Source: Nitrosomonas oligotropha
GTDB lineage: Bacteria > Pseudomonadota > Gammaproteobacteria > Burkholderiales > Nitrosomonadaceae
Assembly: GCF_009833085.1 (NCBI RefSeq)
Contig: NZ_QRBZ01000031.1
Coordinates: 62,001 to 126,000, forward strand
Direction of reading: 5' to 3'
DNA length: 64,000 bases
A model generated the notes under the pieces. It was given only the letters and a program-made list of their open reading frames with translations. It made no database searches and was not told the origin of the DNA. The position numbers were made by a program, and so were the translations under genes. This document shows, piece by piece, positions 1 to 64,000 of the stretch (within the stretch, counting starts at the first letter, position 1; each line of letters starts with the position of its first letter).

Positions 1-199
1 GTTTCGGCACATCAACCGGCGCGACCAGCGCAGGCTTCATCGGGCGACCGGGTTCTTCAACCGGTTCAGGCTTACCTGGGGATTGCAGGGATAACAGGCC
101 ATCACGCCATGCCTGCGCGGTTTGCCGGGTCAAATGCAGTTTTGCTTCGATTTCACCGGCTGCAAGGCAGCGGGCTGCGGCATCAAACAAGGATTCCAT
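1..199 (-). CDS. DUF455 / ferritin-like family protein (5' part only)
   Basis: The minus strand opens at ATG 197-199 and stays open for 66 codons to the window edge, so the C-terminal part is missing. The start is well defined because an in-frame TGA lies two codons upstream. The visible N-terminus begins MESLFDAAARCL, then has an LTRQTAQAW segment and a VEEPGRPMKPALV segment ending in PVDVPK. The EPGRPxKPxLVxPxDVPK stretch is what I recall from DUF455 proteins, a ferritin-like helical family of unknown role. The metal-binding helices lie outside the window. It is divergent from the thioesterase gene at 362. Identification is from family resemblance only. Confidence 0.6.
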   Translation of the reverse strand, partial: MESLFDAAARCLAAGEIEAKLHLTRQTAQAWRDGLLSLQSPGKPEPVEEPGRPMKPALVAPVDVPK

Positions 200-361
200 A
201 ACTCAGACAGACCCAATAATTCAATCACGCTATTCTCCCGTGTTTTGAGCGGAATGACCAATCCGGCGATGCGGAATTGGCGGTGAAAAAGAAATTCTGG
301 TTCAAACCGAAAGATCGCTGTATTCTTGGATGACAGAAATTTTCTTTAATCATTATCTCCG

Positions 362-802
362 TTGAGCGACCTCACTGCTATGGCTGATATACCGGGCGAT
401 CCATCACTTCAAGTTCATTTGCCGGAAGGGCAGCCGGTATTGCGCATGGTGCCGATGCCAGCGAATACCAATTATGCCGGCGATATTTTCGGCGGCTGGA
501 TCATGTCGCAAGTCGATATGGCCGGCAGCATTCCGGCGATCCGCCGCGCGCGCGGACGGGTTGCGACCATCGCGGTCAATTCCTTCGTATTCAAACATCC
601 GGTGTTTGTCGGCGATCTCGTCAGTTTTTATGCCGATATCGTCAAGATAGGGCGCACCTCGATTACCGTCGACGTGACCGTCTATGCGCAACGCGGCGTG
701 CGCGAAGGCGGCGAGGAAATCTGCATCAAAGTGACCGAAGCGGTGTTGACGTATGTTGCGATCGACAACAACCGCAAGCCAAGAGCGGTGCCGCAGGATT
801 AA
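362..802 (+). CDS. Acyl-CoA thioesterase, YciA-like hotdog protein
   Basis: A 146-residue single hotdog domain. The segment NYAGDIFGGWIMSQVDMAG near residues 38-56 is the hallmark of the YciA/BACH group, where the Asp of GGW...xxxD and nearby residues form the thioesterase site; the family hydrolyses acyl-CoA in the cytoplasm. The C-terminal half contains the expected second motif (FKHPVFVGDLVSFYADI). The frame starts with TTG at 362; an in-frame ATG at 380 is an equally good start and would shorten the protein by six residues, and neither has a strong ribosome binding site. It stands alone, convergent with the phospholipase D-like gene. Substrate chain length cannot be read from the sequence. 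Confidence 0.85.
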   Translation: MSDLTAMADIPGDPSLQVHLPEGQPVLRMVPMPANTNYAGDIFGGWIMSQVDMAGSIPAIRRARGRVATIAVNSFVFKHPVFVGDLVSFYADIVKIGRTSITVDVTVYAQRGVREGGEEICIKVTEAVLTYVAIDNNRKPRAVPQD

Positions 803-887
803 CGTTGTTGCGTTGAAACCCGGCGGTGCTGCACTGCTTTAAGGTGTTAGCCCCGATCGATAAAAGTATGCTTTCCCGTTTGCATGT

Positions 888-2600
888 CTACGCGAACAAT
901 TCGCGATCGCGAATCTTCCGGGCGTCGGTGTAGTCCTCGTCCCACCAGGGTTTCTCGCCGGGATTCCGCGGCGGTCTGGCAAGCACGAATTGTTTCCTGG
1001 CTTTCTTGGCTTCCTGTTGTGCCACGCGGAAATGGTGGTGGTCAAAAATGCGCAGCGCCTCAATCATGTAGGAGACGGCAATGCGGCGGTCGCGAATCAG
1101 CAGGAGGTTTTCCCCGTTCTTGAGGTCCGCCGGTGAGGAAAAGTTGTACGAGCCGAGATAAACCCGGGCGCTCGGTTGATCGAAGTCAATGACAACGAAT
1201 TTGTGGTGCATGCGGATGCCGCTGCCGCCTGACGGTTCGGCGGAGAACGGCTCAGGGATGTTTTTTGTCAGTGCGGAAGGAAATACGGGGGCGATATTGC
1301 CGTTTGGTTTTTGCAAATCGAGACCGCCGACTTTGCGGTCGGAAATACCATACACAAAGATGTCCGCGTTACTGGTCACATTGGTGATTGCATCGAGAAT
1401 CGGCCCGGGCGTCTGGTACAGGAACGCCAGCGAATAGAACAGCGACGATGTTGTCTTGCCGCCGATGTCGTTAGCCACCGTTTGCAATAGCGCGTTCGAC
1501 TTGTTGTGGGGTGAAAATGCCACGCGCGCATCGATCTTCGTCAGCCCCAGATCGTTCCATTGCGCCGATGCCGCGCCAGCGAAATCTTTCGGTTTCTGCG
1601 ACCAATAACCCTCAAACGCCGTCAGGAATGGTTTAATCGCACTAGCTCCTTGCAGAATCATGGCGTTATTCGATTGCACGAAAAAACCGCGCCAGCTGAA
1701 ATTGGTCGAGCCGCATACGGCCTTCTGAATACTGGGGCCGTCGGCCACGATGATTTTATTGTGCTGGAGCGACAGCATGTGCTGCCGTTTCACGTTTTCC
1801 GCACCTGCCGAGACTGTGAGCCGCTGTGCCGCGAGATTTTCACTGGCGTCATCTTCGCCGTGTTCCTGGCTGTCGTCGATGATGATCTTCAAACGCTTGC
1901 CGAGTTTCTCCAGGCGCGTCAGAACGCCGGGTTCGTTGAGATCGTAAGCGATTACGCGAACCTGAGCCTGTGGGTCGGCAATGGCCTGATCGAGTACTTC
2001 GAGAATGGCGTTACGCGCCTCGAATCCCATCCATGCGAGCGCTTCTTTGGTTTTGGGGTGGGTCGGGGTGAAAGTCAATCCATCGGTTGCCTTTGCCGGT
2101 AACAATGTCGAGATATCGCCCGCCAATGCGTACCGGTCGACAAATGCCTGCGAGGAGACGAAGCCGCGCGTGAACGTGACGTTGAGCAATCCCGGATAAG
2201 TTTCGCGCCGTAGTTCGATAGCCACTTCCTGGGCGTCGCCATAGCTCAGTTCATCGGCGGCATTCATAAACACCGGCGTGACTCTGTAGATGAATTCGCC
2301 CTCGAGTTCGGCGTTACGCGGGAAATGCACCCAGCGGAATTTCTGGATCGGCGAGAGCCGCGTCGATAATTGGGTGGGATTGAGCTTGCCATCGGCGCTA
2401 CGAAAACCGAGGCGGTTTTTCAATGCGAAAAATCGATCCCCGCGAGGTTCTTTATACTCGATGGCAAAACCAGCGAAATCCTGCGGCGGCCTACCGTTTT
2501 TCCAATTCATGGCAATGAGCGCCATGCCATCGCCGCGATGAAGCTTGAGCGTGAACAGCGCTGCCGCATTCTGACCACTGATCTGAAATTCACCTGTCAT
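888..2600 (-). CDS. Phospholipase D-like protein with two HKD motifs
   Basis: A 570-residue protein counted from ATG 2598-2600, chosen because GGGAGG sits five bases upstream. Two HxKxxxxD motifs mark the PLD superfamily: HNKIIVAD at residues 280-287 followed by GSTNFS, and HHKFVVID at about 465-472 followed by GSYNFS. Two such motifs normally form one active site using a phosphohistidine intermediate; members act on phospholipids or nucleic acids. The first 130 residues look like a beta-sandwich-type domain rather than a signal peptide, so a cytoplasmic location is likely but not certain. The reading frame remains open for a further 89 codons upstream, without a comparable ribosome binding site. 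The substrate is unknown. It is divergent from the small exported protein at 2900. Confidence 0.75.
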   Translation of the reverse strand: MTGEFQISGQNAAALFTLKLHRGDGMALIAMNWKNGRPPQDFAGFAIEYKEPRGDRFFALKNRLGFRSADGKLNPTQLSTRLSPIQKFRWVHFPRNAELEGEFIYRVTPVFMNAADELSYGDAQEVAIELRRETYPGLLNVTFTRGFVSSQAFVDRYALAGDISTLLPAKATDGLTFTPTHPKTKEALAWMGFEARNAILEVLDQAIADPQAQVRVIAYDLNEPGVLTRLEKLGKRLKIIIDDSQEHGEDDASENLAAQRLTVSAGAENVKRQHMLSLQHNKIIVADGPSIQKAVCGSTNFSWRGFFVQSNNAMILQGASAIKPFLTAFEGYWSQKPKDFAGAASAQWNDLGLTKIDARVAFSPHNKSNALLQTVANDIGGKTTSSLFYSLAFLYQTPGPILDAITNVTSNADIFVYGISDRKVGGLDLQKPNGNIAPVFPSALTKNIPEPFSAEPSGGSGIRMHHKFVVIDFDQPSARVYLGSYNFSSPADLKNGENLLLIRDRRIAVSYMIEALRIFDHHHFRVAQQEAKKARKQFVLARPPRNPGEKPWWDEDYTDARKIRDRELFA

Positions 2601-2899
2601 GACAACCTCCCGGATGGATAAGCCGATGGTAATGCACACCACGATAACCCCGCGCGACCTGACCGGGTCGGCTCTGCAATACCGGTCGGAGCAGGGTGTT
2701 GCATGATCATAATCCAATTCATAAGCGATGTCCCGGTTCACGAAGCGGCCATCGAAATGGCGCAGACTGATGTCCGGATAAAATTTTTTCGCGATTTGCA
2801 TCCAATAAGGCCATTGATACGTATCTCTTAATGACGGCGCACCCGACAACATGGGCACACCGCGCATGGACCGCTTTAATCATTCAGGAGATACTCATC
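2601..2899. other. Divergent intergenic region
   Basis: This gap of 299 bases separates the divergent phospholipase D-like gene and the small exported protein, and must hold both promoters. The minus-strand frame of the PLD gene stays open through most of it (to 2867), giving a peptide with no recognisable domain. GGGAGG at about 2606-2611 read on the minus strand is the PLD ribosome binding site, and CAGGAG at 2885-2890 is that of the plus-strand gene. I see no convincing sigma-70 promoter. Confidence 0.4.
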
Positions 2900-3292
2900 A
2901 TGAAACTCGGATTTAAAAAAGCCAGCCCGCTCATCGCAGTATTTTGTCTACTTAGCGCCAGTGCCAGCCTGCACGCGTTCACTCTGCCGGAAGGTTATCA
3001 AGGCCGGTTTTTGGTGCCGCGCACCTTGGCGATTCAATCCGGCATCATCAATCCGGAAATCTACCCATCATCCGGCTATCCAACACCGCAACCGGGGTTT
3101 GAAAACAACATCACGCAGCAGGAAGGCTTGCGCATCTGCTTCTATGAACTCGAAGTCGATGTACGCAACTGCCAGCATGCGTTCCAGAATAATGTCGCGG
3201 GTTATAACGAATGCATCACCATGGCGGGGGAGTCGCACACCAGCTGCTTGACGTGGGTGCAAAAACTGCCGGTGGAGGAAAATAGTAATTAG
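2900..3292 (+). CDS. Small exported protein of unknown function
   Basis: A 130-residue protein starting at ATG 2900 behind CAGGAG. Residues 1-27 form a classical signal peptide (MKLGFKK, then a hydrophobic stretch, ending in SLHAF with a likely cut after ...LHA), so the mature product of about 103 residues should be periplasmic or secreted. The mature part contains four cysteines (in ICFYE, RNCQH, NECIT and TSCLTW), which suggests two disulfide bonds after export. I do not recognise the family. It is monocistronic and followed by a GC-rich hairpin. Confidence 0.65.
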   Translation: MKLGFKKASPLIAVFCLLSASASLHAFTLPEGYQGRFLVPRTLAIQSGIINPEIYPSSGYPTPQPGFENNITQQEGLRICFYELEVDVRNCQHAFQNNVAGYNECITMAGESHTSCLTWVQKLPVEENSN

Positions 3293-3310
3293 GTGGTTGA
3301 ATGGGTTTTT

Positions 3311-3335
3311 GATGCGCCTCCTTCGTCGGCGCATC
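3311..3335. repeat. Inverted repeat / hairpin
   Basis: GATGCGCC at 3311-3318 is repeated in inverse at 3328-3335 with a nine-base loop. It lies between convergent genes and probably ends transcripts or protects 3' ends. The T-run lies on the 5' side of the plus-strand stem and none follows on either strand, so it is not a canonical intrinsic terminator. Confidence 0.45.
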
Positions 3336-3361
3336 ATACCGTGCTTAGGTTTGTTGATGTA

Positions 3362-5056
3362 CTAAGATTTTATTATTGTCCGTAGTTTTTCTTTTAGCGA
3401 TTCAACTAAACTTGGTCCCTTGGCAGCTCTATCATTACCCCCCTTTTCTTTATACGAATCAAATGCCAGATGTATAGATTTATTTATACATTCATCGGTA
3501 ATTTGCTTAACGTCCAACTTCGCTACAGAATTATTGTTTGGGTAAATGCTTTGAGTAAGTTGTGCTGTAACAGCATAAAGAACATAAAATTTAATATCGT
3601 TTATTTCTGTTGCTGTAAATTTTTTGTTAGCCTTAAGTACTATTTCTATATTTCTACCCCATGAGGATAATATGTAATAAGTATTTAGGTCATTGTTCTT
3701 GTGAAATAATTTGTTATATGAATCATCATCTTCTAAAAGAGTAGAAGGCCTAGCCCTAGCATAATCTGGTTTTTGCATAAGAGAAGACATTAAACACTGT
3801 GACATGAAAGGTATACTAATAATATCTTTAGGTTTTTTCCCCTCATTTTTGTAATAATTCTTACGCCTATCATAGAAAAGTCCTTTGAGTTTTAGGAACT
3901 CCTCAATTTGCCTATGCACCTGATCTGTTGCTCTCAATGATGCTTTTGGAATAGGTGTCTGGCTATTTGTAGCGCGTATGATCTTATCTCTAGTCTCTTC
4001 ATTCTCCGGAACAATAACTCGGATTAGTACATCTCTTTTTTCATGATCTAGCTTATGATTATTTCTTGAGAAATATCGAAATATCTCATTAGAGGTCTGC
4101 AATCCGTTAACAATTTCAGGATTATGAATTACTAGTTCTTTTCCTCCTGGAGCAGATGCCTCGCTTGCTAAAATTGTTACTCCGTTATTTAACCACCAAA
4201 ATTCCTCTGTACCGGGATTTTCTAAAGTATCTTGTATTTCATTGTTGATATTCGCCTTTCTTTGATAATCACGAACATTTGATTCGAAAATATGCTTTAT
4301 TAATTTACCTTCCTCATCAGTAATAAATTTGTAGTATTCAGCTAAATTTGCCAGTGCAATAAATACTTGAGGGGTGGTCGAAAGCGGATTCTCAGAAATT
4401 CTTAGTCTAAAAACATCATTTACTCTCTCTTGAGCGAGTTTCATTAATTGATCTGAACCAACGAATGAAACTTCAACAATAGTGCCTGGAAGTTTCTCAA
4501 TGATATCTTTTCTCAGGTCGTTAGCTTGATTCTCTACATTGGGGTGAACATCAATTCCTTTTGAAACATAGTGGATCGTAATTTTTAGTTTCGGTTTTTT
4601 GGTAATTAAACCCAAATATGTGGTTTTAAAGAGCTCAAATGCAGAAAGGACTTTGTCATTGTATCTTCCTTCAAATTCAGTTCGATCAAAATCCAGGTCA
4701 AAAAGACTCCTGCAAAGCCTTGATAGTTTTAATAGTGTTTCTTCGTTAAATGAATTTTCGTATTTGGCTTGAATTAGAATAAACTCAATATCAACATTCT
4801 TTTTATACTTATCTTTAATATCTTCATCTTCTTTTACTAGTTCGCCATTGACAAAGAGATAAATGGAGTCAGCTCCCCCGTCATGGCTTTCACCGCAACG
4901 ACCTGATTCAACTTCCTCGAAGCTCAGCTCAAAATCTTTTAGAACCTGCAACGAGGCATAAAACTCAAAGAAATCACTTACAGAACTATCTTCTTCATAG
5001 TTTTCTAGTTCTTGCTTAATAATTTCTTCTAAAAGAATTTGATTGTTTTTTGACAT
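3362..5056 (-). CDS. AIPR-family protein (abortive infection/phage resistance), putative nuclease
   Basis: A 564-residue protein. The central part has AIPR-domain signatures: a VRDYQ...NNEIQDTL stretch at about 261-278, FWWLNNGVTIL at about 286-296 and IVNGLQTSNEIF at about 315-326. The N-terminus has DGGAD (59-63) followed about 30 residues later by ILIQAK (93-98), which fits a PD-(D/E)XK nuclease fold as in Mrr-like enzymes. AIPR proteins are linked to abortive phage infection; the biochemical activity here is inferred. Its DNA is markedly more AT-rich than both neighbours and full of A/T-ending codons, a sign of recent transfer. No toxin partner, integrase, tRNA or obvious flanking direct repeat is present, so it appears as a single-gene insertion. 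The start has a GTGAAGAA ribosome binding site directly upstream. Confidence 0.8.
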   Translation of the reverse strand: MSKNNQILLEEIIKQELENYEEDSSVSDFFEFYASLQVLKDFELSFEEVESGRCGESHDGGADSIYLFVNGELVKEDEDIKDKYKKNVDIEFILIQAKYENSFNEETLLKLSRLCRSLFDLDFDRTEFEGRYNDKVLSAFELFKTTYLGLITKKPKLKITIHYVSKGIDVHPNVENQANDLRKDIIEKLPGTIVEVSFVGSDQLMKLAQERVNDVFRLRISENPLSTTPQVFIALANLAEYYKFITDEEGKLIKHIFESNVRDYQRKANINNEIQDTLENPGTEEFWWLNNGVTILASEASAPGGKELVIHNPEIVNGLQTSNEIFRYFSRNNHKLDHEKRDVLIRVIVPENEETRDKIIRATNSQTPIPKASLRATDQVHRQIEEFLKLKGLFYDRRKNYYKNEGKKPKDIISIPFMSQCLMSSLMQKPDYARARPSTLLEDDDSYNKLFHKNNDLNTYYILSSWGRNIEIVLKANKKFTATEINDIKFYVLYAVTAQLTQSIYPNNNSVAKLDVKQITDECINKSIHLAFDSYKEKGGNDRAAKGPSLVESLKEKLRTIIKS

Positions 5057-5141
5057 TTCTTCACTTTGAAATAGAAGTAGTTTAATTTGTGTCTATTTTT
5101 ATGAATCCAATAGACTGATCTGTTTTTTACTAGAGATTATT

Positions 5142-5819
5142 TCAGTTTGTTTCAAAAACAGTAATTGCTGAATTTAATCGTTGCAATAGCCATACCATTG
5201 GTATCTTCTTATCTGGATTTGTTGTTAGCCGATCCAACAACCGCCGTTTACTCTCCCCTGTAACCACCAGCACAATCTGCTCGCTTTGCGCCAGCAGCTT
5301 CAACGAAAGACTGACGCGCAGCGATGGCGCAACCGGTGGTGCGACTGCAATGCAGTGATGGGTGTCAGCTAAATCGGGATTCATGCCGGGAAACAGCGAG
5401 GCAATATGCCCATCTTCGCCCAGTCCCAACACCGTCAGACTCAATGGCAGCGGCAGTTTATCCAAGCGTTGGTGGATTGTTTCGATGGCGTCAAAAGGAT
5501 TATCGTGATCAGTTTTGAGTCCCACGAAGCGCGCGTTTGCGGGAAGGTGATTCATCATGTGCTGCTTGACCAGATGCTCGTTCGATTGTGCATCGTTGAC
5601 ATCGACCCAGCGTTCATCGGATAGCGTGACGGTGATCCGATCCCACGGTAACTGACACTTCGCTAGTGCGGGCAGATAGTGGCGTGGGGTATTGCCGCCG
5701 GGGACGACCAGGGTGGCTTGGGGTTTGCGGCTTAAGGTGTTGCGTAGTGTGGCAGCGGCAAAATCGGCGAAGCCTTGGCTTAACGATTCGATATCCGGGA
5801 AGGCGCGCCTTTGGATCAT
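5142..5819 (-). CDS. pgl: 6-phosphogluconolactonase
   Basis: A 225-residue enzyme, normal length for the DevB/Pgl family, which hydrolyses 6-phosphogluconolactone in the oxidative pentose phosphate pathway. Signatures seen are VVPGGNTPRHYL (about 38-49), LSDERWVD followed by QSNEHLV (about 86-104), and LGLGEDGHIASLFPG (about 149-163), the last holding the His expected at the catalytic site. It is the last gene of a minus-strand run, 13 bases after the HAD gene, so it may be transcribed with the sugar-acid cluster; the neighbour could mean simple hitch-hiking or a lactonase need there. zwf and gnd are not in the window. Confidence 0.9.
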   Translation of the reverse strand: MIQRRAFPDIESLSQGFADFAAATLRNTLSRKPQATLVVPGGNTPRHYLPALAKCQLPWDRITVTLSDERWVDVNDAQSNEHLVKQHMMNHLPANARFVGLKTDHDNPFDAIETIHQRLDKLPLPLSLTVLGLGEDGHIASLFPGMNPDLADTHHCIAVAPPVAPSLRVSLSLKLLAQSEQIVLVVTGESKRRLLDRLTTNPDKKIPMVWLLQRLNSAITVFETN

Positions 5820-5832
5820 GGAACTGCCAATG

Positions 5833-6474
5833 TTATTGCACCAATCCGCGTAAATCCGGGACGATCTCGATATGCGCCGGGAAAGGATTCGGGTCGCCGG
5901 GAAAGACGCGGCCCAGGAAAGCGGTGTTGTTGGCTTGCGCGCCTTCCAAATCCGCCATGGCGTCGCCGATCATCAGCACTGCTTCGGGCTTCAGGTTATG
6001 CGCCGACAAGATTTCCGCGATAATGGTTTTTTTCAGCGCCGGTGCGCCGCGCACAGCGGTGAAATAAGGTGCTAAGCCGCGCCGCTCGACGATCACTTTG
6101 AGTTCGACTTCCGGCGTGCCGGAGGCGACAAATAATGGAATTTTTTGGGATTGCTGACGGATCAATTCGATTGCGCCGGGTACGGCTTCGGCGGCGATGA
6201 CGGCTTCCACGACAAGTTCGGAGAAGCGGATGTCCAGTTGCTTTTCTTCTGCCTCCGTCAGTGGCGGTTGATTGAGAAAATGTTCTTGGAAATGACGGAA
6301 TTTGCGGTAGCGCGACATGCCGCCATTTTGCGTGTGAAATTGCACCACTGCCGCGACGACATCCGCGCCGTACGGGCGATAGAGTTCCGCGAATGCCTGC
6401 GTTTTAATTTTGCCGGATTCGACGACAACGCCGTCGAAATCAAAAACGATCGCTTGCCAGTTAACGTTTCTCAT
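5833..6474 (-). CDS. HAD-superfamily phosphatase
   Basis: A 213-residue HAD hydrolase with all four motifs: DFDGVVVES at about 12-20 (nucleophile Asp12, acid/base Asp14), ASGTPE in the middle (motif II), the Lys of ALKKT (motif III) and IGDAMADLEGA (motif IV). The helical cap between motifs I and II puts it in the beta-phosphoglucomutase/phosphoglycolate phosphatase group. It lies two bases after the SDR gene in the sugar-acid operon, so its most likely job is to dephosphorylate a sugar intermediate, in the role KdsC has in Kdo synthesis; that is inference. A general phosphoglycolate phosphatase remains possible. Confidence 0.75.
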   Translation of the reverse strand: MRNVNWQAIVFDFDGVVVESGKIKTQAFAELYRPYGADVVAAVVQFHTQNGGMSRYRKFRHFQEHFLNQPPLTEAEEKQLDIRFSELVVEAVIAAEAVPGAIELIRQQSQKIPLFVASGTPEVELKVIVERRGLAPYFTAVRGAPALKKTIIAEILSAHNLKPEAVLMIGDAMADLEGAQANNTAFLGRVFPGDPNPFPAHIEIVPDLRGLVQ

Positions 6475-6476
6475 GG

Positions 6477-7406
6477 CTACGCGCGATTGTCCGATGTGGA
6501 TGGGGTGGCGTCGTCGTTTTCATCGCCATGCCGCAAATCCTGGTGGATTTCCCGCAAGCAATCGAGAATACCTTGTCCCAGATCGACGTGTTCATTGAGC
6601 ACCAGCTTGCGCCCGATGCGCGGTTGAAATGCGTATGGGGTGATTTCGTAGTGATGCACCGCGTTGGCTTCATCGAAATGCAATTCCACTGGCCACGGCA
6701 GGATTTCCGAGATCATCGTCATGACATCTTTGATGCGTAACCTTTCCTGGCCGGTCAGAATCATGTGCCGGTTGGCAAATTCGGGCGCCAATATTTGCAC
6801 GCTCATGCGCGCCGCATCTTCCACATGGATATATTCACGCATGGCGTCGCCGCTGCCTTTGTACGTGATGGAATGATGCGCGACCGCTTCGTGCAGCATG
6901 CGGTAGATGCCGTTGCGTTTATCGGAGCGCCGCCCGTACAGCGAGCCATAGCGCAGAATGCTGTAATCCAGGCCGTAGCGCTCGTGGTAGGTCTCGGTGA
7001 AACGTTCCGCGGCCTGTTTACTGGCGCGGTAAAAAGAGCCGGATTCGGAATAGACATAAATGCTGCTGGCGAACACAAACCGGCGCGCCCCGGCGACACG
7101 CGCGGCTTCCAACGCGTGCATGTTGCCCAGCACGTTGATGGTCGCGGTCGGGATCGGTTTGTCGTTGGCTTCGTCGATATCGGCGATGGCGGCGAAGTTG
7201 TAGACGATGGAAGTGCCTTTGGCGGCTGCGATCACTTGATCGAGATTCATGATGTCGCCGATGATCATTTCCTGATTGCTTTTCAGATACGGCGACGGAC
7301 TGCGGTCGAATAGCCGTACCCGGTAACCTGCGGCCGATAATGCATCCGCGACGTGGCTGCCGAGAAACCCGCTGGCGCCAAATACCACAACCTGTTCATT
7401 CACCAT
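6477..7406 (-). CDS. NAD-dependent sugar epimerase/dehydratase (extended SDR)
   Basis: A 309-residue extended short-chain dehydrogenase. GASGFLGSHVA at residues 10-20 is the dinucleotide-binding Gly-rich loop, and YRASK at 126-130 with upstream SS at 114-115 is the catalytic Tyr-Lys-Ser set. The family interconverts nucleotide sugars or related sugars with NAD(P). The gene starts four bases after the dehydrogenase gene and ends two bases before the HAD gene. The exact reaction cannot be told from sequence; within this operon it probably shapes the sugar that is joined to pyruvate by the aldolase. Confidence 0.8.
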   Translation of the reverse strand: MVNEQVVVFGASGFLGSHVADALSAAGYRVRLFDRSPSPYLKSNQEMIIGDIMNLDQVIAAAKGTSIVYNFAAIADIDEANDKPIPTATINVLGNMHALEAARVAGARRFVFASSIYVYSESGSFYRASKQAAERFTETYHERYGLDYSILRYGSLYGRRSDKRNGIYRMLHEAVAHHSITYKGSGDAMREYIHVEDAARMSVQILAPEFANRHMILTGQERLRIKDVMTMISEILPWPVELHFDEANAVHHYEITPYAFQPRIGRKLVLNEHVDLGQGILDCLREIHQDLRHGDENDDATPSTSDNRA

Positions 7407-7410
7407 AGTG

Positions 7411-8349
7411 TTATCCGTTATTGACGAGACCTGATTTGATTAAGCCCTGCAGCAGATTTTCCGCCGCTTCGATTTCCATGCGCTGGCGCGATTCGCGCGC
7501 CAGGGAGCCGACATGCGAGGTCAGAATGACGTTGCTGCATTCGAGCAGCGAGCCGTGATACGGTTCCTGCTCAAAAACATCCAGCGCCGCGGCGCTGATT
7601 TTGCCGGATTGCAGTGCGGCCAGCAGTGCGTTTTCATCGACCAATCCGCCGCGCGCCGCGTTGATGACGATGGCTTCCGGTTTCATCGCGGCGAATGCCT
7701 TGGCATCCAGTAAATGATGCATATCCGCGCTATACGGAGTATGCAGCGTGACAATGTCGGCGCTGGCCAGCAATTGTTCCAACGGCAGCATGCTGACACC
7801 GTCCGGTATTTGGCTGGCATACGGATCGTGCGCGACCACCGTGGCTTCAAACGTCTGGCACAAGCGCGCCACGCGGCGGCCGATGTGTCCCAAACCGATG
7901 ACGCCGACGGTTTGCGCCGCGAACAAGCGGCCTTGCGTACGCGGCCATTCGCCCTTGCGTACCGCCCGGTCGATCGGGTTGATTTGCCGCAATAGGCTCA
8001 GAATGTAACCCAGCGTCAGCTCCGCCACGGCTTGTGCGGGCGCTTCCGGTGTATTCAGAACATGAATGCCGCGATTTTTCGCTGCCGCCAGATCGACGCT
8101 ATCCATGCCGGCGCCGCAGCGCGAGATGACTTTCAGATTCGGCGCGGCTTGAAACACCCGTTCGGTCAACGGTTCGATCCCGGCGATCAGGCCGGTAGCG
8201 CCGCCGCTCAGCAGCGCGATGATTTCATCTTCGGTGAGCTTGCGTTTGTGCGGATTGGTGATGACCTGAAAACCGTGTTGCAGCAGGCGCTGAATGGCCG
8301 GATTGTTACCGGTATCGAACGACGACGTGGAAATGACAAATGAGCTCAT
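7411..8349 (-). CDS. D-2-hydroxyacid dehydrogenase (phosphoglycerate dehydrogenase-like)
   Basis: A 312-residue protein of the D-isomer-specific 2-hydroxyacid dehydrogenase family. GLGHIG at 152-157 is the NAD-binding loop; the catalytic triad is seen as Arg233 in NAARGG, Glu262 in DVFEQEP and His279 in TSHVGS. It lacks the C-terminal ACT domain of full SerA, so a role in bulk serine synthesis is less likely. Its ATG overlaps the stop of the upstream aldolase gene (ATGA), which implies coupled translation. In context it probably oxidises or reduces a 2-keto/2-hydroxy sugar acid; substrate unknown. Confidence 0.8.
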   Translation of the reverse strand: MSSFVISTSSFDTGNNPAIQRLLQHGFQVITNPHKRKLTEDEIIALLSGGATGLIAGIEPLTERVFQAAPNLKVISRCGAGMDSVDLAAAKNRGIHVLNTPEAPAQAVAELTLGYILSLLRQINPIDRAVRKGEWPRTQGRLFAAQTVGVIGLGHIGRRVARLCQTFEATVVAHDPYASQIPDGVSMLPLEQLLASADIVTLHTPYSADMHHLLDAKAFAAMKPEAIVINAARGGLVDENALLAALQSGKISAAALDVFEQEPYHGSLLECSNVILTSHVGSLARESRQRMEIEAAENLLQGLIKSGLVNNG

Positions 8350-9116
8350 GATGTTTTCAAAGTGGCGCGGATGCTTTGTAAATGCGTGCGGCAGATGGAA
8401 TCGAGAATGCGGATATCCAATCCATAACCGAGGAAATTAAAACCGGCTTGAATGCGTTGCTGCAATGCTTGCGGATCCGGTTCGATGACGTGAATGCCGC
8501 CGGGTTTCTGCGCGCGGCGGCCTGCTTCCAGCACTTGCGCGATGGTCGCTTGCACATCCGGGTGATTGAGATCGCCGGGGCGTCCCATCGAACCGGATAA
8601 GTCGTACGGGCCAATGATATACGCATCGATACCGGGAACAGCCAGAATCTCGTCAATCGCTTTGACCGCGTCGACATGTTCGATCATGACGACGATCACC
8701 GCGTTTTCTTCCAGCCACTGCCGGTAAGCCTGGAAACTCGAACCATAACCCTGCGCACGCGCCAGACCGACGCCGCGTTGTCCGCGCGGCGGGTAGTACA
8801 CGCCATCCACCGCTGCTTTGGCATCGGCGGCGGATTTGATCATCGGCACCATGATCCCAGTAGCACCGGCGTCCATGACACGTTTGATCTGATCGGGATG
8901 ATTGGAAGTGAGGCGCACGATGGCCGGACATTGCTTGCCGTCCAGCACTTGAATAATGGCTTGCACTTCGCTGAGTTCCAGCACGCTGTGCTCCATATCC
9001 AGCACCAGCCAGTCAAATCCGGCCGATGCCATGATTTCGGCAATCGACGGATGCCCCAATGTAACCCACGAACCGATGGTCAATTCAGACCGGTTCAATC
9101 TTGATTTCAATGACAT
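8346..9116 (-). CDS. HpcH/HpaI-family class II aldolase
   Basis: A 256-residue aldolase. Features of the family are all present: DMEH with His43 (general base), Arg68 in AIVRLT, YPPRGQRGVG at 108-117, MIEH with metal ligand Glu146, and GPYDLSGSMG with metal ligand Asp172. These enzymes use a divalent metal to join pyruvate to an aldehyde, or to split 2-keto-3-deoxy acids. Catabolic homologues sit with aromatic degradation genes, but here the gene lies eight bases after a CMP-sugar synthetase-like gene and overlaps a hydroxyacid dehydrogenase gene by four bases. I therefore infer a synthetic role: making a 3-deoxy-2-ulosonic acid. The direction of reaction and the aldehyde are unknown. Confidence 0.8.
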   Translation of the reverse strand: MSLKSRLNRSELTIGSWVTLGHPSIAEIMASAGFDWLVLDMEHSVLELSEVQAIIQVLDGKQCPAIVRLTSNHPDQIKRVMDAGATGIMVPMIKSAADAKAAVDGVYYPPRGQRGVGLARAQGYGSSFQAYRQWLEENAVIVVMIEHVDAVKAIDEILAVPGIDAYIIGPYDLSGSMGRPGDLNHPDVQATIAQVLEAGRRAQKPGGIHVIEPDPQALQQRIQAGFNFLGYGLDIRILDSICRTHLQSIRATLKTS

Positions 9117-9124
9117 AATGATTC

Positions 9125-9874
9125 CTAGTAGCGGGAAAGTAACGGGTCGGATTGCATCAGTTTTTCAACCCGCGCCAGATCGGCGGGGGTATCCACGGCC
9201 TGGGTATCGAATCCGGTAGGCACCATTTTCACCTGCATGCCATGCTCGAGCAGGCGCAGCATGTCGATCGATTCCAATTTTTCCAGCGGTGTCGGTGTCA
9301 ACTGTGTGTATTGATACAAGGTGCTGCGGCGGAATGGAATAATGCAGACCTGCTTGTATGCCGCGGTATCGGCAAAACCGCTTTTTGCGATTGTCGGAAT
9401 CGGGCGGCGCGACATATACAGCGCGTCGTTGTGTTGATTCATGACGACCTTGATGGTATTGGCGTCGAGGTAATCGGCTTCATGGTCGATTTTGCGTACC
9501 AGATTGACACAGCCCAGTTTCGGGTCATCCTTGAAAGGCGCTACGGCGGTATCGATCATATCGGGGTGCGTCATCGGTTCATCGCCTTGCACCATGACGA
9601 TCAGATCCGCATCCAGGTAAACCACCGCTTCCGCGACGCGATCGCTGGCGCGTTCGTGTATATCGGAGGTCATGATGACTTGTGCGCCGAAACCTTCCGC
9701 AGCTTGGCGGATTTCTTCATCACAGGTGGCGATATAGGTGGCGTCGAGTGATTTACTCATGGCCACGCGTTTATAGATGTGTTCGATCATCGGGCGTCCG
9801 AGGATTTTTGCCAGGGGTTTGCCGGGGAAACGCGATGAGCCCATGCGGGCCGGTATGACAGCGATAGTTTTCAT
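9125..9874 (-). CDS. KdsB-like CMP-3-deoxy-ulosonate cytidylyltransferase
   Basis: A 249-residue nucleotidyltransferase counted from ATG 9872-9874 (MKTIAVIPARMGSSRFPGKP), where family alignments begin; the frame runs further upstream without support. VIPAR...S-R-PGKP is the CTP-binding loop and VQGDEPM the Mg-binding motif of KdsB, which activates Kdo with CTP for transfer to lipid A. It is first in an operon with an HpcH/HpaI aldolase and has no kdsA beside it, so it may activate a different ulosonic acid; it could alternatively be the cell's only KdsB. The Shine-Dalgarno sequence is poor. The promoter must lie in the 270-base gap shared with the divergent gene at 10145. Confidence 0.75.
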   Translation of the reverse strand: MKTIAVIPARMGSSRFPGKPLAKILGRPMIEHIYKRVAMSKSLDATYIATCDEEIRQAAEGFGAQVIMTSDIHERASDRVAEAVVYLDADLIVMVQGDEPMTHPDMIDTAVAPFKDDPKLGCVNLVRKIDHEADYLDANTIKVVMNQHNDALYMSRRPIPTIAKSGFADTAAYKQVCIIPFRRSTLYQYTQLTPTPLEKLESIDMLRLLEHGMQVKMVPTGFDTQAVDTPADLARVEKLMQSDPLLSRY

Positions 9875-10144
9875 GAAAATGTTGTGTGTTTGGTTAATGG
9901 TTGAGTACAAAAAGTTACCGTCTAAGGCGATGTGCTGATTATCCGGTTTTTCCTCTTTTCTGGGCAACACTTATTGTTAAATTTAATTGATTTTTTGGGT
10001 ACTGTGGTTTTATCCCGGTTGGCGTGCTGGTAATTGGATAGGCGCAAGAGTAGAATGAGCGCGCTTTTCAGAATCTTTTGTTTAAACTGGGGAAATAGTA
10101 GAGATGCTGCGTATCCTGAATATTTTTGTCTTCGCATCACAGCA

Positions 10145-11410
10145 ATGAAAGCGCTTTTTTTTCTTCGTCACTATAACGATATCGATCATGTTACTCCGGT
10201 CATTTACAAATGGATTAAGTCCGGTCATCAATGTGATGTGGTATTAATCGGTTCCACCCAATTCCGCCGCGATTTCCGCATTCAATACTTGAGTCAGCTC
10301 GAAGGTGTGCGCGTTGCGCATATGAGAGAGCTGTTTCCGCTGGCCGAGTATATACAATGGCGTTTACAGATGCTGATGCTGACGCGCAATGTGCGGCGTA
10401 TCAAAGTGATCGGCGGTCTGGCTGAGAAACTGGCCGATCGTTACGATGGAAAGCAGCGTGAACCGTTGTGGCGGCATACCGCCGATTTTCTGCTCAACCG
10501 GTGTTTTGGCGCTACAGGGAAAGGTGTTGTCGCATTTGACTGGATTGAACGCAATTCGGTGATTTGTTTGGAATGGGTTGAAGTGGTGATTGCCATGGCA
10601 AAAGAACGCGGTTTGGGTACGATTTCGCTGCCGCATGGCGATAGTCCGCATTACAGCCAATTGATCCGGCGCGGAGAAAGACAGCTGAAGCCCGATGCCA
10701 CATTTTCGGCGGCGACGATATTCGATAGGGTGGTTGTGCCCAATGAATTATGTTCCGTGCGTTTCCGCCCGTTTATGACGGACAATCAGCTGGCGGTATT
10801 GGGTTCGCCGCGCTACTGTGAAGAGTGGCTAAAAATACTGGCCGGGTTGATGCCGCCTTCGCCGTTGGTCCGTTCGGATAGCCGATTGAAGATTGTTATG
10901 TTTCTGAGAAAAGCCAACTTCACGACATTCTGGGAAGAAGTCGGTGAAGTGGTGCATATGATCGCCGAATTTCCCGGTGTCGAGTTGGTCATCAAGCCAC
11001 ATACCCGCAGCGGCTGGAAACAATCCCTGACCACCGATAGTTCAATTAAAAAATTACCCAATGTTCGTGTTGCGAGTGATGACGCGCATTCGGTGCATTT
11101 GATGAACTGGGCGGATGTCATCATCGATCTGGCGACTTCCGTGGTATTTGAAGCGGTCAGGGCGAGAAAGCCGGTTCTGGCGGCTGATTATTTGATCGCG
11201 GCGCGTTCTGCGGTGGCGTATTACATGCCGGAAACCGAACTGAAAAGCCGTGACGATGTATATGAAAAAATCAACCATTTCCTGACGCATGGCTGCGATG
11301 CTTTCTATATCGAAGAACACCGGCAGCGTTTCTTGCAGGAAATGCTGGATTACCCGGATGCCGATGTGTTGCCCCGTTATGTATCCCTGCTTGAACAGCT
11401 GGCGGATTGA
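10145..11410 (+). CDS. Putative GT-B-type surface carbohydrate biosynthesis protein
   Basis: A 421-residue protein from ATG 10145 (MKALFFLRHYNDIDH); an upstream ATG at 10055 is a possible alternative start. It resembles GT-B enzymes of the glycerophosphotransferase or capsule type. It has an N-terminal Rossmann-like half with a SLPHGDSPHYS loop, a linker, and a C-terminal half with VIKPHTRSG and DVIIDLATSVVFEAVRARKP, where the last Glu would contact a nucleotide donor. I cannot name the family with certainty. It is first in the plus-strand glycan unit and divergent from the KdsB-like operon, so it is a reasonable candidate for transferring the CMP-activated sugar made there; that is inference only. 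Confidence 0.5.
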   Translation: MKALFFLRHYNDIDHVTPVIYKWIKSGHQCDVVLIGSTQFRRDFRIQYLSQLEGVRVAHMRELFPLAEYIQWRLQMLMLTRNVRRIKVIGGLAEKLADRYDGKQREPLWRHTADFLLNRCFGATGKGVVAFDWIERNSVICLEWVEVVIAMAKERGLGTISLPHGDSPHYSQLIRRGERQLKPDATFSAATIFDRVVVPNELCSVRFRPFMTDNQLAVLGSPRYCEEWLKILAGLMPPSPLVRSDSRLKIVMFLRKANFTTFWEEVGEVVHMIAEFPGVELVIKPHTRSGWKQSLTTDSSIKKLPNVRVASDDAHSVHLMNWADVIIDLATSVVFEAVRARKPVLAADYLIAARSAVAYYMPETELKSRDDVYEKINHFLTHGCDAFYIEEHRQRFLQEMLDYPDADVLPRYVSLLEQLAD

Positions 11411-11472
11411 GTGCGGTCTTTCAAGCTGCCGTGCGGCGATCAGATGTACCGGTAAACCATGAGGGAGTGTGA

Positions 11473-12237
11473 ATGCGGATAAAAGACATCTTGAATGAAT
11501 TGGTGGTGGCCGCTTACAAATTGAAAGGCGGCTGTACCGATGTGCTGGTGAGGGGGCAGCGTATTTTAATTTCTGTCGATCACTTGCGCACACTCAATCG
11601 CGCCAAGACGTATTCAAAAAAAGAACCCGATACCCTGGATTGGCTCGATAGCTTTGAACCCGGCTCGTGCTATTTCGATATCGGCGCCAATATCGGGCAA
11701 TATTCGCTATATCCGGCCAAAAAATACGGCGATAAAGTGCAGGTATTTGCGTTTGAACCGCAAAGCAATAATTACTATGCGCTCAATAAAAATATCTACC
11801 TGAACAACCTGGGGAAAAATATTTTATCTTACTGCGTGGCGGTGTCGGGACGCAGTGAATTTTCCAAATTGTTTATTCCCAAATTCATTCCGGGCGGAAA
11901 CCGTTCGCAGTTCGGACATGAGGACCTGGAGAACATGAAAATGTCGGCAACGCATATCCAAGGGATGTTCGGCGTGACATTGGACGATCTGTGCGGACAA
12001 TGGGGGTTCCCGGTGCCGAATTACATGAAAATCGATGTCGATGGCATTGAAATTCCCATTTTGCAGGGCGCATCGGCGGTTTTGGCAAACCCGGCGCTGA
12101 AATCCGTGATCATAGAGCTTGGCACCGATACCGAGCAGGAAAAAGCCATTGCCATCATGAAACAGGCCGGTCTCGAAGTGAAGCAAAGACCGTCCAAAAA
12201 CTGGGGCGAAAGCTATTTGATTTTTGGCCGGGTGTGA
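11473..12237 (+). CDS. FkbM-family methyltransferase
   Basis: A 254-residue SAM-dependent methyltransferase. FDIGANIGQYSLY at about 69-81 is motif I, followed by VFAFEPQ (acidic residue binding the SAM ribose) and, near the C-terminus, YMKIDVDGIEIPILQGA, the typical FkbM signature. The family O-methylates sugars in polysaccharides, glycolipids and polyketides. It lies between two glycosyltransferase-type genes in the glycan cluster, so a sugar residue is the likely substrate. The start ATG 11473 follows GAGGGAGTGTGA. Confidence 0.85.
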   Translation: MRIKDILNELVVAAYKLKGGCTDVLVRGQRILISVDHLRTLNRAKTYSKKEPDTLDWLDSFEPGSCYFDIGANIGQYSLYPAKKYGDKVQVFAFEPQSNNYYALNKNIYLNNLGKNILSYCVAVSGRSEFSKLFIPKFIPGGNRSQFGHEDLENMKMSATHIQGMFGVTLDDLCGQWGFPVPNYMKIDVDGIEIPILQGASAVLANPALKSVIIELGTDTEQEKAIAIMKQAGLEVKQRPSKNWGESYLIFGRV

Positions 12238-12262
12238 TGCATTAAAATTTCTCAGGCAGAAC

Positions 12263-13288
12263 ATGACGAGTGAAACTGCTGCGCCAATCATTGATGTCGT
12301 AATCCCTGTTTATAATGCAGCGGAATTGACCAAGCGGTGCATTGATTCCGTCATCGCCTGCTTGGGTTCATCGATCAGAACAATTCATATCCAGGACGAT
12401 GCATCGGCGGCTGAAACCCGCGCCATGCTCGACAATTTATCTTATTCCCAACTGCATGTTTACCATGCGCCTGAAAATCAGGGGTATGGGAAGTCTGTCA
12501 ACGATGCGGTGGCGCGTTCCGATGCCGATTGGGTGCTGGTGCTGAATTCCGATATCGAAGTGTTGAATAATTTTCTGCCATCGTTGTGCGGCGCCTTTGC
12601 CGCCGATCCCCAGCTGGCGGTCATTAGTCCGATGGAAGGCGATAGTGCGGAAACACAGGCCGGCCGTTACGTGCGGCAGCCGGGCGGATATATCGCCACC
12701 TATCGTTTCAGAGGTTACGCATTTTTGATCCGCCGCGCTGTTTTTCAGGCAATGGGCGGTTTCGATGCGCAGTTTGGCCGGGGCTATTATGAAGATACCG
12801 ATCTGGGGCGGCGGTTGGATCAACAAGGCTGGCGCATGGGTGTGCATCCGGATGCAACCGTTCGTCACGAAACCGGCGCATCGTTCGGGCGCGGGAAAGC
12901 TTACCGGGAATTGGTGCAACGTAACCGGTCGCTCTATTTGTCGCGTTATCCGCTGGCCCGGCAAAATGTGCTGGCCGTTTCCGGCGATGCTGCGTGGGCT
13001 GGCTTGCCATCCCGGATCGCGGATTCTATGGAACAAGTGATGCGGCAAGGCGGGCGGTTGCATTGGCTGACACCGGCGTCATTGCCGCAGTTGCCGTGCC
13101 TGCAACTGCGTAACGGTAAAGCGGGCTTTAAAACGATCGTGAAACTGATGCTGCGTGGCTGGTCACGCCAAGATAAGCGCATCACCGCCGTGTGGATTTT
13201 GCCGGGCGTACCGGCGGGACTGCGCATTATATTGGCGCTGTTCGTCCGCGTGTACCGGCTGGAAATGCGCGAGTGGAAAGCGGATTAG
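12263..13288 (+). CDS. Glycosyltransferase family 2
   Basis: A 341-residue GT-A fold transferase starting at ATG 12263 (an upstream TTG at 12224 overlaps fkbM and is less likely). VVIPVYNAAELTKRCID opens the domain, LVLNSDIEV holds the DxD-like metal and nucleotide site, and GGFDAQFGRGYYEDTDLGRRL is the acceptor and base region seen in rhamnosyltransferase-like GT2 enzymes. It would add a sugar to the lipid-linked glycan at the cytoplasmic membrane face. The C-terminal 80 residues are basic and may associate with the membrane. Donor and acceptor are unknown. Confidence 0.85.
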   Translation: MTSETAAPIIDVVIPVYNAAELTKRCIDSVIACLGSSIRTIHIQDDASAAETRAMLDNLSYSQLHVYHAPENQGYGKSVNDAVARSDADWVLVLNSDIEVLNNFLPSLCGAFAADPQLAVISPMEGDSAETQAGRYVRQPGGYIATYRFRGYAFLIRRAVFQAMGGFDAQFGRGYYEDTDLGRRLDQQGWRMGVHPDATVRHETGASFGRGKAYRELVQRNRSLYLSRYPLARQNVLAVSGDAAWAGLPSRIADSMEQVMRQGGRLHWLTPASLPQLPCLQLRNGKAGFKTIVKLMLRGWSRQDKRITAVWILPGVPAGLRIILALFVRVYRLEMREWKAD

Positions 13289-13364
13289 CTTGCACCGGAA
13301 TAATGGCCTTTCACGTTATCGGGAATTTCACCACGACTTATAAAAACTTCGCTTGACTGGCTTT

Positions 13365-14558
13365 ATGCAAATATCCATCACACGGCAGGAAATATTCATC
13401 CGGTTCGCGCTGGTTCTCGTCTGCGCGGGATTCTGGCGCGGCGAAGTGAATCTGCTTGCCTTTCCATTGTTGATTATTGCTAGTTTGATGGACGGTGGTT
13501 TGTATCGATTGCATCAGGCTCTCAAGCTGCCTTTGGTGCAAGCGATTGTGCTGCTGTGTATGTTGTTGCTGGCCGGATTGCTGTGGAGCGAGCCGCTCGA
13601 TCATGGCAGGATGAAATGGGTGAAGTACTTTACCTTGCTGATTCTGGTTCCATTCTATTTATTGCTGAATAAGGAGCGCTTGCCCTGGGCAATCGGTGGA
13701 TTGGTTACGGGTTATCTGCTGGTTCTTGGTTTAGGTGTGTATCAGTGGCAGGTGACAGGTGAGCAAGGAATTGCGCTGTTGAAAATGTCCTATCTGAGCT
13801 TTTCGGCGATGCTTGGAGCGGGCGCAATCGTGGCTGTCGGACTGGCTTGCGTGAGCCGCTCGGTGCCGCTGGCAATCGTCTTGTGGATGGCTGCCATCGC
13901 ATTAATTTATGTGCAGTTTCATCAGTACGGCCGGGTGCTTCTGCTGGCGACGCTGATGGCCGTCGTGTTGCAAATTTACCTGCGCTATAAACTGGATATA
14001 CGGAAATTCTTCGGTATTTTTGCAGTTGTGTCGATAGCCGCCGGGATTTTTGCCTATAGCAGCCCTGCCTTTCAAGAAAGATTGCTGTTGGTTAAAAGCG
14101 ATATCGAATTGTTGCAGCAAGGCAATTACAGTTCCAGTTTGGGATACCGCCTGGCCATGTGGGATGTCGGCTTGCATGGCATTGCCGAGCGTCCATGGAC
14201 CGGGTATGGCACGGGTGCGCCGGAGCGTTATTTCGATACCACGATTCAGACTTACAAAAACGGTCTTTATAAGGACTTACCGGCATTCCAGAAGACATCG
14301 CATTACCATAACGACTGGATTGAAATCGGCATGCATGTCGGTATCGCGGGCCTGCTGGCGGTGCTATTTCTTTATTGGGCCTGGTATCAGACATTCCGGA
14401 GAATCGGCTTGGGTCTGCTCGGGGCCGGTTTGGTAAGTTATATTTTTCTCGCAGGGCTGACGGATGCCTTTCTTATTTTCAGTAGGATGCCGGTATTATT
14501 GCTGGCGATCACCGCGATCGCCATGCGCTGGCATCAACAAAAACCGGAAAGGACTTAA
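13365..14558 (+). CDS. O-antigen ligase / polymerase-like membrane protein (Wzy_C type)
   Basis: A 397-residue polytopic protein, with about ten hydrophobic segments seen on reading. ATG 13365 is preferred over a TTG at 13353. The HYHNDWIEIGMHVGIAGLL segment at about 311-329 sits in the large periplasmic loop and matches the HN..E signature of WaaL ligases and related polymerases. Such proteins transfer undecaprenyl-linked glycan to lipid A core, to another chain or to protein. Its place between a GT2 gene and methyltransferases fits the last step of a surface glycan pathway. Ligase and polymerase cannot be told apart from sequence. Confidence 0.8.
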   Translation: MQISITRQEIFIRFALVLVCAGFWRGEVNLLAFPLLIIASLMDGGLYRLHQALKLPLVQAIVLLCMLLLAGLLWSEPLDHGRMKWVKYFTLLILVPFYLLLNKERLPWAIGGLVTGYLLVLGLGVYQWQVTGEQGIALLKMSYLSFSAMLGAGAIVAVGLACVSRSVPLAIVLWMAAIALIYVQFHQYGRVLLLATLMAVVLQIYLRYKLDIRKFFGIFAVVSIAAGIFAYSSPAFQERLLLVKSDIELLQQGNYSSSLGYRLAMWDVGLHGIAERPWTGYGTGAPERYFDTTIQTYKNGLYKDLPAFQKTSHYHNDWIEIGMHVGIAGLLAVLFLYWAWYQTFRRIGLGLLGAGLVSYIFLAGLTDAFLIFSRMPVLLLAITAIAMRWHQQKPERT

Positions 14559-14564
14559 GCGGCG

Positions 14565-15545
14565 ATGTCAGCAGAACGGATTGGCACGGAAACAAATGCA
14601 ACTTGCTATTCGTGCGGCAAACCCGGCGAAGTCCTGTATCGCGGCCTGACTGACCGGCTGTTTGGCGCGCCGGGTGAGTGGACACTGAGAAAATGCACGG
14701 ATGCCGAGTGCGGTCTGATCTGGCTTGATCCCAGACCGGCGGTGGACGAAATTGGCAAGGCTTACCGCAATTATTATACGCACGGCCATGCGAATCACGC
14801 GCGGCAATCACGTTGGACGCGCATCGTTCGTGCTATTTTGCATACCCTAAGTATCCATTTGCTGGGATTACGGCGTGAACGGCGGCGTTATAAGCGTATT
14901 TATCTGGATCAAACACCGCCGGGACGACTGCTGGAAGTAGGCTGCGGTAATGGAAAACGGCTGGCGCGCATGCGCGCATTGGGCTGGGAGGTGATGGGGC
15001 AGGAAATTGACCCGGTGGCTGCGGAACATGTGCGTCATGTAAAAGGAATCCCGGTGCATTTAGGGCCGCTTGAAACCATCGAGCCGGGTGAATATGATGT
15101 CGTGCTGCTGAGTCACGTGATCGAGCATGTGCACGATCCTGTGGCGATGCTGATGACTTGCCATCGTTTGCTGAAGCACAATGGTCTTCTTGTGGTGTTG
15201 ACGCCGAACGCCGCGAGTTATGGGCACAGTCAGTTTGGCGCCGCATGGCGCGGTCTTGAGCCGCCCCGGCATTTGCATCTATTTACCAGCCAAACGTTAA
15301 GCCAACTGGCGCAGAAAGCCGGTTTCAGCGACCCACGCTGCTGGACAACACCGGTCGGTGCGTACGGCATTGGTCAGAGCAGTCCGCCATTGACTGAGGC
15401 GGGAATCGGACAGCAGTCCGTTACGATGCGCGATGTCCTACGGGGATTCAGGTTTCAGGTGGCGGCCAGCCTGGTTTTTCTGCTGAATAAAAACTCCGGT
15501 GAAGAGTGTGTGTTAATGGCATCAAAGAAAACAACTCCGATCTGA
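14565..15545 (+). CDS. Class I SAM-dependent methyltransferase with N-terminal zinc-ribbon
   Basis: A 326-residue protein beginning six bases after the ligase gene. The N-terminus has CYSCGKPG and a later C-(5)-C pair (KCTDAECG), a zinc-ribbon-like head common in sugar methyltransferases. The methyltransferase domain follows with LEVGCGNGKRL (motif I), SHVIEHVHDP and LTPNAASYG, then a PPRHLHLF segment typical of Methyltransf_11/23 enzymes in glycan clusters. The likely role is methylation of a sugar or end-capping of the chain; the substrate is unknown. Confidence 0.8.
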   Translation: MSAERIGTETNATCYSCGKPGEVLYRGLTDRLFGAPGEWTLRKCTDAECGLIWLDPRPAVDEIGKAYRNYYTHGHANHARQSRWTRIVRAILHTLSIHLLGLRRERRRYKRIYLDQTPPGRLLEVGCGNGKRLARMRALGWEVMGQEIDPVAAEHVRHVKGIPVHLGPLETIEPGEYDVVLLSHVIEHVHDPVAMLMTCHRLLKHNGLLVVLTPNAASYGHSQFGAAWRGLEPPRHLHLFTSQTLSQLAQKAGFSDPRCWTTPVGAYGIGQSSPPLTEAGIGQQSVTMRDVLRGFRFQVAASLVFLLNKNSGEECVLMASKKTTPI

Positions 15546-15569
15546 TTAGCGATCATAAAGGGGAAATCA

Positions 15570-16253
15570 ATGAACGATATTCAATCAGCGGTTATTCCTG
15601 AGTCAGGCGGATTCATTCCGGTTAATCCGGCAATCGAAGCGTATATGCGTACTTTGCTTACGCACAGCGATCACCCGGTGCTTGCTGAGATGGAAGAATT
15701 TGCGCAGCTGAGAAATTTCCCCATTGTTAACCGCTTGACCGGTATTTTTCTTGAAACTCAGGCGAAAATGATTAATGCCAAGCGGATATTTGAATTTGGC
15801 AGCGGTTATGGCTATTCGGCGTATTGGTTTGCAAGAGCGGTCGGCGCCGGCGGGCGTGTGATATGCAGCGACGCGAATGCCAGTAATCGCGCGCGTGCGG
15901 AGAAATATCTCACTGCTGCTGATGTATGGCAACGGATAGAATTTTGCGTGGGGCTGGCGCAGGATGTTTTTGCCCAAACGGATGGAATATTCGATATTTG
16001 TTATAACGATGTAGACAAGAGCGATTATCCGGAAATCTGGCGGATGGCGAAGCAGCGTATCCGTTCCGGCGGGTTGTATATTGCCGATAATGTGCTGTGG
16101 CATGGCCGTGTCGCGTTAAAAGGCTCGCAAGAGACGATGAGTGGTTCGACAGAAGCCATTATGGAACATAACCGGCTGATTTTTAATGATCCTGATTTTG
16201 ATGCGTTTATCAATCCGACCCGCGACGGTGTGATCGTTGCCAGAAAGAAATAA
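15570..16253 (+). CDS. O-methyltransferase-like protein (class I SAM)
   Basis: A 227-residue protein with good ribosome binding site AAAGGGGAAATCA before ATG 15570. FEFGSGYGYSAYWFARAVG at about 72-90 is the SAM motif I of the caffeoyl-CoA/catechol O-methyltransferase family, and DICYNDVDKSDYPE is the metal-binding region equivalent; IADNVLWHGRV follows as in family members. It is the last gene of the plus-strand glycan unit, so it may modify the glycan, although this family usually acts on small catechols. Substrate unknown. Confidence 0.75.
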   Translation: MNDIQSAVIPESGGFIPVNPAIEAYMRTLLTHSDHPVLAEMEEFAQLRNFPIVNRLTGIFLETQAKMINAKRIFEFGSGYGYSAYWFARAVGAGGRVICSDANASNRARAEKYLTAADVWQRIEFCVGLAQDVFAQTDGIFDICYNDVDKSDYPEIWRMAKQRIRSGGLYIADNVLWHGRVALKGSQETMSGSTEAIMEHNRLIFNDPDFDAFINPTRDGVIVARKK

Positions 16254-16413
16254 TGGCCGCACGCGTCTCTGAGCTGATTGCTTGTTCATGCAATTGGCAT
16301 GGCGGTTTAATCGATAAATTGGTATAGTTAATATACTTTTCGTTTGCAGTGCGGCATGTTTTTTATGATATGCACAGTGCTATAAATTATCTTTTTCAAG
16401 GAAATCAATTTTT

Positions 16414-16668
16414 ATGCAAATTCATGTTTACGATACGTATGTTAAGGCAAAAGATGGACATACCATGCACTTTGATGTATTCACCGCAGTGAAAGATGAT
16501 CAAAAAGCGGTTGAATATGCCAAGCAATGGTTAACGTCAATTGGAGAAAGCACTGCGGTTGTGACCAGCCGGGAATGCAGTTTTTGCCATAGCCAAAGTG
16601 CTCCGCCAAATGTGACTGATGAAATCACGAAAAACGGTTTTTATATTTATAAGATGGAAGGCTGTTAA
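16414..16668 (+). CDS. DUF2024 family protein
   Basis: An 84-residue protein. From memory it matches DUF2024 over its whole length: VYDTYVKAKDGHTMHFDVFT, a central AKQWLTSIGE and a C-terminal CSFCHSQ...YIYKMEGC. Three cysteines and two histidines in the C-terminal half could bind a metal, but no function is established. A ribosome binding site CAAGGAAATC precedes the ATG. It is monocistronic. Confidence 0.8.
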   Translation: MQIHVYDTYVKAKDGHTMHFDVFTAVKDDQKAVEYAKQWLTSIGESTAVVTSRECSFCHSQSAPPNVTDEITKNGFYIYKMEGC

Positions 16669-16774
16669 TAATCTTGGCGGATGGTTGGTAATCGGGATTG
16701 AAGATGCTTCCTATCTCTTGACTCCGGTCTATCGCTGAAAAATCGTATCGACAATACTTCTCAAGGTTTTTAAA

Positions 16775-17290
16775 ATGAAGCGGAAATGTAGAAAATTGAT
16801 ATTGGCTGGCGTTATTTTTTCACTCTGTAATGCAGCGCAAGCCGCGGAGCCCAAACTGCTCGGCCAGCATGGCGACTGGACTGCCTATATGTTCATGGAG
16901 AACAATAGCAAAGTGTGTTACATGGTGAGCCAGCCGAAAAAATCGGAAGGGAATTACTCAAAGCGTGGCGATGTATTTGCGTTGATTACCCATCGCCCTG
17001 CGGAAAAGAGTAAAAATGTTTTCAGCTATATCGCCGGTTATCCCTATAAGCCGGGAAGTGATGCGACGGTTACTGTGAACAATCAGAATTTCAAGCTGTT
17101 TACTCAGGATGACTCAGCGTGGGCTCCCGATCAAGCCACCGATAATAAAATCACGGATGCGATCAAACGTGGAAGCTCCCTGGTGGTTAAAGGTGCGTCG
17201 GCTCGCGGCACGGAAACCGTGGATACTTTCGGGTTGGGCGGTTCGACTTCCGCGTATAAGGCGATCTCGGCTGAATGCGGTGTGAAATAG
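16775..17290 (+). CDS. IalB-like exported protein (invasion-associated locus B family)
   Basis: A 171-residue protein with a signal peptide (basic MKRKCRKLI, hydrophobic core, cut near NAAQAAEP at about residue 23). The mature part fits the IalB family fold: GDWTAYMF near its start, a VCYMVSQP strand, ALITHRPAE, and a final SAYKAISAECG. Two cysteines (about 48 and 168) could form a disulfide. Despite the name, the family is common in free-living proteobacteria and its role in the periplasm is unclear. It stands alone upstream of an arsC-like gene. Confidence 0.75.
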   Translation: MKRKCRKLILAGVIFSLCNAAQAAEPKLLGQHGDWTAYMFMENNSKVCYMVSQPKKSEGNYSKRGDVFALITHRPAEKSKNVFSYIAGYPYKPGSDATVTVNNQNFKLFTQDDSAWAPDQATDNKITDAIKRGSSLVVKGASARGTETVDTFGLGGSTSAYKAISAECGVK

Positions 17291-17344
17291 CCGGTTTCTT
17301 ATCGCGCAATCGAGAGAATATCGACCCGGCAGGCGGGAAAAAAT

Positions 17345-17689
17345 ATGACTGACAAGATCGTTATTTATCAGAAACCAGCTTGCAGCAAATGCAGGGCGAC
17401 TCTATCTTTGCTCCAGGAAAGTGGCGAGGAGTTCGAGTCGATCAATTATTACGAGGTGCCTTTAACAGCGGATAAGCTGCGTGAGTTAATCCTAAAACTT
17501 AACCTGCCGGTGCGCGATATTCTGCGTAAAGATGAGTCCGCCGCGCGTGACTTAAGTGCGGCATCGGATGATGAAATCCTGGCGGCTATGGTTAAAAATC
17601 CGGATCTGATTCAGCGGCCCATCGTGGTGCGGGGTAACCAAGCCAAAGTATGCCGCCCGCCGGAAAATGTTTTGGAGCTGCTTAAATAA
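17345..17689 (+). CDS. arsC: Arsenate reductase (glutaredoxin-type, ArsC family)
   Basis: A 114-residue ArsC/Spx-fold protein. KPACSKCRATL at 10-20 holds the expected catalytic Cys13 and a second Cys16; the RPIVV segment near residue 97 is the conserved cis-Pro region and is followed by a C-R-P-P-E loop. Family members reduce arsenate to arsenite with glutathione and glutaredoxin, but many ArsC-like proteins outside ars operons have other or unknown roles, and no arsR or arsB is nearby. A GGCGGG-type site lies just before the ATG. Confidence 0.75.
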   Translation: MTDKIVIYQKPACSKCRATLSLLQESGEEFESINYYEVPLTADKLRELILKLNLPVRDILRKDESAARDLSAASDDEILAAMVKNPDLIQRPIVVRGNQAKVCRPPENVLELLK

Positions 17690-17754
17690 GATTAACGTCA
17701 ACAGCAGAGTTGTGTTGTTGCGTGTATCAATCTGCGGTGCTTTTTGATAGGCGA

Positions 17755-17781
17755 GGATCAGTGCCGACATTGCACTGATCC
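17755..17781. terminator. Hairpin between convergent arsC and rplS
   Basis: GGATCAGTGC at 17755-17764 is perfectly inverted at 17772-17781 with a seven-base loop. It lies in the 119-base gap between convergent genes and could end transcripts from both sides. Neither strand shows a strong U-tract, so termination may be weak or Rho-assisted. Confidence 0.5.
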
Positions 17782-17808
17782 TGATTGTGATGTTTGCTGT
17801 GCTGCGTC

Positions 17809-18213
17809 TTACTCTGCTGCTGCGGATGCTGCGTTTTTGTTATCACTAGAAGAAGCACGAGCAGGCAGTTTTTCGCGAATCCGGGCCGACTTGCCTGCAC
17901 GGTCTCTGAGATAATAGAGTTTTGCACGGCAAACATCACCGCGGCGCTTGATTTCTATGCTCGCTATCAATGGCGAATAGGTTTGGAAAGTACGTTCAAC
18001 GCCTTCTCCGCTTGAAATCTTGCGGACGGTGAACGCTGAATTCAAACCACGATTGCGCTTGGCAATTACTACACCTTCGTAAGCCTGTACGCGTTTACGA
18101 TCACCTTCAACCACATTGACGTTGACAATGACGGTATCTCCTGGAGAGAAACCAGGTATTTCTTTATTCAGGCGTTTAATTTCTTCTGCTTCTAATTGTT
18201 CGATGATGTTCAT
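17809..18213 (-). CDS. rplS: 50S ribosomal protein L19
   Basis: A 134-residue protein matching L19: [27 protein letters not shown] is recognisable in pieces ([15 protein letters not shown]), then [16 protein letters not shown] and [22 protein letters not shown]19 sits at the 30S-50S interface. The tail is longer than in E. coli and rich in Ser/Ala/Asn. It is the last gene of the rpsP-rimM-trmD-rplS operon, the usual order, with 16 bases after trmD. Confidence 0.97.
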
Positions 18214-18229
18214 GATATTTCCCCTCTTT

Positions 18230-19000
18230 TTACCTGGATTTACAAGATTGTTTAAATTCTTCCAACAGTTTTTCTTCTTCCCGCGTCAAGCCATGCGCAA
18301 ATTTTAACTCAAATAAATCAGGCCGCTTTAACCACGTTCTACCAATCGCTTGCTGTAACCGCCAGCGGCGGATATGGGCATGATTGCCTGACATCAATAT
18401 TTCCGGTACACGATTTCCTTGATACACCTCGGGTCGAGTGTAATGCGGATAATCCAATAATCCATCCACAAACGAATCTTGATTTGCAGATTCGGGATCA
18501 CCCAGAGCCCCCGGAATTTGCCGCACTATACAGTCGATTAACACCATTGCAGCCAGCTCACCGCCGGAAACTACATAATCGCCAATAGAAATCTCAATTT
18601 CCACTTGACGATTGATTAAGCGTTCATCCACGCCCTCATATCGCCCGCACAGCATAATCAATCCCGGCAGTTTGCTCAGCTGTGTAACCATTTTGTGGTC
18701 AAGCCGTTTTCCCTGTGGCGTTAGATAAGCAACCGCGGGTTTTTCAATCCCGGCAACATGCTGTCTCGCTTTGGCTTGTACGATGGCATCTTCCAGCGGT
18801 TGAGCCATCATGACCATTCCGGGGCCACCGCCGTATGGACTGTCATCTACCGTGCGATAATTATTGCTGGTAAAGTCGCGCGGATTCCATGTGTTGAGAC
18901 GAAAGATATTATTCCTGTTCGCTTTTCCTGTTATGCCATAGTGCGTGACGGCGTCAAACATTTCCGGAAATAGCGTAATAACATCGCATTCAAAAGGCAT
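18230..19000 (-). CDS. trmD: tRNA (guanine-N1)-methyltransferase TrmD
   Basis: A 256-residue SPOUT-class enzyme that makes m1G37 in tRNAs and so guards the reading frame. Visible signatures are [11 protein letters not shown]-like start ([14 protein letters not shown]), [25 protein letters not shown] and [15 protein letters not shown], the last two forming the trefoil-knot SAM site. Length is normal. It lies between rimM and rplS in the conserved ribosomal operon. Confidence 0.97.
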
Positions 19001-19014
19001 CGCTTATTATTACC

Positions 19015-19527
19015 TTAATCGTCTTTGCCCCAATCCACTGTAATTCGAGAAAGCTTCAAATCAACTTCGATGATGAACCGATCAACAAAAGGAATGAGGA
19101 TCTCTTTTTTATCCTCGCTCCCATTTTGTATGCACAAAACATCATTTGCGCCCGTCTCAAGTAAACCGGCAACCTTGCCTAATTCTTCGCCCGCTTGATT
19201 TTGCACCGTAGCGCCAATCAAATCCGACCAGTAGTAACCATCCATTCCATCTTCGGATAAATCAGGAAGCTGGTCGCGCGGGACTGCTATCTGCATTCCG
19301 TTTAATGCGAAGGCTTGCGTGCGATCGGTGTATTCGGCGAATTTTGCATTCAGGATGCTGCCATTCATACGGCCGGAAACGACATGCACCTTCTGCCAGT
19401 CTTTATTATCTTTACTCAGCCACCATACCGGATATTCCATTAATCCATCGATGTATTCTGTATACGGATTAACTTTTACCCAGCCATAAACGCCAAATGG
19501 GCCGATAATATGGCCCATTATCACCAT
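19015..19527 (-). CDS. rimM: 16S rRNA processing protein RimM
   Basis: A 170-residue protein. The N-terminal RimM barrel begins MGHIIGPFGVYGWVKV, and the C-terminal PRC-barrel contains YYWSDLIGATV and a closing ILIPFVDRFIIEVDL. RimM binds S19 and helps assemble the 30S head. It sits 22 bases after rpsP and 14 before trmD, the standard order. Confidence 0.95.
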   Translation of the reverse strand: MVIMGHIIGPFGVYGWVKVNPYTEYIDGLMEYPVWWLSKDNKDWQKVHVVSGRMNGSILNAKFAEYTDRTQAFALNGMQIAVPRDQLPDLSEDGMDGYYWSDLIGATVQNQAGEELGKVAGLLETGANDVLCIQNGSEDKKEILIPFVDRFIIEVDLKLSRITVDWGKDD

Positions 19528-19549
19528 CGGTGTATTTCGTTCGCTTATT

Positions 19550-19816
19550 TTAGCTATTTGCTGATGCTACTTTGCTGGTGGAAAACTGTTTGATTAACCG
19601 GGTTGCCGTTGACGATAACTGAGCACCTTGGGATTGCCAATAAGCAACACGATCCAATTGAACGCGCAATGCTTCTTCGCCACCAGTGGCCCGCGGATTA
19701 TAAAAGCCAACACGCTCGATAAACCGGCCGTCACGTGCGTAGCGGGAATTAGCTACCACCATGTTAAAAAACGGACGTTTTTTTGCGCCACCCCTTGCCA
19801 ATCTGATTATAACCAT
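19550..19816 (-). CDS. rpsP: 30S ribosomal protein S16
   Basis: An 88-residue protein with the S16 start [20 protein letters not shown] and VADSR-like [21 protein letters not shown], covering the family's whole length. It is the first gene of the rpsP-rimM-trmD-rplS operon; the promoter should lie in 19817-19995, shared with the divergent Fe-S protein gene, although I could not fix its hexamers. Confidence 0.97.
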
Positions 19817-19995
19817 GTTTTTCCTATGAATCTGTCAGTCTAAAAGTATGAAGCTTGAATTTAATTAACATTTAATTTTACAGTAATTCTTGCGATTCTG
19901 ACAAGTGATAAAATAGCCATGCATTACCATGATGCTCTTAAAGCAAGCACGGATTATCATGTCCAATTACTGTATTTCTGAAGCGGGATTATAAA

Positions 19996-21282
19996 TTGCT
20001 CTCAAAGTTTTCCAAAAACTTGATTATCGATGAATCAAACCAGTGCGTTTCATGCGGCTTATGTCTACCGCATTGTCCGACATATCGTGTCTTGAAATCG
20101 GAAGCGGATTCTCCGCGTGGGCGTATCGCGTTAATGAATGGTGTTGCGAATGGGCGGATTGCTTTGAATGCGCGATTTATTCAACACATGGATCGTTGTT
20201 TGACGTGCCGGGCTTGTGAGGCGGTTTGTCCGAATAGTGTTTCATATGGACGTTTAATCGACGAAACGCGTGCGCTGATTGCAGATCAATCAAAATCCGC
20301 GGTGGCCGTCCGGAAATCAAACTGGCGCGTTGCGCTGGAACGGCTATTGCTGACCCAGCCGGCGCGTTTGGACCGGTTGCGCCGATTGCTGCATTTTCTG
20401 CAAAAAAACGAGTGGTTGCGCGGGTTGCGGAGATTAAACCTGATCGAGAACAATCGAATACTTAAATTCATCGTTCAGCTTCCGGTGGTTAAGTTTCCTT
20501 ATGCAGCGGCTACGGGTGGAGAAAATACTGCAAGCAATAGCAGCACTTGGCGGGCGGTTTATCCCGCGCAGGGCGAGAAACGCGGTGAAGTTGCTTTGTT
20601 TTTAGGGTGTGTGGCGCGTGTGACCGATGTGGCCACCTTAAATTCGAGTATTTATGTATTGAATCGCTTGGGCTACACAGTCCATATTCCGCGCGATCAA
20701 ACGTGCTGCGGTGCTATCTATCAGCATAGCGGTGCGCTGAAGCAGGCTAATGAGTTGGTGCAGCGGAATAAATTGGCTTTTGCTGAATTTGATACAGTGA
20801 TCAGTGCCGCCTCGGGTTGCGGTGTGCAATTACTGGAATCCGGTGTTGCCGGAGAGCAGGGCAGAGTTATCGATATCAGTCATTTTTTGATGGCGGTAAA
20901 GGGGTGGGAAAGTATTGACATTGCGCCGTTGGCGCAAAAAATACTGGTGCACGAGCCGTGCAGTTTGCGGCATGTATTGCGTGAGCAGACCTATCCCTAT
21001 CAATTGATTGCCCGGATACCCGGCGCGGCAGCGGTGCCTTTGGCTGGCAATGATCAATGCTGCGGCGCAGCGGGTACTTACTTCATCGATCAACCCGAAA
21101 TTGCGGATACGTTGCTGCAAAACAAGATAACCGCAGTCAAGGAAAGAAAGGCTCAGTACCTGGTCACTTCGAATATCGGTTGCGCAATGCATATGGCCAA
21201 TGGATTGTACGAAAACGGAATTCATGTCGAAGTGCTGCACCCGGTTACGCTGCTGGCTAGACAAATGGGGTTGGAATTATAA
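19996..21282 (+). CDS. glcF: Fe-S protein of the glycolate oxidase GlcF / CCG-domain family
   Basis: A 428-residue protein starting at TTG 19996 behind GAAGCGGG. Two 4Fe-4S motifs lie in the N-terminus: CVSCGLCLPHCP (about 15-26) and CLTCRACEAVCP (about 67-78). Two CCG-domain motifs follow, each with a CCG triplet (TCCGAIYQHSG and CCGAAGTYF). This is the layout of GlcF, which passes electrons from glycolate oxidation to the quinone pool; LutA/LutE-type lactate proteins share the CCG fold. glcD and glcE are not next to it, so the symbol is tentative. In an autotroph with RuBisCO a glycolate salvage role would make sense. Confidence 0.7.
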   Translation: MLSKFSKNLIIDESNQCVSCGLCLPHCPTYRVLKSEADSPRGRIALMNGVANGRIALNARFIQHMDRCLTCRACEAVCPNSVSYGRLIDETRALIADQSKSAVAVRKSNWRVALERLLLTQPARLDRLRRLLHFLQKNEWLRGLRRLNLIENNRILKFIVQLPVVKFPYAAATGGENTASNSSTWRAVYPAQGEKRGEVALFLGCVARVTDVATLNSSIYVLNRLGYTVHIPRDQTCCGAIYQHSGALKQANELVQRNKLAFAEFDTVISAASGCGVQLLESGVAGEQGRVIDISHFLMAVKGWESIDIAPLAQKILVHEPCSLRHVLREQTYPYQLIARIPGAAAVPLAGNDQCCGAAGTYFIDQPEIADTLLQNKITAVKERKAQYLVTSNIGCAMHMANGLYENGIHVEVLHPVTLLARQMGLEL

Positions 21283-21367
21283 CCGGGTAAATTTTAGTGT
21301 ACCTAAATGCGGGCATATCGGCCTATAATGGCACGTCAATTCTTATTCAAGGATGAAGTAAAAGACG

Positions 21368-21994
21368 ATGATTACTATCGATAAGCTTATCATTGGTTTT
21401 GACAGCGCCCTGCGGACACTCTCGACACCGGCTCAGACTTTGCGGCCTGTGCCTGGCAATGAACTGCCGGAAGCTGAGATGACGGATGCGGAAAAACGAT
21501 TATCGTGTGCGTTGATGCGGGTAAATCATGTCGGTGAAGTATGCGCGCAAGCGCTGTATCAGGGGCAGGGACTGACAGCACGCAATGAAACGGTGCAGCA
21601 AACGCTGATGCAGGCCGCGCGTGAAGAAACCGAACATCTGGCTTGGACGGAACGCCGTATCGCTGAACTGGGCGGGCATAAAAGTTTCCTGAATCCGCTC
21701 TGGTACGGCGGATCATTTGCCATCGGTGTGGTGGCAGGCATGCTGGGGGATAAATGGAATCTGGGTTTTCTGGCTGAAACGGAGCACCAGGTCGGCGCCC
21801 ATCTAGCCGGTCATCTGGAGCGTTTGCCCAATCATGACGAGAAAAGCCGCGCCATCGTGTCGCAAATGAAAATTGACGAAGCCAGTCATGCGACCATGGC
21901 ATTGTCATACGGTGGCGCAGAATTGCCGTTGCCGGTGAAATTAACCATGAAACTTGGATCGAAATTAATGACTCATACCGCATACTGGGTTTGA
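21368..21994 (+). CDS. coq7: 5-demethoxyubiquinol hydroxylase (Coq7)
   Basis: A 208-residue diiron ferritin-like monooxygenase of ubiquinone synthesis. Metal-binding residues appear in [16 protein letters not shown] (Glu), REETEHLAW (ExxH), a mid-chain [10 protein letters not shown] and [12 protein letters not shown] (second ExxH). It hydroxylates the demethoxyquinone ring at the inner membrane. The N-terminal 45 residues precede the Coq7 core. AAGGATGAAG lies upstream of the ATG. It is monocistronic between the Fe-S protein and yqgE. Confidence 0.93.
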
Positions 21995-22071
21995 GCGCGG
22001 CATTACCTTGGAAAGACATCGGATAAGAGAGAAATCAGAATAGTCAGGTCACCGGTCAAAACACATTCGCA

Positions 22072-22632
22072 ATGAAAAGTATTAATCTGACACATCATTT
22101 TCTAATTGCAATGCCGGCAATGGCAGATTCTGTCTTTTCCAAAACACTGACGTATGTTTGTGAACATAACGAGCAAGGCGCGCTCGGTATCGTCATCAAC
22201 CGCCCCACCGATCTGACACTGATCAACCTGTTCAAACAATTGGGTATTCCACCGGCAGATTCTCTGGCGGATGCGGCACCTGTGTTATTTGGCGGGCCGG
22301 TGCAACTCGATTGCGGATTCGTGCTGCATCAACCGGTCGGTAAGTGGCAATCCACGCTGGCCGTGAATGGGGAAGTGGGATTGACCACCTCATTGGATAT
22401 TTTAAAGGCCATCGCCAATGCCGAAGGGCCGGATCAAGTCTTGATCGCGATGGGCTATGCGGGCTGGGCCGCGGGCCAAATCGAGCATGAATTAGCGCAG
22501 AATGCCTGGTTGACCGTGCCTGCATCCACGAATGTGATATTCGATATACCAACAGAAGAAAGGCTTCCGGCTGCGATGCAGCTGCTGGGGATTCAGGATG
22601 CCAATCTCTCCAATGAAGTCGGGCATGCCTAA
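22072..22632 (+). CDS. yqgE: YqgE/AlgH family protein
   Basis: A 186-residue protein covering the whole UPF0301 fold: [20 protein letters not shown] at the start, [28 protein letters not shown] and [16 protein letters not shown]. Its function is not established, though AlgH has been linked to alginate regulation. Pairing with ruvX is conserved in proteobacteria, and here they are 12 bases apart, followed by pyrR-pyrB. Confidence 0.93.
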
Positions 22633-22644
22633 ACATTAGTACGT

Positions 22645-23130
22645 ATGGCGGAAAGTCTTCTCGATAAATCACCGGAAAGTCATGTACCCGGACAGCTTCC
22701 AGCTGGAGCTGTGCTGGCCTTTGATTTCGGGAAAAAACGCATTGGTGTGGCGATGGGTAATACAGCTGTGGGAGTGGCGCACCCGCTGGCAACGGTGGAC
22801 AGTGAAGTGACGGAGCGGCGTTTTGCGCTGATCGGACAACTGATCCAAACCTGGCAGCCGGTTTTGCTGGTCGTGGGTTTGCCACTGCATAGTGACGGCA
22901 CGGTGCACGAATTAACGCAATTAAGCCAGCGTTTTGCGCGACGGCTGTCAGGCCGCTTTAATATCAAAGTGATCATGAAAGACGAGCGCTATACCAGCGA
23001 AACAGCCAGTGCAACGTTACGTGAAGCCGGTATCACGGGAAGAAAACAAAAAGCGGTATTGGATCAGGTCGCCGCACAACAAATCCTTCAATCATTCTTT
23101 GACGAGCAGTATGCAATTACCAGACGCTGA
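22645..23130 (+). CDS. ruvX: Holliday junction resolvase-like protein RuvX (YqgF)
   Basis: A 161-residue RNase H-like protein with AFDFGKKRIGVAMGN (about 25-39; first catalytic Asp), LLVVGLPLHSDGT, IKVIMKDERYTSETASA (Asp/Glu) and a closing DQVAAQQILQSFF. YqgF acts in 16S rRNA 5'-end maturation and was first proposed as a junction resolvase. The N-terminus is about 20 residues longer than the core. Its 3' end overlaps pyrR by 20 bases, so the two are probably translated together. Confidence 0.92.
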   Translation: MAESLLDKSPESHVPGQLPAGAVLAFDFGKKRIGVAMGNTAVGVAHPLATVDSEVTERRFALIGQLIQTWQPVLLVVGLPLHSDGTVHELTQLSQRFARRLSGRFNIKVIMKDERYTSETASATLREAGITGRKQKAVLDQVAAQQILQSFFDEQYAITRR

Positions 23131-23617
23131 GAAAGCATTCGACAGTCTTGCTAAAAAAATCCAAGCCGATGCCAACAAGGATTTTACGCTGGTCGGTATT
23201 CACACCGGCGGGGTGTGGCTGGCCGAGCGCCTGCATCAAGCACTGGGGATCAAGCAACCGCTAGGAACGCTGGACGTTGCTTTTTATCGCGACGATTTCG
23301 ATAAAATCGGCTTGCATCCGCAGGTTAAACCATCGGAAATACCGTTTGCAGTGGAAGGCGCGCATATTCTGCTGGTGGACGATGTATTGCAGACGGGACG
23401 CACCATCCGCGCCGCGATCAATGAATTGTTCGATTACGGCCGTCCCGCTTCGATCAGTTTTGCCGCGTTGGTCGACCGGGGCGGCAGGGAATTGCCGATA
23501 GCCGCGCAATATACCGGCATTATGCTGGAGTTACCGGCGGATAAAATGCTTGAGTTAAAGTGTGGAAAGAACGGCAAGTTAAGCTTTCATTTGTACGATA
23601 AGAGCCTTCCAGAATGA
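23111..23617 (+). CDS. pyrR: PyrR: pyrimidine regulatory protein / uracil phosphoribosyltransferase
   Basis: A 168-residue type I phosphoribosyltransferase from ATG 23111 inside the end of ruvX. The PRPP loop is [17 protein letters not shown] (about 86-102), with [15 protein letters not shown] near residue 30 and a flexible DVAFYRDDF region. In Bacillus PyrR is an mRNA-binding attenuator; in many proteobacteria it is kept beside pyrB-pyrC' with less clear regulatory use. The next gene pyrB overlaps its stop by four bases (ATGA), so expression is coupled. Confidence 0.92.
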
Positions 23618-24573
23618 TCAATAGGAACCCGCAGCTGGATGAAAATGGCGTGTTGCAGCATTTGCTGACAACCGAGGGATTACCCGCTTCTGTTTTATTG
23701 CACATCCTCGATACCGCCGAGTCATTTGTCGGTGTCACGGAACGTGATGTCAAGAAAATTCCCTTGTTGCGCGGGAAGTCGATATTCAATCTTTTTTTCG
23801 AACCCAGTACGCGTACGCGCACAACTTTTGAAATCGCCGCCAAACGTTTATCGGCGGACGTATTCAATCTCAATATTGCCGTTTCCGCACAATCCAAGGG
23901 CGAAACACTGCTGGATACGGTGAATAATCTTTCCGCGATGAATGCGGATATGTTTGTCGTGCGGCATGCGCAGAGCGGCGCGGCGCACTTGATTGCGAAA
24001 CATGTGCAAGCGGATATTCATGTGATCAATGCCGGCGATGGCAGTCACGCGCATCCGACCCAGGCTTTATTGGATATGTTTACGATCCGGCGTTATAAGC
24101 GCGATTTTCGTAATTTGCGCGTGGCGATTATCGGTGACATTTTGCATTCCCGGGTGGCGCGTTCCCAGATTCATGCATTGACAACGCTCGGTGTGCCCGA
24201 AGTACGCGTGATCGCGCCTAAAACGTTGCTGCCCAAAATGGTGGAACGCTTGGGGGTGCACGTTTATCACGATATGGCCAAGGGACTCAAGGACATTGAC
24301 GTATTGATGATGTTGCGTTTGCAGAATGAGCGCATGAAAGGCGCGAATCTGCCCAGCCCGGAGGAATATTTTAAATATTACGGATTGACTCCGGAGAAGC
24401 TGTCGCTCGCCCGGCGCGACGCCATCGTGATGCATCCGGGGCCGATGAATCGCGGTGTCGAGATTGATTCGGAAGTCGCGGATGGCAAACAGTCGGTGAT
24501 TCTCCCGCAAGTGACATTCGGCATAGCGGTGCGGATGGCGGTGATGTCGATATTAGCGGGCAATCAGGTTTAG
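23614..24573 (+). CDS. pyrB: Aspartate carbamoyltransferase catalytic subunit
   Basis: A 319-residue enzyme that makes carbamoyl aspartate, the first committed step of pyrimidine synthesis. [12 protein letters not shown] (about 66-77) is the carbamoyl-phosphate site, [14 protein letters not shown] (about 144-157) and [11 protein letters not shown] complete the active site. The roughly 15-residue N-terminal extension before the core is a feature of the class A ATCases that bind a PyrC' partner. No pyrI regulatory gene follows; pyrC' comes ten bases later instead. Confidence 0.95.
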
Positions 24574-24583
24574 AGGCGGTTGC

Positions 24584-25858
24584 ATGAAAATTCATATCAA
24601 AAATGGGCGCTTGATCGATCCAAAAAACGGTATCGATGCCGTGCAGGATATTTTTATTGCCAAAGGTAAAATTGTTGCAATCGGCGCGGCGCCGGATGAG
24701 TTTCAAGCCAGCCGGGTGATCGATGCGCAATCGCTGGTGGTGTGTCCGGGACTGGTCGATTTGTCGGTGCGTCTGCGTGAACCGGGGCTTGAATATATGG
24801 CCACGCTGGAATCGGAAATGGCCGCGGCGGTTGCCGGTGGTGTCACGAGCATCGCCTGTCCGCCAGACACCGATCCGCCCTTGGATGAACCGGGCTTGGT
24901 GGAAATGCTCAAGCATCGCGCCAAAAGCCTCCATCAGGCGCATGTCTATCCGATTGGCGCATTGACGCAAGGATTGAAGGGCGAACGCTTGACCGAGATG
25001 GCCGAGCTGAACGACGCCGGATGCGTGGTTTTTGGGCAATCGGATGGGTTATTACCGAACTTGCGGGTGCTCATGCAGGCCATGTTGTACGCATCGACAT
25101 TCGGTTTCAGTGTGTGGCTGCGGCCGCAGGAAATCACGCTGACCGGCGATGGCGTGGCGCATGATGGTGAAGTCGCGACCCGGCTGGGTTTGCTGACAGT
25201 TCCCGTATGCGCTGAAACGATCGCCATCGGCAATATTATTTTATTGACCAAGGAAACTGGCGTCAGAGTGCACTTGTGCCGGATCTCCAGCGCCGAAGGC
25301 CTGGCGATGATTCGTACAGCCAGGCAGCAAGGTTTGCCGATCACCTGCGATGTGTCGATTAATCATCTGCACTTATCGGATATGGATATCGGGTTTTTTG
25401 ATTCCAATTGTCATCTGATGCCGCCGTTGCGCAGCTCGAGTGATCGCGACGCGTTGCGTCACGGTTTGCTGGATGGCACGATCGGCGCGATTTGCTCTGA
25501 TCATGCACCGGTAGACGAAGATGCCAAATTATTGCCGTTCGGTCAATCCGAGGTTGGCGCGACGGGGGTGGAGTTGTTGCTGCCGCTTACTTTGAAATGG
25601 GGAACGGAAATGCGCCTGCCATTGCTCAACGTGTTGTCCAAGATTACCTCGGATCCGGCCCGGATACTGGGGATTGACGCAGGGCATTTATCGCTCGGCA
25701 GTGCTGCGGATATCTGTATTTTTGATCCTGACCATTACTGGAAGGTGACCTCGTCAGCGATTCTAAGCCAAGGAAAGAACACGCCGTTTATGGGAATGGA
25801 AATACCGGGCGGTGTTAAATATACCCTGGTGAACGGTCATATTGTTTATGAGCACTGA
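24584..25858 (+). CDS. pyrC': Dihydroorotase-like protein PyrC', probably non-catalytic
   Basis: A 424-residue amidohydrolase of class I dihydroorotase type. The metal site is dismantled: the usual D-x-H-x-H is DLSVRL (about 61-66), the mid-chain His ligand position reads WLRPQE, and the later H-x-x-H region reads VHLCRISS. Only SDHAPVDE near the C-terminal third is kept. This is the pattern of Pseudomonas PyrC', which holds ATCase subunits in a dodecamer without activity. Its place directly after pyrB supports that role. An active dihydroorotase should be encoded elsewhere. Length and the rest of the barrel are intact, so this is a conserved pseudoenzyme rather than a decaying gene. Confidence 0.88.
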   Translation: MKIHIKNGRLIDPKNGIDAVQDIFIAKGKIVAIGAAPDEFQASRVIDAQSLVVCPGLVDLSVRLREPGLEYMATLESEMAAAVAGGVTSIACPPDTDPPLDEPGLVEMLKHRAKSLHQAHVYPIGALTQGLKGERLTEMAELNDAGCVVFGQSDGLLPNLRVLMQAMLYASTFGFSVWLRPQEITLTGDGVAHDGEVATRLGLLTVPVCAETIAIGNIILLTKETGVRVHLCRISSAEGLAMIRTARQQGLPITCDVSINHLHLSDMDIGFFDSNCHLMPPLRSSSDRDALRHGLLDGTIGAICSDHAPVDEDAKLLPFGQSEVGATGVELLLPLTLKWGTEMRLPLLNVLSKITSDPARILGIDAGHLSLGSAADICIFDPDHYWKVTSSAILSQGKNTPFMGMEIPGGVKYTLVNGHIVYEH

Positions 25859-25931
25859 GCTTGGCGGAATTTTGTTTATTCAACAGCGCAATTGTTACAG
25901 AATTCGTTTTTAACCGATCATTTGGAGCAAC

Positions 25932-28025
25932 ATGTCAAACCCATTACTTGATTTTTCCGGACTGCCGCGTTTTGCGGAAATCAATAACGAACATATCACA
26001 CCGGCGATTGAAACGCTGTTAAAGGAAAATCGCGCGGTGATTGACAAAGTGCGGGCGGATGACAGCACGCCTTCCTGGCAGACTTTTGTGCAGCCGATGA
26101 CGGATGCCAATGAACGGTTATCCCGCGCTTGGGGACAAGTATCACATCTGAACGCAGTGATGAATACGCCGGAGCTGCGTGAGACCTATAATGCCAATCT
26201 GCCTTTGATCACGCAGTTTTATGCCGAATTGTCGCAGGATGTGCGGTTGTTTGAGAAATTTAAACAGTTACGTGCGAGTGCGGAATTCGATCAACTGACC
26301 CCGGCGCGGAAGCGAATCATCGATAATGAATTGCGCGATTTCCGTTTGGGCGGCGCCGAGTTACCGGCTGAAAAGAAACAACGTTTCCTGCGAATCCAGG
26401 AAGAACTATCAAAGTTGACATCCACGTTCAGCGATAATTTGCTGGACGCCACCAATGCCTATTCATTATTGATTGAAGATGCGGAGAAGGTAGCGGGTAT
26501 TCCGGACGATGTACTGCAACCGGCGCAGCAGTCAGCCACAGCGGATGGCAAAACAGGCTGGAAATTCACTCTGCATATGCCGTCGTATCTTCCCGTGCTG
26601 CAATATGCCGATAACCGCGAATTGCGCGAACAAATGTACCGCGCCTATGCGACGCGCGCCAGCGAGTTTGATAGCCAGGGCGATTCGAGCAAAGATAATA
26701 TGCCGCTGATCAATAAAATACTGGAACTACGCCGCGAAGCGGCGCACATGCTGGGCTATGATAATTATGCCGAGGTTTCGCTGGCGACAAAAATGGCAAC
26801 CTCTCCGCAGCAAGTTTTGGATTTTCTGAAAAAACTGGCTGCCAAGGCAAAACCGTACGCTGTGGCCGATCTACAGGCATTGCAACAGTTTGCCGCGGAA
26901 AAATTGAATCTGACTAAACTTGAAGCGTGGGATTTGGCGTATGTCAGCGAGAAATTGCGGCAAGAGCGCTACGCTTTTTCCGATCAGGAGGTTAAACAAT
27001 ACTTTCCTGAAGATAAAGTGTTGGCCGGTATGTTTAAAGTGGTGGAAAAACTGTACGGCATCCGCATCACGCTTGCCGCGCCTGCACGCAATATTCAGCG
27101 CTGGCATCCCGATGTGAAGTTTTTTGATATTCATGACGCCAACGGTGAGCTGATCGGTCAATTTTATTTGGATCTCTACGCCCGGCCTACCAAACGCGGC
27201 GGCGCCTGGATGGACGACGCGATTACACGCCGCCGGATCGATCATCAGCACACGCGGAAATCCACCATACAATTACCGGTTGCCTACCTGACGTGTAATT
27301 TTTCGGCACCGGTTACGATGGATGATCAACCGCGCCCGGCTTTATTTACGCATAATGAAGTGATCGTGTTGTTTCATGAGTTTGGTCATGGTTTGCATCA
27401 TTTAATGACCAAAGTGGAAGACTTGGGTGTATCCGGAATTAACGGCGTTGAATGGGACGCGGTGGAGTTGCCAAGCCAGTTCATGGAAAATTTCTGCTGG
27501 GAATGGGATGTATTGACCGGAATGACGCAGCACATTGAAACAGGAGAATCATTACCCAAAGCGCTGTTCGATAAGATGATCAAGGCCAAGAATTTCCAAA
27601 GTGGCTTGCAGATGCTGCGGCAGATTGAGTTTGCGCTGTTCGATATGCATGTGCACTTCGACTTCAGACCGGACAGCGATCGGACGGTATTGCAGTTATT
27701 GGATGATATCCGCAATCAGGTCGCAGTGATTATTCCACCAGGCTTTAACCGTTTCCCCAACAGCTTTGCGCATATTTTTGCCGGAGGTTATGCTGCGGGC
27801 TACTACAGCTATAAGTGGGCGGAAGTGCTTTCGGCGGATGCCTATAGCATGTTTGAAGAAACCGCTTCCGATGGCGTGGTGAATGCCGCGACGGGTTCGC
27901 ATTTTCTGGAAGAAATTCTGGCTGTGGGAGGAAGCCGCTCGGCGCTCGAATCGTTTATTGCGTTTCGCGGCCGCGAGCCGGAATTGGATGCATTATTGCG
28001 CCATAGTGGGATGGAAACGGCTTAA
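25932..28025 (+). CDS. prlC: Oligopeptidase A (M3 metallopeptidase)
   Basis: A 697-residue zinc peptidase of the thimet oligopeptidase family, close to E. coli PrlC/OpdA in length. HEFGH at 482-486 is the zinc site with catalytic Glu483; the third ligand Glu follows in the GVEWDAVELPSQFMEN segment. It degrades short peptides, including cleaved signal peptides, in the cytoplasm. GGAGCAAC precedes the ATG. It is monocistronic on reading. Confidence 0.95.
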   Translation: MSNPLLDFSGLPRFAEINNEHITPAIETLLKENRAVIDKVRADDSTPSWQTFVQPMTDANERLSRAWGQVSHLNAVMNTPELRETYNANLPLITQFYAELSQDVRLFEKFKQLRASAEFDQLTPARKRIIDNELRDFRLGGAELPAEKKQRFLRIQEELSKLTSTFSDNLLDATNAYSLLIEDAEKVAGIPDDVLQPAQQSATADGKTGWKFTLHMPSYLPVLQYADNRELREQMYRAYATRASEFDSQGDSSKDNMPLINKILELRREAAHMLGYDNYAEVSLATKMATSPQQVLDFLKKLAAKAKPYAVADLQALQQFAAEKLNLTKLEAWDLAYVSEKLRQERYAFSDQEVKQYFPEDKVLAGMFKVVEKLYGIRITLAAPARNIQRWHPDVKFFDIHDANGELIGQFYLDLYARPTKRGGAWMDDAITRRRIDHQHTRKSTIQLPVAYLTCNFSAPVTMDDQPRPALFTHNEVIVLFHEFGHGLHHLMTKVEDLGVSGINGVEWDAVELPSQFMENFCWEWDVLTGMTQHIETGESLPKALFDKMIKAKNFQSGLQMLRQIEFALFDMHVHFDFRPDSDRTVLQLLDDIRNQVAVIIPPGFNRFPNSFAHIFAGGYAAGYYSYKWAEVLSADAYSMFEETASDGVVNAATGSHFLEEILAVGGSRSALESFIAFRGREPELDALLRHSGMETA

Positions 28026-28262
28026 CCGGAGAATTGCATCACTTTGTCCATTCTATTGTTGAGCCGATAATTTATAAAGTGCAGGCATAATCTGTCGTAT
28101 ATTGACCGCTGGGTGCCTGATGCATTGGAAGCTTCTTAATTATTCCGCTGAGTATCGATGGATGGCCGTCTGAACAAAAATAGCACTTTGTGCGGGGGTG
28201 TATTGAACCTATCGTATAAATGTGGCAAGATCGACCAAATTTTTATTAGAAGAAATAAGAAC

Positions 28263-29051
28263 ATGATTAATATTATCCGTACCGTAGCTGTCGCTGTACT
28301 GGTTTCTAGTTTATTTTTAACGGGTTGTGCCTCAACGAAGACAACGGCGAGTGCGAGTGCGAGTGCGAACAACCAGAACAATGCGAACGATCCGCTGGAA
28401 TCGATGAATCGCGCTGTTTTTAATTTCAATGAAATGGTGTACGACAATGTTTTTGACCCTGTGGCCAGAGGCTATAAACGGGTTACACCTGATCCGATTG
28501 AAATGGTTGTCGGAAACTTTTTCTCCAATTTGAATGAAGTGGTGGTCATCACTAACTCAATGCTGCAATTAAATTACGAAAGCGCGCTTGCCAGCAGTGC
28601 ACGTTTATTGGTCAATACCACTTTCGGGATATTCGGTATGATCGATATCGCCAGTGATATCAGTGCTGTGAGCGATATTAATCTCAACAAGCGCAACGAA
28701 GATTTCGGTCAGACATTGGGACGCTATGGTGTCAGCAGCGGACCTTACATCGTATTGCCTTTGCTGGGACCAAGTTCTGTTCGTGATACGTTCGGTATCG
28801 CTGTCGACAGCTTCTTTATGGATCCTGTGACACAAGGGGTGACGGGTGTCTTTATGACCAATGTTCCTTATCTTAATACAACAGCGCTACGTTTCCCTGT
28901 GGCTGCAGCGAGAACGGTTAATGCAAGGGCGCAATTCCTGGAACAAGATAAGACACTGGAAGAAGCTGCATTGGACAAGTATGAATTCGTACGCGATGCT
29001 TATTTGCAAAGACGTACAAGTCTGGTGAACAACAAGGCTGAAGAAAAATAA
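28263..29051 (+). CDS. mlaA: MlaA (VacJ) outer-membrane lipoprotein
   Basis: A 262-residue lipoprotein from ATG 28263; an earlier in-frame ATG at 28158 has no support. The signal peptide ends in the lipobox LTGC with acylated Cys at about residue 22, then an ASASASA linker encoded by a hexamer repeat. The MlaA domain follows with NDPLESMNRAVFNFNEMVYD, RLLVNTTFGIFGMIDIA, and DFGQTLGRYGVSSGPYIVLPL. MlaA removes phospholipids from the outer leaflet of the outer membrane and passes them to MlaC. Other mla genes are not in the window. A strong terminator follows. Confidence 0.93.
   Translation: MINIIRTVAVAVLVSSLFLTGCASTKTTASASASANNQNNANDPLESMNRAVFNFNEMVYDNVFDPVARGYKRVTPDPIEMVVGNFFSNLNEVVVITNSMLQLNYESALASSARLLVNTTFGIFGMIDIASDISAVSDINLNKRNEDFGQTLGRYGVSSGPYIVLPLLGPSSVRDTFGIAVDSFFMDPVTQGVTGVFMTNVPYLNTTALRFPVAAARTVNARAQFLEQDKTLEEAALDKYEFVRDAYLQRRTSLVNNKAEEK
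28347..28364 (+). repeat. Tandem hexamer GCGAGT x3
   Basis: Three exact copies of GCGAGT, with a degenerate fourth (GCGAAC), encode Ala-Ser repeats in the MlaA linker just after the lipid anchor. Change in copy number would lengthen the tether without shifting the frame. Confidence 0.8.
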
Positions 29052-29119
29052 ATAGCGCGGGAATCGTTTTGATCTTCGGATGCGTGCCGCATCCGGACGC
29101 GTACCGATAGAGTAGATAC

Positions 29120-29174
29120 AAACAAGGCACATTGATTAGGAAGAACTCCGCTAATCAGTGTGCTTTGTTTTTTG
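29120..29174 (+). terminator. Rho-independent terminator after mlaA
   Basis: A stem of about 20 base pairs (29120-29139 with 29150-29169, two mismatches or wobbles) with a ten-base loop is followed by a T-rich run. It ends the mlaA transcript about 70 bases after the stop. Confidence 0.85.
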
Positions 29175-29274
29175 TCAATCCAAGAAAAGAAGCCGATGCT
29201 GCTATGCCGCTACGATGGTGGCCATAGATCGAGTATCAATGAGGTGGATTTAGAGATGGTGGAGATCTGAGTTA

Positions 29275-30426
29275 ATGAAAAATCCCGTAGTTATTATTGG
29301 AAGCGGATTAGCCGGTTATGCGGTGGCGCGTGAATTGCGTAAACTGAATACGGAACTTGATGTTGTCATGCTATCTGCCGATCATGGCGGTTTTTACTCC
29401 AAGCCCATGCTGTCAAATGCATTGTCATCCGGGAAAACCCCCGAGTCGATTGTCAACGGTGACGCCGTTCAAATGGCGGCACAATTGAAAATTTCCATTC
29501 GACCTCACTGCCGTGTCAGCGCGATTGATCAAGCCGCGCGTGCGGTGACATTGGCCGATGGTGAGAAAATTCCTTACAGCCAATTGGTTTTGGCGTTGGG
29601 TGCCGATCAAGTGCATTTGCCCCTTTCAGGCGATGGTGTGGCGGATATATTGACGATTAACGATCTCGACGATTATAAAAAATTTCGTGTTGCACTGACC
29701 GGAAAAAAACGTATCAGCATCATTGGCGCGGGTTTGATCGGTTGCGAGTTTGCCAACGACCTGGCGACCGCCGGTTACCAAGTCGATGTGATAGATATCA
29801 GCGCGCAGCCGCTGGGGCGTCTTTTGCCGCCAGCGGGCGGGGCATTTATACGGCAAAGGCTGGAAGCGGCGGGTGTGGTTTTTCATTTGAACGCATCCAC
29901 GCAGTCTGTTGATCAAGCGCAAGAAAGGCAACGCCTGACATTCGCCGATGGAAACGTAATTGAATCAGATATCGTTCTGTCCGCGGTCGGGTTACGCGCG
30001 CGAACACAACTGGCCGCAGCGGCCGGTATTCCCGTTAATCGTGGAATTGTCGTTAACCGCTTGTTACAAACACAGTTTGACGATATCTACGCCTTGGGGG
30101 ATTGCGCCGAAGTGGCAGGAAAAGTGTTGCCTTTTGTGATGCCGATCACGCATGCAGCCCGCGCCCTGGCGGCAACGCTTGCAAGCAACCCGACTGAAGT
30201 CCGCTATCCGGCGATGCCGGTTATCGTAAAAACACCTGCATGTCCTGCGGTTGTTTCGCCGCCTGATTTCACTATAAAAGGTGAATGGCATGTGGAGGCT
30301 GATCAGAATGGCGTAAAGGCGCTCTACCAGGATGAAACCGGCCGGTTGCTTGGTTATGCTCTGTTGGGTGCGGCGACACAAGAAAAAAATAGCCTTACTC
30401 CCCACTTACCTCCGGTATTGGAGTAA
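29275..30426 (+). CDS. FAD-dependent NAD(P)H oxidoreductase, rubredoxin-reductase type
   Basis: A 383-residue two-dinucleotide-binding flavoprotein. GSGLAGYAVARELRKLN at about 8-24 binds FAD, IIGAGLIGCEFANDLATAG at about 142-160 binds NAD(P)H, and DDIYALGDCAEV at about 263-274 is the second FAD motif. The sequence resembles rubredoxin-NAD reductases of the AlkT/RubB kind, which feed electrons to rubredoxin. No rubredoxin gene is seen nearby, so the partner is unknown; a nitrite-reductase-like or ferredoxin-reductase role is possible. Confidence 0.75.
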   Translation: MKNPVVIIGSGLAGYAVARELRKLNTELDVVMLSADHGGFYSKPMLSNALSSGKTPESIVNGDAVQMAAQLKISIRPHCRVSAIDQAARAVTLADGEKIPYSQLVLALGADQVHLPLSGDGVADILTINDLDDYKKFRVALTGKKRISIIGAGLIGCEFANDLATAGYQVDVIDISAQPLGRLLPPAGGAFIRQRLEAAGVVFHLNASTQSVDQAQERQRLTFADGNVIESDIVLSAVGLRARTQLAAAAGIPVNRGIVVNRLLQTQFDDIYALGDCAEVAGKVLPFVMPITHAARALAATLASNPTEVRYPAMPVIVKTPACPAVVSPPDFTIKGEWHVEADQNGVKALYQDETGRLLGYALLGAATQEKNSLTPHLPPVLE

Positions 30427-30495
30427 GAAACATTTCTTGCTTTTGGTGATCTACTCCCGGACGAGCCATTAAAAAAATTCACAATATTTGCAGCG

Positions 30496-31110
30496 ATGAA
30501 ATTTCTCTTTGATCTATTTCCGGTAATTTTATTTTTCCTGGCGTTCAAGCTGTACGATATCTTCATCGCCACTGCGGTTGCGATAGTGGCAGCGATTGCA
30601 CAAATAGCCTGGCTTTGGTTTCGCAATCGCCACGTCGATAAAATGATGTGGATCAATTTGGCTGTTATTGTCATTTTTGGCGGTGCGACATTAATATCCC
30701 AGGATGAAACATTCATCAAATGGAAACCGACCGTGTTGTATTGGTTGATTGCAACCGTTTTATTGGGATCCAATGTAATTTTCAAAAAAAACCTGATACA
30801 GGCAATGCTCGAAAAACAGATGGTTTTGCCGCCTTTGGTCTGGAGCAGGCTCAATTTAAGCTGGGTGGGGTTTTTTCTAACGATGGGGTGTGTCAACCTG
30901 TATGTCGCGTTTAATTTTCCGGTGGATACCTGGGTTACATTCAAGTTGTTTGGTGCTACGGGAATGATGCTTGTTTTTGTAATCGCACAAGTGATGATGT
31001 TAGGAAAATATTTGCAAGATGCCCCGGCTGCATTGACTGAGGATGCTCCTGTCAATGAACCGGATGATTTCAAGAATGAAAGAGAAAATAAAGCGAATAA
31101 GGAACGATAA
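30496..31110 (+). CDS. yciB: YciB / inner membrane septation protein A
   Basis: A 204-residue membrane protein with five to six hydrophobic segments. It starts [23 protein letters not shown], and has the [11 protein letters not shown]-like [15 protein letters not shown] and a [20 protein letters not shown] segment in the second half, as in YciB/IspZ, which is needed for normal septation and envelope integrity. Its stop overlaps the ATG of yciI by one base (TAATG), so the two are translationally coupled. A parvulin gene follows, a common order in betaproteobacteria. Confidence 0.93.
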
Positions 31111-31412
31111 TGTTATACGCCATTAATGGAGAAGATGTGCCGGACAGCTTAGGAAAACGGATGACAGTCCGTCCGGAGCATCTGAAAAGAATTCAAGTAT
31201 TACAAGATGAAGGACGCTTGATTTTAGCCGGGCCTTATCCGGCTATCGACAGTCAAGATCCTGGCCCTGCGGGGTTTTCCGGCAGTTTGATTGTGGCCGA
31301 GTTTGAGTCCCTGGAAGCAGCGCAGGCATGGGCTAACGCCGATCCCTACGTTAGCGCGGGCGTCTATAAGAAAGTGACCGTAAAACCTTTTAAAAAAGTG
31401 CTGCCGGCATAA
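31110..31412 (+). CDS. yciI: YciI-like protein
   Basis: A 100-residue ferredoxin-like fold protein: [17 protein letters not shown] at the start, [17 protein letters not shown] with the conserved His, then LAGPYPAID and [19 protein letters not shown]...DPYVSAGVY. The His and Asp pair is thought to be catalytic in the YCII family, but the reaction is unknown. It directly follows yciB. Confidence 0.9.
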
Positions 31413-31568
31413 AGCAACGGCAGCATCATGTCTTCAACAGTATCAAGTTATTCAATAGAAATAATGGTCTGTAGAGATTCACGTCGATTCAGTTAAGGCG
31501 TATACTTTCTTGCGGCGATATATTCTGGCGAATATAAATTTTATCTCAATCACAAAAAAGGAAATTCA

Positions 31569-32363
31569 ATGCGTTTGACGAAATTCTCACAGGCAATGAT
31601 GATTAGTGTTTTAGGAGTGATTACACTATCAGCTCAAGCCCAATCAACAGGTACCGTGGCTAAGGTAAATGGCGTAGCGATTCCGCAGTCACGTCTGGAA
31701 TTAATGGTGAAGGCCAGTGCGGCGCAGGGTCAGCCTGATGGTCCGGAAATGAGAAAGGCTTTGCGTGAAAATCTGATCGCTGAAGAGATTCTCGCGCAAG
31801 AAGCAGCGAAAAAGAAATTGGATAAAGATCCCGATGTCATCGCACAACTTGAAATAGCCCGCCAGGCAGTGCTGGTGAGAGCTTTTCAGGCGGATTACAT
31901 CAGAAATAATGTGGTGAGTGAAGAGACTTTACGCAAAGAATACGAAGTTCTGAAAGTGCAAATGGGGGACAAAGAATACAAGGCACGCCATATTCTTGTC
32001 GCCAATGAAAATGAAGCCAAGGATATTATTGCAAAACTCAAAAAAGGCGGTAATTTTGCAAAAATAGCGGAAGAGAAATCGATTGACGACGGCAGTAAAG
32101 AAAATGGCGGCGAGCTTAATTGGAGCCCACCGGCCGCTTATGTCAGACCATTTTCCGAGGCGCTGGTGAAATTATCCAAGGGGGCATTGACGGAACAACC
32201 GGTGCAAACTTCTTTTGGCTGGCACGTGATTCAGTTGATGGATATCCGCCCAATGGAAGTACCGCCTTTTGAAGAAGTGAAACAAAATATTCAGCAACGT
32301 GTATTGCAGCGCGAATTTGGAACAGTGGTACAAGAATTGCGCAGCAAAGCAAAAGTAGAGTAA
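31569..32363 (+). CDS. Periplasmic parvulin-type peptidyl-prolyl isomerase
   Basis: A 264-residue protein with an N-terminal signal peptide ending near SAQAQS (about residue 26). A SurA-like helical domain follows, then a single rotamase domain (about 130-235) with KARHILVANENEAKDI, GGELNWSPPAAYVRPF and TSFGWHVIQLMD. Such PpiC/PrsA-like chaperones isomerise prolines and help outer-membrane protein folding. AAAAGGAAATTCA is a clear ribosome binding site. It is separated from yciI by 156 bases that include its own promoter region. Confidence 0.9.
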   Translation: MRLTKFSQAMMISVLGVITLSAQAQSTGTVAKVNGVAIPQSRLELMVKASAAQGQPDGPEMRKALRENLIAEEILAQEAAKKKLDKDPDVIAQLEIARQAVLVRAFQADYIRNNVVSEETLRKEYEVLKVQMGDKEYKARHILVANENEAKDIIAKLKKGGNFAKIAEEKSIDDGSKENGGELNWSPPAAYVRPFSEALVKLSKGALTEQPVQTSFGWHVIQLMDIRPMEVPPFEEVKQNIQQRVLQREFGTVVQELRSKAKVE

Positions 32364-32414
32364 CGCTTGTAATTGCGATGCGCCCCGGGTAGATCGGACA
32401 GCGATGCTGTATTT

Positions 32415-33494
32415 TTACAGCGAAGCAGTTTTTTCCACCCGGGGAGATAGCGCGCAAAGTAACTCATAGCTGGTCGTACCAGCGCTCTGAGCCACTTCAT
32501 CAACACCCAATCCCTTTCCCCACAATGTAACCGGACTATTCAGTCCGGCATTTTCAATACCGGTTAAGTCTACCGCGAGCATGTCCATTGACACCCGGCC
32601 CAACAACCGGCTGCGTTGATTATTGACCAATACCGGGGTGTTCGTCGGCGCATGGCGTGGATATCCATCCGCATAACCGCATGCGACAATGCCGATGCGC
32701 ATTGGCTCGGCCGTTTGAAAAAGGCCGTGATAACCGACTCTGTCACCAACTCCCAAATCCTGTGTGGCGATAATTCTGCTCGATAGTGTCATGACGGGCC
32801 GCAGGTCTAATTCCGCCGCAGTTTTATCTGTAAAAGGCGAAGCGCCGTATAGCATAATGCCAGGGCGCACCCAATCGGTATGCGTGACAGGATAACGAAT
32901 AATCGCTGCTGAATTTGCGAGTGAGCTGGGATAACGGCGGTGCTCTTTCGTGATGGCTTCAAAGTACTGTAACTGTCCAATGACATTCTCTGCTTCGTCG
33001 GGCTCATCAGCGGAAGCAAAGTGTGTCATCAATGTAATGTTTTTGTAGTATTGCTTTTCGATCAGTGTGCCGATGGCTGGTGAAAATTGCTGTGGCGCCA
33101 GCCCCAGACGATTCATCCCGGTATTGATCTTGATAAACAAATCAATGTTGTAATGTTTGGAGGCTGACAACATGGCAATTTGCTCAGCATGATGAACGAC
33201 CGCGCTCAAACGGTATTGCTCAAGGATTGCTAATTCTCCGGTTGAAAAAAAACCTTCCAGGAGCAGGATGGGATGCTGGTAACCGGCGTCGCGCAGGCAT
33301 ATTGCCGCATCCAGTTCCAGTAGCCCGAATCCATCGGCGTCTTTGAGGGCGCTGGCGCTATGGAGTAATCCATGGCCGTAAGCATTGGCTTTAAGGATGG
33401 CCATGATGCGCGATTGTGGAGCATGTTGGCGGACTACGGATAGATTATGAGTTAAAGCGGCAAGGTCGATAAAAGCTTGGGTAGGGCGTGGCAT
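32415..33494 (-). CDS. alr: Alanine racemase
   Basis: A 359-residue PLP enzyme from ATG 33492-33494 (MPRPTQAFIDLAALTHNL), preferred over upstream in-frame codons because family members start there. AILKANAYGHGL holds the PLP-binding Lys, the C-terminal domain includes GRVSMDMLAVDLT, and a Tyr base lies in VGYHGLF. It makes D-alanine for peptidoglycan. It is convergent with the parvulin gene and divergent from lplT. Confidence 0.95.
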   Translation of the reverse strand: MPRPTQAFIDLAALTHNLSVVRQHAPQSRIMAILKANAYGHGLLHSASALKDADGFGLLELDAAICLRDAGYQHPILLLEGFFSTGELAILEQYRLSAVVHHAEQIAMLSASKHYNIDLFIKINTGMNRLGLAPQQFSPAIGTLIEKQYYKNITLMTHFASADEPDEAENVIGQLQYFEAITKEHRRYPSSLANSAAIIRYPVTHTDWVRPGIMLYGASPFTDKTAAELDLRPVMTLSSRIIATQDLGVGDRVGYHGLFQTAEPMRIGIVACGYADGYPRHAPTNTPVLVNNQRSRLLGRVSMDMLAVDLTGIENAGLNSPVTLWGKGLGVDEVAQSAGTTSYELLCALSPRVEKTASL

Positions 33495-33755
33495 TAATTT
33501 AATGTTCAGAATAAGCAAGAGCGAGTATTATTCGCAAGTTTTTTATAATAATCTAATTTTGTGATGCCGATTTAACTTTTATGTCGCCATACCTTAACAT
33601 GCGAAGTGGCATGATGTGCTAATCTTGTGCACGCGACTGGAAGCGCTTAAAGGGATCAACAGCTGGTGATTTTGTTACACAGGCGATGTATCGCATGCAA
33701 GAATGATTCAATATCCTGAATCCACTCAGAAAAAATAAATATACAAGGAAATAGC

Positions 33756-35030
33756 TTGGAACGCGGTTTTTATACGATTATGGCAGCGCAGTTTTTCTCT
33801 TCATTGGCAGATAACGCGTTGCTGGTTGTGGCGATTGCATTGTTGATTGATTTACATGCACCGGCCTATTTAACACCCATGCTGAAGTTTGTTTTCGTGT
33901 TGTTCTACGTTATTTTGGCTCCTTTCGTTGGCGCATTTGCGGATTCTATGCCGAAAGGGCGCGTCATGTTTATTAGCAACACCATTAAAATTACCGGTTG
34001 CGGATTACTCTTCACCGCGATGCATCAATATTTCGCATTGGCTGCGTATGCGGTTGTGGGGCTCGGTGCGGCCGCCTATTCGCCAGCCAAGTACGGCATC
34101 TTGACCGAATTGTTGCCTGCGGAGAAATTGGTGATTGCCAATGGTTGGATCGAAGGATTAACGGTGGCATCGATAGTACTGGGCACGGTATTGGGCGGCG
34201 TGCTCATTACTCCTTCCGTTGCCGACGTGCTGCTGCAGTTTGATTTTCCTGTTATTGACATGGGGATCGATAACGCATTGGAAAGCGGTATCCTGATCAT
34301 TGCTGTCATTTATGCCATCGCGGCACTGTTCAATTTGTACATCCCGAATACCGGCGTTGATCATCGTATTCCCAAAAAGAACCCTTTCTTTCTGATTCAC
34401 GAGTTTAGTCACTGTGTGAAATTATTATGGACCGATAAGCTGGGACAAATCTCGCTTGCGGTGACCACGCTGTTTTGGGGAGCAGGCGCGACCTTACAGT
34501 TTATTGTGTTGAAATGGGCGGAAGTGGCGATGAATTATCCGCTCAATCAAGCTGCGCAATTACAGGGTGTGGTTGCAGTGGGGATTGCCGTGGGTGCTGT
34601 GATGGCAGCCCGGTGGATTTCGCTGCGCCAGTCTGTCAAAGTAATTCCACTGGGCATTGCGATGGGTATTGTGGTGATGGCAATGATTCTGGTGAAAGAC
34701 CTGTGGATCGCAATCACATTGCTGATGCTGATTGGCGGCCTGGCAGGATTCTTCGTCGTGCCGATGAATGCTTTACTGCAACATCGCGGACATATTTTGA
34801 TGGGTGCCGGGCATTCCATCGCGGTGCAAAATTTCAATGAAAACCTGAGTATTCTGGCGATGCTGCTACTCTATGCGCTGCTGATATGGTTTGAAGTGCA
34901 CATCTATATTGTGATTGCCGCTTTCGGCCTGTTTGTTTCTGTCATGATGGCATTGATCCGGAAATGGCATTTGTTGAATCAAAGTAAGGAAGATTCGCTT
35001 CATTTGATCGGGGCAAAGAAAACACACTGA
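33756..35030 (+). CDS. lplT: Lysophospholipid transporter LplT
   Basis: A 424-residue MFS transporter with about twelve hydrophobic segments. It starts at TTG 33756 behind AAGGAA with five-base spacing; the first residues ERGFYTIMAAQFFSSLADNAL match the LplT start. LplT flips lysophospholipids into the cytoplasm for re-acylation by Aas. No aas gene follows here, unlike enterobacteria where lplT and aas are adjacent. It is convergent with udg and divergent from alr. Confidence 0.92.
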   Translation: MERGFYTIMAAQFFSSLADNALLVVAIALLIDLHAPAYLTPMLKFVFVLFYVILAPFVGAFADSMPKGRVMFISNTIKITGCGLLFTAMHQYFALAAYAVVGLGAAAYSPAKYGILTELLPAEKLVIANGWIEGLTVASIVLGTVLGGVLITPSVADVLLQFDFPVIDMGIDNALESGILIIAVIYAIAALFNLYIPNTGVDHRIPKKNPFFLIHEFSHCVKLLWTDKLGQISLAVTTLFWGAGATLQFIVLKWAEVAMNYPLNQAAQLQGVVAVGIAVGAVMAARWISLRQSVKVIPLGIAMGIVVMAMILVKDLWIAITLLMLIGGLAGFFVVPMNALLQHRGHILMGAGHSIAVQNFNENLSILAMLLLYALLIWFEVHIYIVIAAFGLFVSVMMALIRKWHLLNQSKEDSLHLIGAKKTH

Positions 35031-35065
35031 TTTCGCATGCAACTCTGTCGCATGAAGAACAAATG

Positions 35066-35776
35066 CTATCGCAGTGATTGCATCGTCGTTTGTGCGAAAC
35101 ACAAATCTTTCCAGGCTTTTGCTTTTTCAGGCAGAGAACGCAGCAGATAAGCCGGATGGTAGGTAACAATCAACGGTATGCCGGAATAATCGTGTACTTT
35201 CCCGCGCAAACTGGAAATGCTGTCGTCGCACTTCAAAAGATTCTGCGCGGCAACTTTGCCTAAGGCGACGATGAGCTTGGGTCTGATTAATGCAATCTGC
35301 CGGGTTAAGTAAGGCTCGCATTGCAGTGCTTCATTCGCGCTCGGATTTCTGTTATTGGGCGGGCGGCACTTGACGATATTGGCGATATAGACTTGTTCGC
35401 CGCGCTTTAAGTGAATCGCGGCGAGCATTTGGTCCAGCAGCTTGCCGGCTTGACCGACAAACGGCTCGCCGATTTCATCTTCGCGCGCGCCGGGACCTTC
35501 TCCAACGAACAACCAATCGGCATTCTCAGCGCCGACGCCAAATACGGTCTGGATGCGTGTCTGGCTTAAAGGGCACGCAACACAATGCGTTACCGCCGCC
35601 TTCAATTGATCCCAATCCATCTGCGCGATGGGCGGCTGCGCTGTGCTTTTCCCAAGCTCGGGCGGCAGTGGAAAATTTCTGCTTTCAGCAACCTGCGGCT
35701 CCGCGGTGTCTGATTTTAAGCGCCACACCGGCAGCAAATTCAATTCCTTCAGTATTTGCCTGCGCCGGGTATTCAT
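35066..35776 (-). CDS. Uracil-DNA glycosylase, family 4 (Fe-S)
   Basis: A 236-residue enzyme from ATG 35774-35776, whose ATG overlaps the rimI stop as ATGA. Signatures: CVACPLSQTRIQTVFG with two Fe-S cysteines, FVGEGPGAREDEIGEPFVGQ (motif A), NIVKCRPPNNRNP with a third cysteine, ALQCEPYL with the fourth, and VTYHPAYLLR (motif B). It removes uracil from DNA. The first 70 residues are a variable extension common in these UDG-IV proteins, which may bind polymerase. It is the third gene of a tsaB-rimI-udg unit. Confidence 0.93.
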   Translation of the reverse strand: MNTRRRQILKELNLLPVWRLKSDTAEPQVAESRNFPLPPELGKSTAQPPIAQMDWDQLKAAVTHCVACPLSQTRIQTVFGVGAENADWLFVGEGPGAREDEIGEPFVGQAGKLLDQMLAAIHLKRGEQVYIANIVKCRPPNNRNPSANEALQCEPYLTRQIALIRPKLIVALGKVAAQNLLKCDDSISSLRGKVHDYSGIPLIVTYHPAYLLRSLPEKAKAWKDLCFAQTTMQSLR

Positions 35777-36234
35777 AACATCAGCCGCATGACAAGCGCA
35801 TCTTCGCGTCCACACATGGCGGGGTAATAGCCTTTGCGTGTGGCGATATGCTGAAAACCCATTTGTTTGTACAGCTGCGCGGCACCTTGATTGGATTCGC
35901 GCACGTCCAGGAAAATCGATTTTGCGTTTTGTTCTTTGGCATGCTGAATGAAGAATTGCAGCATTTTTTTGCCCAAGCCCTGTTTTTGCCAATTGGCGGC
36001 AATGCCAAGGGTGAGGATATGGGCTTCTTCAGGACTCATCATCATGATCCCGTAACCCATCAGCGTATCGGTTTGGTGCAGAACCCGGCACACATATCCG
36101 GTTTTGATGGAATCGGCAAAATTTCCCAGTGACCATGGAAACAAAAAGATCTCCCGTTCGATCAGGATAATACGATCCAGATCCGAGAGCTGCATCGGTC
36201 TGATTTCAATAGGTTGTTGCGCTGCCATGTTCAT
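35773..36234 (-). CDS. rimI: Ribosomal protein S18 alanine N-acetyltransferase
   Basis: A 153-residue GNAT acetyltransferase. EIRPMQLSDLDRIILIEREIF at the start, ILTLGIAANWQKQGLGKKMLQ (acetyl-CoA pyrophosphate loop Q-x-x-G-x-G) and FLDVRESNQGAAQLYKQMGF are the RimI hallmarks. It acetylates the S18 N-terminus. Overlaps of four bases (ATGA) link it to tsaB upstream and udg downstream. Confidence 0.93.
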   Translation of the reverse strand: MNMAAQQPIEIRPMQLSDLDRIILIEREIFLFPWSLGNFADSIKTGYVCRVLHQTDTLMGYGIMMMSPEEAHILTLGIAANWQKQGLGKKMLQFFIQHAKEQNAKSIFLDVRESNQGAAQLYKQMGFQHIATRKGYYPAMCGREDALVMRLML

Positions 36235-36902
36235 CGCTCGTTTTCCTTTAGCGCGACTTTGTTGCGGATGTATACGGGCATTGCATGAGCCGGATCAACG
36301 CATGCGCCATCGCGGAATTTAGGAAGCGCAAGTTGTGCCACTTCGTGCGCCCGCGGATGCAATCCATAATGGGTCTGTTGTATATGTTCGCAATACAACT
36401 GCGATAAATCCGGGTACACATCAAAACCGCTGCCGCATCCATGCCACCCATTACCGGAAACTGCGGGCGCTTGTTGCGGCAGGCAGAGTGCGGGCGGGCT
36501 GATAACTGCCCAGTCAGCATGTGCCGATTTCCGATAGGCGGCATGATAAAGCTCACCCATACGGGCATCAAGCGCCACGATCACTTTCTCTGCGTCAGTT
36601 TGTTGCGAGACGGCTTCCAGTGTGCTGATTGCCGCAACCGGCAGGCCGGTGGCGTAAGCCAAACCTTGTGCGACGCCGCAGGCAATGCGTAGACCGGTAA
36701 AAGATCCTGGGCCTGCGCCGAAAGCGATGCCGTCCAATTGTTGCAATGTTAATTCTGCTTCGGCCAGGAATTTTTGCACCATCGGGAGAATAATTTCAGA
36801 ATGAGTCCGCCCGGCAAGGATTTCCTGACCGGATATAGTGCCATCCAGATTGAGTGCGACGGAGCAGAATTCAGTAGAGGTTTCGAGAGCGAGAATTTTC
36901 AA
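36231..36902 (-). CDS. tsaB: tRNA threonylcarbamoyladenosine synthesis protein TsaB
   Basis: A 223-residue ASKHA-fold protein: ILALETSTEFCSVAL at the start, GPGSFTGLRIACGVAQGLAYA at about 69-89, and IVALDARMGELYHAAYR near the middle. TsaB is the scaffold of the TsaBDE complex that makes t6A37 on ANN-reading tRNAs. It is the first gene of the tsaB-rimI-udg unit. Confidence 0.93.
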   Translation of the reverse strand: MKILALETSTEFCSVALNLDGTISGQEILAGRTHSEIILPMVQKFLAEAELTLQQLDGIAFGAGPGSFTGLRIACGVAQGLAYATGLPVAAISTLEAVSQQTDAEKVIVALDARMGELYHAAYRKSAHADWAVISPPALCLPQQAPAVSGNGWHGCGSGFDVYPDLSQLYCEHIQQTHYGLHPRAHEVAQLALPKFRDGACVDPAHAMPVYIRNKVALKENER

Positions 36903-36990
36903 GTTAATTGCGAGCCGAGGTATGTGGGAGTTTTACTGTCAATACGATTGAAAAATAAGTTTAAGCTATGGAGTGTTTGCCACCGGCTGC

Positions 36991-37539
36991 TTATTTTAAC
37001 CGCCAATGATCGAGTGGAACATAGTCAACGCCTGTTTGTGTTAGTTTCGACTGCAACAGAGTCCATTGACTGACAGGCCAATGAATAGGATCGATCAGAT
37101 CAATATTGACCGCACGCACGGCTTTCCGGAAGAGCGTAATGTGCGGTTTGTAAACCCGGCGGTCAAATACGAATCTGTCTTCTGACAGAGTTGATTGTAA
37201 TGCAGTGACCAGATCGAACAGTTCAGCCGGGAATTGCTTCGCGTGAAGGTAAATGATTTGATTGTGTTTCCAGTAGCTGATCTTATCCAGACAAAGCGCA
37301 AATTTCTTCGCCGCTATTTTTCTCATGATGTGCCGGAGCGTTTCGATGCGCTGAGCGCTGACATTACCCAGAAATACCAGCGTGAGGTGAAAATGCGGCA
37401 TTACGATTTGGCGCCCGCCGCAAATGGGCGCCAGTAATTTAGCCTGATGCGCCAGCTGTTTTTGTACAAATTTACTGGGAGAAATAGCAAAGAATACACG
37501 AAGGGATTTTATTTCCGGATCTGTATCTTGTTTAGTCAA
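36991..37539 (-). CDS. thpR: RNA 2',3'-cyclic phosphodiesterase ThpR
   Basis: A 182-residue 2H phosphoesterase, with both H-x-T motifs: HLTLVFLG (about 47-54) and HITLFRKA (about 134-141). ThpR/LigT opens 2',3'-cyclic phosphates or joins tRNA half ends in vitro. Its start lies eight bases inside the end of ispF, so it is translated with the isoprenoid genes, a frequent but unexplained coupling. Confidence 0.92.
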
Positions 37540-38029
37540 TCTTGCTTTCCACGCGGTCGATCAAGCATACGACTTCGGCTGCGATGCCTTCTTTGCGGCC
37601 GATTGCACCCAGATGCTCGGCTGTTTTGGCCTTGATATTGATATTGCGCGCCGATGTTTGCAGATCTTGCGCAATATTGGCGATCATTGCCGGGATATGC
37701 GGCGCCATTTTTGGAGCTTGGGCAATGATGGTGGCATCAAGATTGACGATTTGGTAATGATTATTTTCCAGCAAGCTATATACATTGCGCAGCAGCACGC
37801 GGCTATCGATATTTTTGTAGCGCGGATCGGAATCGGAAAAGTGTTGTCCGATGTCTCCCAATGCCGCCGCACCCAACAGCGCATCACAGATGGCGTGCAA
37901 TAACACATCCGCGTCCGAGTGGCCAAGCAGCCCTTTTTCATGCGGGATCGTAACACCGCCTATGATCAGCTGACGGCCTTCAACCAGTTGATGAACGTCA
38001 AAACCTTGTCCTATTCTTATTGTGCTCAC
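37532..38029 (-). CDS. ispF: 2-C-methyl-D-erythritol 2,4-cyclodiphosphate synthase
   Basis: A 165-residue enzyme of the MEP isoprenoid pathway. [10 protein letters not shown] (metal ligands Asp8-x-His10 type), [21 protein letters not shown] and [13 protein letters not shown] are family marks. It overlaps ispD by four bases (ATGA), the normal order ispD-ispF. Confidence 0.96.
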
Positions 38030-38730
38030 GGATGATTCCTCTTTTGTATGATCAATTCGGCCAAAGCCAAGTCCTGCGGGTAGGTTACTTTAAAATTGTA
38101 CGCATCGCTAGGCACCAGTTTAGGATGGAGCCCCAGTGCCTCAATGGCGCTGGCATCGTCCGTCACATTCATGTTTGCTGCATTTTGCAATGCCCGGGTG
38201 AGCAGCTCGCAGCGGAACATTTGCGGTGTTTGCGCCTGCCACAAGTTATCGCGTGATTCAGTTTGTCGCACGTGGTTGTCTGCGTCACCGCGCTTCAAAG
38301 TATCGGCAACAGGTACGGCTAACAATCCACCTACGTTGTCACTGGCTAATTCACCGATCAATTTATTCAGCTGATCCGATGTCAGGCAGGGTCTGGCAGC
38401 ATCGTGCACCAATACCCAGTCTTGTGGATTGATCAGGTTCTTTTGTTGTGCGGCGATCAGGCCATTGAGTACGCTGTCCGCCCGAGTCGCGCCGCCGAAC
38501 TGTAATACTGTTAATTTTTGAGAGAATTCGGACCAATCGTATTGAGACCAATGAATGTCGCCGGGTGACAATACGATAAATACTCCCGCAATCGATCGAT
38601 TGTTGCATAATGTTTTGATTGCATGATAAATCATGGGCCTGCCGCACAACGGCAAGTATTGTTTGGGGAGTTCGTTTCCCATACGTGAGCCTGAGCCTGC
38701 TGCGGGAATTAAGGCAAAAAATTGGGACAT
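38026..38730 (-). CDS. ispD: 2-C-methyl-D-erythritol 4-phosphate cytidylyltransferase
   Basis: A 234-residue nucleotidyltransferase: [22 protein letters not shown] at the start (CTP loop), [12 protein letters not shown] in the middle and a final [11 protein letters not shown]. It makes CDP-methylerythritol in the MEP pathway. Together with ispF it shows isoprenoids, including ubiquinone side chains, come from this route. Confidence 0.96.
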
Positions 38731-38968
38731 TATTTAAGCGGTGATGAGATCTGGTTTAAAAAATAGGCTGGCGGATAAAAATGTGCGGTCAGCTAAGTAT
38801 ATATAAGCCGATCATTATAATTTTTTATTTGCCGCTTGTTTGAAATTGTAGCCAATGGTTTGTGCGTGTATTGGGGATATAAATGCAATGACTGGGTTGA
38901 CGGAAGGCGCACGGAACTAAAATCCAGTAAACGGTATAATCAGCAAATTCAAACTCAAGGTGGAATAT

Positions 38969-40079
38969 ATGGAAGCAGAACAAATCAATGCAGTTTCTAA
39001 TCTTCTCCAGGATCTGGGTAATCGTGCCGGTGAATTACGGAGGTTTCTTTGACTTCGATGCTAAACAGACCCGATTAAACGAGTTAACACGACTGCTTGA
39101 GGATCCGGCAATCTGGAATGACAGTAAGCGCACCCAAGAAATTGGGCAAGAGAAAAAGTCGCTGGAAGATACTGTGGTGACATTGGTATCGATGGAGCAG
39201 CAGTTGCAGGATGCGGAAGAGTTATTTCAAATTGCGAAGGAAGAAAACGATGAGGCGGCGCTTGAGAGTATTGCCGTTGATGTCAATAAGGTAGAGCAGG
39301 TCATTGCGAATCTGGAATTTCGCCGTATGTTTTCCGATCCGATGGATCCGAAGAATTGTTTTGTGGATATTCAGTCGGGCTCGGGGGGAACGGAAGCGCA
39401 AGATTGGGCTGCCATGCTTGAACGCATGTATCTGCGGTATTGTGAAAGGCAAGGGTGGGCGGTTGAAGTTCTGGAAGAGTCGCCGGGGGATATTGCCGGC
39501 ATCAAGAGTGCTACCTTGAAAGTGACGGGTGAATATGTGTATGGGTATTTGCGCACTGAAACGGGCGTACACCGATTGGTGAGGAAATCGCCGTTTGATT
39601 CCGGTAACCGCCGTCATACATCATTTGCAAGTGTATTTGTATATCCGGAAGTCGACGATACGATAGAAATTGAAATTAATCCGGCCGATCTGCGCATAGA
39701 TACATTCCGCGCATCGGGTGCGGGAGGTCAGCATATCAATAAAACCGATTCCGCTATTCGTATTACTCACAACCCGACGGGGATCGTTGTGCAATGTCAA
39801 AGTGGACGTTCGCAACACCGCAATAAGGCGGATGCGATGGTTATGCTGAAATCGCGCTTGTATGAAGCGGAGTTGCGTAAGCGTAACGAAGAAAAGCAAG
39901 CCATAGAAGAAACGAAAACGGATATAGGCTGGGGTCATCAAATCCGGTCTTATGTATTAGATCAGTCGCGCATAAAAGATTTACGGACAAATGTTGAAAT
40001 CGGTAATACGCAAAGTGTTTTAGATGGAGATTTGAACAGCTTTATTGAAGCAAGCCTGAAACAAGGTGTGAAGTATTAA
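38969..40079 (+). CDS. prfB: Peptide chain release factor 2 with programmed +1 frameshift
   Basis: Translation starts at ATG 38969 behind AAGGTGG. The first 27 codons end at an in-frame TGA (39050-39052); a +1 shift, skipping T39050, continues at GAC 39051 to the stop at 40077-40079. This gives about 369 residues, the usual RF2 length. The body has SPF (in [12 protein letters not shown]), which reads UGA/UAA, and GGQ (in [11 protein letters not shown]), which triggers peptide release. RF2 level sets how often the shift occurs, since slow UGA reading favours it. A naive frame call at 38988 would give a wrong N-terminus. Confidence 0.96.
39039..39052 (+). promoter_or_regulatory. prfB programmed +1 frameshift site
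   Basis: GGAGG (39039-39043) is an internal Shine-Dalgarno-like stretch three bases before CTT (39047-39049), which is followed by TGA and then C. CTT-TGA-C is the conserved slippery site; tRNA-Leu slips to TTT. E. coli has TAT before CTT, here TTT. Confidence 0.93.
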
Positions 40080-40183
40080 TTTTAGTAAAAAAATTGAGTA
40101 GCGTGAGTGACTGTAATTAAAAGCATTTTGTCGGTAGAAGGGTTCTTTGAGGCTATTTTGTGAAAATTATCTGCAGAAATTGC

Positions 40184-40211
40184 TTGACCGGTCTTTTAGA
40201 CTCTGTATAAT
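40184..40211 (+). promoter_or_regulatory. rRNA operon promoter
   Basis: TTGACC at 40184-40189 and a perfect TATAAT at 40206-40211 are 16 bases apart, a strong sigma-70 promoter about 207 bases upstream of 16S. No second promoter of equal quality is visible. Confidence 0.85.
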
Positions 40212-40253
40212 TCCGCTTCTCGCTACTGCGCAACATTAAAAACAAGTAGCGAC

Positions 40254-40266
40254 GCTCTTTAAAAAA
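40254..40266 (+). promoter_or_regulatory. Leader boxA antitermination site
   Basis: GCTCTTTAAAAAA matches the boxA element bound by NusB-S10 to keep RNA polymerase resistant to Rho through the rRNA genes. A similar copy lies before 23S. Confidence 0.7.
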
Positions 40267-40268
40267 TT

Positions 40269-40299
40269 ACAATCGATAGGTGTGAGTACTTAAATTGAG
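40269..40299 (+). repeat. 5' arm of 16S processing stem
   Basis: This arm is complementary, with a few bulges, to 41966-41996. The two bracket 16S and would pair to form the RNase III substrate of the precursor. Confidence 0.8.
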
Positions 40300-40418
40300 A
40301 GTAGATTCGATTCGAAAGAATCAAGAATCAAAAAAATTAAGTGCTCGCAAGAAATAAGTAGATATTGGTTTTTATTAATCAACATCATAATACGTCAAGC
40401 GAGAGTTTTACCAGAATT

Positions 40419-41957
<1,539 letters not shown>

Positions 41958-41965
41958 AAGAGTAT

Positions 41966-41996
41966 CTCATTTAAGTACTCACAACCTATCGATTGT
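41966..41996 (+). repeat. 3' arm of 16S processing stem
   Basis: It pairs with 40269-40299 around the 16S gene. Confidence 0.8.
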
Positions 41997-42059
41997 TTAT
42001 AGGCAAGACTAAAAATCAAAAGCTTGTGCTAATGTTCGAGTGGAATTTGGGCTCATCAA

Positions 42060-42136
<77 letters not shown>

Positions 42137-42142
42137 ACATAA

Positions 42143-42218
42143 GGGGGTGTAGCTCAGCTGGGAGAGCACCTGCTTTGCAAGCAGGGGGTCATCGGTTCGA
42201 TCCCGTTCACCTCCACCA
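42143..42218 (+). tRNA. tRNA-Ala (TGC)
   Basis: A 76-base tRNA with encoded CCA. Anticodon TGC at 42176-42178 lies in the loop TTTGCAA; the acceptor 5' arm is GGGGGTG against CACCTCC, which leaves one G-T wobble. It is second in the 16S-23S spacer. Confidence 0.98.
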
Positions 42219-42303
42219 ATTTATAGTTCTTAAGTGTTAGTGAGAACTATTTTTTATCATCATGAGCTTGTGTGATAAGTTTCTTGCCTATTGAAATTAA
42301 TTT

Positions 42304-42316
42304 TGTTCTTTAAAAA
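42304..42316 (+). promoter_or_regulatory. Spacer boxA before 23S
   Basis: TGTTCTTTAAAAA repeats the boxA found in the leader and would renew antitermination before the long 23S gene. The rest of the spacer (42219-42446) is AT-rich with no gene. Confidence 0.65.
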
Positions 42317-42446
42317 TTTGGAAAAAGTAAAATATTTATTTGTATAAAATAATCGCAAAGATTTTGATTATTTTTAAAATAAATTATGGGTTAGATTGTA
42401 TCTTAAAGATAGTGCAGTAAGTAATAGAAACTATAGCTAAGTTATT

Positions 42447-42456
42447 AAAGTTATAG

Positions 42457-42463
<7 letters not shown>
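42447..42463 (+). repeat. 5' arm of 23S processing stem
   Basis: Seventeen bases are an exact inverse complement of 45379-45395. The arms overlap both mature ends of 23S and form the usual terminal helix and RNase III stem. Confidence 0.85.
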
Positions 42464-45378
<2,915 letters not shown>

Positions 45379-45386
<8 letters not shown>

Positions 45387-45395
45387 TATAACTTT
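45379..45395 (+). repeat. 3' arm of 23S processing stem
   Basis: Exact inverse complement of 42447-42463. Confidence 0.85.
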
Positions 45396-45482
45396 GATAA
45401 TTTAGACTATTGATATATTCTGACTCATTTTACTTTTTCCTTTTTGAATAATGTTTATTTAACGTTATTCAGTGCCAAGTTA

Positions 45483-45598
45483 CGCTTGGCGGCCATAGCA
45501 CTTTGGACCCACCTCTTCCCATCCCGAACAGAACCGTGAAACGAAGCTGCGCCGATGATAGTGTGCATTCGCATGTGAAAGTAGGTTACCGCCAGGCA
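45483..45598 (+). rRNA. rrf: 5S ribosomal RNA
   Basis: About 116 bases from CGCTTGGCGGCC to the matching GCCAGGCAC end, including CCATCCCGAACAG (loop B/helix III) and GAAAGTAGGTTACCGCCA. Ends are estimated from the terminal helix. Confidence 0.95.
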
Positions 45599-45611
45599 CT
45601 CTTTATTAGAG

Positions 45612-45647
45612 ACCTCTCATCAAGATTAAATTTGATGAGAGGTTTTC
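45612..45647 (+). terminator. rRNA operon terminator
   Basis: A perfect 12-base-pair stem (ACCTCTCATCAA at 45612-45623 with its inverse at 45632-45643) and an eight-base loop, followed by TTTT, ends the operon 13 bases after 5S. Confidence 0.9.
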
Positions 45648-45795
45648 TAGTTTCTGCTCCCTCGATTCGTAAAACTGCGAAATTTCTTCAATAATCTTGT
45701 TGCTGATAATAACCGACAAGAATTTTCTTTGAATCAAAATTGCAATTATTTGCAATATTTTCAATAATATTCATTTCTGATTTAAGTGGACGGCT

Positions 45796-46740
45796 ATGAG
45801 TGAATCTGAAGTTAAGAAAGAAGATTGGGAAAGAACGCTACTTGAAAATCTTGCTCTGGCATCGCTTCGAGAGCAGCGCCGCACGCGCAGCTGGGGAATA
45901 TTTTTTAAGCTAATTACTTTTTTATATCTTTTCATTTTATTGTTTGTTGCCTTAGGCTGGATTGAAGACGGCAAAGTTAGAATTGCCGAGAAGCATACCG
46001 CTCTGATTGATTTGCGCGGCATGATCACTCCCGATAGCATGAGCAATGCAGATAAAGTTAATGCCAGTCTGCGCTCTGCATTTCAAGATAAAAATACTAA
46101 AGGTGTAGTGTTACGCATTAACAGTCCTGGAGGGAGTCCGGTTCAAGCAGGATATATCAATGACGAAATACGTCGCCTGCGCGCCAAATACCCTGATATA
46201 CCACTTTATGCTGTAGTCGGGGACGTTTGTGCATCAGGTGGATACTATGTTGCTGTAGCTGCTGATAAAATTTTTGTTGATAAAGCCAGCTTGATTGGTT
46301 CAATTGGTGTATTGATGGATGGTTTCGGTTTTGCCGGCACTTTGGAAAAATTGGGTGTTGAAAGGCGACTGCTTACTGCTGGTGAGAATAAGAGCTTCCT
46401 TGATCCTTTTACGCCGCTGGATCCTGCACAAAGGGAGCATGCGACACATTTGCTGCGTGAAATACATGAGCAATTCATTCAAGTAGTAAAACGGGGTCGA
46501 GGCGAACGTCTAAAAGATGTTCCGGAAATATTCAGTGGAATTGTCTGGACGGGTCAAAAAAGCATTGATTTAGGACTTACCGATGCAATGGGCAATGCCG
46601 AATATGTCGCGCGCGAAATTATTCAAGCTGAAGACTTGGTTGATTTTACGCCGCATGAGGGTTTGTCGGACTTGTTCAGCAAACGATTTGGTCAAATAGT
46701 TTTTAATATGCTTTCCGACCATGCACTAACATTGCGGTAA
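45796..46740 (+). CDS. sppA: Signal peptide peptidase SppA (S49)
   Basis: A 314-residue membrane protease. One transmembrane segment lies at about 35-53 (IFFKLITFLYLFILLFVAL). The S49 core follows: LRINSPGGSPVQAG, VCASGGYYVAVAADKIF and LIGSIGVLMDGFGF, which hold the catalytic Ser-Lys region. It is the short single-repeat type that works as a higher oligomer and degrades cleaved signal peptides. It is convergent with rfbD, only 20 bases away. No RNA gene or terminator separates its promoter from the rRNA operon other than 45612-45647. Confidence 0.93.
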   Translation: MSESEVKKEDWERTLLENLALASLREQRRTRSWGIFFKLITFLYLFILLFVALGWIEDGKVRIAEKHTALIDLRGMITPDSMSNADKVNASLRSAFQDKNTKGVVLRINSPGGSPVQAGYINDEIRRLRAKYPDIPLYAVVGDVCASGGYYVAVAADKIFVDKASLIGSIGVLMDGFGFAGTLEKLGVERRLLTAGENKSFLDPFTPLDPAQREHATHLLREIHEQFIQVVKRGRGERLKDVPEIFSGIVWTGQKSIDLGLTDAMGNAEYVAREIIQAEDLVDFTPHEGLSDLFSKRFGQIVFNMLSDHALTLR

Positions 46741-46760
46741 GAGAAAAATACATTTTCAAA

Positions 46761-47660
46761 CTACTTATTATTGAGCAGCTCTGTTAGTGTTCGCGCTGCT
46801 CCGGTTTGCCATGAAGGCAAAACAAGAGCAAAATTTTTTGTCAGTTTTTCAGTATTGAGACGGGAATTGAACGGACGTTTTGCAGGCAGTGGAAAATCAC
46901 TGCTAGCGATCGGTTGCAACGCGATGGATTGTATTTTGAGTGGGTAGTTCGCGCGTTCTGCATTTTCCAGGATAAATTTAGCAAAGCCATACCATGAGGT
47001 GTTCCCACTGGCAGTTAAGTGATACAAACCGGATACCTTGGGTTTTTGCTCAATCATGCGTAATGCATGAGCGGTGATATCGGCAATTAGCTCTGCTCCG
47101 GTTGGCGAACCGATTTGATCGTCGACTATGGTCAATTTATCGCGCTGCTGTGCCAAGTGAAGTATCGTTTTTATGAAATTATTTCCATAAGCGGCATAGA
47201 CCCAACTGGTACGAAAAATCAAATGTAAGCAGCCGGAAGAGCGGATGCTTTTTTCACCTTCCAATTTAGATTCCCCATAGACATTAAGTGGATCGCAGTC
47301 ATCAGTTTCCAAATAGGGTTGGCTGCTTCGACCATTAAAGACGTAATCCGTCGAATAATGAATGAGCCATGCATTGAGTCTTTTTGCTTCTTGTGCCAGA
47401 ACAGCAGGTGCCTGAGCATTGAGCGCATAAGCTCGTTCAGGTTCACTTTCAGCTTTATCGACCGCGGTATAAGCTGCTGCATTGACGATGATATCGGGTG
47501 AGACTTGCCGGATAGTTTGTTGTATACCGGCGAGATCGTCCAAATCACCGCAAAATTCTTCACTGCTTGAGCTTAACGCGATTAATTCGCCCAGCGGTGC
47601 AAGACTGCGCTGCAATTCCCATCCTACCTGGCCATTTTTGCCGAATAATAGAATTTTCAT
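46761..47660 (-). CDS. rfbD: dTDP-4-dehydrorhamnose reductase
   Basis: A 299-residue SDR from ATG 47658-47660 ([22 protein letters not shown] loop GKNGQVG). YSTDYVFNG and YGESKLEGE hold the catalytic Tyr-x3-Lys, typical RfbD signatures. It makes dTDP-L-rhamnose in the last step. Its ATG overlaps the rfbB stop as ATGA. rfbA and rfbC are not adjacent, so the pathway is split in this genome. Confidence 0.94.
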
Positions 47661-48715
47661 GACTGTAATCCGGTGTAATGTTTTTTTATCCATTCCTGGT
47701 AAGCACCGGTTTGCACATCAGTTACCCATTGCCGGTTATTCAAGTACCACTGAATGGTTTTACGTATGCCGGTAGCAAAGGTTTCGACCGGTCTCCAGCC
47801 AAGTTCGCGTTCGATTTTCGTCGCATCGATGGCATAGCGCCTGTCGTGCCCTGGCCGATCCTGAACGTGCGTGATGAGGTTATGGAAATTTGTGCCGGGA
47901 TAAGATTCTTCCAGCAGGTCACAGATGGTATGCACAATTTCGATATTAGGCTTCTCATTCCAGCCGCCTATATTATAAGTTTCTCCAGGAGCGCCGCGCT
48001 CCAATGCCCACCGGATCGCGCTGCAATGATCGGTAACATAGAGCCAGTCACGCACTTGTTGACCGTCACCATATACCGGTAAGGATTTTCCTGCTAACGC
48101 ATTCACGATCATTAACGGAATCAATTTTTCCGGAAACTGGAATGGGCCGTAATTGTTAGAACAATTGGTGGTCAGTATGGGTAACCCATAAGTGTGGTGA
48201 TAGGCGCGCACTAAATGATCGCTGGCCGCTTTGCTGGCTGAATAGGGGCTATTGGGTTCATAGCGATGCGCTTCTGTAAATGCGGAATCAGTTTTTTTCA
48301 ATGAACCGTAAACCTCATCGGTTGAAACATGAAGAAAGCGGAAACTTTGTTTTGCAGAGAATTCCAGCTCGCGCCAATAAGCATGTGTTGCTTCCAATAA
48401 GCGGAACGTACCCAGAATATTGGTTTGAATGAAATCTTCCGGTCCGAGAATGGAACGATCGACATGGCTTTCAGCAGCCAGATTAATGATTGCGCGCGGT
48501 TGGTACTGAGTCAGCAATTGTGAAACCAACCGGGTATCGCCGATATCGCCTTTTACAAATATGTGCCGCGAATCTTGAGACAATGGCGCTAGATTTTGCA
48601 AATTTCCGGCATAAGTCAATTTATCGAGATTGATGATCTGTTCATCCGATTGCATCAACCAATCGAGAACAAAATTACTGCCAATAAATCCTGCGCCTCC
48701 CGTGACTAAAATCAT
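47657..48715 (-). CDS. rfbB: dTDP-glucose 4,6-dehydratase
   Basis: A 352-residue extended [21 protein letters not shown] at the start (NAD loop), [31 protein letters not shown] (catalytic Y-x3-K) and [19 protein letters not shown]. It forms dTDP-4-keto-6-deoxyglucose, the rhamnose precursor, in the cytoplasm. It pairs with rfbD. It could supply rhamnose to the polysaccharide made by the cluster at 10145-16253. Confidence 0.96.
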
Positions 48716-48761
48716 GCAATTTTCCAGTTGATTAAATCAGTAATCTGAATTCCGGTCTTGT

Positions 48762-50114
48762 TCATGCTGAATCCCACAGCGGTAAAATCCCCGTTTCTCC
48801 CGATTTTACTTGAAATTCACAATCGATGCCGATCCCCGGAACCCATACCAGTTGTTCACCGCAGAACAGTAACGGTAAGGTATTGCGTTGCCAGGGCGGA
48901 ATGGATGCTTCTTGCAGTAAGTTTTTCAAGCTTCTGCGCGGGCGATTGCAAGCCGGCATAAAACGTTCGCCGCCTTGCCGGGAACGAACAGTCACGGGCG
49001 CATTTGATAATTTTTGTTGACTGATACCTTGATCCTTAACGTGCGTAAAACGGATGCTGCCGCTCAGATGCCGCAGCGCTAGACACGATTCTCCCTGCCA
49101 TGCGCATTGTTCTGGGTTTTGCGGTGAAGGTTGTTTAGGCAGGATATGGACAGCACCTTTGAAACAACGAATTTCGCTATGGCCAAAAACGATATGGAGC
49201 CGGTTATCGCTATCCGCGGATAAAAGCTGATTCACAATATCTTCCAATTTTGCTGTGCTGGGAAGTACTGCACCCTGTTGCGACAACATATAGCGCAGGA
49301 GATTTTTTGCACGTGGAAAGCTGAGCGTGCGTATGCGCTCGACTTGAAGCAAGCCGGAGACAACGCAATTTTCACTATCCATTGCCGCCAGTTCGTCCAG
49401 TAGTGACGACGCTTCGGACAGGTGACGGCTGGTGCGCAGCAGTGTTTTGGGATAACTGGGATAGCGTTTCTTTAGTAAAGGCAGAATCTCGTGCCGCAGG
49501 AAATTCCGGTTGAAACCGGTGTCGTTATTGCTCTCGTCGTTGATCCAGGTTAATTGATTCTTTTGAGCGTACGCTTCAATTCTGCTACGGGAAATTTCCA
49601 GCAGCGGGCGGAGAATTTGCGGCGCGGCATCGGAATCTTGTTTTCTGATCAGCGGCATCGCGCTCAACCCGCGGATTCCGGCGCCGCGAAATAATTGCAG
49701 TAACAGTGTTTCGGCCTGATCGTCCAAGTGTTGCGCCACCACCACGAAATCCGCTTGCATGCGGCTGAAGATGCGATAACGTTCTTCCCGGGCAATGGCT
49801 TCAAGACTTGTTCCGGTTTCTTTTTTAAGTTGCAGGGTAGCGATTTGGATTGGAACACCATAAGCTGCGCAGAGATCGCTGCAGAAATGGCTCCAACCGG
49901 CTGCATTGCGGCTGATGCCGTGATTCACATGGACAGCGGAAAGCGTAAAGGGTATCTGTTGGGATAATTGAGCGAGTATATCCAGTAGCACGACTGAGTC
50001 GACACCGCCGCTCAGTGCAATGGTAAGATGATTGCCCGGTTTTATATGCGCAAGTAATACAGCTTCAGCGTCACCCAGCAGGCTATTCGATTTTGACTTC
50101 CTTGAATGAGCCAT
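48762..50114 (-). CDS. tilS: tRNA(Ile)-lysidine synthetase
   Basis: A 450-residue enzyme from ATG 50112-50114, which overlaps the end of accA by 32 bases; another in-frame start at 50156 is less likely. The PP-loop SGGVDS at 35-40 binds [11 protein letters not shown] and [20 protein letters not shown], then the substrate-binding C-terminal domain with [20 protein letters not shown], are TilS marks. It changes C34 to lysidine in the CAU-anticodon tRNA-Ile, so AUA is read as Ile. Confidence 0.94.
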
Positions 50115-51051
50115 ATGCCATAAGCCGGTCCAGACGTTTTGCCAGAAGCGTTTCACTGGATTGATCTTGAAATTTGCGCAGCGACTCCTGCAATACGGCT
50201 TTTACCGATTGCATGATGGCCGGGTAATCCCGGTGAGCGCCCCCTATCGGTTCCGTAATGATGCTGTCGATCAAATTCATTGCTTTCAGCCGGTCGGCCG
50301 TAATGCCCATGATTTCCGCGGCTTCGGGGGCTTTGTCGGCGCTTTTCCACAAAATGGAAGCACAGCCTTCCGGCGATATGACGGAATAGGTGGCATACTG
50401 CAGCATGTGTATCACATCACCCACGGCAACAGCCAAAGCACCGCCGGAACCACCTTCACCGATAACGATGCAGATAATGGGAATTTTTAACTCTGCCAGA
50501 ACATAAAGATTTCTGCCGATGGCTTCGGATTGTCCACGCTCTTCTGCATCAATACCGGGATATGCTCCGGGTGTATCGATGAAAGTAATCAGCGGGATCG
50601 AGAATTTTTCCGCCAAGCGCATCAAGCGCAATGCTTTGCGATAACCTTCCGGTTTCGGCATGCCAAAGTTACGGTAGATTTTCTCCCGAGTGTCACGCCC
50701 TTTCTGATGGCCGATCACCATAACGGTCTGACCGTTAAATCGCGCCAAACCACCGACTATTGCATGATCATCCGAGAAATTCCGGTCGCCATGCAGTTCT
50801 TCGAAGTCGGTAAATAGATGTTCTATGTAGTCCAATGTATAGGGGCGTTGCGGATGGCGCGCGACTTGCGAGATTTGCCAGGGTGTCAGTTTTGCGTATA
50901 CATTTTTTGTCAGGGATTGGCTTTTTGCTTGTAAACGTGCAATTTCAGCAGAGATATCCAAAGCCGAATCATCTTGCGCAAAGCGTAATTCCTCAATTTT
51001 TGATTCAAATTCGGCGATATTTTGCTCAAATTCCAGAAAAGTGATTTTCAT
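50083..51051 (-). CDS. accA: Acetyl-CoA carboxylase carboxyltransferase subunit alpha
   Basis: A 322-residue subunit of normal length. It has the [22 protein letters not shown] segment in two parts, [42 protein letters not shown] and [12 protein letters not shown] of the carboxyltransferase fold. With AccD it forms malonyl-CoA for fatty acid synthesis. It is followed by and overlaps tilS, a gene order common in betaproteobacteria. Confidence 0.97.
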
Positions 51052-51243
51052 GTGGGCTAAGATATAATCCTAAAAACGAAATGATACAGGATTTGCGGCT
51101 AAATCTGCACCGCCGCATGCAGCAAAATCATGTTGAGCTCGACCTGAGCATTGTACGTTTTAATGCAAACTTGTCTGTTCAATGGACATTCTTTTTCGAT
51201 GTAATAGGGCCGATGGGCCGCCTGGATGACATGAGGATTTTTT

Positions 51244-51765
51244 ATGAACCGGCGCAATTTTCTGCAACAAATGAGCGTATTGGCCGCGTTACCAGCCGTT
51301 TCGCTGATGTGGCCGTTGCGGCTCGCAGCAATGGGTATCAACCCGGCGATTGTACCGCTCAATAAGCCGCACGAAGCATGGCGCGGACTAGTGGCGCCGG
51401 AAGCCTACCGGATTTTGTTTGAGGAACAAACCGAAGAGCCCGGCAGTAGTGAACTGAATGGCGAAGAGCGGGATGGGACATTCATTTGTGCCGCTTGTTA
51501 CTTGCCGCTGTTTGAGAGCCGGAATAAATATGAAAGCGGAAGCGGTTGGCCCAGTTTTACGCAACCGATTGCCGGGCATGTCGGCACCAAAGCGGATTAT
51601 CAGTTGATTTTTCTGCGTACCGAGTATCATTGCGCGCGTTGCGGAGGACATCAAGGGCATGTTTTTAAAGATGGTCCACCGCCCAGAGGGGAGCGCTGGT
51701 GCAATAACGGATTGGCGCTGAAATTCGTGCTGCAAACAGAATCATTGTCGGCATTGAGAAACTGA
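51244..51765 (+). CDS. msrB: Peptide-methionine (R)-S-oxide reductase, Tat-exported
   Basis: A 173-residue protein. The N-terminus MNRRNFLQQMSVLAALPAV is a twin-arginine signal (RRNFL), so the enzyme is exported folded with its metal. The MsrB domain has the zinc pairs C82-x2-C85 and C130-x2-C133, GSGWPSF, HCARCGGHQGHVF and catalytic Cys153 in RWCNNGLALKF. It repairs R-methionine sulfoxide in periplasmic proteins. The next gene is four bases further (roxA-like). Confidence 0.92.
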   Translation: MNRRNFLQQMSVLAALPAVSLMWPLRLAAMGINPAIVPLNKPHEAWRGLVAPEAYRILFEEQTEEPGSSELNGEERDGTFICAACYLPLFESRNKYESGSGWPSFTQPIAGHVGTKADYQLIFLRTEYHCARCGGHQGHVFKDGPPPRGERWCNNGLALKFVLQTESLSALRN

Positions 51766-51768
51766 GAA

Positions 51769-52917
51769 ATGGTCAGGAGATTGAACATCAATAAAATAAA
51801 CACTATTTCCTTGGGCGATGTGACTCCGAAGATTTTTTTGCGTGATTACTGGCAGAAGCAGCCGTTGCTGGTAAGAAATGCTTTACCGGGTTTTAATGGC
51901 TTATTGACACGTGAAGAATTGATGGCATTGGCGTGTGATGAAGATGCGCAATCCCGTCTTGTGATACAGAAAAGCGGCAAATGGCATCTCACGCATGGCC
52001 CGTTAAGTGACCGTGATTTGGCAAAGCTGCCTAAAAAACAATGGACATTGCTCGTGCAAGATGTGAATCATTTTCTTGCTCCGGCGCGCGATTTGTTATC
52101 AAAGTTCCGATTCATACCGCACGCCCGGCTGGACGATTTGATGGTGAGTTATGCCCCTAAGGGCGGCGGGATCGGGCCGCATTTCGATTCCTATGACGTG
52201 TTCCTGCTGCAAGGAATGGGTTCCAGACGGTGGCAGATATCCGCGCAACTGGATGATGAATTTATCGCCGATGCGCCGCTCAGGATTTTGAAGAATTTTC
52301 AACCCGAGCAGGAATGGGTGCTCAATCCCGGCGATATGCTCTACTTGCCGCCCAAATACGCGCATAACGGTATCGCCGTGGATGACTGTATGACATATTC
52401 CATTGGTTTCCGTGCTCCCAGCCAGCAAGAATTGATAACGCAATTTCTCGTTCATTTGCAGGATACTATTTTAACGGATGGCTGGTATTCCGATCCCGGT
52501 TTGCAATGGCAATCGCACCCGTCAAAAATCAGTACTGCAATGCAATCCCGGGTTAAATCAATCTTGAAGAAGATTAACTGGGGGCGCGATGACATCGAGG
52601 ATTTTCTGGGTATTTATCTCTCGGAACCTAAATCGCATGTTTTCTTTGCGCAACCCGCTAAATCATCGTCATTGCGTGTTTTTCTAAAGCGGATTAAAGA
52701 GAATGGAGTGCAGCTGGATTTAAAAAGCAGAATGTTAAGCAGCAACGATAAATTCTTTATTAACGGCGAGACTGTTGAAGTCGGCGCTGATGCATACAAG
52801 ACATTGATCGAGTTAGCTGACAATTATGAATTGCCGCCCGCTTGCGGAATGGACAAAGAAACTGAGGAAATTCTTTATCAGTGGTATGTCAGTGGCTATA
52901 TTCAAGTTAAAAACTAA
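51769..52917 (+). CDS. roxA: Cupin/JmjC-type ribosomal protein L16 arginine hydroxylase (RoxA-like)
   Basis: A 382-residue Fe(II)/2-oxoglutarate oxygenase of the YcfD/RoxA family. The iron triad is His138-x-Asp140 (in GPHFDSYDVFLLQ) and His199 (in KYAHNGIAV). FLRDYWQKQPLLVRNAL at about 23-39 and PGDMLYLPP are family marks, followed by a C-terminal winged-helix-like domain. In E. coli the enzyme hydroxylates Arg81 of ribosomal protein L16. The start ATG 51769 lies close behind msrB, so they are probably co-transcribed. Confidence 0.85.
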   Translation: MVRRLNINKINTISLGDVTPKIFLRDYWQKQPLLVRNALPGFNGLLTREELMALACDEDAQSRLVIQKSGKWHLTHGPLSDRDLAKLPKKQWTLLVQDVNHFLAPARDLLSKFRFIPHARLDDLMVSYAPKGGGIGPHFDSYDVFLLQGMGSRRWQISAQLDDEFIADAPLRILKNFQPEQEWVLNPGDMLYLPPKYAHNGIAVDDCMTYSIGFRAPSQQELITQFLVHLQDTILTDGWYSDPGLQWQSHPSKISTAMQSRVKSILKKINWGRDDIEDFLGIYLSEPKSHVFFAQPAKSSSLRVFLKRIKENGVQLDLKSRMLSSNDKFFINGETVEVGADAYKTLIELADNYELPPACGMDKETEEILYQWYVSGYIQVKN

Positions 52918-53108
52918 GCGCTGTCTAAAGTAAAGTTTTTGTTCCATCGAATCGCCGGTTAATTTCCTCTGCGACGACTTGTTACTACATTGAATAAATT
53001 GAGTAATGTGATCTGGTGAGGCAGAATTTCTTGAATCAAATTTGTATAATCGGATGAGTTCGATTATCCTATTGCACGCAAATCAAAACGAAGAAAATGG
53101 GAGATTGA

Positions 53109-53258
53109 ATGTTTAGATTTTCACTGATAGTAATCGCTTTTGCTATATTGACATTAAGTGCTTGTGAAGGAAAGAAAAGTCTTGATGGTTATCCAATGGA
53201 TAAACCACCTCCATCCGCTTATGGACCTAGAGATTCTGAACCTCAAGGATTAAAATAA
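53109..53258 (+). CDS. Small lipoprotein, 49 residues
   Basis: A short gene starting at ATG 53109 behind GGGAG with five-base spacing. A signal peptide (MFRFSLIVIAFAILT) runs into the lipobox LSAC with acylated Cys19, then a Lys-rich start and a Pro-rich tail (KPPPSAYGP). The mature peptide of 31 residues would be anchored in the envelope. I do not recognise the family; it resembles LptM/entericidin-like tiny lipoproteins in form only. It is too short for most gene callers. Confidence 0.7.
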   Translation: MFRFSLIVIAFAILTLSACEGKKSLDGYPMDKPPPSAYGPRDSEPQGLK

Positions 53259-53280
53259 AAGGGGTTAGCAAGTAGCAGAG

Positions 53281-53306
53281 TTACTGCGAAAATATTTTCG
53301 CAGTAA
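53281..53306. repeat. Perfect 26-base palindrome
   Basis: TTACTGCGAAAAT is followed at once by its exact inverse complement, with no spacer. It begins 22 bases after the stop of the small lipoprotein gene. There is no T-run, so it is not a canonical terminator; it could be an operator or a strong transcript-end hairpin. Confidence 0.8.
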
Positions 53307-53338
53307 TCGTCAAAAAGCTGCTTAGAAACACTCTACTT

Positions 53339-53372
53339 GAGTCACAGATTCTGATAAGGGAATTTGTGACTC
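53339..53372. repeat. Inverted repeat with 18-base loop
   Basis: GAGTCACA at 53339-53346 and TGTGACTC at 53365-53372 pair perfectly, leaving a loop of 18. TGTGAC halves resemble regulator half sites, but nothing shows which protein binds. Confidence 0.5.
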
Positions 53373-53660
53373 GATGATTGATTATAAAAAGATAAATTTA
53401 CCGGATATTGTTGGTGATTCGTTTTTTTGTACATCAATCAAAATCTCTGGTTTCCATTTTCTCACTGCTGTACTCAAGTAACAGGAAATGGATTTGCAGA
53501 AAACGGGAGATCATTCAGATATTTTTATTGTCCGGATGATTAAAACCTGAATGGCAGATATGAATGGATTACTTTCGGCTCAGTAGCATGCTTGAAAGAT
53601 AAGTTAAATTTGTTATATACTGCGTTGTTTACTTTAAGAACTTTTTATAAGGAAAATCAT

Positions 53661-53804
53661 ATGAAATATGCTCTTCTGGCTGCATTTTTACTATCGGTAA
53701 CTTTATCAGCATGTGGTGGAAAACCTAGCCAAGCACTGCCTGAAACTGAAAAAGCAAACTACGAAAAAATCATCAGTGGTGGCGAAGCAGATAGTAAAAA
53801 ATAA
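53661..53804 (+). CDS. Small lipoprotein, 47 residues
   Basis: ATG 53661 follows AAGGAAAATCAT. The signal peptide MKYALLAAFLLSVT leads to lipobox LSAC with Cys18, then GGKPSQALPETEKANYEKI and an acidic tail. The 30-residue mature part is charged and probably helical. It may be related in form to LptM, but the family is not certain. A strong terminator 24 bases later shows it is its own transcript. Confidence 0.75.
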   Translation: MKYALLAAFLLSVTLSACGGKPSQALPETEKANYEKIISGGEADSKK

Positions 53805-53827
53805 TTCTTCTGCTTGGAAGGATTAAT

Positions 53828-53853
53828 AAAAAACCGCCTTAGGGCGGTTTTTT
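53828..53853 (+). terminator. Rho-independent terminator
   Basis: AAAAAACCGCC (53828-53838), a four-base loop and GGCGGTTTTTT (53843-53853) form a perfect stem with a T-tract. It can act on both strands, though only the plus-strand lipoprotein gene lies directly upstream; bamC ends 101 bases away on the other strand. Confidence 0.92.
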
Positions 53854-53953
53854 ATTTGTAAATTTGTTTCTATTTTTTGTGCTCTTTAATAAAAGAGAAG
53901 AGCTACTACAAAACTAACGCCTCAGGAATCTCATCCAGTCTGAATTGCTCCTG

Positions 53954-55108
53954 CTATTTAAGCTGCTCGTGCAATAGCTTCAGAATGCGGCTTGCAGTGG
54001 CAGAGCCTACGGCTGTTCCATCGTCATTCAGCAGAGTGACATTACTGATATTTGTGCCGGTGTTATGCACCTGTATGCGGTATTTTGCAGCTTTCGCGCT
54101 ATCTTTATCTCCGCTGCGCCAGAACATGATATTGGAGAGAATACCTTCGTCATCGCCTTTTTTCTTGCTGTCTTTATCAGGACTAACGTAACGTACGAAA
54201 TAGATGCCTTGCTCTCGATTGCGATCCTCAACGGTAAAGCCAATTCGATCCAGTGCTAAGCCGACTCGCCGCCATGACCGGTCAAATGCTTCGTTAACGA
54301 CCAGCGAAGTGCCCTCTGAGTTGATGAACGCGCGTTCCGAGGTCGAACTTCTGCCGGTGGTCAGCTCCAGTTTTGCCTTTTGTTCCTCGACGCCGAAGCG
54401 CATCATCAAGCGGGATAGCATTTCCGCTTCCAAATCGGGATCTGCCGGGCGCGGTTGCCAGATTGTGCGGTTGAGACTGCCGCCTTCCAGCACTTCAGTC
54501 ATACCGCGATGGCTGATATATACCTCAGTGGTTGTGTCGTTGCGTTCCAGCCGGGTACGGAATTTGTCGCGTTCAGCAGTTGAATAAATACTGTCCAGAA
54601 AGGTGGAAAGAAAAGTACGAATGATATCTTGCGGAATCTTGGCCCGGTTCTCAGCCCAATCGGTTTCCATAATACCGGCTTCGGGGACTTCCATTTTGAT
54701 CAAGAAACCCAGTTCTTGCCAGAATTCCTTAACTACCGGCCAAACGGCTTCGGGCGGTTGAGGAATCACCAGCCAGCGTTGCGTTCCGGCGCGTTCAATA
54801 TGCACATTCTGAATGGATAGCGGTATTAAGGAGGAACTGGCGGTTTTTTGCTGTCCGCCGCGTTCGTTGTTGTAGCTGGAGAAAGTGGTGCTGCCGGATG
54901 AATTCGCCTCGGGAATTGCGTAACGCTCATCAATAGCCGGTTGAATCAGATCGGGCGGAATTTCCAAAGGCGGCAGTTTTCCTGCGGACTTGTAATCGAT
55001 GGTTTTAGTTTCCGGGAACAGGTCGATCATTTTGCAACCTGTGCTTGCCAATGAAAGCGTCAATACCAGAGACGGTATAGTGACTTTCCGCCATTTCATT
55101 TTTGACAT
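53954..55108 (-). CDS. bamC: Outer membrane assembly lipoprotein BamC
   Basis: A 384-residue lipoprotein starting at ATG 55106-55108 behind GAGG. The signal ends in ASTGC (Cys25). LPPLEIPPDLIQP (unstructured BamD-binding segment with conserved Pro), then two helix-grip domains with RWLVIPQPPEAVWPVVKEFW and SLVVNEAFDRSWRRVGLALDRIGF, are BamC features. It belongs to the BAM complex that inserts beta-barrels. It follows dapA by one base, an order conserved in proteobacteria. Confidence 0.93.
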   Translation of the reverse strand: MSKMKWRKVTIPSLVLTLSLASTGCKMIDLFPETKTIDYKSAGKLPPLEIPPDLIQPAIDERYAIPEANSSGSTTFSSYNNERGGQQKTASSSLIPLSIQNVHIERAGTQRWLVIPQPPEAVWPVVKEFWQELGFLIKMEVPEAGIMETDWAENRAKIPQDIIRTFLSTFLDSIYSTAERDKFRTRLERNDTTTEVYISHRGMTEVLEGGSLNRTIWQPRPADPDLEAEMLSRLMMRFGVEEQKAKLELTTGRSSTSERAFINSEGTSLVVNEAFDRSWRRVGLALDRIGFTVEDRNREQGIYFVRYVSPDKDSKKKGDDEGILSNIMFWRSGDKDSAKAAKYRIQVHNTGTNISNVTLLNDDGTAVGSATASRILKLLHEQLK

Positions 55109-55109
55109 C

Positions 55110-55997
55110 TTACCTCTTCAAATCGTGGATATTGGCTGACCGCATTGCTTCGCGAATAAGTTGGTGGTATTGGCTGGACAAAGGTGTGAGCGGCAGACGG
55201 ATTCCGGGACCGATCAATCCCATTTGCTCGACAGCCCATTTTACCGGGATAGGATTGGCTTCTACGAACAGATCGAGGTGTAAACGCAAAAGCTTATTAT
55301 TGAGCGCACGCGCGGTATTGAGGTCACCTGCAAATGCCGCAACGCACATGTCGTGCATCATCCGGGGTGCTACATTGGCCGTGACTGAAATCACACCATG
55401 CCCGCCCAGCAGTAAAAATGCCAGTCCGCTGACATCATCTCCGCTATAAATGAAGAAATCCGACGGCGCGCGTTGTAACAGATCGGAGCCGCGCCCGATA
55501 TCGCCGGTGGCATCTTTAATGCCGACGATGTTGGGAATCTGCGCTAAACGTAACGCCGTATCGTTGCGGATATCGGCTACCGTCCGGCCCGGAACGTTAT
55601 ATAAGATGTGCGGGATATCAACGGCCTCGGCGATTGCTTTGAAATGTTGATACAACCCTTCCTGCGTCGGTTTATTGTAATAAGGCGCGACCGAGAGGCA
55701 GGCATCAACGCCGGCATTCTTGGCGTAAATCGATAAATCGATCGCTTCTCGTGTTGAGTTGGCGCCCGTACCGGCAATCACCGGTATGCGTCCGGCCACA
55801 TGATCGACCGCGGTACGCATTAACAGGTGATGTTCCTCAAAATCTACTGTCGGGGATTCGCCGGTCGTACCAACGATGACGACACCGTCGGTACCCTGGT
55901 CTATGTGGAAATCAAGCAGCGTGCGGAAGCGATCGAGATCCAATCCGCCTTCTTCATCCATCGGGGTGACGATAGCAACCAAGCTACCTTTAAACAT
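55110..55997 (-). CDS. dapA: 4-hydroxy-tetrahydrodipicolinate synthase
   Basis: A 295-residue class I aldolase. GTTGESPTV near residue 43, [16 protein letters not shown] with the catalytic Tyr, LYNVPGRTV and [10 protein letters not shown] with the Schiff-base Lys near residue 162 are all present. It condenses pyruvate with aspartate semialdehyde for lysine and diaminopimelate. It is co-transcribed with bamC. Confidence 0.97.
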
Positions 55998-56132
55998 GAC
56001 AATCTATCCGGTAAAAAGAATACATTTTACCCGAATCTCATTGTGTGTAAGTATATTCACCACGTCTCCCGGTCTATTTTTTCTGACTGCCCGTTTCCAA
56101 TCGCATTTCGGAACGCATTGACATCATACGGC

Positions 56133-58736
56133 TTATCCGCTCACACGGGTGAAACGGATCGTGTCATCGCTGAGATCAACCTTAATCGTGTCTTTTGCAA
56201 CAAATTTTCCTTCCAGTATCTCCTTAGCCAATGGATTTTCAATTTGTGTCTGGATCGCGCGTTTTAGCGGACGTGCGCCGAATACCGGATCAAAGCCAAC
56301 TTCCGAGATCGTCGACAGTGCCGCATCGCTGACCTCAAGTTTCATTTCCAGTTTCGCCAATCTGGCTTCAAGATACTGCAACTGAATCTTAGCGATGGAT
56401 CGAATATGCTGCTGATCCAACGCATGGAACACGACCACTTCATCGATACGATTAATGAATTCCGGCCTAAAGTAGGTTTTTACCTCACCCATCACAGCCT
56501 GTTTGATAACTTGATAATCGTTACCCGACATTTCCTGAATCATTTGCGATCCCAGGTTGGATGTCATGACGATGACGGTATTTTTAAAATCAACCGTGCG
56601 TCCTTGGCCATCGGTCATGCGCCCGTCATCCAGAACTTGCAATAACACATTGAATACATCGGGATGCGCTTTTTCCACTTCATCCAGTAGAATGACCGCG
56701 TACGGTTTTCTACGCACCAGTTCGGTCAAATAACCGCCTTCCTCGTAGCCGACATAGCCCGGCGGTGCGCCGATCAAGCGCGCAACCGAGTGTTTTTCCA
56801 TGAATTCGGACATGTCGATACGGATCAAATGATCTTCCGAATCGAACAGAAAGCCGGCCAAGGCTTTGCACAACTCGGTCTTGCCCACACCGGTCGGACC
56901 CAGGAACAGGAACGATCCATACGGCCGGTTCGGATCGGACAGACCGGCGCGGGAACGGCGGATGGCGTCGGACACCAGCCGTACCGCTTCATCCTGCCCG
57001 ACCACGCGGTCATGCAGCTTTTGTTCCATCAGCAGCAGTTTTTCGCGCTCACCCTGCATCATTTTCGATACCGGAATACCGGTCGCGCGCGACACCACTT
57101 CGGCGATTTCTTCCGCGCCCACTTGGGTGCGTAATAGTTTAGGTCTGGCTGCAGTGGCGGTATCAGTATCTTCACTCTGTTGTTTCAGTTGCGATTGCAA
57201 TTGCGCTTCCAGTTGCGGCAGTCGTCCGTACTGCAATTCCGAAACTTTCTGCCAATCGCCTTTACGGGTGGCCGTTTCGATTTCCAGCTTGATTTTTTCC
57301 ATTTCCTCTTTGACTTGCTGCGAACCTTGCACCTGGAATTTTTCCGTTTTCCAGATTTCCGCCAGATCGGCGTATTCGCGTTCTTTTTGTTTTATTTCAT
57401 CTTCCAGCAGCTGGAGGCGTTTTTGCGAAGCTTCGTCCTTCTCTTTTTTGATCGCTTCACGTTCAATTTTAAGCTGTATCAAACGCCGGTCCAGTTTATC
57501 CAGCGCTTCCGGTTTGGAGTCAATTTCCATGCGGATACGCGCCGCAGCTTCGTCGATCAGATCGATCGCCTTGTCCGGCAGGAAGCGGTCGGTGATATAG
57601 CGGTTGGATAATTCCGCCGCCGCGACAATGGCGGGGTCGGTGATATCCACGCCATGATGCACTTCGTATTTTTCCTGCAAGCCGCGCAGGATTGCAATGG
57701 TGGCTTCCACACTCGGTTCTTCCACCAGCACTTTCTGGAAGCGCCGTTCCAGCGCAGCGTCTTTTTCAATGTATTTGCGGTATTCATCCAGGGTGGTCGC
57801 GCCGACGCAGTGCAATTCTCCGCGCGCCAATGCTGGCTTTAGCATGTTACCGGCGTCCATCGCGCCTTCCGCCTTACCGGCACCCACCATGGTATGCAGC
57901 TCGTCGATGAAAACAATGGTTTTTCCTTCATCCTGTGCGAGTTCTTTCAGTACCGATTTGAGACGTTCTTCAAATTCGCCGCGATACTTCGCGCCAGCGA
58001 GCAGGGCGGCCATATCCAGAGAGAGAACGCGTTTGTCTTTCAGGCTTTCCGGCACTTCCCCGTTGATTATGCGCTGCGCCAAGCCCTCAACGATGGCGGT
58101 TTTACCCACGCCCGGCTCACCGATCAGCACCGGGTTGTTTTTGGTGCGCCGTTGCAGCACTTGTATTGCCCGGCGGATTTCATCGTCGCGCCCGATCACC
58201 GGATCCAGTTTGCCTTGACGCGCGCGCTCGGTGAGATCCAGCGTGTATTTTTTCAAGGCTTCGCGGCTGCTTTCCGCTTCCGCGCTACTGACCTGTTCGC
58301 CGCCACGGATGGCGTTGATGGCGCGTTCCAATGCTGCGGCATTGGCGCCATGCTGTTTGAGTAATGCGCTAATCTCGCCTTTGTCCTGCAAACAGGCCAG
58401 CAGGAACATTTCTGAAGCGATGAATTGATCATTGCGTTTTTGCGCTTCCTTATCCGCGAGATTAAGCAAATTATTCAGGGGGCGTGAGATATGCACTTCC
58501 CCGCCCGCATTTTCCACTTTCGGCAGGCGCTGCACGCTCTGTTTGACGCTCTCCAGCAGCGGTGTGGTATTGACACCGGAGCGTTGCAATAAAGAAACGG
58601 TGCTGCCATCGTCTTGTTGCAGTAACGCCAAAAGAAGATGCTGCGGTTCGATGGCCGGATTATCCTGACCGACCGCGATACTTTGCGCATCCGCGAAGGC
58701 TTGTTGAAACTTAGTGGTTAGTTTGTCAAAACGCAT
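56133..58736 (-). CDS. clpB: ClpB disaggregase
   Basis: An 867-residue AAA+ chaperone, full length. The N-domain (about 1-150) binds substrates, NBD1 has [13 protein letters not shown] (about 206-218), a coiled-coil middle domain (about 400-530) binds DnaK, and NBD2 has [13 protein letters not shown] (about 606-618). It rescues aggregated proteins with DnaK-DnaJ-GrpE. Ribosome binding site GGGAG lies before the ATG. The upstream sigma-32-like promoter shows heat-shock control. Confidence 0.97.
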
Positions 58737-58766
58737 TAAATTCTCCCATCGTAGGTTGTTGTTGCC

Positions 58767-58795
58767 TACGTGGGGGAAATGTGTGAAATTTCAAG
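58767..58795 (-). promoter_or_regulatory. Sigma-32-type heat-shock promoter of clpB
   Basis: On the minus strand CTTGAAA (58795-58789) is a perfect -35 element; after 13 bases CCCCACGTA (58775-58767) matches the CCCCATNTA -10 element with one change. It lies about 31 bases upstream of clpB ATG and gives a leader of about 24 bases. Confidence 0.8.
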
Positions 58796-58801
58796 AGTGA
58801 A

Positions 58802-61800
58802 TTAACCGGTCGAACGGATGGCGTGAATCTTGTTCTTATGTGGCGCGGGTTTAATGAGTATGTGTTCGATCTCAGCGGCAGTGACCGGCTTGCTGAAATA
58901 ATAGCCCTGGTAGTGATTGCAGTGCTGAGCGCGCAAGAGATTGAGTTGTTCCTCAGTCTCTATGCCTTCCGCGATGACATCCATTTCCAGGCTGTGCGCC
59001 ATCGCGATGATCGTTGCGACAATGGTGTGGTCGCTTCTGTCGGTGACGATGTCGCGCACGAAGGTGCGGTCGATTTTGAGCGTATGAATCGGGAAACGCT
59101 TCAGATAGCTGAGACTCGAATAGCCTGTGCCGAAATCATCAATCGAGATACGAATGCCCATGGCGTTGAGACAATTGAGCGTTTCCACGACTTTCTCAAT
59201 ATTATCGATCAGCATGCTTTCGGTGATTTCCAGCGTGATGTACTGGGCCGCTATGCCGGTTTCTTCAAGGATGCGGGCAATATTGCCGGTGAGTTCCTTG
59301 TCACGGAATTGCCGTGCCGACAGGTTAATCGCTACTTTAGGCACGCGATAGCCTTGCGCCTGCCAAGTTTTGATTTGTTCGCACACTGTTTTCAATACCC
59401 ACTCACCGATCGGAATAATTAAACCGGTTTCTTCCGCCAGGTTAATGAATTTATCCGGTGCGATCAGCTTGTGTTGCGGATGCCGCCAGCGTAGTAGTGC
59501 CTCCACGCTATGCAGCCGATGATCCGGCATATCCATGATCGGCTGGTAATGTAAAACTAACTCATTGCGCTCCAGCGCATAACGTAAATCGAGACTGAGC
59601 GTGTGCCGTTCATGCGCCGATTTATTGAGATCATCGGTGAAGAACTGATAGTTGTTGCGGCCGTTTTCCTTGGCGTGATACATCGCCACATCGCTGTTCT
59701 TCAACAAAGTTTCCGCATTTGCGCCGTCATTCGGGAAAACGGCGATGCCGATGCTGCCGCAGATGTGTAATTCATTCTTGTGGATGTAGTAGGGGCGCAT
59801 CAATGCATCGAGAATTTTCTGCGCCACTTTGGCGGCATCCAGCGATTCGGCAATCGTATTCAGTACCACAATAAATTCATCGCCGCCCTGCCGGGCCACG
59901 GTATCTTCGCTGCGCACACAAGTCAGCAATCTTTCCGCAACGGCTTGCAGCAGCAGGTCACCGATATCGTGACCGAGTGAGTCATTGATCGTTTTGAAAT
60001 GATCCAGATCGATAAATAACACCGCCATTTGCTTATGACTGCGTGTATCGTGCACCAGCGCTTGTTCGATACGGTCTTGCAGCAAATGCCGGTTGGGCAG
60101 GCCGGTCAGGGCATCGTGCGTGGATATTTCGATGATGCGTTTTTCCGCTTCTTTGCGCTCGTACCAGCGGCTCAGGTCATGCGCCACAGTATCGATGAGA
60201 TTTTGCTCGTAAGGCAGGGAAAACGGGAAATCTTGCGTATAGGATACTCTTAACCGCCCGCATGCCTCCCCATTGGCGATAATCGCCGCGCTGATTGCAT
60301 TGGGAAGATCGGCTTGATAGCGGGCGGTGGCGAACTGTTTGCCGCCCAAGGTGATAAAAGCACCGGCTGCTTCGGGGAATTGCAACGCTTGTGTCAGCGA
60401 TTTGAGTATGTTCTGGCAAGTTTTTTCTGTGTCTTGATCTTGCTCCAGATAGTTGCGTACCGCATGTAAACAATTACTCTCCTTCAAGCGCTCGCTGAGG
60501 TCGAGGTCTTTTTGCTTGCGTGCGGTAATATCGACTTTCACGGAGAGGTAACGATCGATTTCTCCATTTAGCCCGACAAGCGGTACGATGGTCGAATCGA
60601 CCCAATACAGCTTACCCGATTTACTGCGGTTGCAAATTTCCTGGTGCCAGGTTTGACCTTTGGCGATTGCAGTCCACATCCCGGTAAAAAATGACGGTGA
60701 ATGCGTGCTTGAGTTTAATATGCGATGATCCTGTCCAATCAGTTCCTCGGGCGAATAACCGCTGACTTCACAAAACTTTTCATTGACTTGGATAATCTTG
60801 CCCTTAAGATCGGTGATCGAAATTAAAGCGAGCTTACCAATCGCGTTTAAATAAGCGGTTAATTCCGAAGAAATTTTCTCAGCGTTGTTTTTGGCTTGAA
60901 TGAGTTTATGGTGCGCCTCAGCCGAATCATTCTGGGAGTTGATTGTTTTATGGATGAGCGGTTTGATCAGCCAATACACGACAGCCATACCGATGGCGAC
61001 CAGTAAGCCTAAGTACAATGAAATGGTTTGGATCTGGCTGGAAAGATTACTGTACAGTTCTTTTTCATCGATCTTGAGTACCGCGCCCAATCCGTAAGCA
61101 ACCGGTGAATAGGCTGCCACCACATCGATTTGGCGGTAATCCTTGGTGAATTTAACACCCTGTTGTCCTTCCAGTGCGAAATGCAGCGGTAATGGGTTAT
61201 TGGACATGATGCGCTGCATGCGCTGAAACTGGTTTCCATTGATTGCGCGCAGGAAGCAATCCATCTCGAAATAACTTTCCTTGACCGGTGCGCACAAAAG
61301 AAAATCACCGGTTTCCCCGATTAAGACGGCTTCCCTGAATATCCTGGCCAGATCGGGAGCAAGTTCTTCGGTGACGACTCTGCCAATGAATTGATTGTTT
61401 TCATTGACGATGCGCAGGGAATTGCGGATAACGAACTGTTCCCGCCACAATAATGCCGTGTCGATATCGGCCCCGGTGTTCAGTTCGATGCGCGAATTCG
61501 GATGACTGGAATGGACTCCTGCATCGAGTATGAGATTGTCTTCGGCGTCATAGATACTGATGCCGGAGAAATGAGTGGTCAGTATTTTTTCCGCGACGCG
61601 CTGTAGATCGGCGATGCCTTCTTGCCTGGATTCATCCGTCCGCGTTTTTTCTAGGCTTTGAGTCAGCAGGGTGCTGGTGGCTACGATTTTGGTGTTGGAT
61701 ACGGAATGCGCAATTTGATTTTCGATCAATTTCACCGTGTTTTCCAGCGCCATTCTGAGCCCGGAAGTCGTCATCGCTTCCGTTTGCGGCTGCATGACGC

Positions 61801-61900
61801 TATACACAGAGAATCCCGCTGACAAGATGAGCGCACTCAGTGTCAGTCCGCTGATAACACGGATCTTTTTGTCATCCTGATTGATAAAAAAGCGGAACAT
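58802..61900 (-). CDS. Membrane PAS-GGDEF-EAL protein (c-di-GMP turnover)
   Basis: A 1032-residue protein. Transmembrane segments at about 15-35 and 294-313 flank a periplasmic Cache-like sensor domain (about 40-290). PAS lies at about 350-460, a GAF-like region at about 470-580, GGDEF at about 590-755 with intact GGDEF at 672-676, and EAL at about 775-1020 with the EALLR motif at 800-804 and DDFGTGYSSLSYL further on. Both catalytic signatures look intact, so it could make or break c-di-GMP. The sensed ligand is unknown. No partner gene is nearby. Confidence 0.92.
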   Translation of the reverse strand: MFRFFINQDDKKIRVISGLTLSALILSAGFSVYSVMQPQTEAMTTSGLRMALENTVKLIENQIAHSVSNTKIVATSTLLTQSLEKTRTDESRQEGIADLQRVAEKILTTHFSGISIYDAEDNLILDAGVHSSHPNSRIELNTGADIDTALLWREQFVIRNSLRIVNENNQFIGRVVTEELAPDLARIFREAVLIGETGDFLLCAPVKESYFEMDCFLRAINGNQFQRMQRIMSNNPLPLHFALEGQQGVKFTKDYRQIDVVAAYSPVAYGLGAVLKIDEKELYSNLSSQIQTISLYLGLLVAIGMAVVYWLIKPLIHKTINSQNDSAEAHHKLIQAKNNAEKISSELTAYLNAIGKLALISITDLKGKIIQVNEKFCEVSGYSPEELIGQDHRILNSSTHSPSFFTGMWTAIAKGQTWHQEICNRSKSGKLYWVDSTIVPLVGLNGEIDRYLSVKVDITARKQKDLDLSERLKESNCLHAVRNYLEQDQDTEKTCQNILKSLTQALQFPEAAGAFITLGGKQFATARYQADLPNAISAAIIANGEACGRLRVSYTQDFPFSLPYEQNLIDTVAHDLSRWYERKEAEKRIIEISTHDALTGLPNRHLLQDRIEQALVHDTRSHKQMAVLFIDLDHFKTINDSLGHDIGDLLLQAVAERLLTCVRSEDTVARQGGDEFIVVLNTIAESLDAAKVAQKILDALMRPYYIHKNELHICGSIGIAVFPNDGANAETLLKNSDVAMYHAKENGRNNYQFFTDDLNKSAHERHTLSLDLRYALERNELVLHYQPIMDMPDHRLHSVEALLRWRHPQHKLIAPDKFINLAEETGLIIPIGEWVLKTVCEQIKTWQAQGYRVPKVAINLSARQFRDKELTGNIARILEETGIAAQYITLEITESMLIDNIEKVVETLNCLNAMGIRISIDDFGTGYSSLSYLKRFPIHTLKIDRTFVRDIVTDRSDHTIVATIIAMAHSLEMDVIAEGIETEEQLNLLRAQHCNHYQGYYFSKPVTAAEIEHILIKPAPHKNKIHAIRSTG

Positions 61901-62097
61901 TATGTATCGTATGGCTACCTGCTGGTCTGTAGGAACGGTATAAGGCGTAAGGCATGTATTATCGGTAGCCGGGTAGTGGACTTAAGCGTTATTTAGAGGG
62001 CTTTTTTTCCCCTTATTCTCAGTATGATAGGGAAAGCTTGCAGGGGAGGTTTTTTACATCGGACGAGAAGTTCAAGCGTAATGGCGAATCTGTCAAT

Positions 62098-63585
62098 CTA
62101 TGTTTTTTTCTTCAGCGGTACCGGGTAGGGGTACAAAATATTCAGCGCGACACTTTTTCCGGCAGTTTCGACGATACGCACATGTTCACGCTTAAATTGC
62201 CGCGCGTGACGCAAGCCGCACGAATGCGCGATCATGTTGATTTCTTTGTTGACGTTGCGGGCATAATTCGCAACCCGCAGATATTTTTCTTCCACCACCA
62301 GACCGTTTTGCAGCCGTTCGTTGTGCGTCGTGATGCCGGTGGGGCAGGTGTTCAGATGGCAGCGCATCGCCTGGATACAACCCAATGAGAACATAAAACC
62401 GCGCGCGGTGTTGACAAAGTCGGCACCGGCGCAGAGCGCCCAGGCCCCTTCTGCGGATGTCACCAGTTTTCCGGCAGCGATTACATAAATACGCTTTTTC
62501 AGGTCCGCTTGCAATAAAGCATCGACAACGCGCGGCAGGGCTTCCGCGATCGGCAAGCTGACGTGATCCATCAGTGTCTGCGGCGCCGCGCCGCTGCCTC
62601 CTTCGCCGCCGTCGATGGTCAGAAAATCCGGCGCATAATCGAGTCCGCGGCGGTTGATGCTGTCGCATAGCTCATTGATGAAATTCCAGCCGCCGATCGC
62701 CGTCTTGATGCCGACCGGACGCCCGGTCAGTTCTCGGATGTAATGGATTTTATCGAGCAGCTCGTCGATGTTGTTGATGTCCTTGTGGCGATTCGGGCTG
62801 ATCGAATCCTGATTAACCGGGATGCCACGGATCGCGGCGATCTCGCTATGCACTTTACCGGCCGGCAGCAATCCGCCTTTGCCGGGCTTCGCGCCTTGCG
62901 ACAGCTTGATTTCAAACGCCTTGACCACTTTGCTCAATTCTTTCGCGCGCTGCGGCGAGAAATTGCCGTGCTCGTCGCGGATGCCGTATTTCGCGGTGCC
63001 GATTTGCATGATCACATCGCAGCCGCCTTCCAGGTGATACGGCGCTAAACCGCCTTCGCCGGTATTCAACCAGCAACCGGCCTGCGCGGCGCCGAGCGAT
63101 AACGCGCGTACCGCAGGCTTGGAAATGGCGCCGTAACTCATGCCGCTGATATTGATGATCGATTTCGCCTCGAACGGCTGTTCGCAGTAGCCTTCGCCGA
63201 TATGCAGCGACGGCGTGGGCAACTGATCTTCTTCCTGAATCGGGAAAGCGGCGTTGACAAAAATAATCGAACCCGGCTGGCGCAAATCGTTGGTCGAACC
63301 GAAGCCGACCACGCTGCCTTTATTCTTGGAATTCTTGTAAATCCAGCCGCGCGTGGCGCGATTGAACGGCATTTCATCGCGATCATTGGCGAAGAAATAT
63401 TGCCGGAAGTATTTGCCCTGGATCTCGAAAAAATAGCGTAAGCGTCCAATGACCGGATAGTTGCGCAGAATCGAGTGCTTTTTTTGCGTTACATCTTGGA
63501 TGAACCAGACGACGATCATGCCGACGGTAACAACACCCAGCATTGTGGCAATGCTATAAATGATCAGATCAATCGCGCTGGACAT
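62098..63585 (-). CDS. FMN/3Fe-4S glutamate-synthase-like membrane protein
   Basis: A 495-residue protein. A transmembrane helix lies at about 8-28, then the FMN-binding glutamate synthase barrel: SGMSYGAISKPAVRALSLGA, GGDG-like TIDGGEGGSGAAP, and CIQAMRCHLNTCPTG, the C-x5-C-x4-C site of a 3Fe-4S cluster. It lacks the glutaminase domain of GltB. Homologues are annotated as glutamate synthase family proteins, but electron donor and reaction are unclear. It stands alone, divergent from nadC. Confidence 0.85.
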   Translation of the reverse strand: MSSAIDLIIYSIATMLGVVTVGMIVVWFIQDVTQKKHSILRNYPVIGRLRYFFEIQGKYFRQYFFANDRDEMPFNRATRGWIYKNSKNKGSVVGFGSTNDLRQPGSIIFVNAAFPIQEEDQLPTPSLHIGEGYCEQPFEAKSIINISGMSYGAISKPAVRALSLGAAQAGCWLNTGEGGLAPYHLEGGCDVIMQIGTAKYGIRDEHGNFSPQRAKELSKVVKAFEIKLSQGAKPGKGGLLPAGKVHSEIAAIRGIPVNQDSISPNRHKDINNIDELLDKIHYIRELTGRPVGIKTAIGGWNFINELCDSINRRGLDYAPDFLTIDGGEGGSGAAPQTLMDHVSLPIAEALPRVVDALLQADLKKRIYVIAAGKLVTSAEGAWALCAGADFVNTARGFMFSLGCIQAMRCHLNTCPTGITTHNERLQNGLVVEEKYLRVANYARNVNKEINMIAHSCGLRHARQFKREHVRIVETAGKSVALNILYPYPVPLKKKT

Positions 63586-63738
63586 ACAATCTCCTGGTTA
63601 TGCTGGGCAACCTATATACTATCTGTTCGATGAGTGTAAGTGAACTGTGCGGACAGTATGGAAAACCGCCGGAAATACGGCGATGCCAGTCCGGTAACCT
63701 ATAATGCGCTCTCCGTTGATAATAAGGGAACAAAAGAA

Positions 63739-64000
63739 TTGAAAGATTTACACGATGAAATTCACGCCAATGTGCAACGCGCGCTGCAAGAGGATATCGG
63801 CAGCGGCGATTTGACGGCTACATTGATTCCGGAGGAAACCGCTTTAGCTGCTACTGTGGTTAGCCGGGAAAACGCGGTGTTATGCGGCATGCAGTGGTTT
63901 GAGGCGTGTTTCCGGTTGCTGAATCCGGCAACCGTGGTCAAGTGGTTTGCCAAGGATGGCGATGCGGTGCGGGCCGGGCAGGCGCTTTGCCGTATTCAAG
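63739..64000 (+). CDS. nadC: Nicotinate-nucleotide pyrophosphorylase (5' part only)
   Basis: The frame opens at TTG 63739 behind AAGGGAA and runs 87 codons to the window edge. VQRALQEDIGSGDLTATLIP is the NadC N-terminal signature, followed by VVSRENAVLCGMQWFEACF. The enzyme makes nicotinate mononucleotide from quinolinate in NAD synthesis. The catalytic barrel is outside the window. A TATAAT at 63700-63705 may be its -10 element. Confidence 0.92.
   Translation, partial: MKDLHDEIHANVQRALQEDIGSGDLTATLIPEETALAATVVSRENAVLCGMQWFEACFRLLNPATVVKWFAKDGDAVRAGQALCRIQ

Follow-up and report, generated by a model that had tools for sequence, protein, structure and literature searches.

A five-gene set with a KdsB-like cytidylyltransferase and an HpcH/HpaI aldolase in Nitrosomonadaceae: a putative route to a CMP-activated 2-ulosonate

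Described CMP-ulosonate systems and the five-gene set

To our knowledge, the CMP-ulosonates of described biosynthesis (Kdo, sialic, legionaminic and pseudaminic acid) are all made by PEP-dependent synthases. Nonulosonate pathways, encoded in surface-glycan loci, employ a PEP-dependent NeuB-type synthase and a NeuA/PseF-type cytidylyltransferase together with SDR enzymes; a 2-keto sugar acid, its CMP activation and the SDR component are features in common with the gene set reported here, whereas the aldolase of the set is of the HpcH type and its cytidylyltransferase of the KdsB type. The Shewanella 8-amino-Kdo pathway (KdnA, KdnB and a KdsB homolog) resembles the set in its KdsB homolog with altered sugar specificity, but it begins with KdsA-made Kdo and uses an aminotransferase, and the set comprises neither of these enzymes. 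HpaI, GarL, RhmA and the hydroxyketoacid aldolase SwHKA belong to the same family as the aldolase of the set and share its catalytic His, Arg, Glu and Asp residues, yet the latter lacks a catabolic context and reaches no equivalog cut-off. The Kdo pathway (KdsD-KdsA-KdsC-KdsB) with WaaA is similar in that a KdsB-fold enzyme carrying identical CTP and Mg residues couples a 2-ulosonate to CMP (PMC3149649). In contrast to that pathway, the genome harboring the set lacks KdsA and WaaA and has no KdsD above cut-off, the PEP-dependent synthase is replaced by a linked class II pyruvate-type aldolase, and the sugar-side residues of the cytidylyltransferase differ.

In the window (the whole stretch of 64,000 nucleotides that was analysed), which belongs to a Nitrosomonas genome, the minus strand between positions 5833 and 9874 carries five tightly packed open reading frames with gaps of 8, -4, 4 and 2 bases (Table 1), exactly as described in the first-pass annotation. 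The five enzyme families named there are matched by the Pfam profiles listed in Table 1, each far above its cut-off. That annotation also knew of no described pathway with this set, and a search of the open-access literature, with subscription journals outside its scope, likewise returned no description of a route combining HpcH and kdsB.

Table 1. The five-gene set and its surroundings (positions within the window).
Feature	Position	Strand	Remarks
KdsB-like cytidylyltransferase	9125..9874	-	249 aa, ATG start at 9874; PF02348
HpcH/HpaI class II aldolase	8346..9116	-	256 aa; PF03328
D-2-hydroxyacid dehydrogenase	7411..8349	-	PGDH-like catalytic core without C-terminal regulatory domain; PF02826/PF00389, TIGR01327
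Extended SDR	6477..7406	-	NAD-dependent epimerase/dehydratase family; PF01370
HAD-IA phosphatase	5833..6474	-	beta-PGM-like, 213 aa; PF00702/PF13419
6-phosphogluconolactonase gene (pgl)	5142..5819		13 bp downstream of the set
GT-B-fold protein	10148..11410	+	divergently transcribed; neighbour of the set in Nitrosospira too
Polysaccharide genes	11473..16253	+	FkbM methyltransferase, GT2, Wzy_C/WaaL-type O-antigen ligase, two more methyltransferases (PF05050, PF00535, PF04932, PF13489, PF01596); context only

The KdsB-like cytidylyltransferase

The KdsB-like protein (171.7 bits to PF02348, CTP_transf_3) is the only member of its Pfam family in the whole genome. A second, canonical kdsB accompanied by kdsA, for which a search elsewhere in the genome had been suggested, was not found, nor was kdsA. 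Of the CMP-Kdo synthetase models only the subfamily models NF009905 (316 bits, cut-off 255) and NF003952 are passed, and the score to the kdsB equivalog TIGR00466 stays below its cut-off (144.5 vs 155.2 bits). Homologs at this level bear the NCBI name 'CMP-Kdo synthetase', a point against a non-Kdo substrate. Its plasmid-borne relatives are of the KdsB type, with 35-40% identity.

The CTP and Mg residues R10, R15, K19, D98 and D228 are retained, D98 and D228 corresponding to D95 and D219, which bind Mg in the Aquifex enzyme (PMC3149649). In KpsU numbering, the CTP and Mg residues R10, K19, D98 and D225 are invariant across 112 Nitrosomonadaceae loci. The sugar side is altered: the invariants H172, G174, Y176, Y178, E201 and Q202 (KpsU numbering) are replaced by Q175, C177, I179, F181, D204 and M205 in all 112 loci, so that the motif HxGxYxY becomes QxCxIxF and EQ becomes DM. 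The corresponding residues in 23 canonical and nine further KdsB-type proteins are H, G, Y, Y/F, E and Q. These replacements lie in the C-terminal domain, which is the Kdo-binding domain of KdsB (PMC3149649). The identical sugar-side residue set is present in the homolog from a locus of a distant family (L086), and in the phylogenetic tree this homolog and the Nitrosomonadaceae proteins form a clade (starred) separate from canonical KdsB. Counted over the canonical invariants, 16 of 27 are changed in the sugar domain and 13 of 36 in the rest, an excess which is modest over the whole protein. Judged by these residues the sugar pocket appears divergent, a loss of pattern that does not prove a loss of Kdo binding.

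Absence of Kdo and lipid A genes

KdsA (TIGR01362) is found in none of 125 Nitrosomonadaceae genomes, compared with its presence in 23 of 24 other families of the order. The same holds for LpxC (0/125 vs 18/18 in other families of the order) and, within the 37 congeners, for WaaA (PF04413; 0/37 vs 24/24). No KdsD/KpsF isomerase (TIGR00393) exceeds the cut-off in 28 congeners, which yield weak partial matches only, compared with 17 of 18 others above it. The operon itself contains neither a KdsA- nor a NeuB-type synthase, the absence of KdsA being genome-wide and the statement on NeuB referring to the operon; a synthase of another family may yet be the source of the ulosonate.

The main alternative suggested by a sole KdsB-like gene in a genome without KdsA is an aldolase bypass to ordinary Kdo. 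Here, the HAD phosphatase would free D-arabinose from its phosphate, the HpcH aldolase would add pyruvate to yield Kdo, which is formally the sum of pyruvate and D-arabinose, and the KdsB-like enzyme would convert it to CMP-Kdo, in line with the name KdsB of its top-scoring models. We consider this bypass unlikely: WaaA is missing in 37 of 37 congeners, the KdsD-type isomerase stays under cut-off, the Kdo-side invariants are replaced in every member, and the SDR and the dehydrogenase would be left without a role. The case of a single kdsB serving normal Kdo as its only substrate, named in the first-pass annotation as a refutation of its proposal, applies with respect to the single kdsB-like gene, while the missing KdsA and WaaA and the lack of a KdsD above cut-off argue against Kdo as the only substrate.

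An unexpected observation concerns LptD, which is kept in 124 of the 125 Nitrosomonadaceae genomes despite the absence of LpxC. In N. europaea, a single gene out of nine for Kdo2-lipid A was noted in 2010 (PMC3087551). The present data extend this observation to a family-wide loss of LpxC and KdsA, with LptD staying, in globally important nitrifiers. The five-gene set offers a handle on the composition of their outer leaflet, which becomes directly testable.

Gene linkage and the proposed pathway

Among the named loci of Nitrosomonadaceae (Nitrosomonas, Nitrosospira and Nitrosovibrio), 75 of 80 share one order of the five genes, which answers the proposed search of genomes for the set; in the other five loci the set runs into a contig end, is split (L133) or has a partial HpcH (L191). 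The KdsB-like gene is retained in 122 of 125 genomes of the family. Distant recurrence among 369 genomes of the class amounts to one full case (G397) and one partial case (G226). In L086, a polysaccharide locus, all five genes are present but rearranged, and FkbM and a further methyltransferase lie among them; in a third locus (L087) the genes of the dehydrogenase, HpcH and the KdsB-like protein stand together. The reordered set in the polysaccharide locus of a distant family and the family-wide order rule out chance clustering and indicate that the linkage is functional.

The catalytic residues of the encoded enzymes are intact. The aldolase (127.1 bits to PF03328, cut-off 25) possesses the catalytic residues H43, R68, E146 and D172 reported in the first-pass annotation, which are invariant in 111 Nitrosomonadaceae loci. 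The dehydrogenase (TIGR01327, 257.8 bits over residues 18-304), whose closest solved relative is the PGDH 1wwk, has R233, E262 and H279 invariant across the family loci, as are the DxD, S and DxxxD motif residues of the HAD phosphatase (PF00702, 68.8 bits). Y126 and K130 of the SDR (PF01370, 143 bits) are invariant in 113 loci; none of the NCBIfam equivalog cut-offs is reached by this protein.

HpcH/HpaI and PGDH-like proteins mostly have catabolic or housekeeping roles, and the adjoining pgl gene is metabolic as well, so that the KdsB-like enzyme and the aldolase could belong to separate pathways sharing an operon, with the aldolase, dehydrogenase and phosphatase acting on small acids such as glycolate or hydroxypyruvate. 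This arrangement seems quite improbable to us, as the five genes stay together throughout the family and recur, reordered, in the distant polysaccharide locus. Furthermore, pgl adjoins the set in Nitrosomonas only and is absent from the Nitrosospira and Nitrosovibrio loci, by which it is also ruled out as a sixth member, and no catabolic genes for aromatics or sugar acids are seen around the set. The aldolase itself scores beneath the cut-offs of the catabolic equivalogs HpaI (191 vs 369 bits), GarL (175 vs 407) and RhmA (148 vs 441) and is not assigned to any of them.

The five genes probably constitute a route to a CMP-activated 2-ulosonate other than that of Kdo, destined for a surface glycan of the ammonia-oxidising Nitrosomonadaceae, in which the aldolase replaces the PEP-dependent synthase. 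A non-Kdo CMP-ulosonate with the aldolase in the place of KdsA had been proposed from the locus alone, and it gains support from the lack of KdsA and WaaA, the altered sugar side with its conserved CTP and Mg residues, and the reordered distant set. We infer the activities, product, donor, step order and acceptor as follows. The aldolase would join pyruvate or hydroxypyruvate to an aldehyde, giving a 2-keto acid, to whose anomeric hydroxyl the KdsB-like enzyme would transfer CMP from CTP. Preparing the aldehyde, or taking off a phosphate, would fall to the SDR and the HAD phosphatase, and supplying or adjusting a 2-keto or 2-hydroxy acid to the PGDH-like dehydrogenase. In the first-pass annotation the SDR would shape the sugar. 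Placements of the dehydrogenase and the phosphatase other than those proposed there (redox adjustment and removal of a phosphate after the aldol step) are equally possible; together they could turn 3-phosphoglycerate into hydroxypyruvate, giving a 3-hydroxy ulosonate. If true, building the 2-keto acid with an aldolase would add a new way of making this class of sugars.

Since aldol reactions of the HpcH/HpaI family are reversible, the aldolase might instead degrade the keto acid or sugar which the cytidylyltransferase activates. We give little credence to such salvage or turnover, which needs a second source of the sugar; no source of the KdsA or NeuB type is linked to the set, and KdsA is absent.

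Taking the aldolase-based biosynthetic route one step further, a rather speculative extension is that the Kdo/lipid A system has been replaced family-wide. The new CMP-ulosonate, made by the aldolase from pyruvate or hydroxypyruvate, would be attached to a glycolipid other than lipid A, perhaps sphingolipid-based, and carried to the outer membrane by the Lpt machine that the family retains, so that the five genes would provide the counterpart of Kdo in an LPS devoid of lipid A.

Scanning the gap between the divergent genes for promoters yielded nothing beyond chance. For the GT-B-fold protein an AlphaFold model was obtained (pLDDT 77, pTM 0.79), the closest folds of which are UDP-GlcNAc 2-epimerases and GT-B glycosyltransferases (Z 18-23), with a polysialyltransferase lower in the list. 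Kdo transferases are not among the matches listed, which is no evidence against a Kdo transferase. An assignment as a known Kdo transferase was rejected, the fold being a generic GT-B/UDP-GlcNAc 2-epimerase one that does not fix the donor, and a search for a solved sequence relative found none. Given its predicted model and its place beside the set in Nitrosospira too, the protein is a candidate user of the activated sugar. In surface-carbohydrate loci of the TIGR04326 type, the KdsB-like and HpcH set adjoins a TIGR04326 protein (L086) or a weak match to it (L087), whereas its neighbour in Nitrosomonas is this different GT-B-fold protein.

Architecture and conservation of the gene set

The five tightly packed open reading frames on the minus strand lie exactly where the first-pass annotation had placed them, with gaps of 8, -4, 4 and 2 bases. 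Family searches uphold their names, namely a KdsB-like cytidylyltransferase, an HpcH/HpaI aldolase, a 2-hydroxyacid dehydrogenase, an SDR and a HAD phosphatase, and the aldolase residues His43, Arg68, Glu146 and Asp172 are all present. The named relatives found for the SDR assign the window to Nitrosomonas, near N. oligotropha Nm75. The source genome, assembled into 70 contigs that total 3.12 Mb, is rated at completeness 100 and contamination 0.04.

Features of the gene set, its surroundings and related loci (window positions unless a locus is named)
Feature	Position	Strand	Remarks
564-aa ORF	3362-5056		AIPR-like by eye; in a stretch with GC 0.42-0.47 vs ~0.55 in the set
6-phosphogluconolactonase (pgl)	5142-5819		13 bp downstream of the set
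Five-gene set	5833-9874	minus	
Polysaccharide cluster	starts ~160-270 bp from the set	opposite to the set	GT-B-fold protein, FkbM methyltransferase, GT2, Wzy_C/WaaL-type ligase, two more methyltransferases
LptD, source genome	G000:C33:25091-26191 (L220:8171-10435)		order lptD-surA-pdxA-ksgA
Distant polysaccharide locus of genome G226	L087:3033-10214		

Each of the 37 Nitrosomonas genomes searched carries the aldolase (78-100% identity) and, about 130 bp away as measured between match ends, a KdsB-like gene. All five genes occur in the same order in 75 of the 80 named Nitrosomonadaceae loci (Nitrosomonas, Nitrosospira and Nitrosovibrio), with median gaps of 20, -1, 14 and 5 bases between alignment ends, while the remaining five are cut by contig ends, contain a split set (L133) or a partial aldolase (L191). 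Across 111-113 loci, none of the five enzymes varies in its catalytic residues; these loci are not all independent, since some genomes were sampled twice by different routes. In two Nitrosomonas loci, L091 and L133 (the latter from MAG_20), the set is apparently split at the SDR start into dehydrogenase-HpcH-kdsB-like in one place and SDR-HAD-pgl in another, either by a true rearrangement or by misassembly.

The pgl gene adjoins the set in Nitrosomonas only and is absent from this position in the Nitrosospira and Nitrosovibrio loci. The 564-aa ORF has no counterpart in the 40 relatives' loci compared and, lying in a low-GC stretch, looks like a recent arrival.

Kdo and lipid A genes in the family

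The KdsB-like protein is the sole CTP_transf_3 protein of the source genome. KdsA is missing from all 125 family genomes, 99 of which are at least 90% complete and clean; 23 of 24 other families of the order possess it. Neither the second kdsB nor the kdsA for which the first-pass annotation had proposed to look was found in the source genome. WaaA is present in none of 37 congeners and in 24/24 other families, and LpxC in none of the 125 family genomes and in 18/18 others outside the family. No KdsD/KpsF isomerase scores above its cut-off in the 28 congeners searched, against 17 of 18 others. Positive controls of these searches behaved as expected. For N. europaea, a 2010 survey lists lpxK alone of nine Kdo2-lipid A genes (PMC3087551). 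The KdsB-like gene is retained in 122 of the 125 family genomes, the three lacking it being 66-90% complete.

LptD is encoded in 124 of the 125 LpxC-less genomes; the LPS transport pore thus survives without LpxC. KdsA was likewise not detected in the 125 genomes, nor WaaA in the 37 congeners searched. Sphingolipid genes are present in N. eutropha (PMC9386255, PMC11324152). The boldest reading would be a putative glycolipid built on a different anchor, in which the new ulosonate would serve as linker.

Subtype of the cytidylyltransferase

Judged by its sequence, the KdsB-like enzyme of the set, CYTIDYLYLTRANSFERASE, is a different subtype from canonical KdsB. It can be aligned over its full length with solved KdsB and KpsU structures and retains Arg10, Ser13, Arg15, Lys19, Asp98 and Asp228. 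The two aspartates correspond to the Mg-A ligands of the Aquifex enzyme, in which the conserved Lys19 is presumed to be catalytic and Kdo is bound by the C-terminal domain (PMC3149649). Within this domain the replacements are H172>Q, G174>C, Y176>I, Y178>F, E201>D, Q202>M and R162>A (KpsU numbering). The residues replaced do not vary among 23 canonical enzymes and are also conserved in nine further KdsB-type proteins (L077-L085) that are ~40% identical to the window protein. In E. coli KdsB the corresponding residues (Arg164, His181, Tyr185, Glu210 and Gln211) presumably contact Kdo.

The resulting Q/C/I/F/D/M pattern is invariant in 112/112 family loci and identical in the distant locus L086, the second distant locus, L087, having Q/A/M/F/E/L. 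As the overall excess of changed positions in the sugar domain is modest (16/27 vs 13/36 elsewhere), the weight of the subtype argument falls on the named positions. The tree groups the family with L086 in a single clade (97/83), beside which L087 branches (100/99), apart from canonical KdsB.

Candidate pathway and distant copies

The five-gene set as observed is more remarkable than previously stated. Most likely it serves CMP-ulosonate biosynthesis, with the aldolase replacing the synthase; the core of the earlier proposal of a non-Kdo product holds as far as sequence can tell, its chemistry being putative. The aldolase would join pyruvate or hydroxypyruvate to an aldehyde, yielding a 4-hydroxy-2-keto acid, whose ring form would be the 2-ulosonate onto which the KdsB-like enzyme would put CMP. 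The dehydrogenase most resembles 3-phosphoglycerate dehydrogenase, and together with the HAD phosphatase it might convert 3-phosphoglycerate to hydroxypyruvate, a donor that would give a product with a 3-hydroxyl, like Ko; alternatively, the HAD phosphatase and the SDR might shape the aldehyde.

The GT-B-fold neighbour (GT-B/UDP-GlcNAc 2-epimerase fold; predicted model with pLDDT 77, pTM 0.79) is a candidate user of the activated sugar, since it also adjoins the set in Nitrosospira. Its gene is missing beside the set in some Nitrosomonas loci (L106, L116, L117 and L119-L121), and in several others (L107, L110-L115 and L118) it is doubled around FkbM.

All five genes recur in different order in L086, from G397, a distant genome of the same class. 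There FkbM and a second methyltransferase sit between aldolase and cytidylyltransferase. The surrounding polysaccharide locus also holds CDP-sugar genes, and immediately beside the cytidylyltransferase lies a TIGR04326 protein. In L087 a dehydrogenase of the 2-hydroxyacid type, a DHQ-synthase-like cyclase, an SDR, a Gfo/Idh oxidoreductase, HpcH and the KdsB-like cytidylyltransferase follow in a row. That genes of the set stay together despite a changed order argues for a shared pathway, the L087 locus possibly serving an ulosonate or cyclitol route that is akin to this one but distinct.
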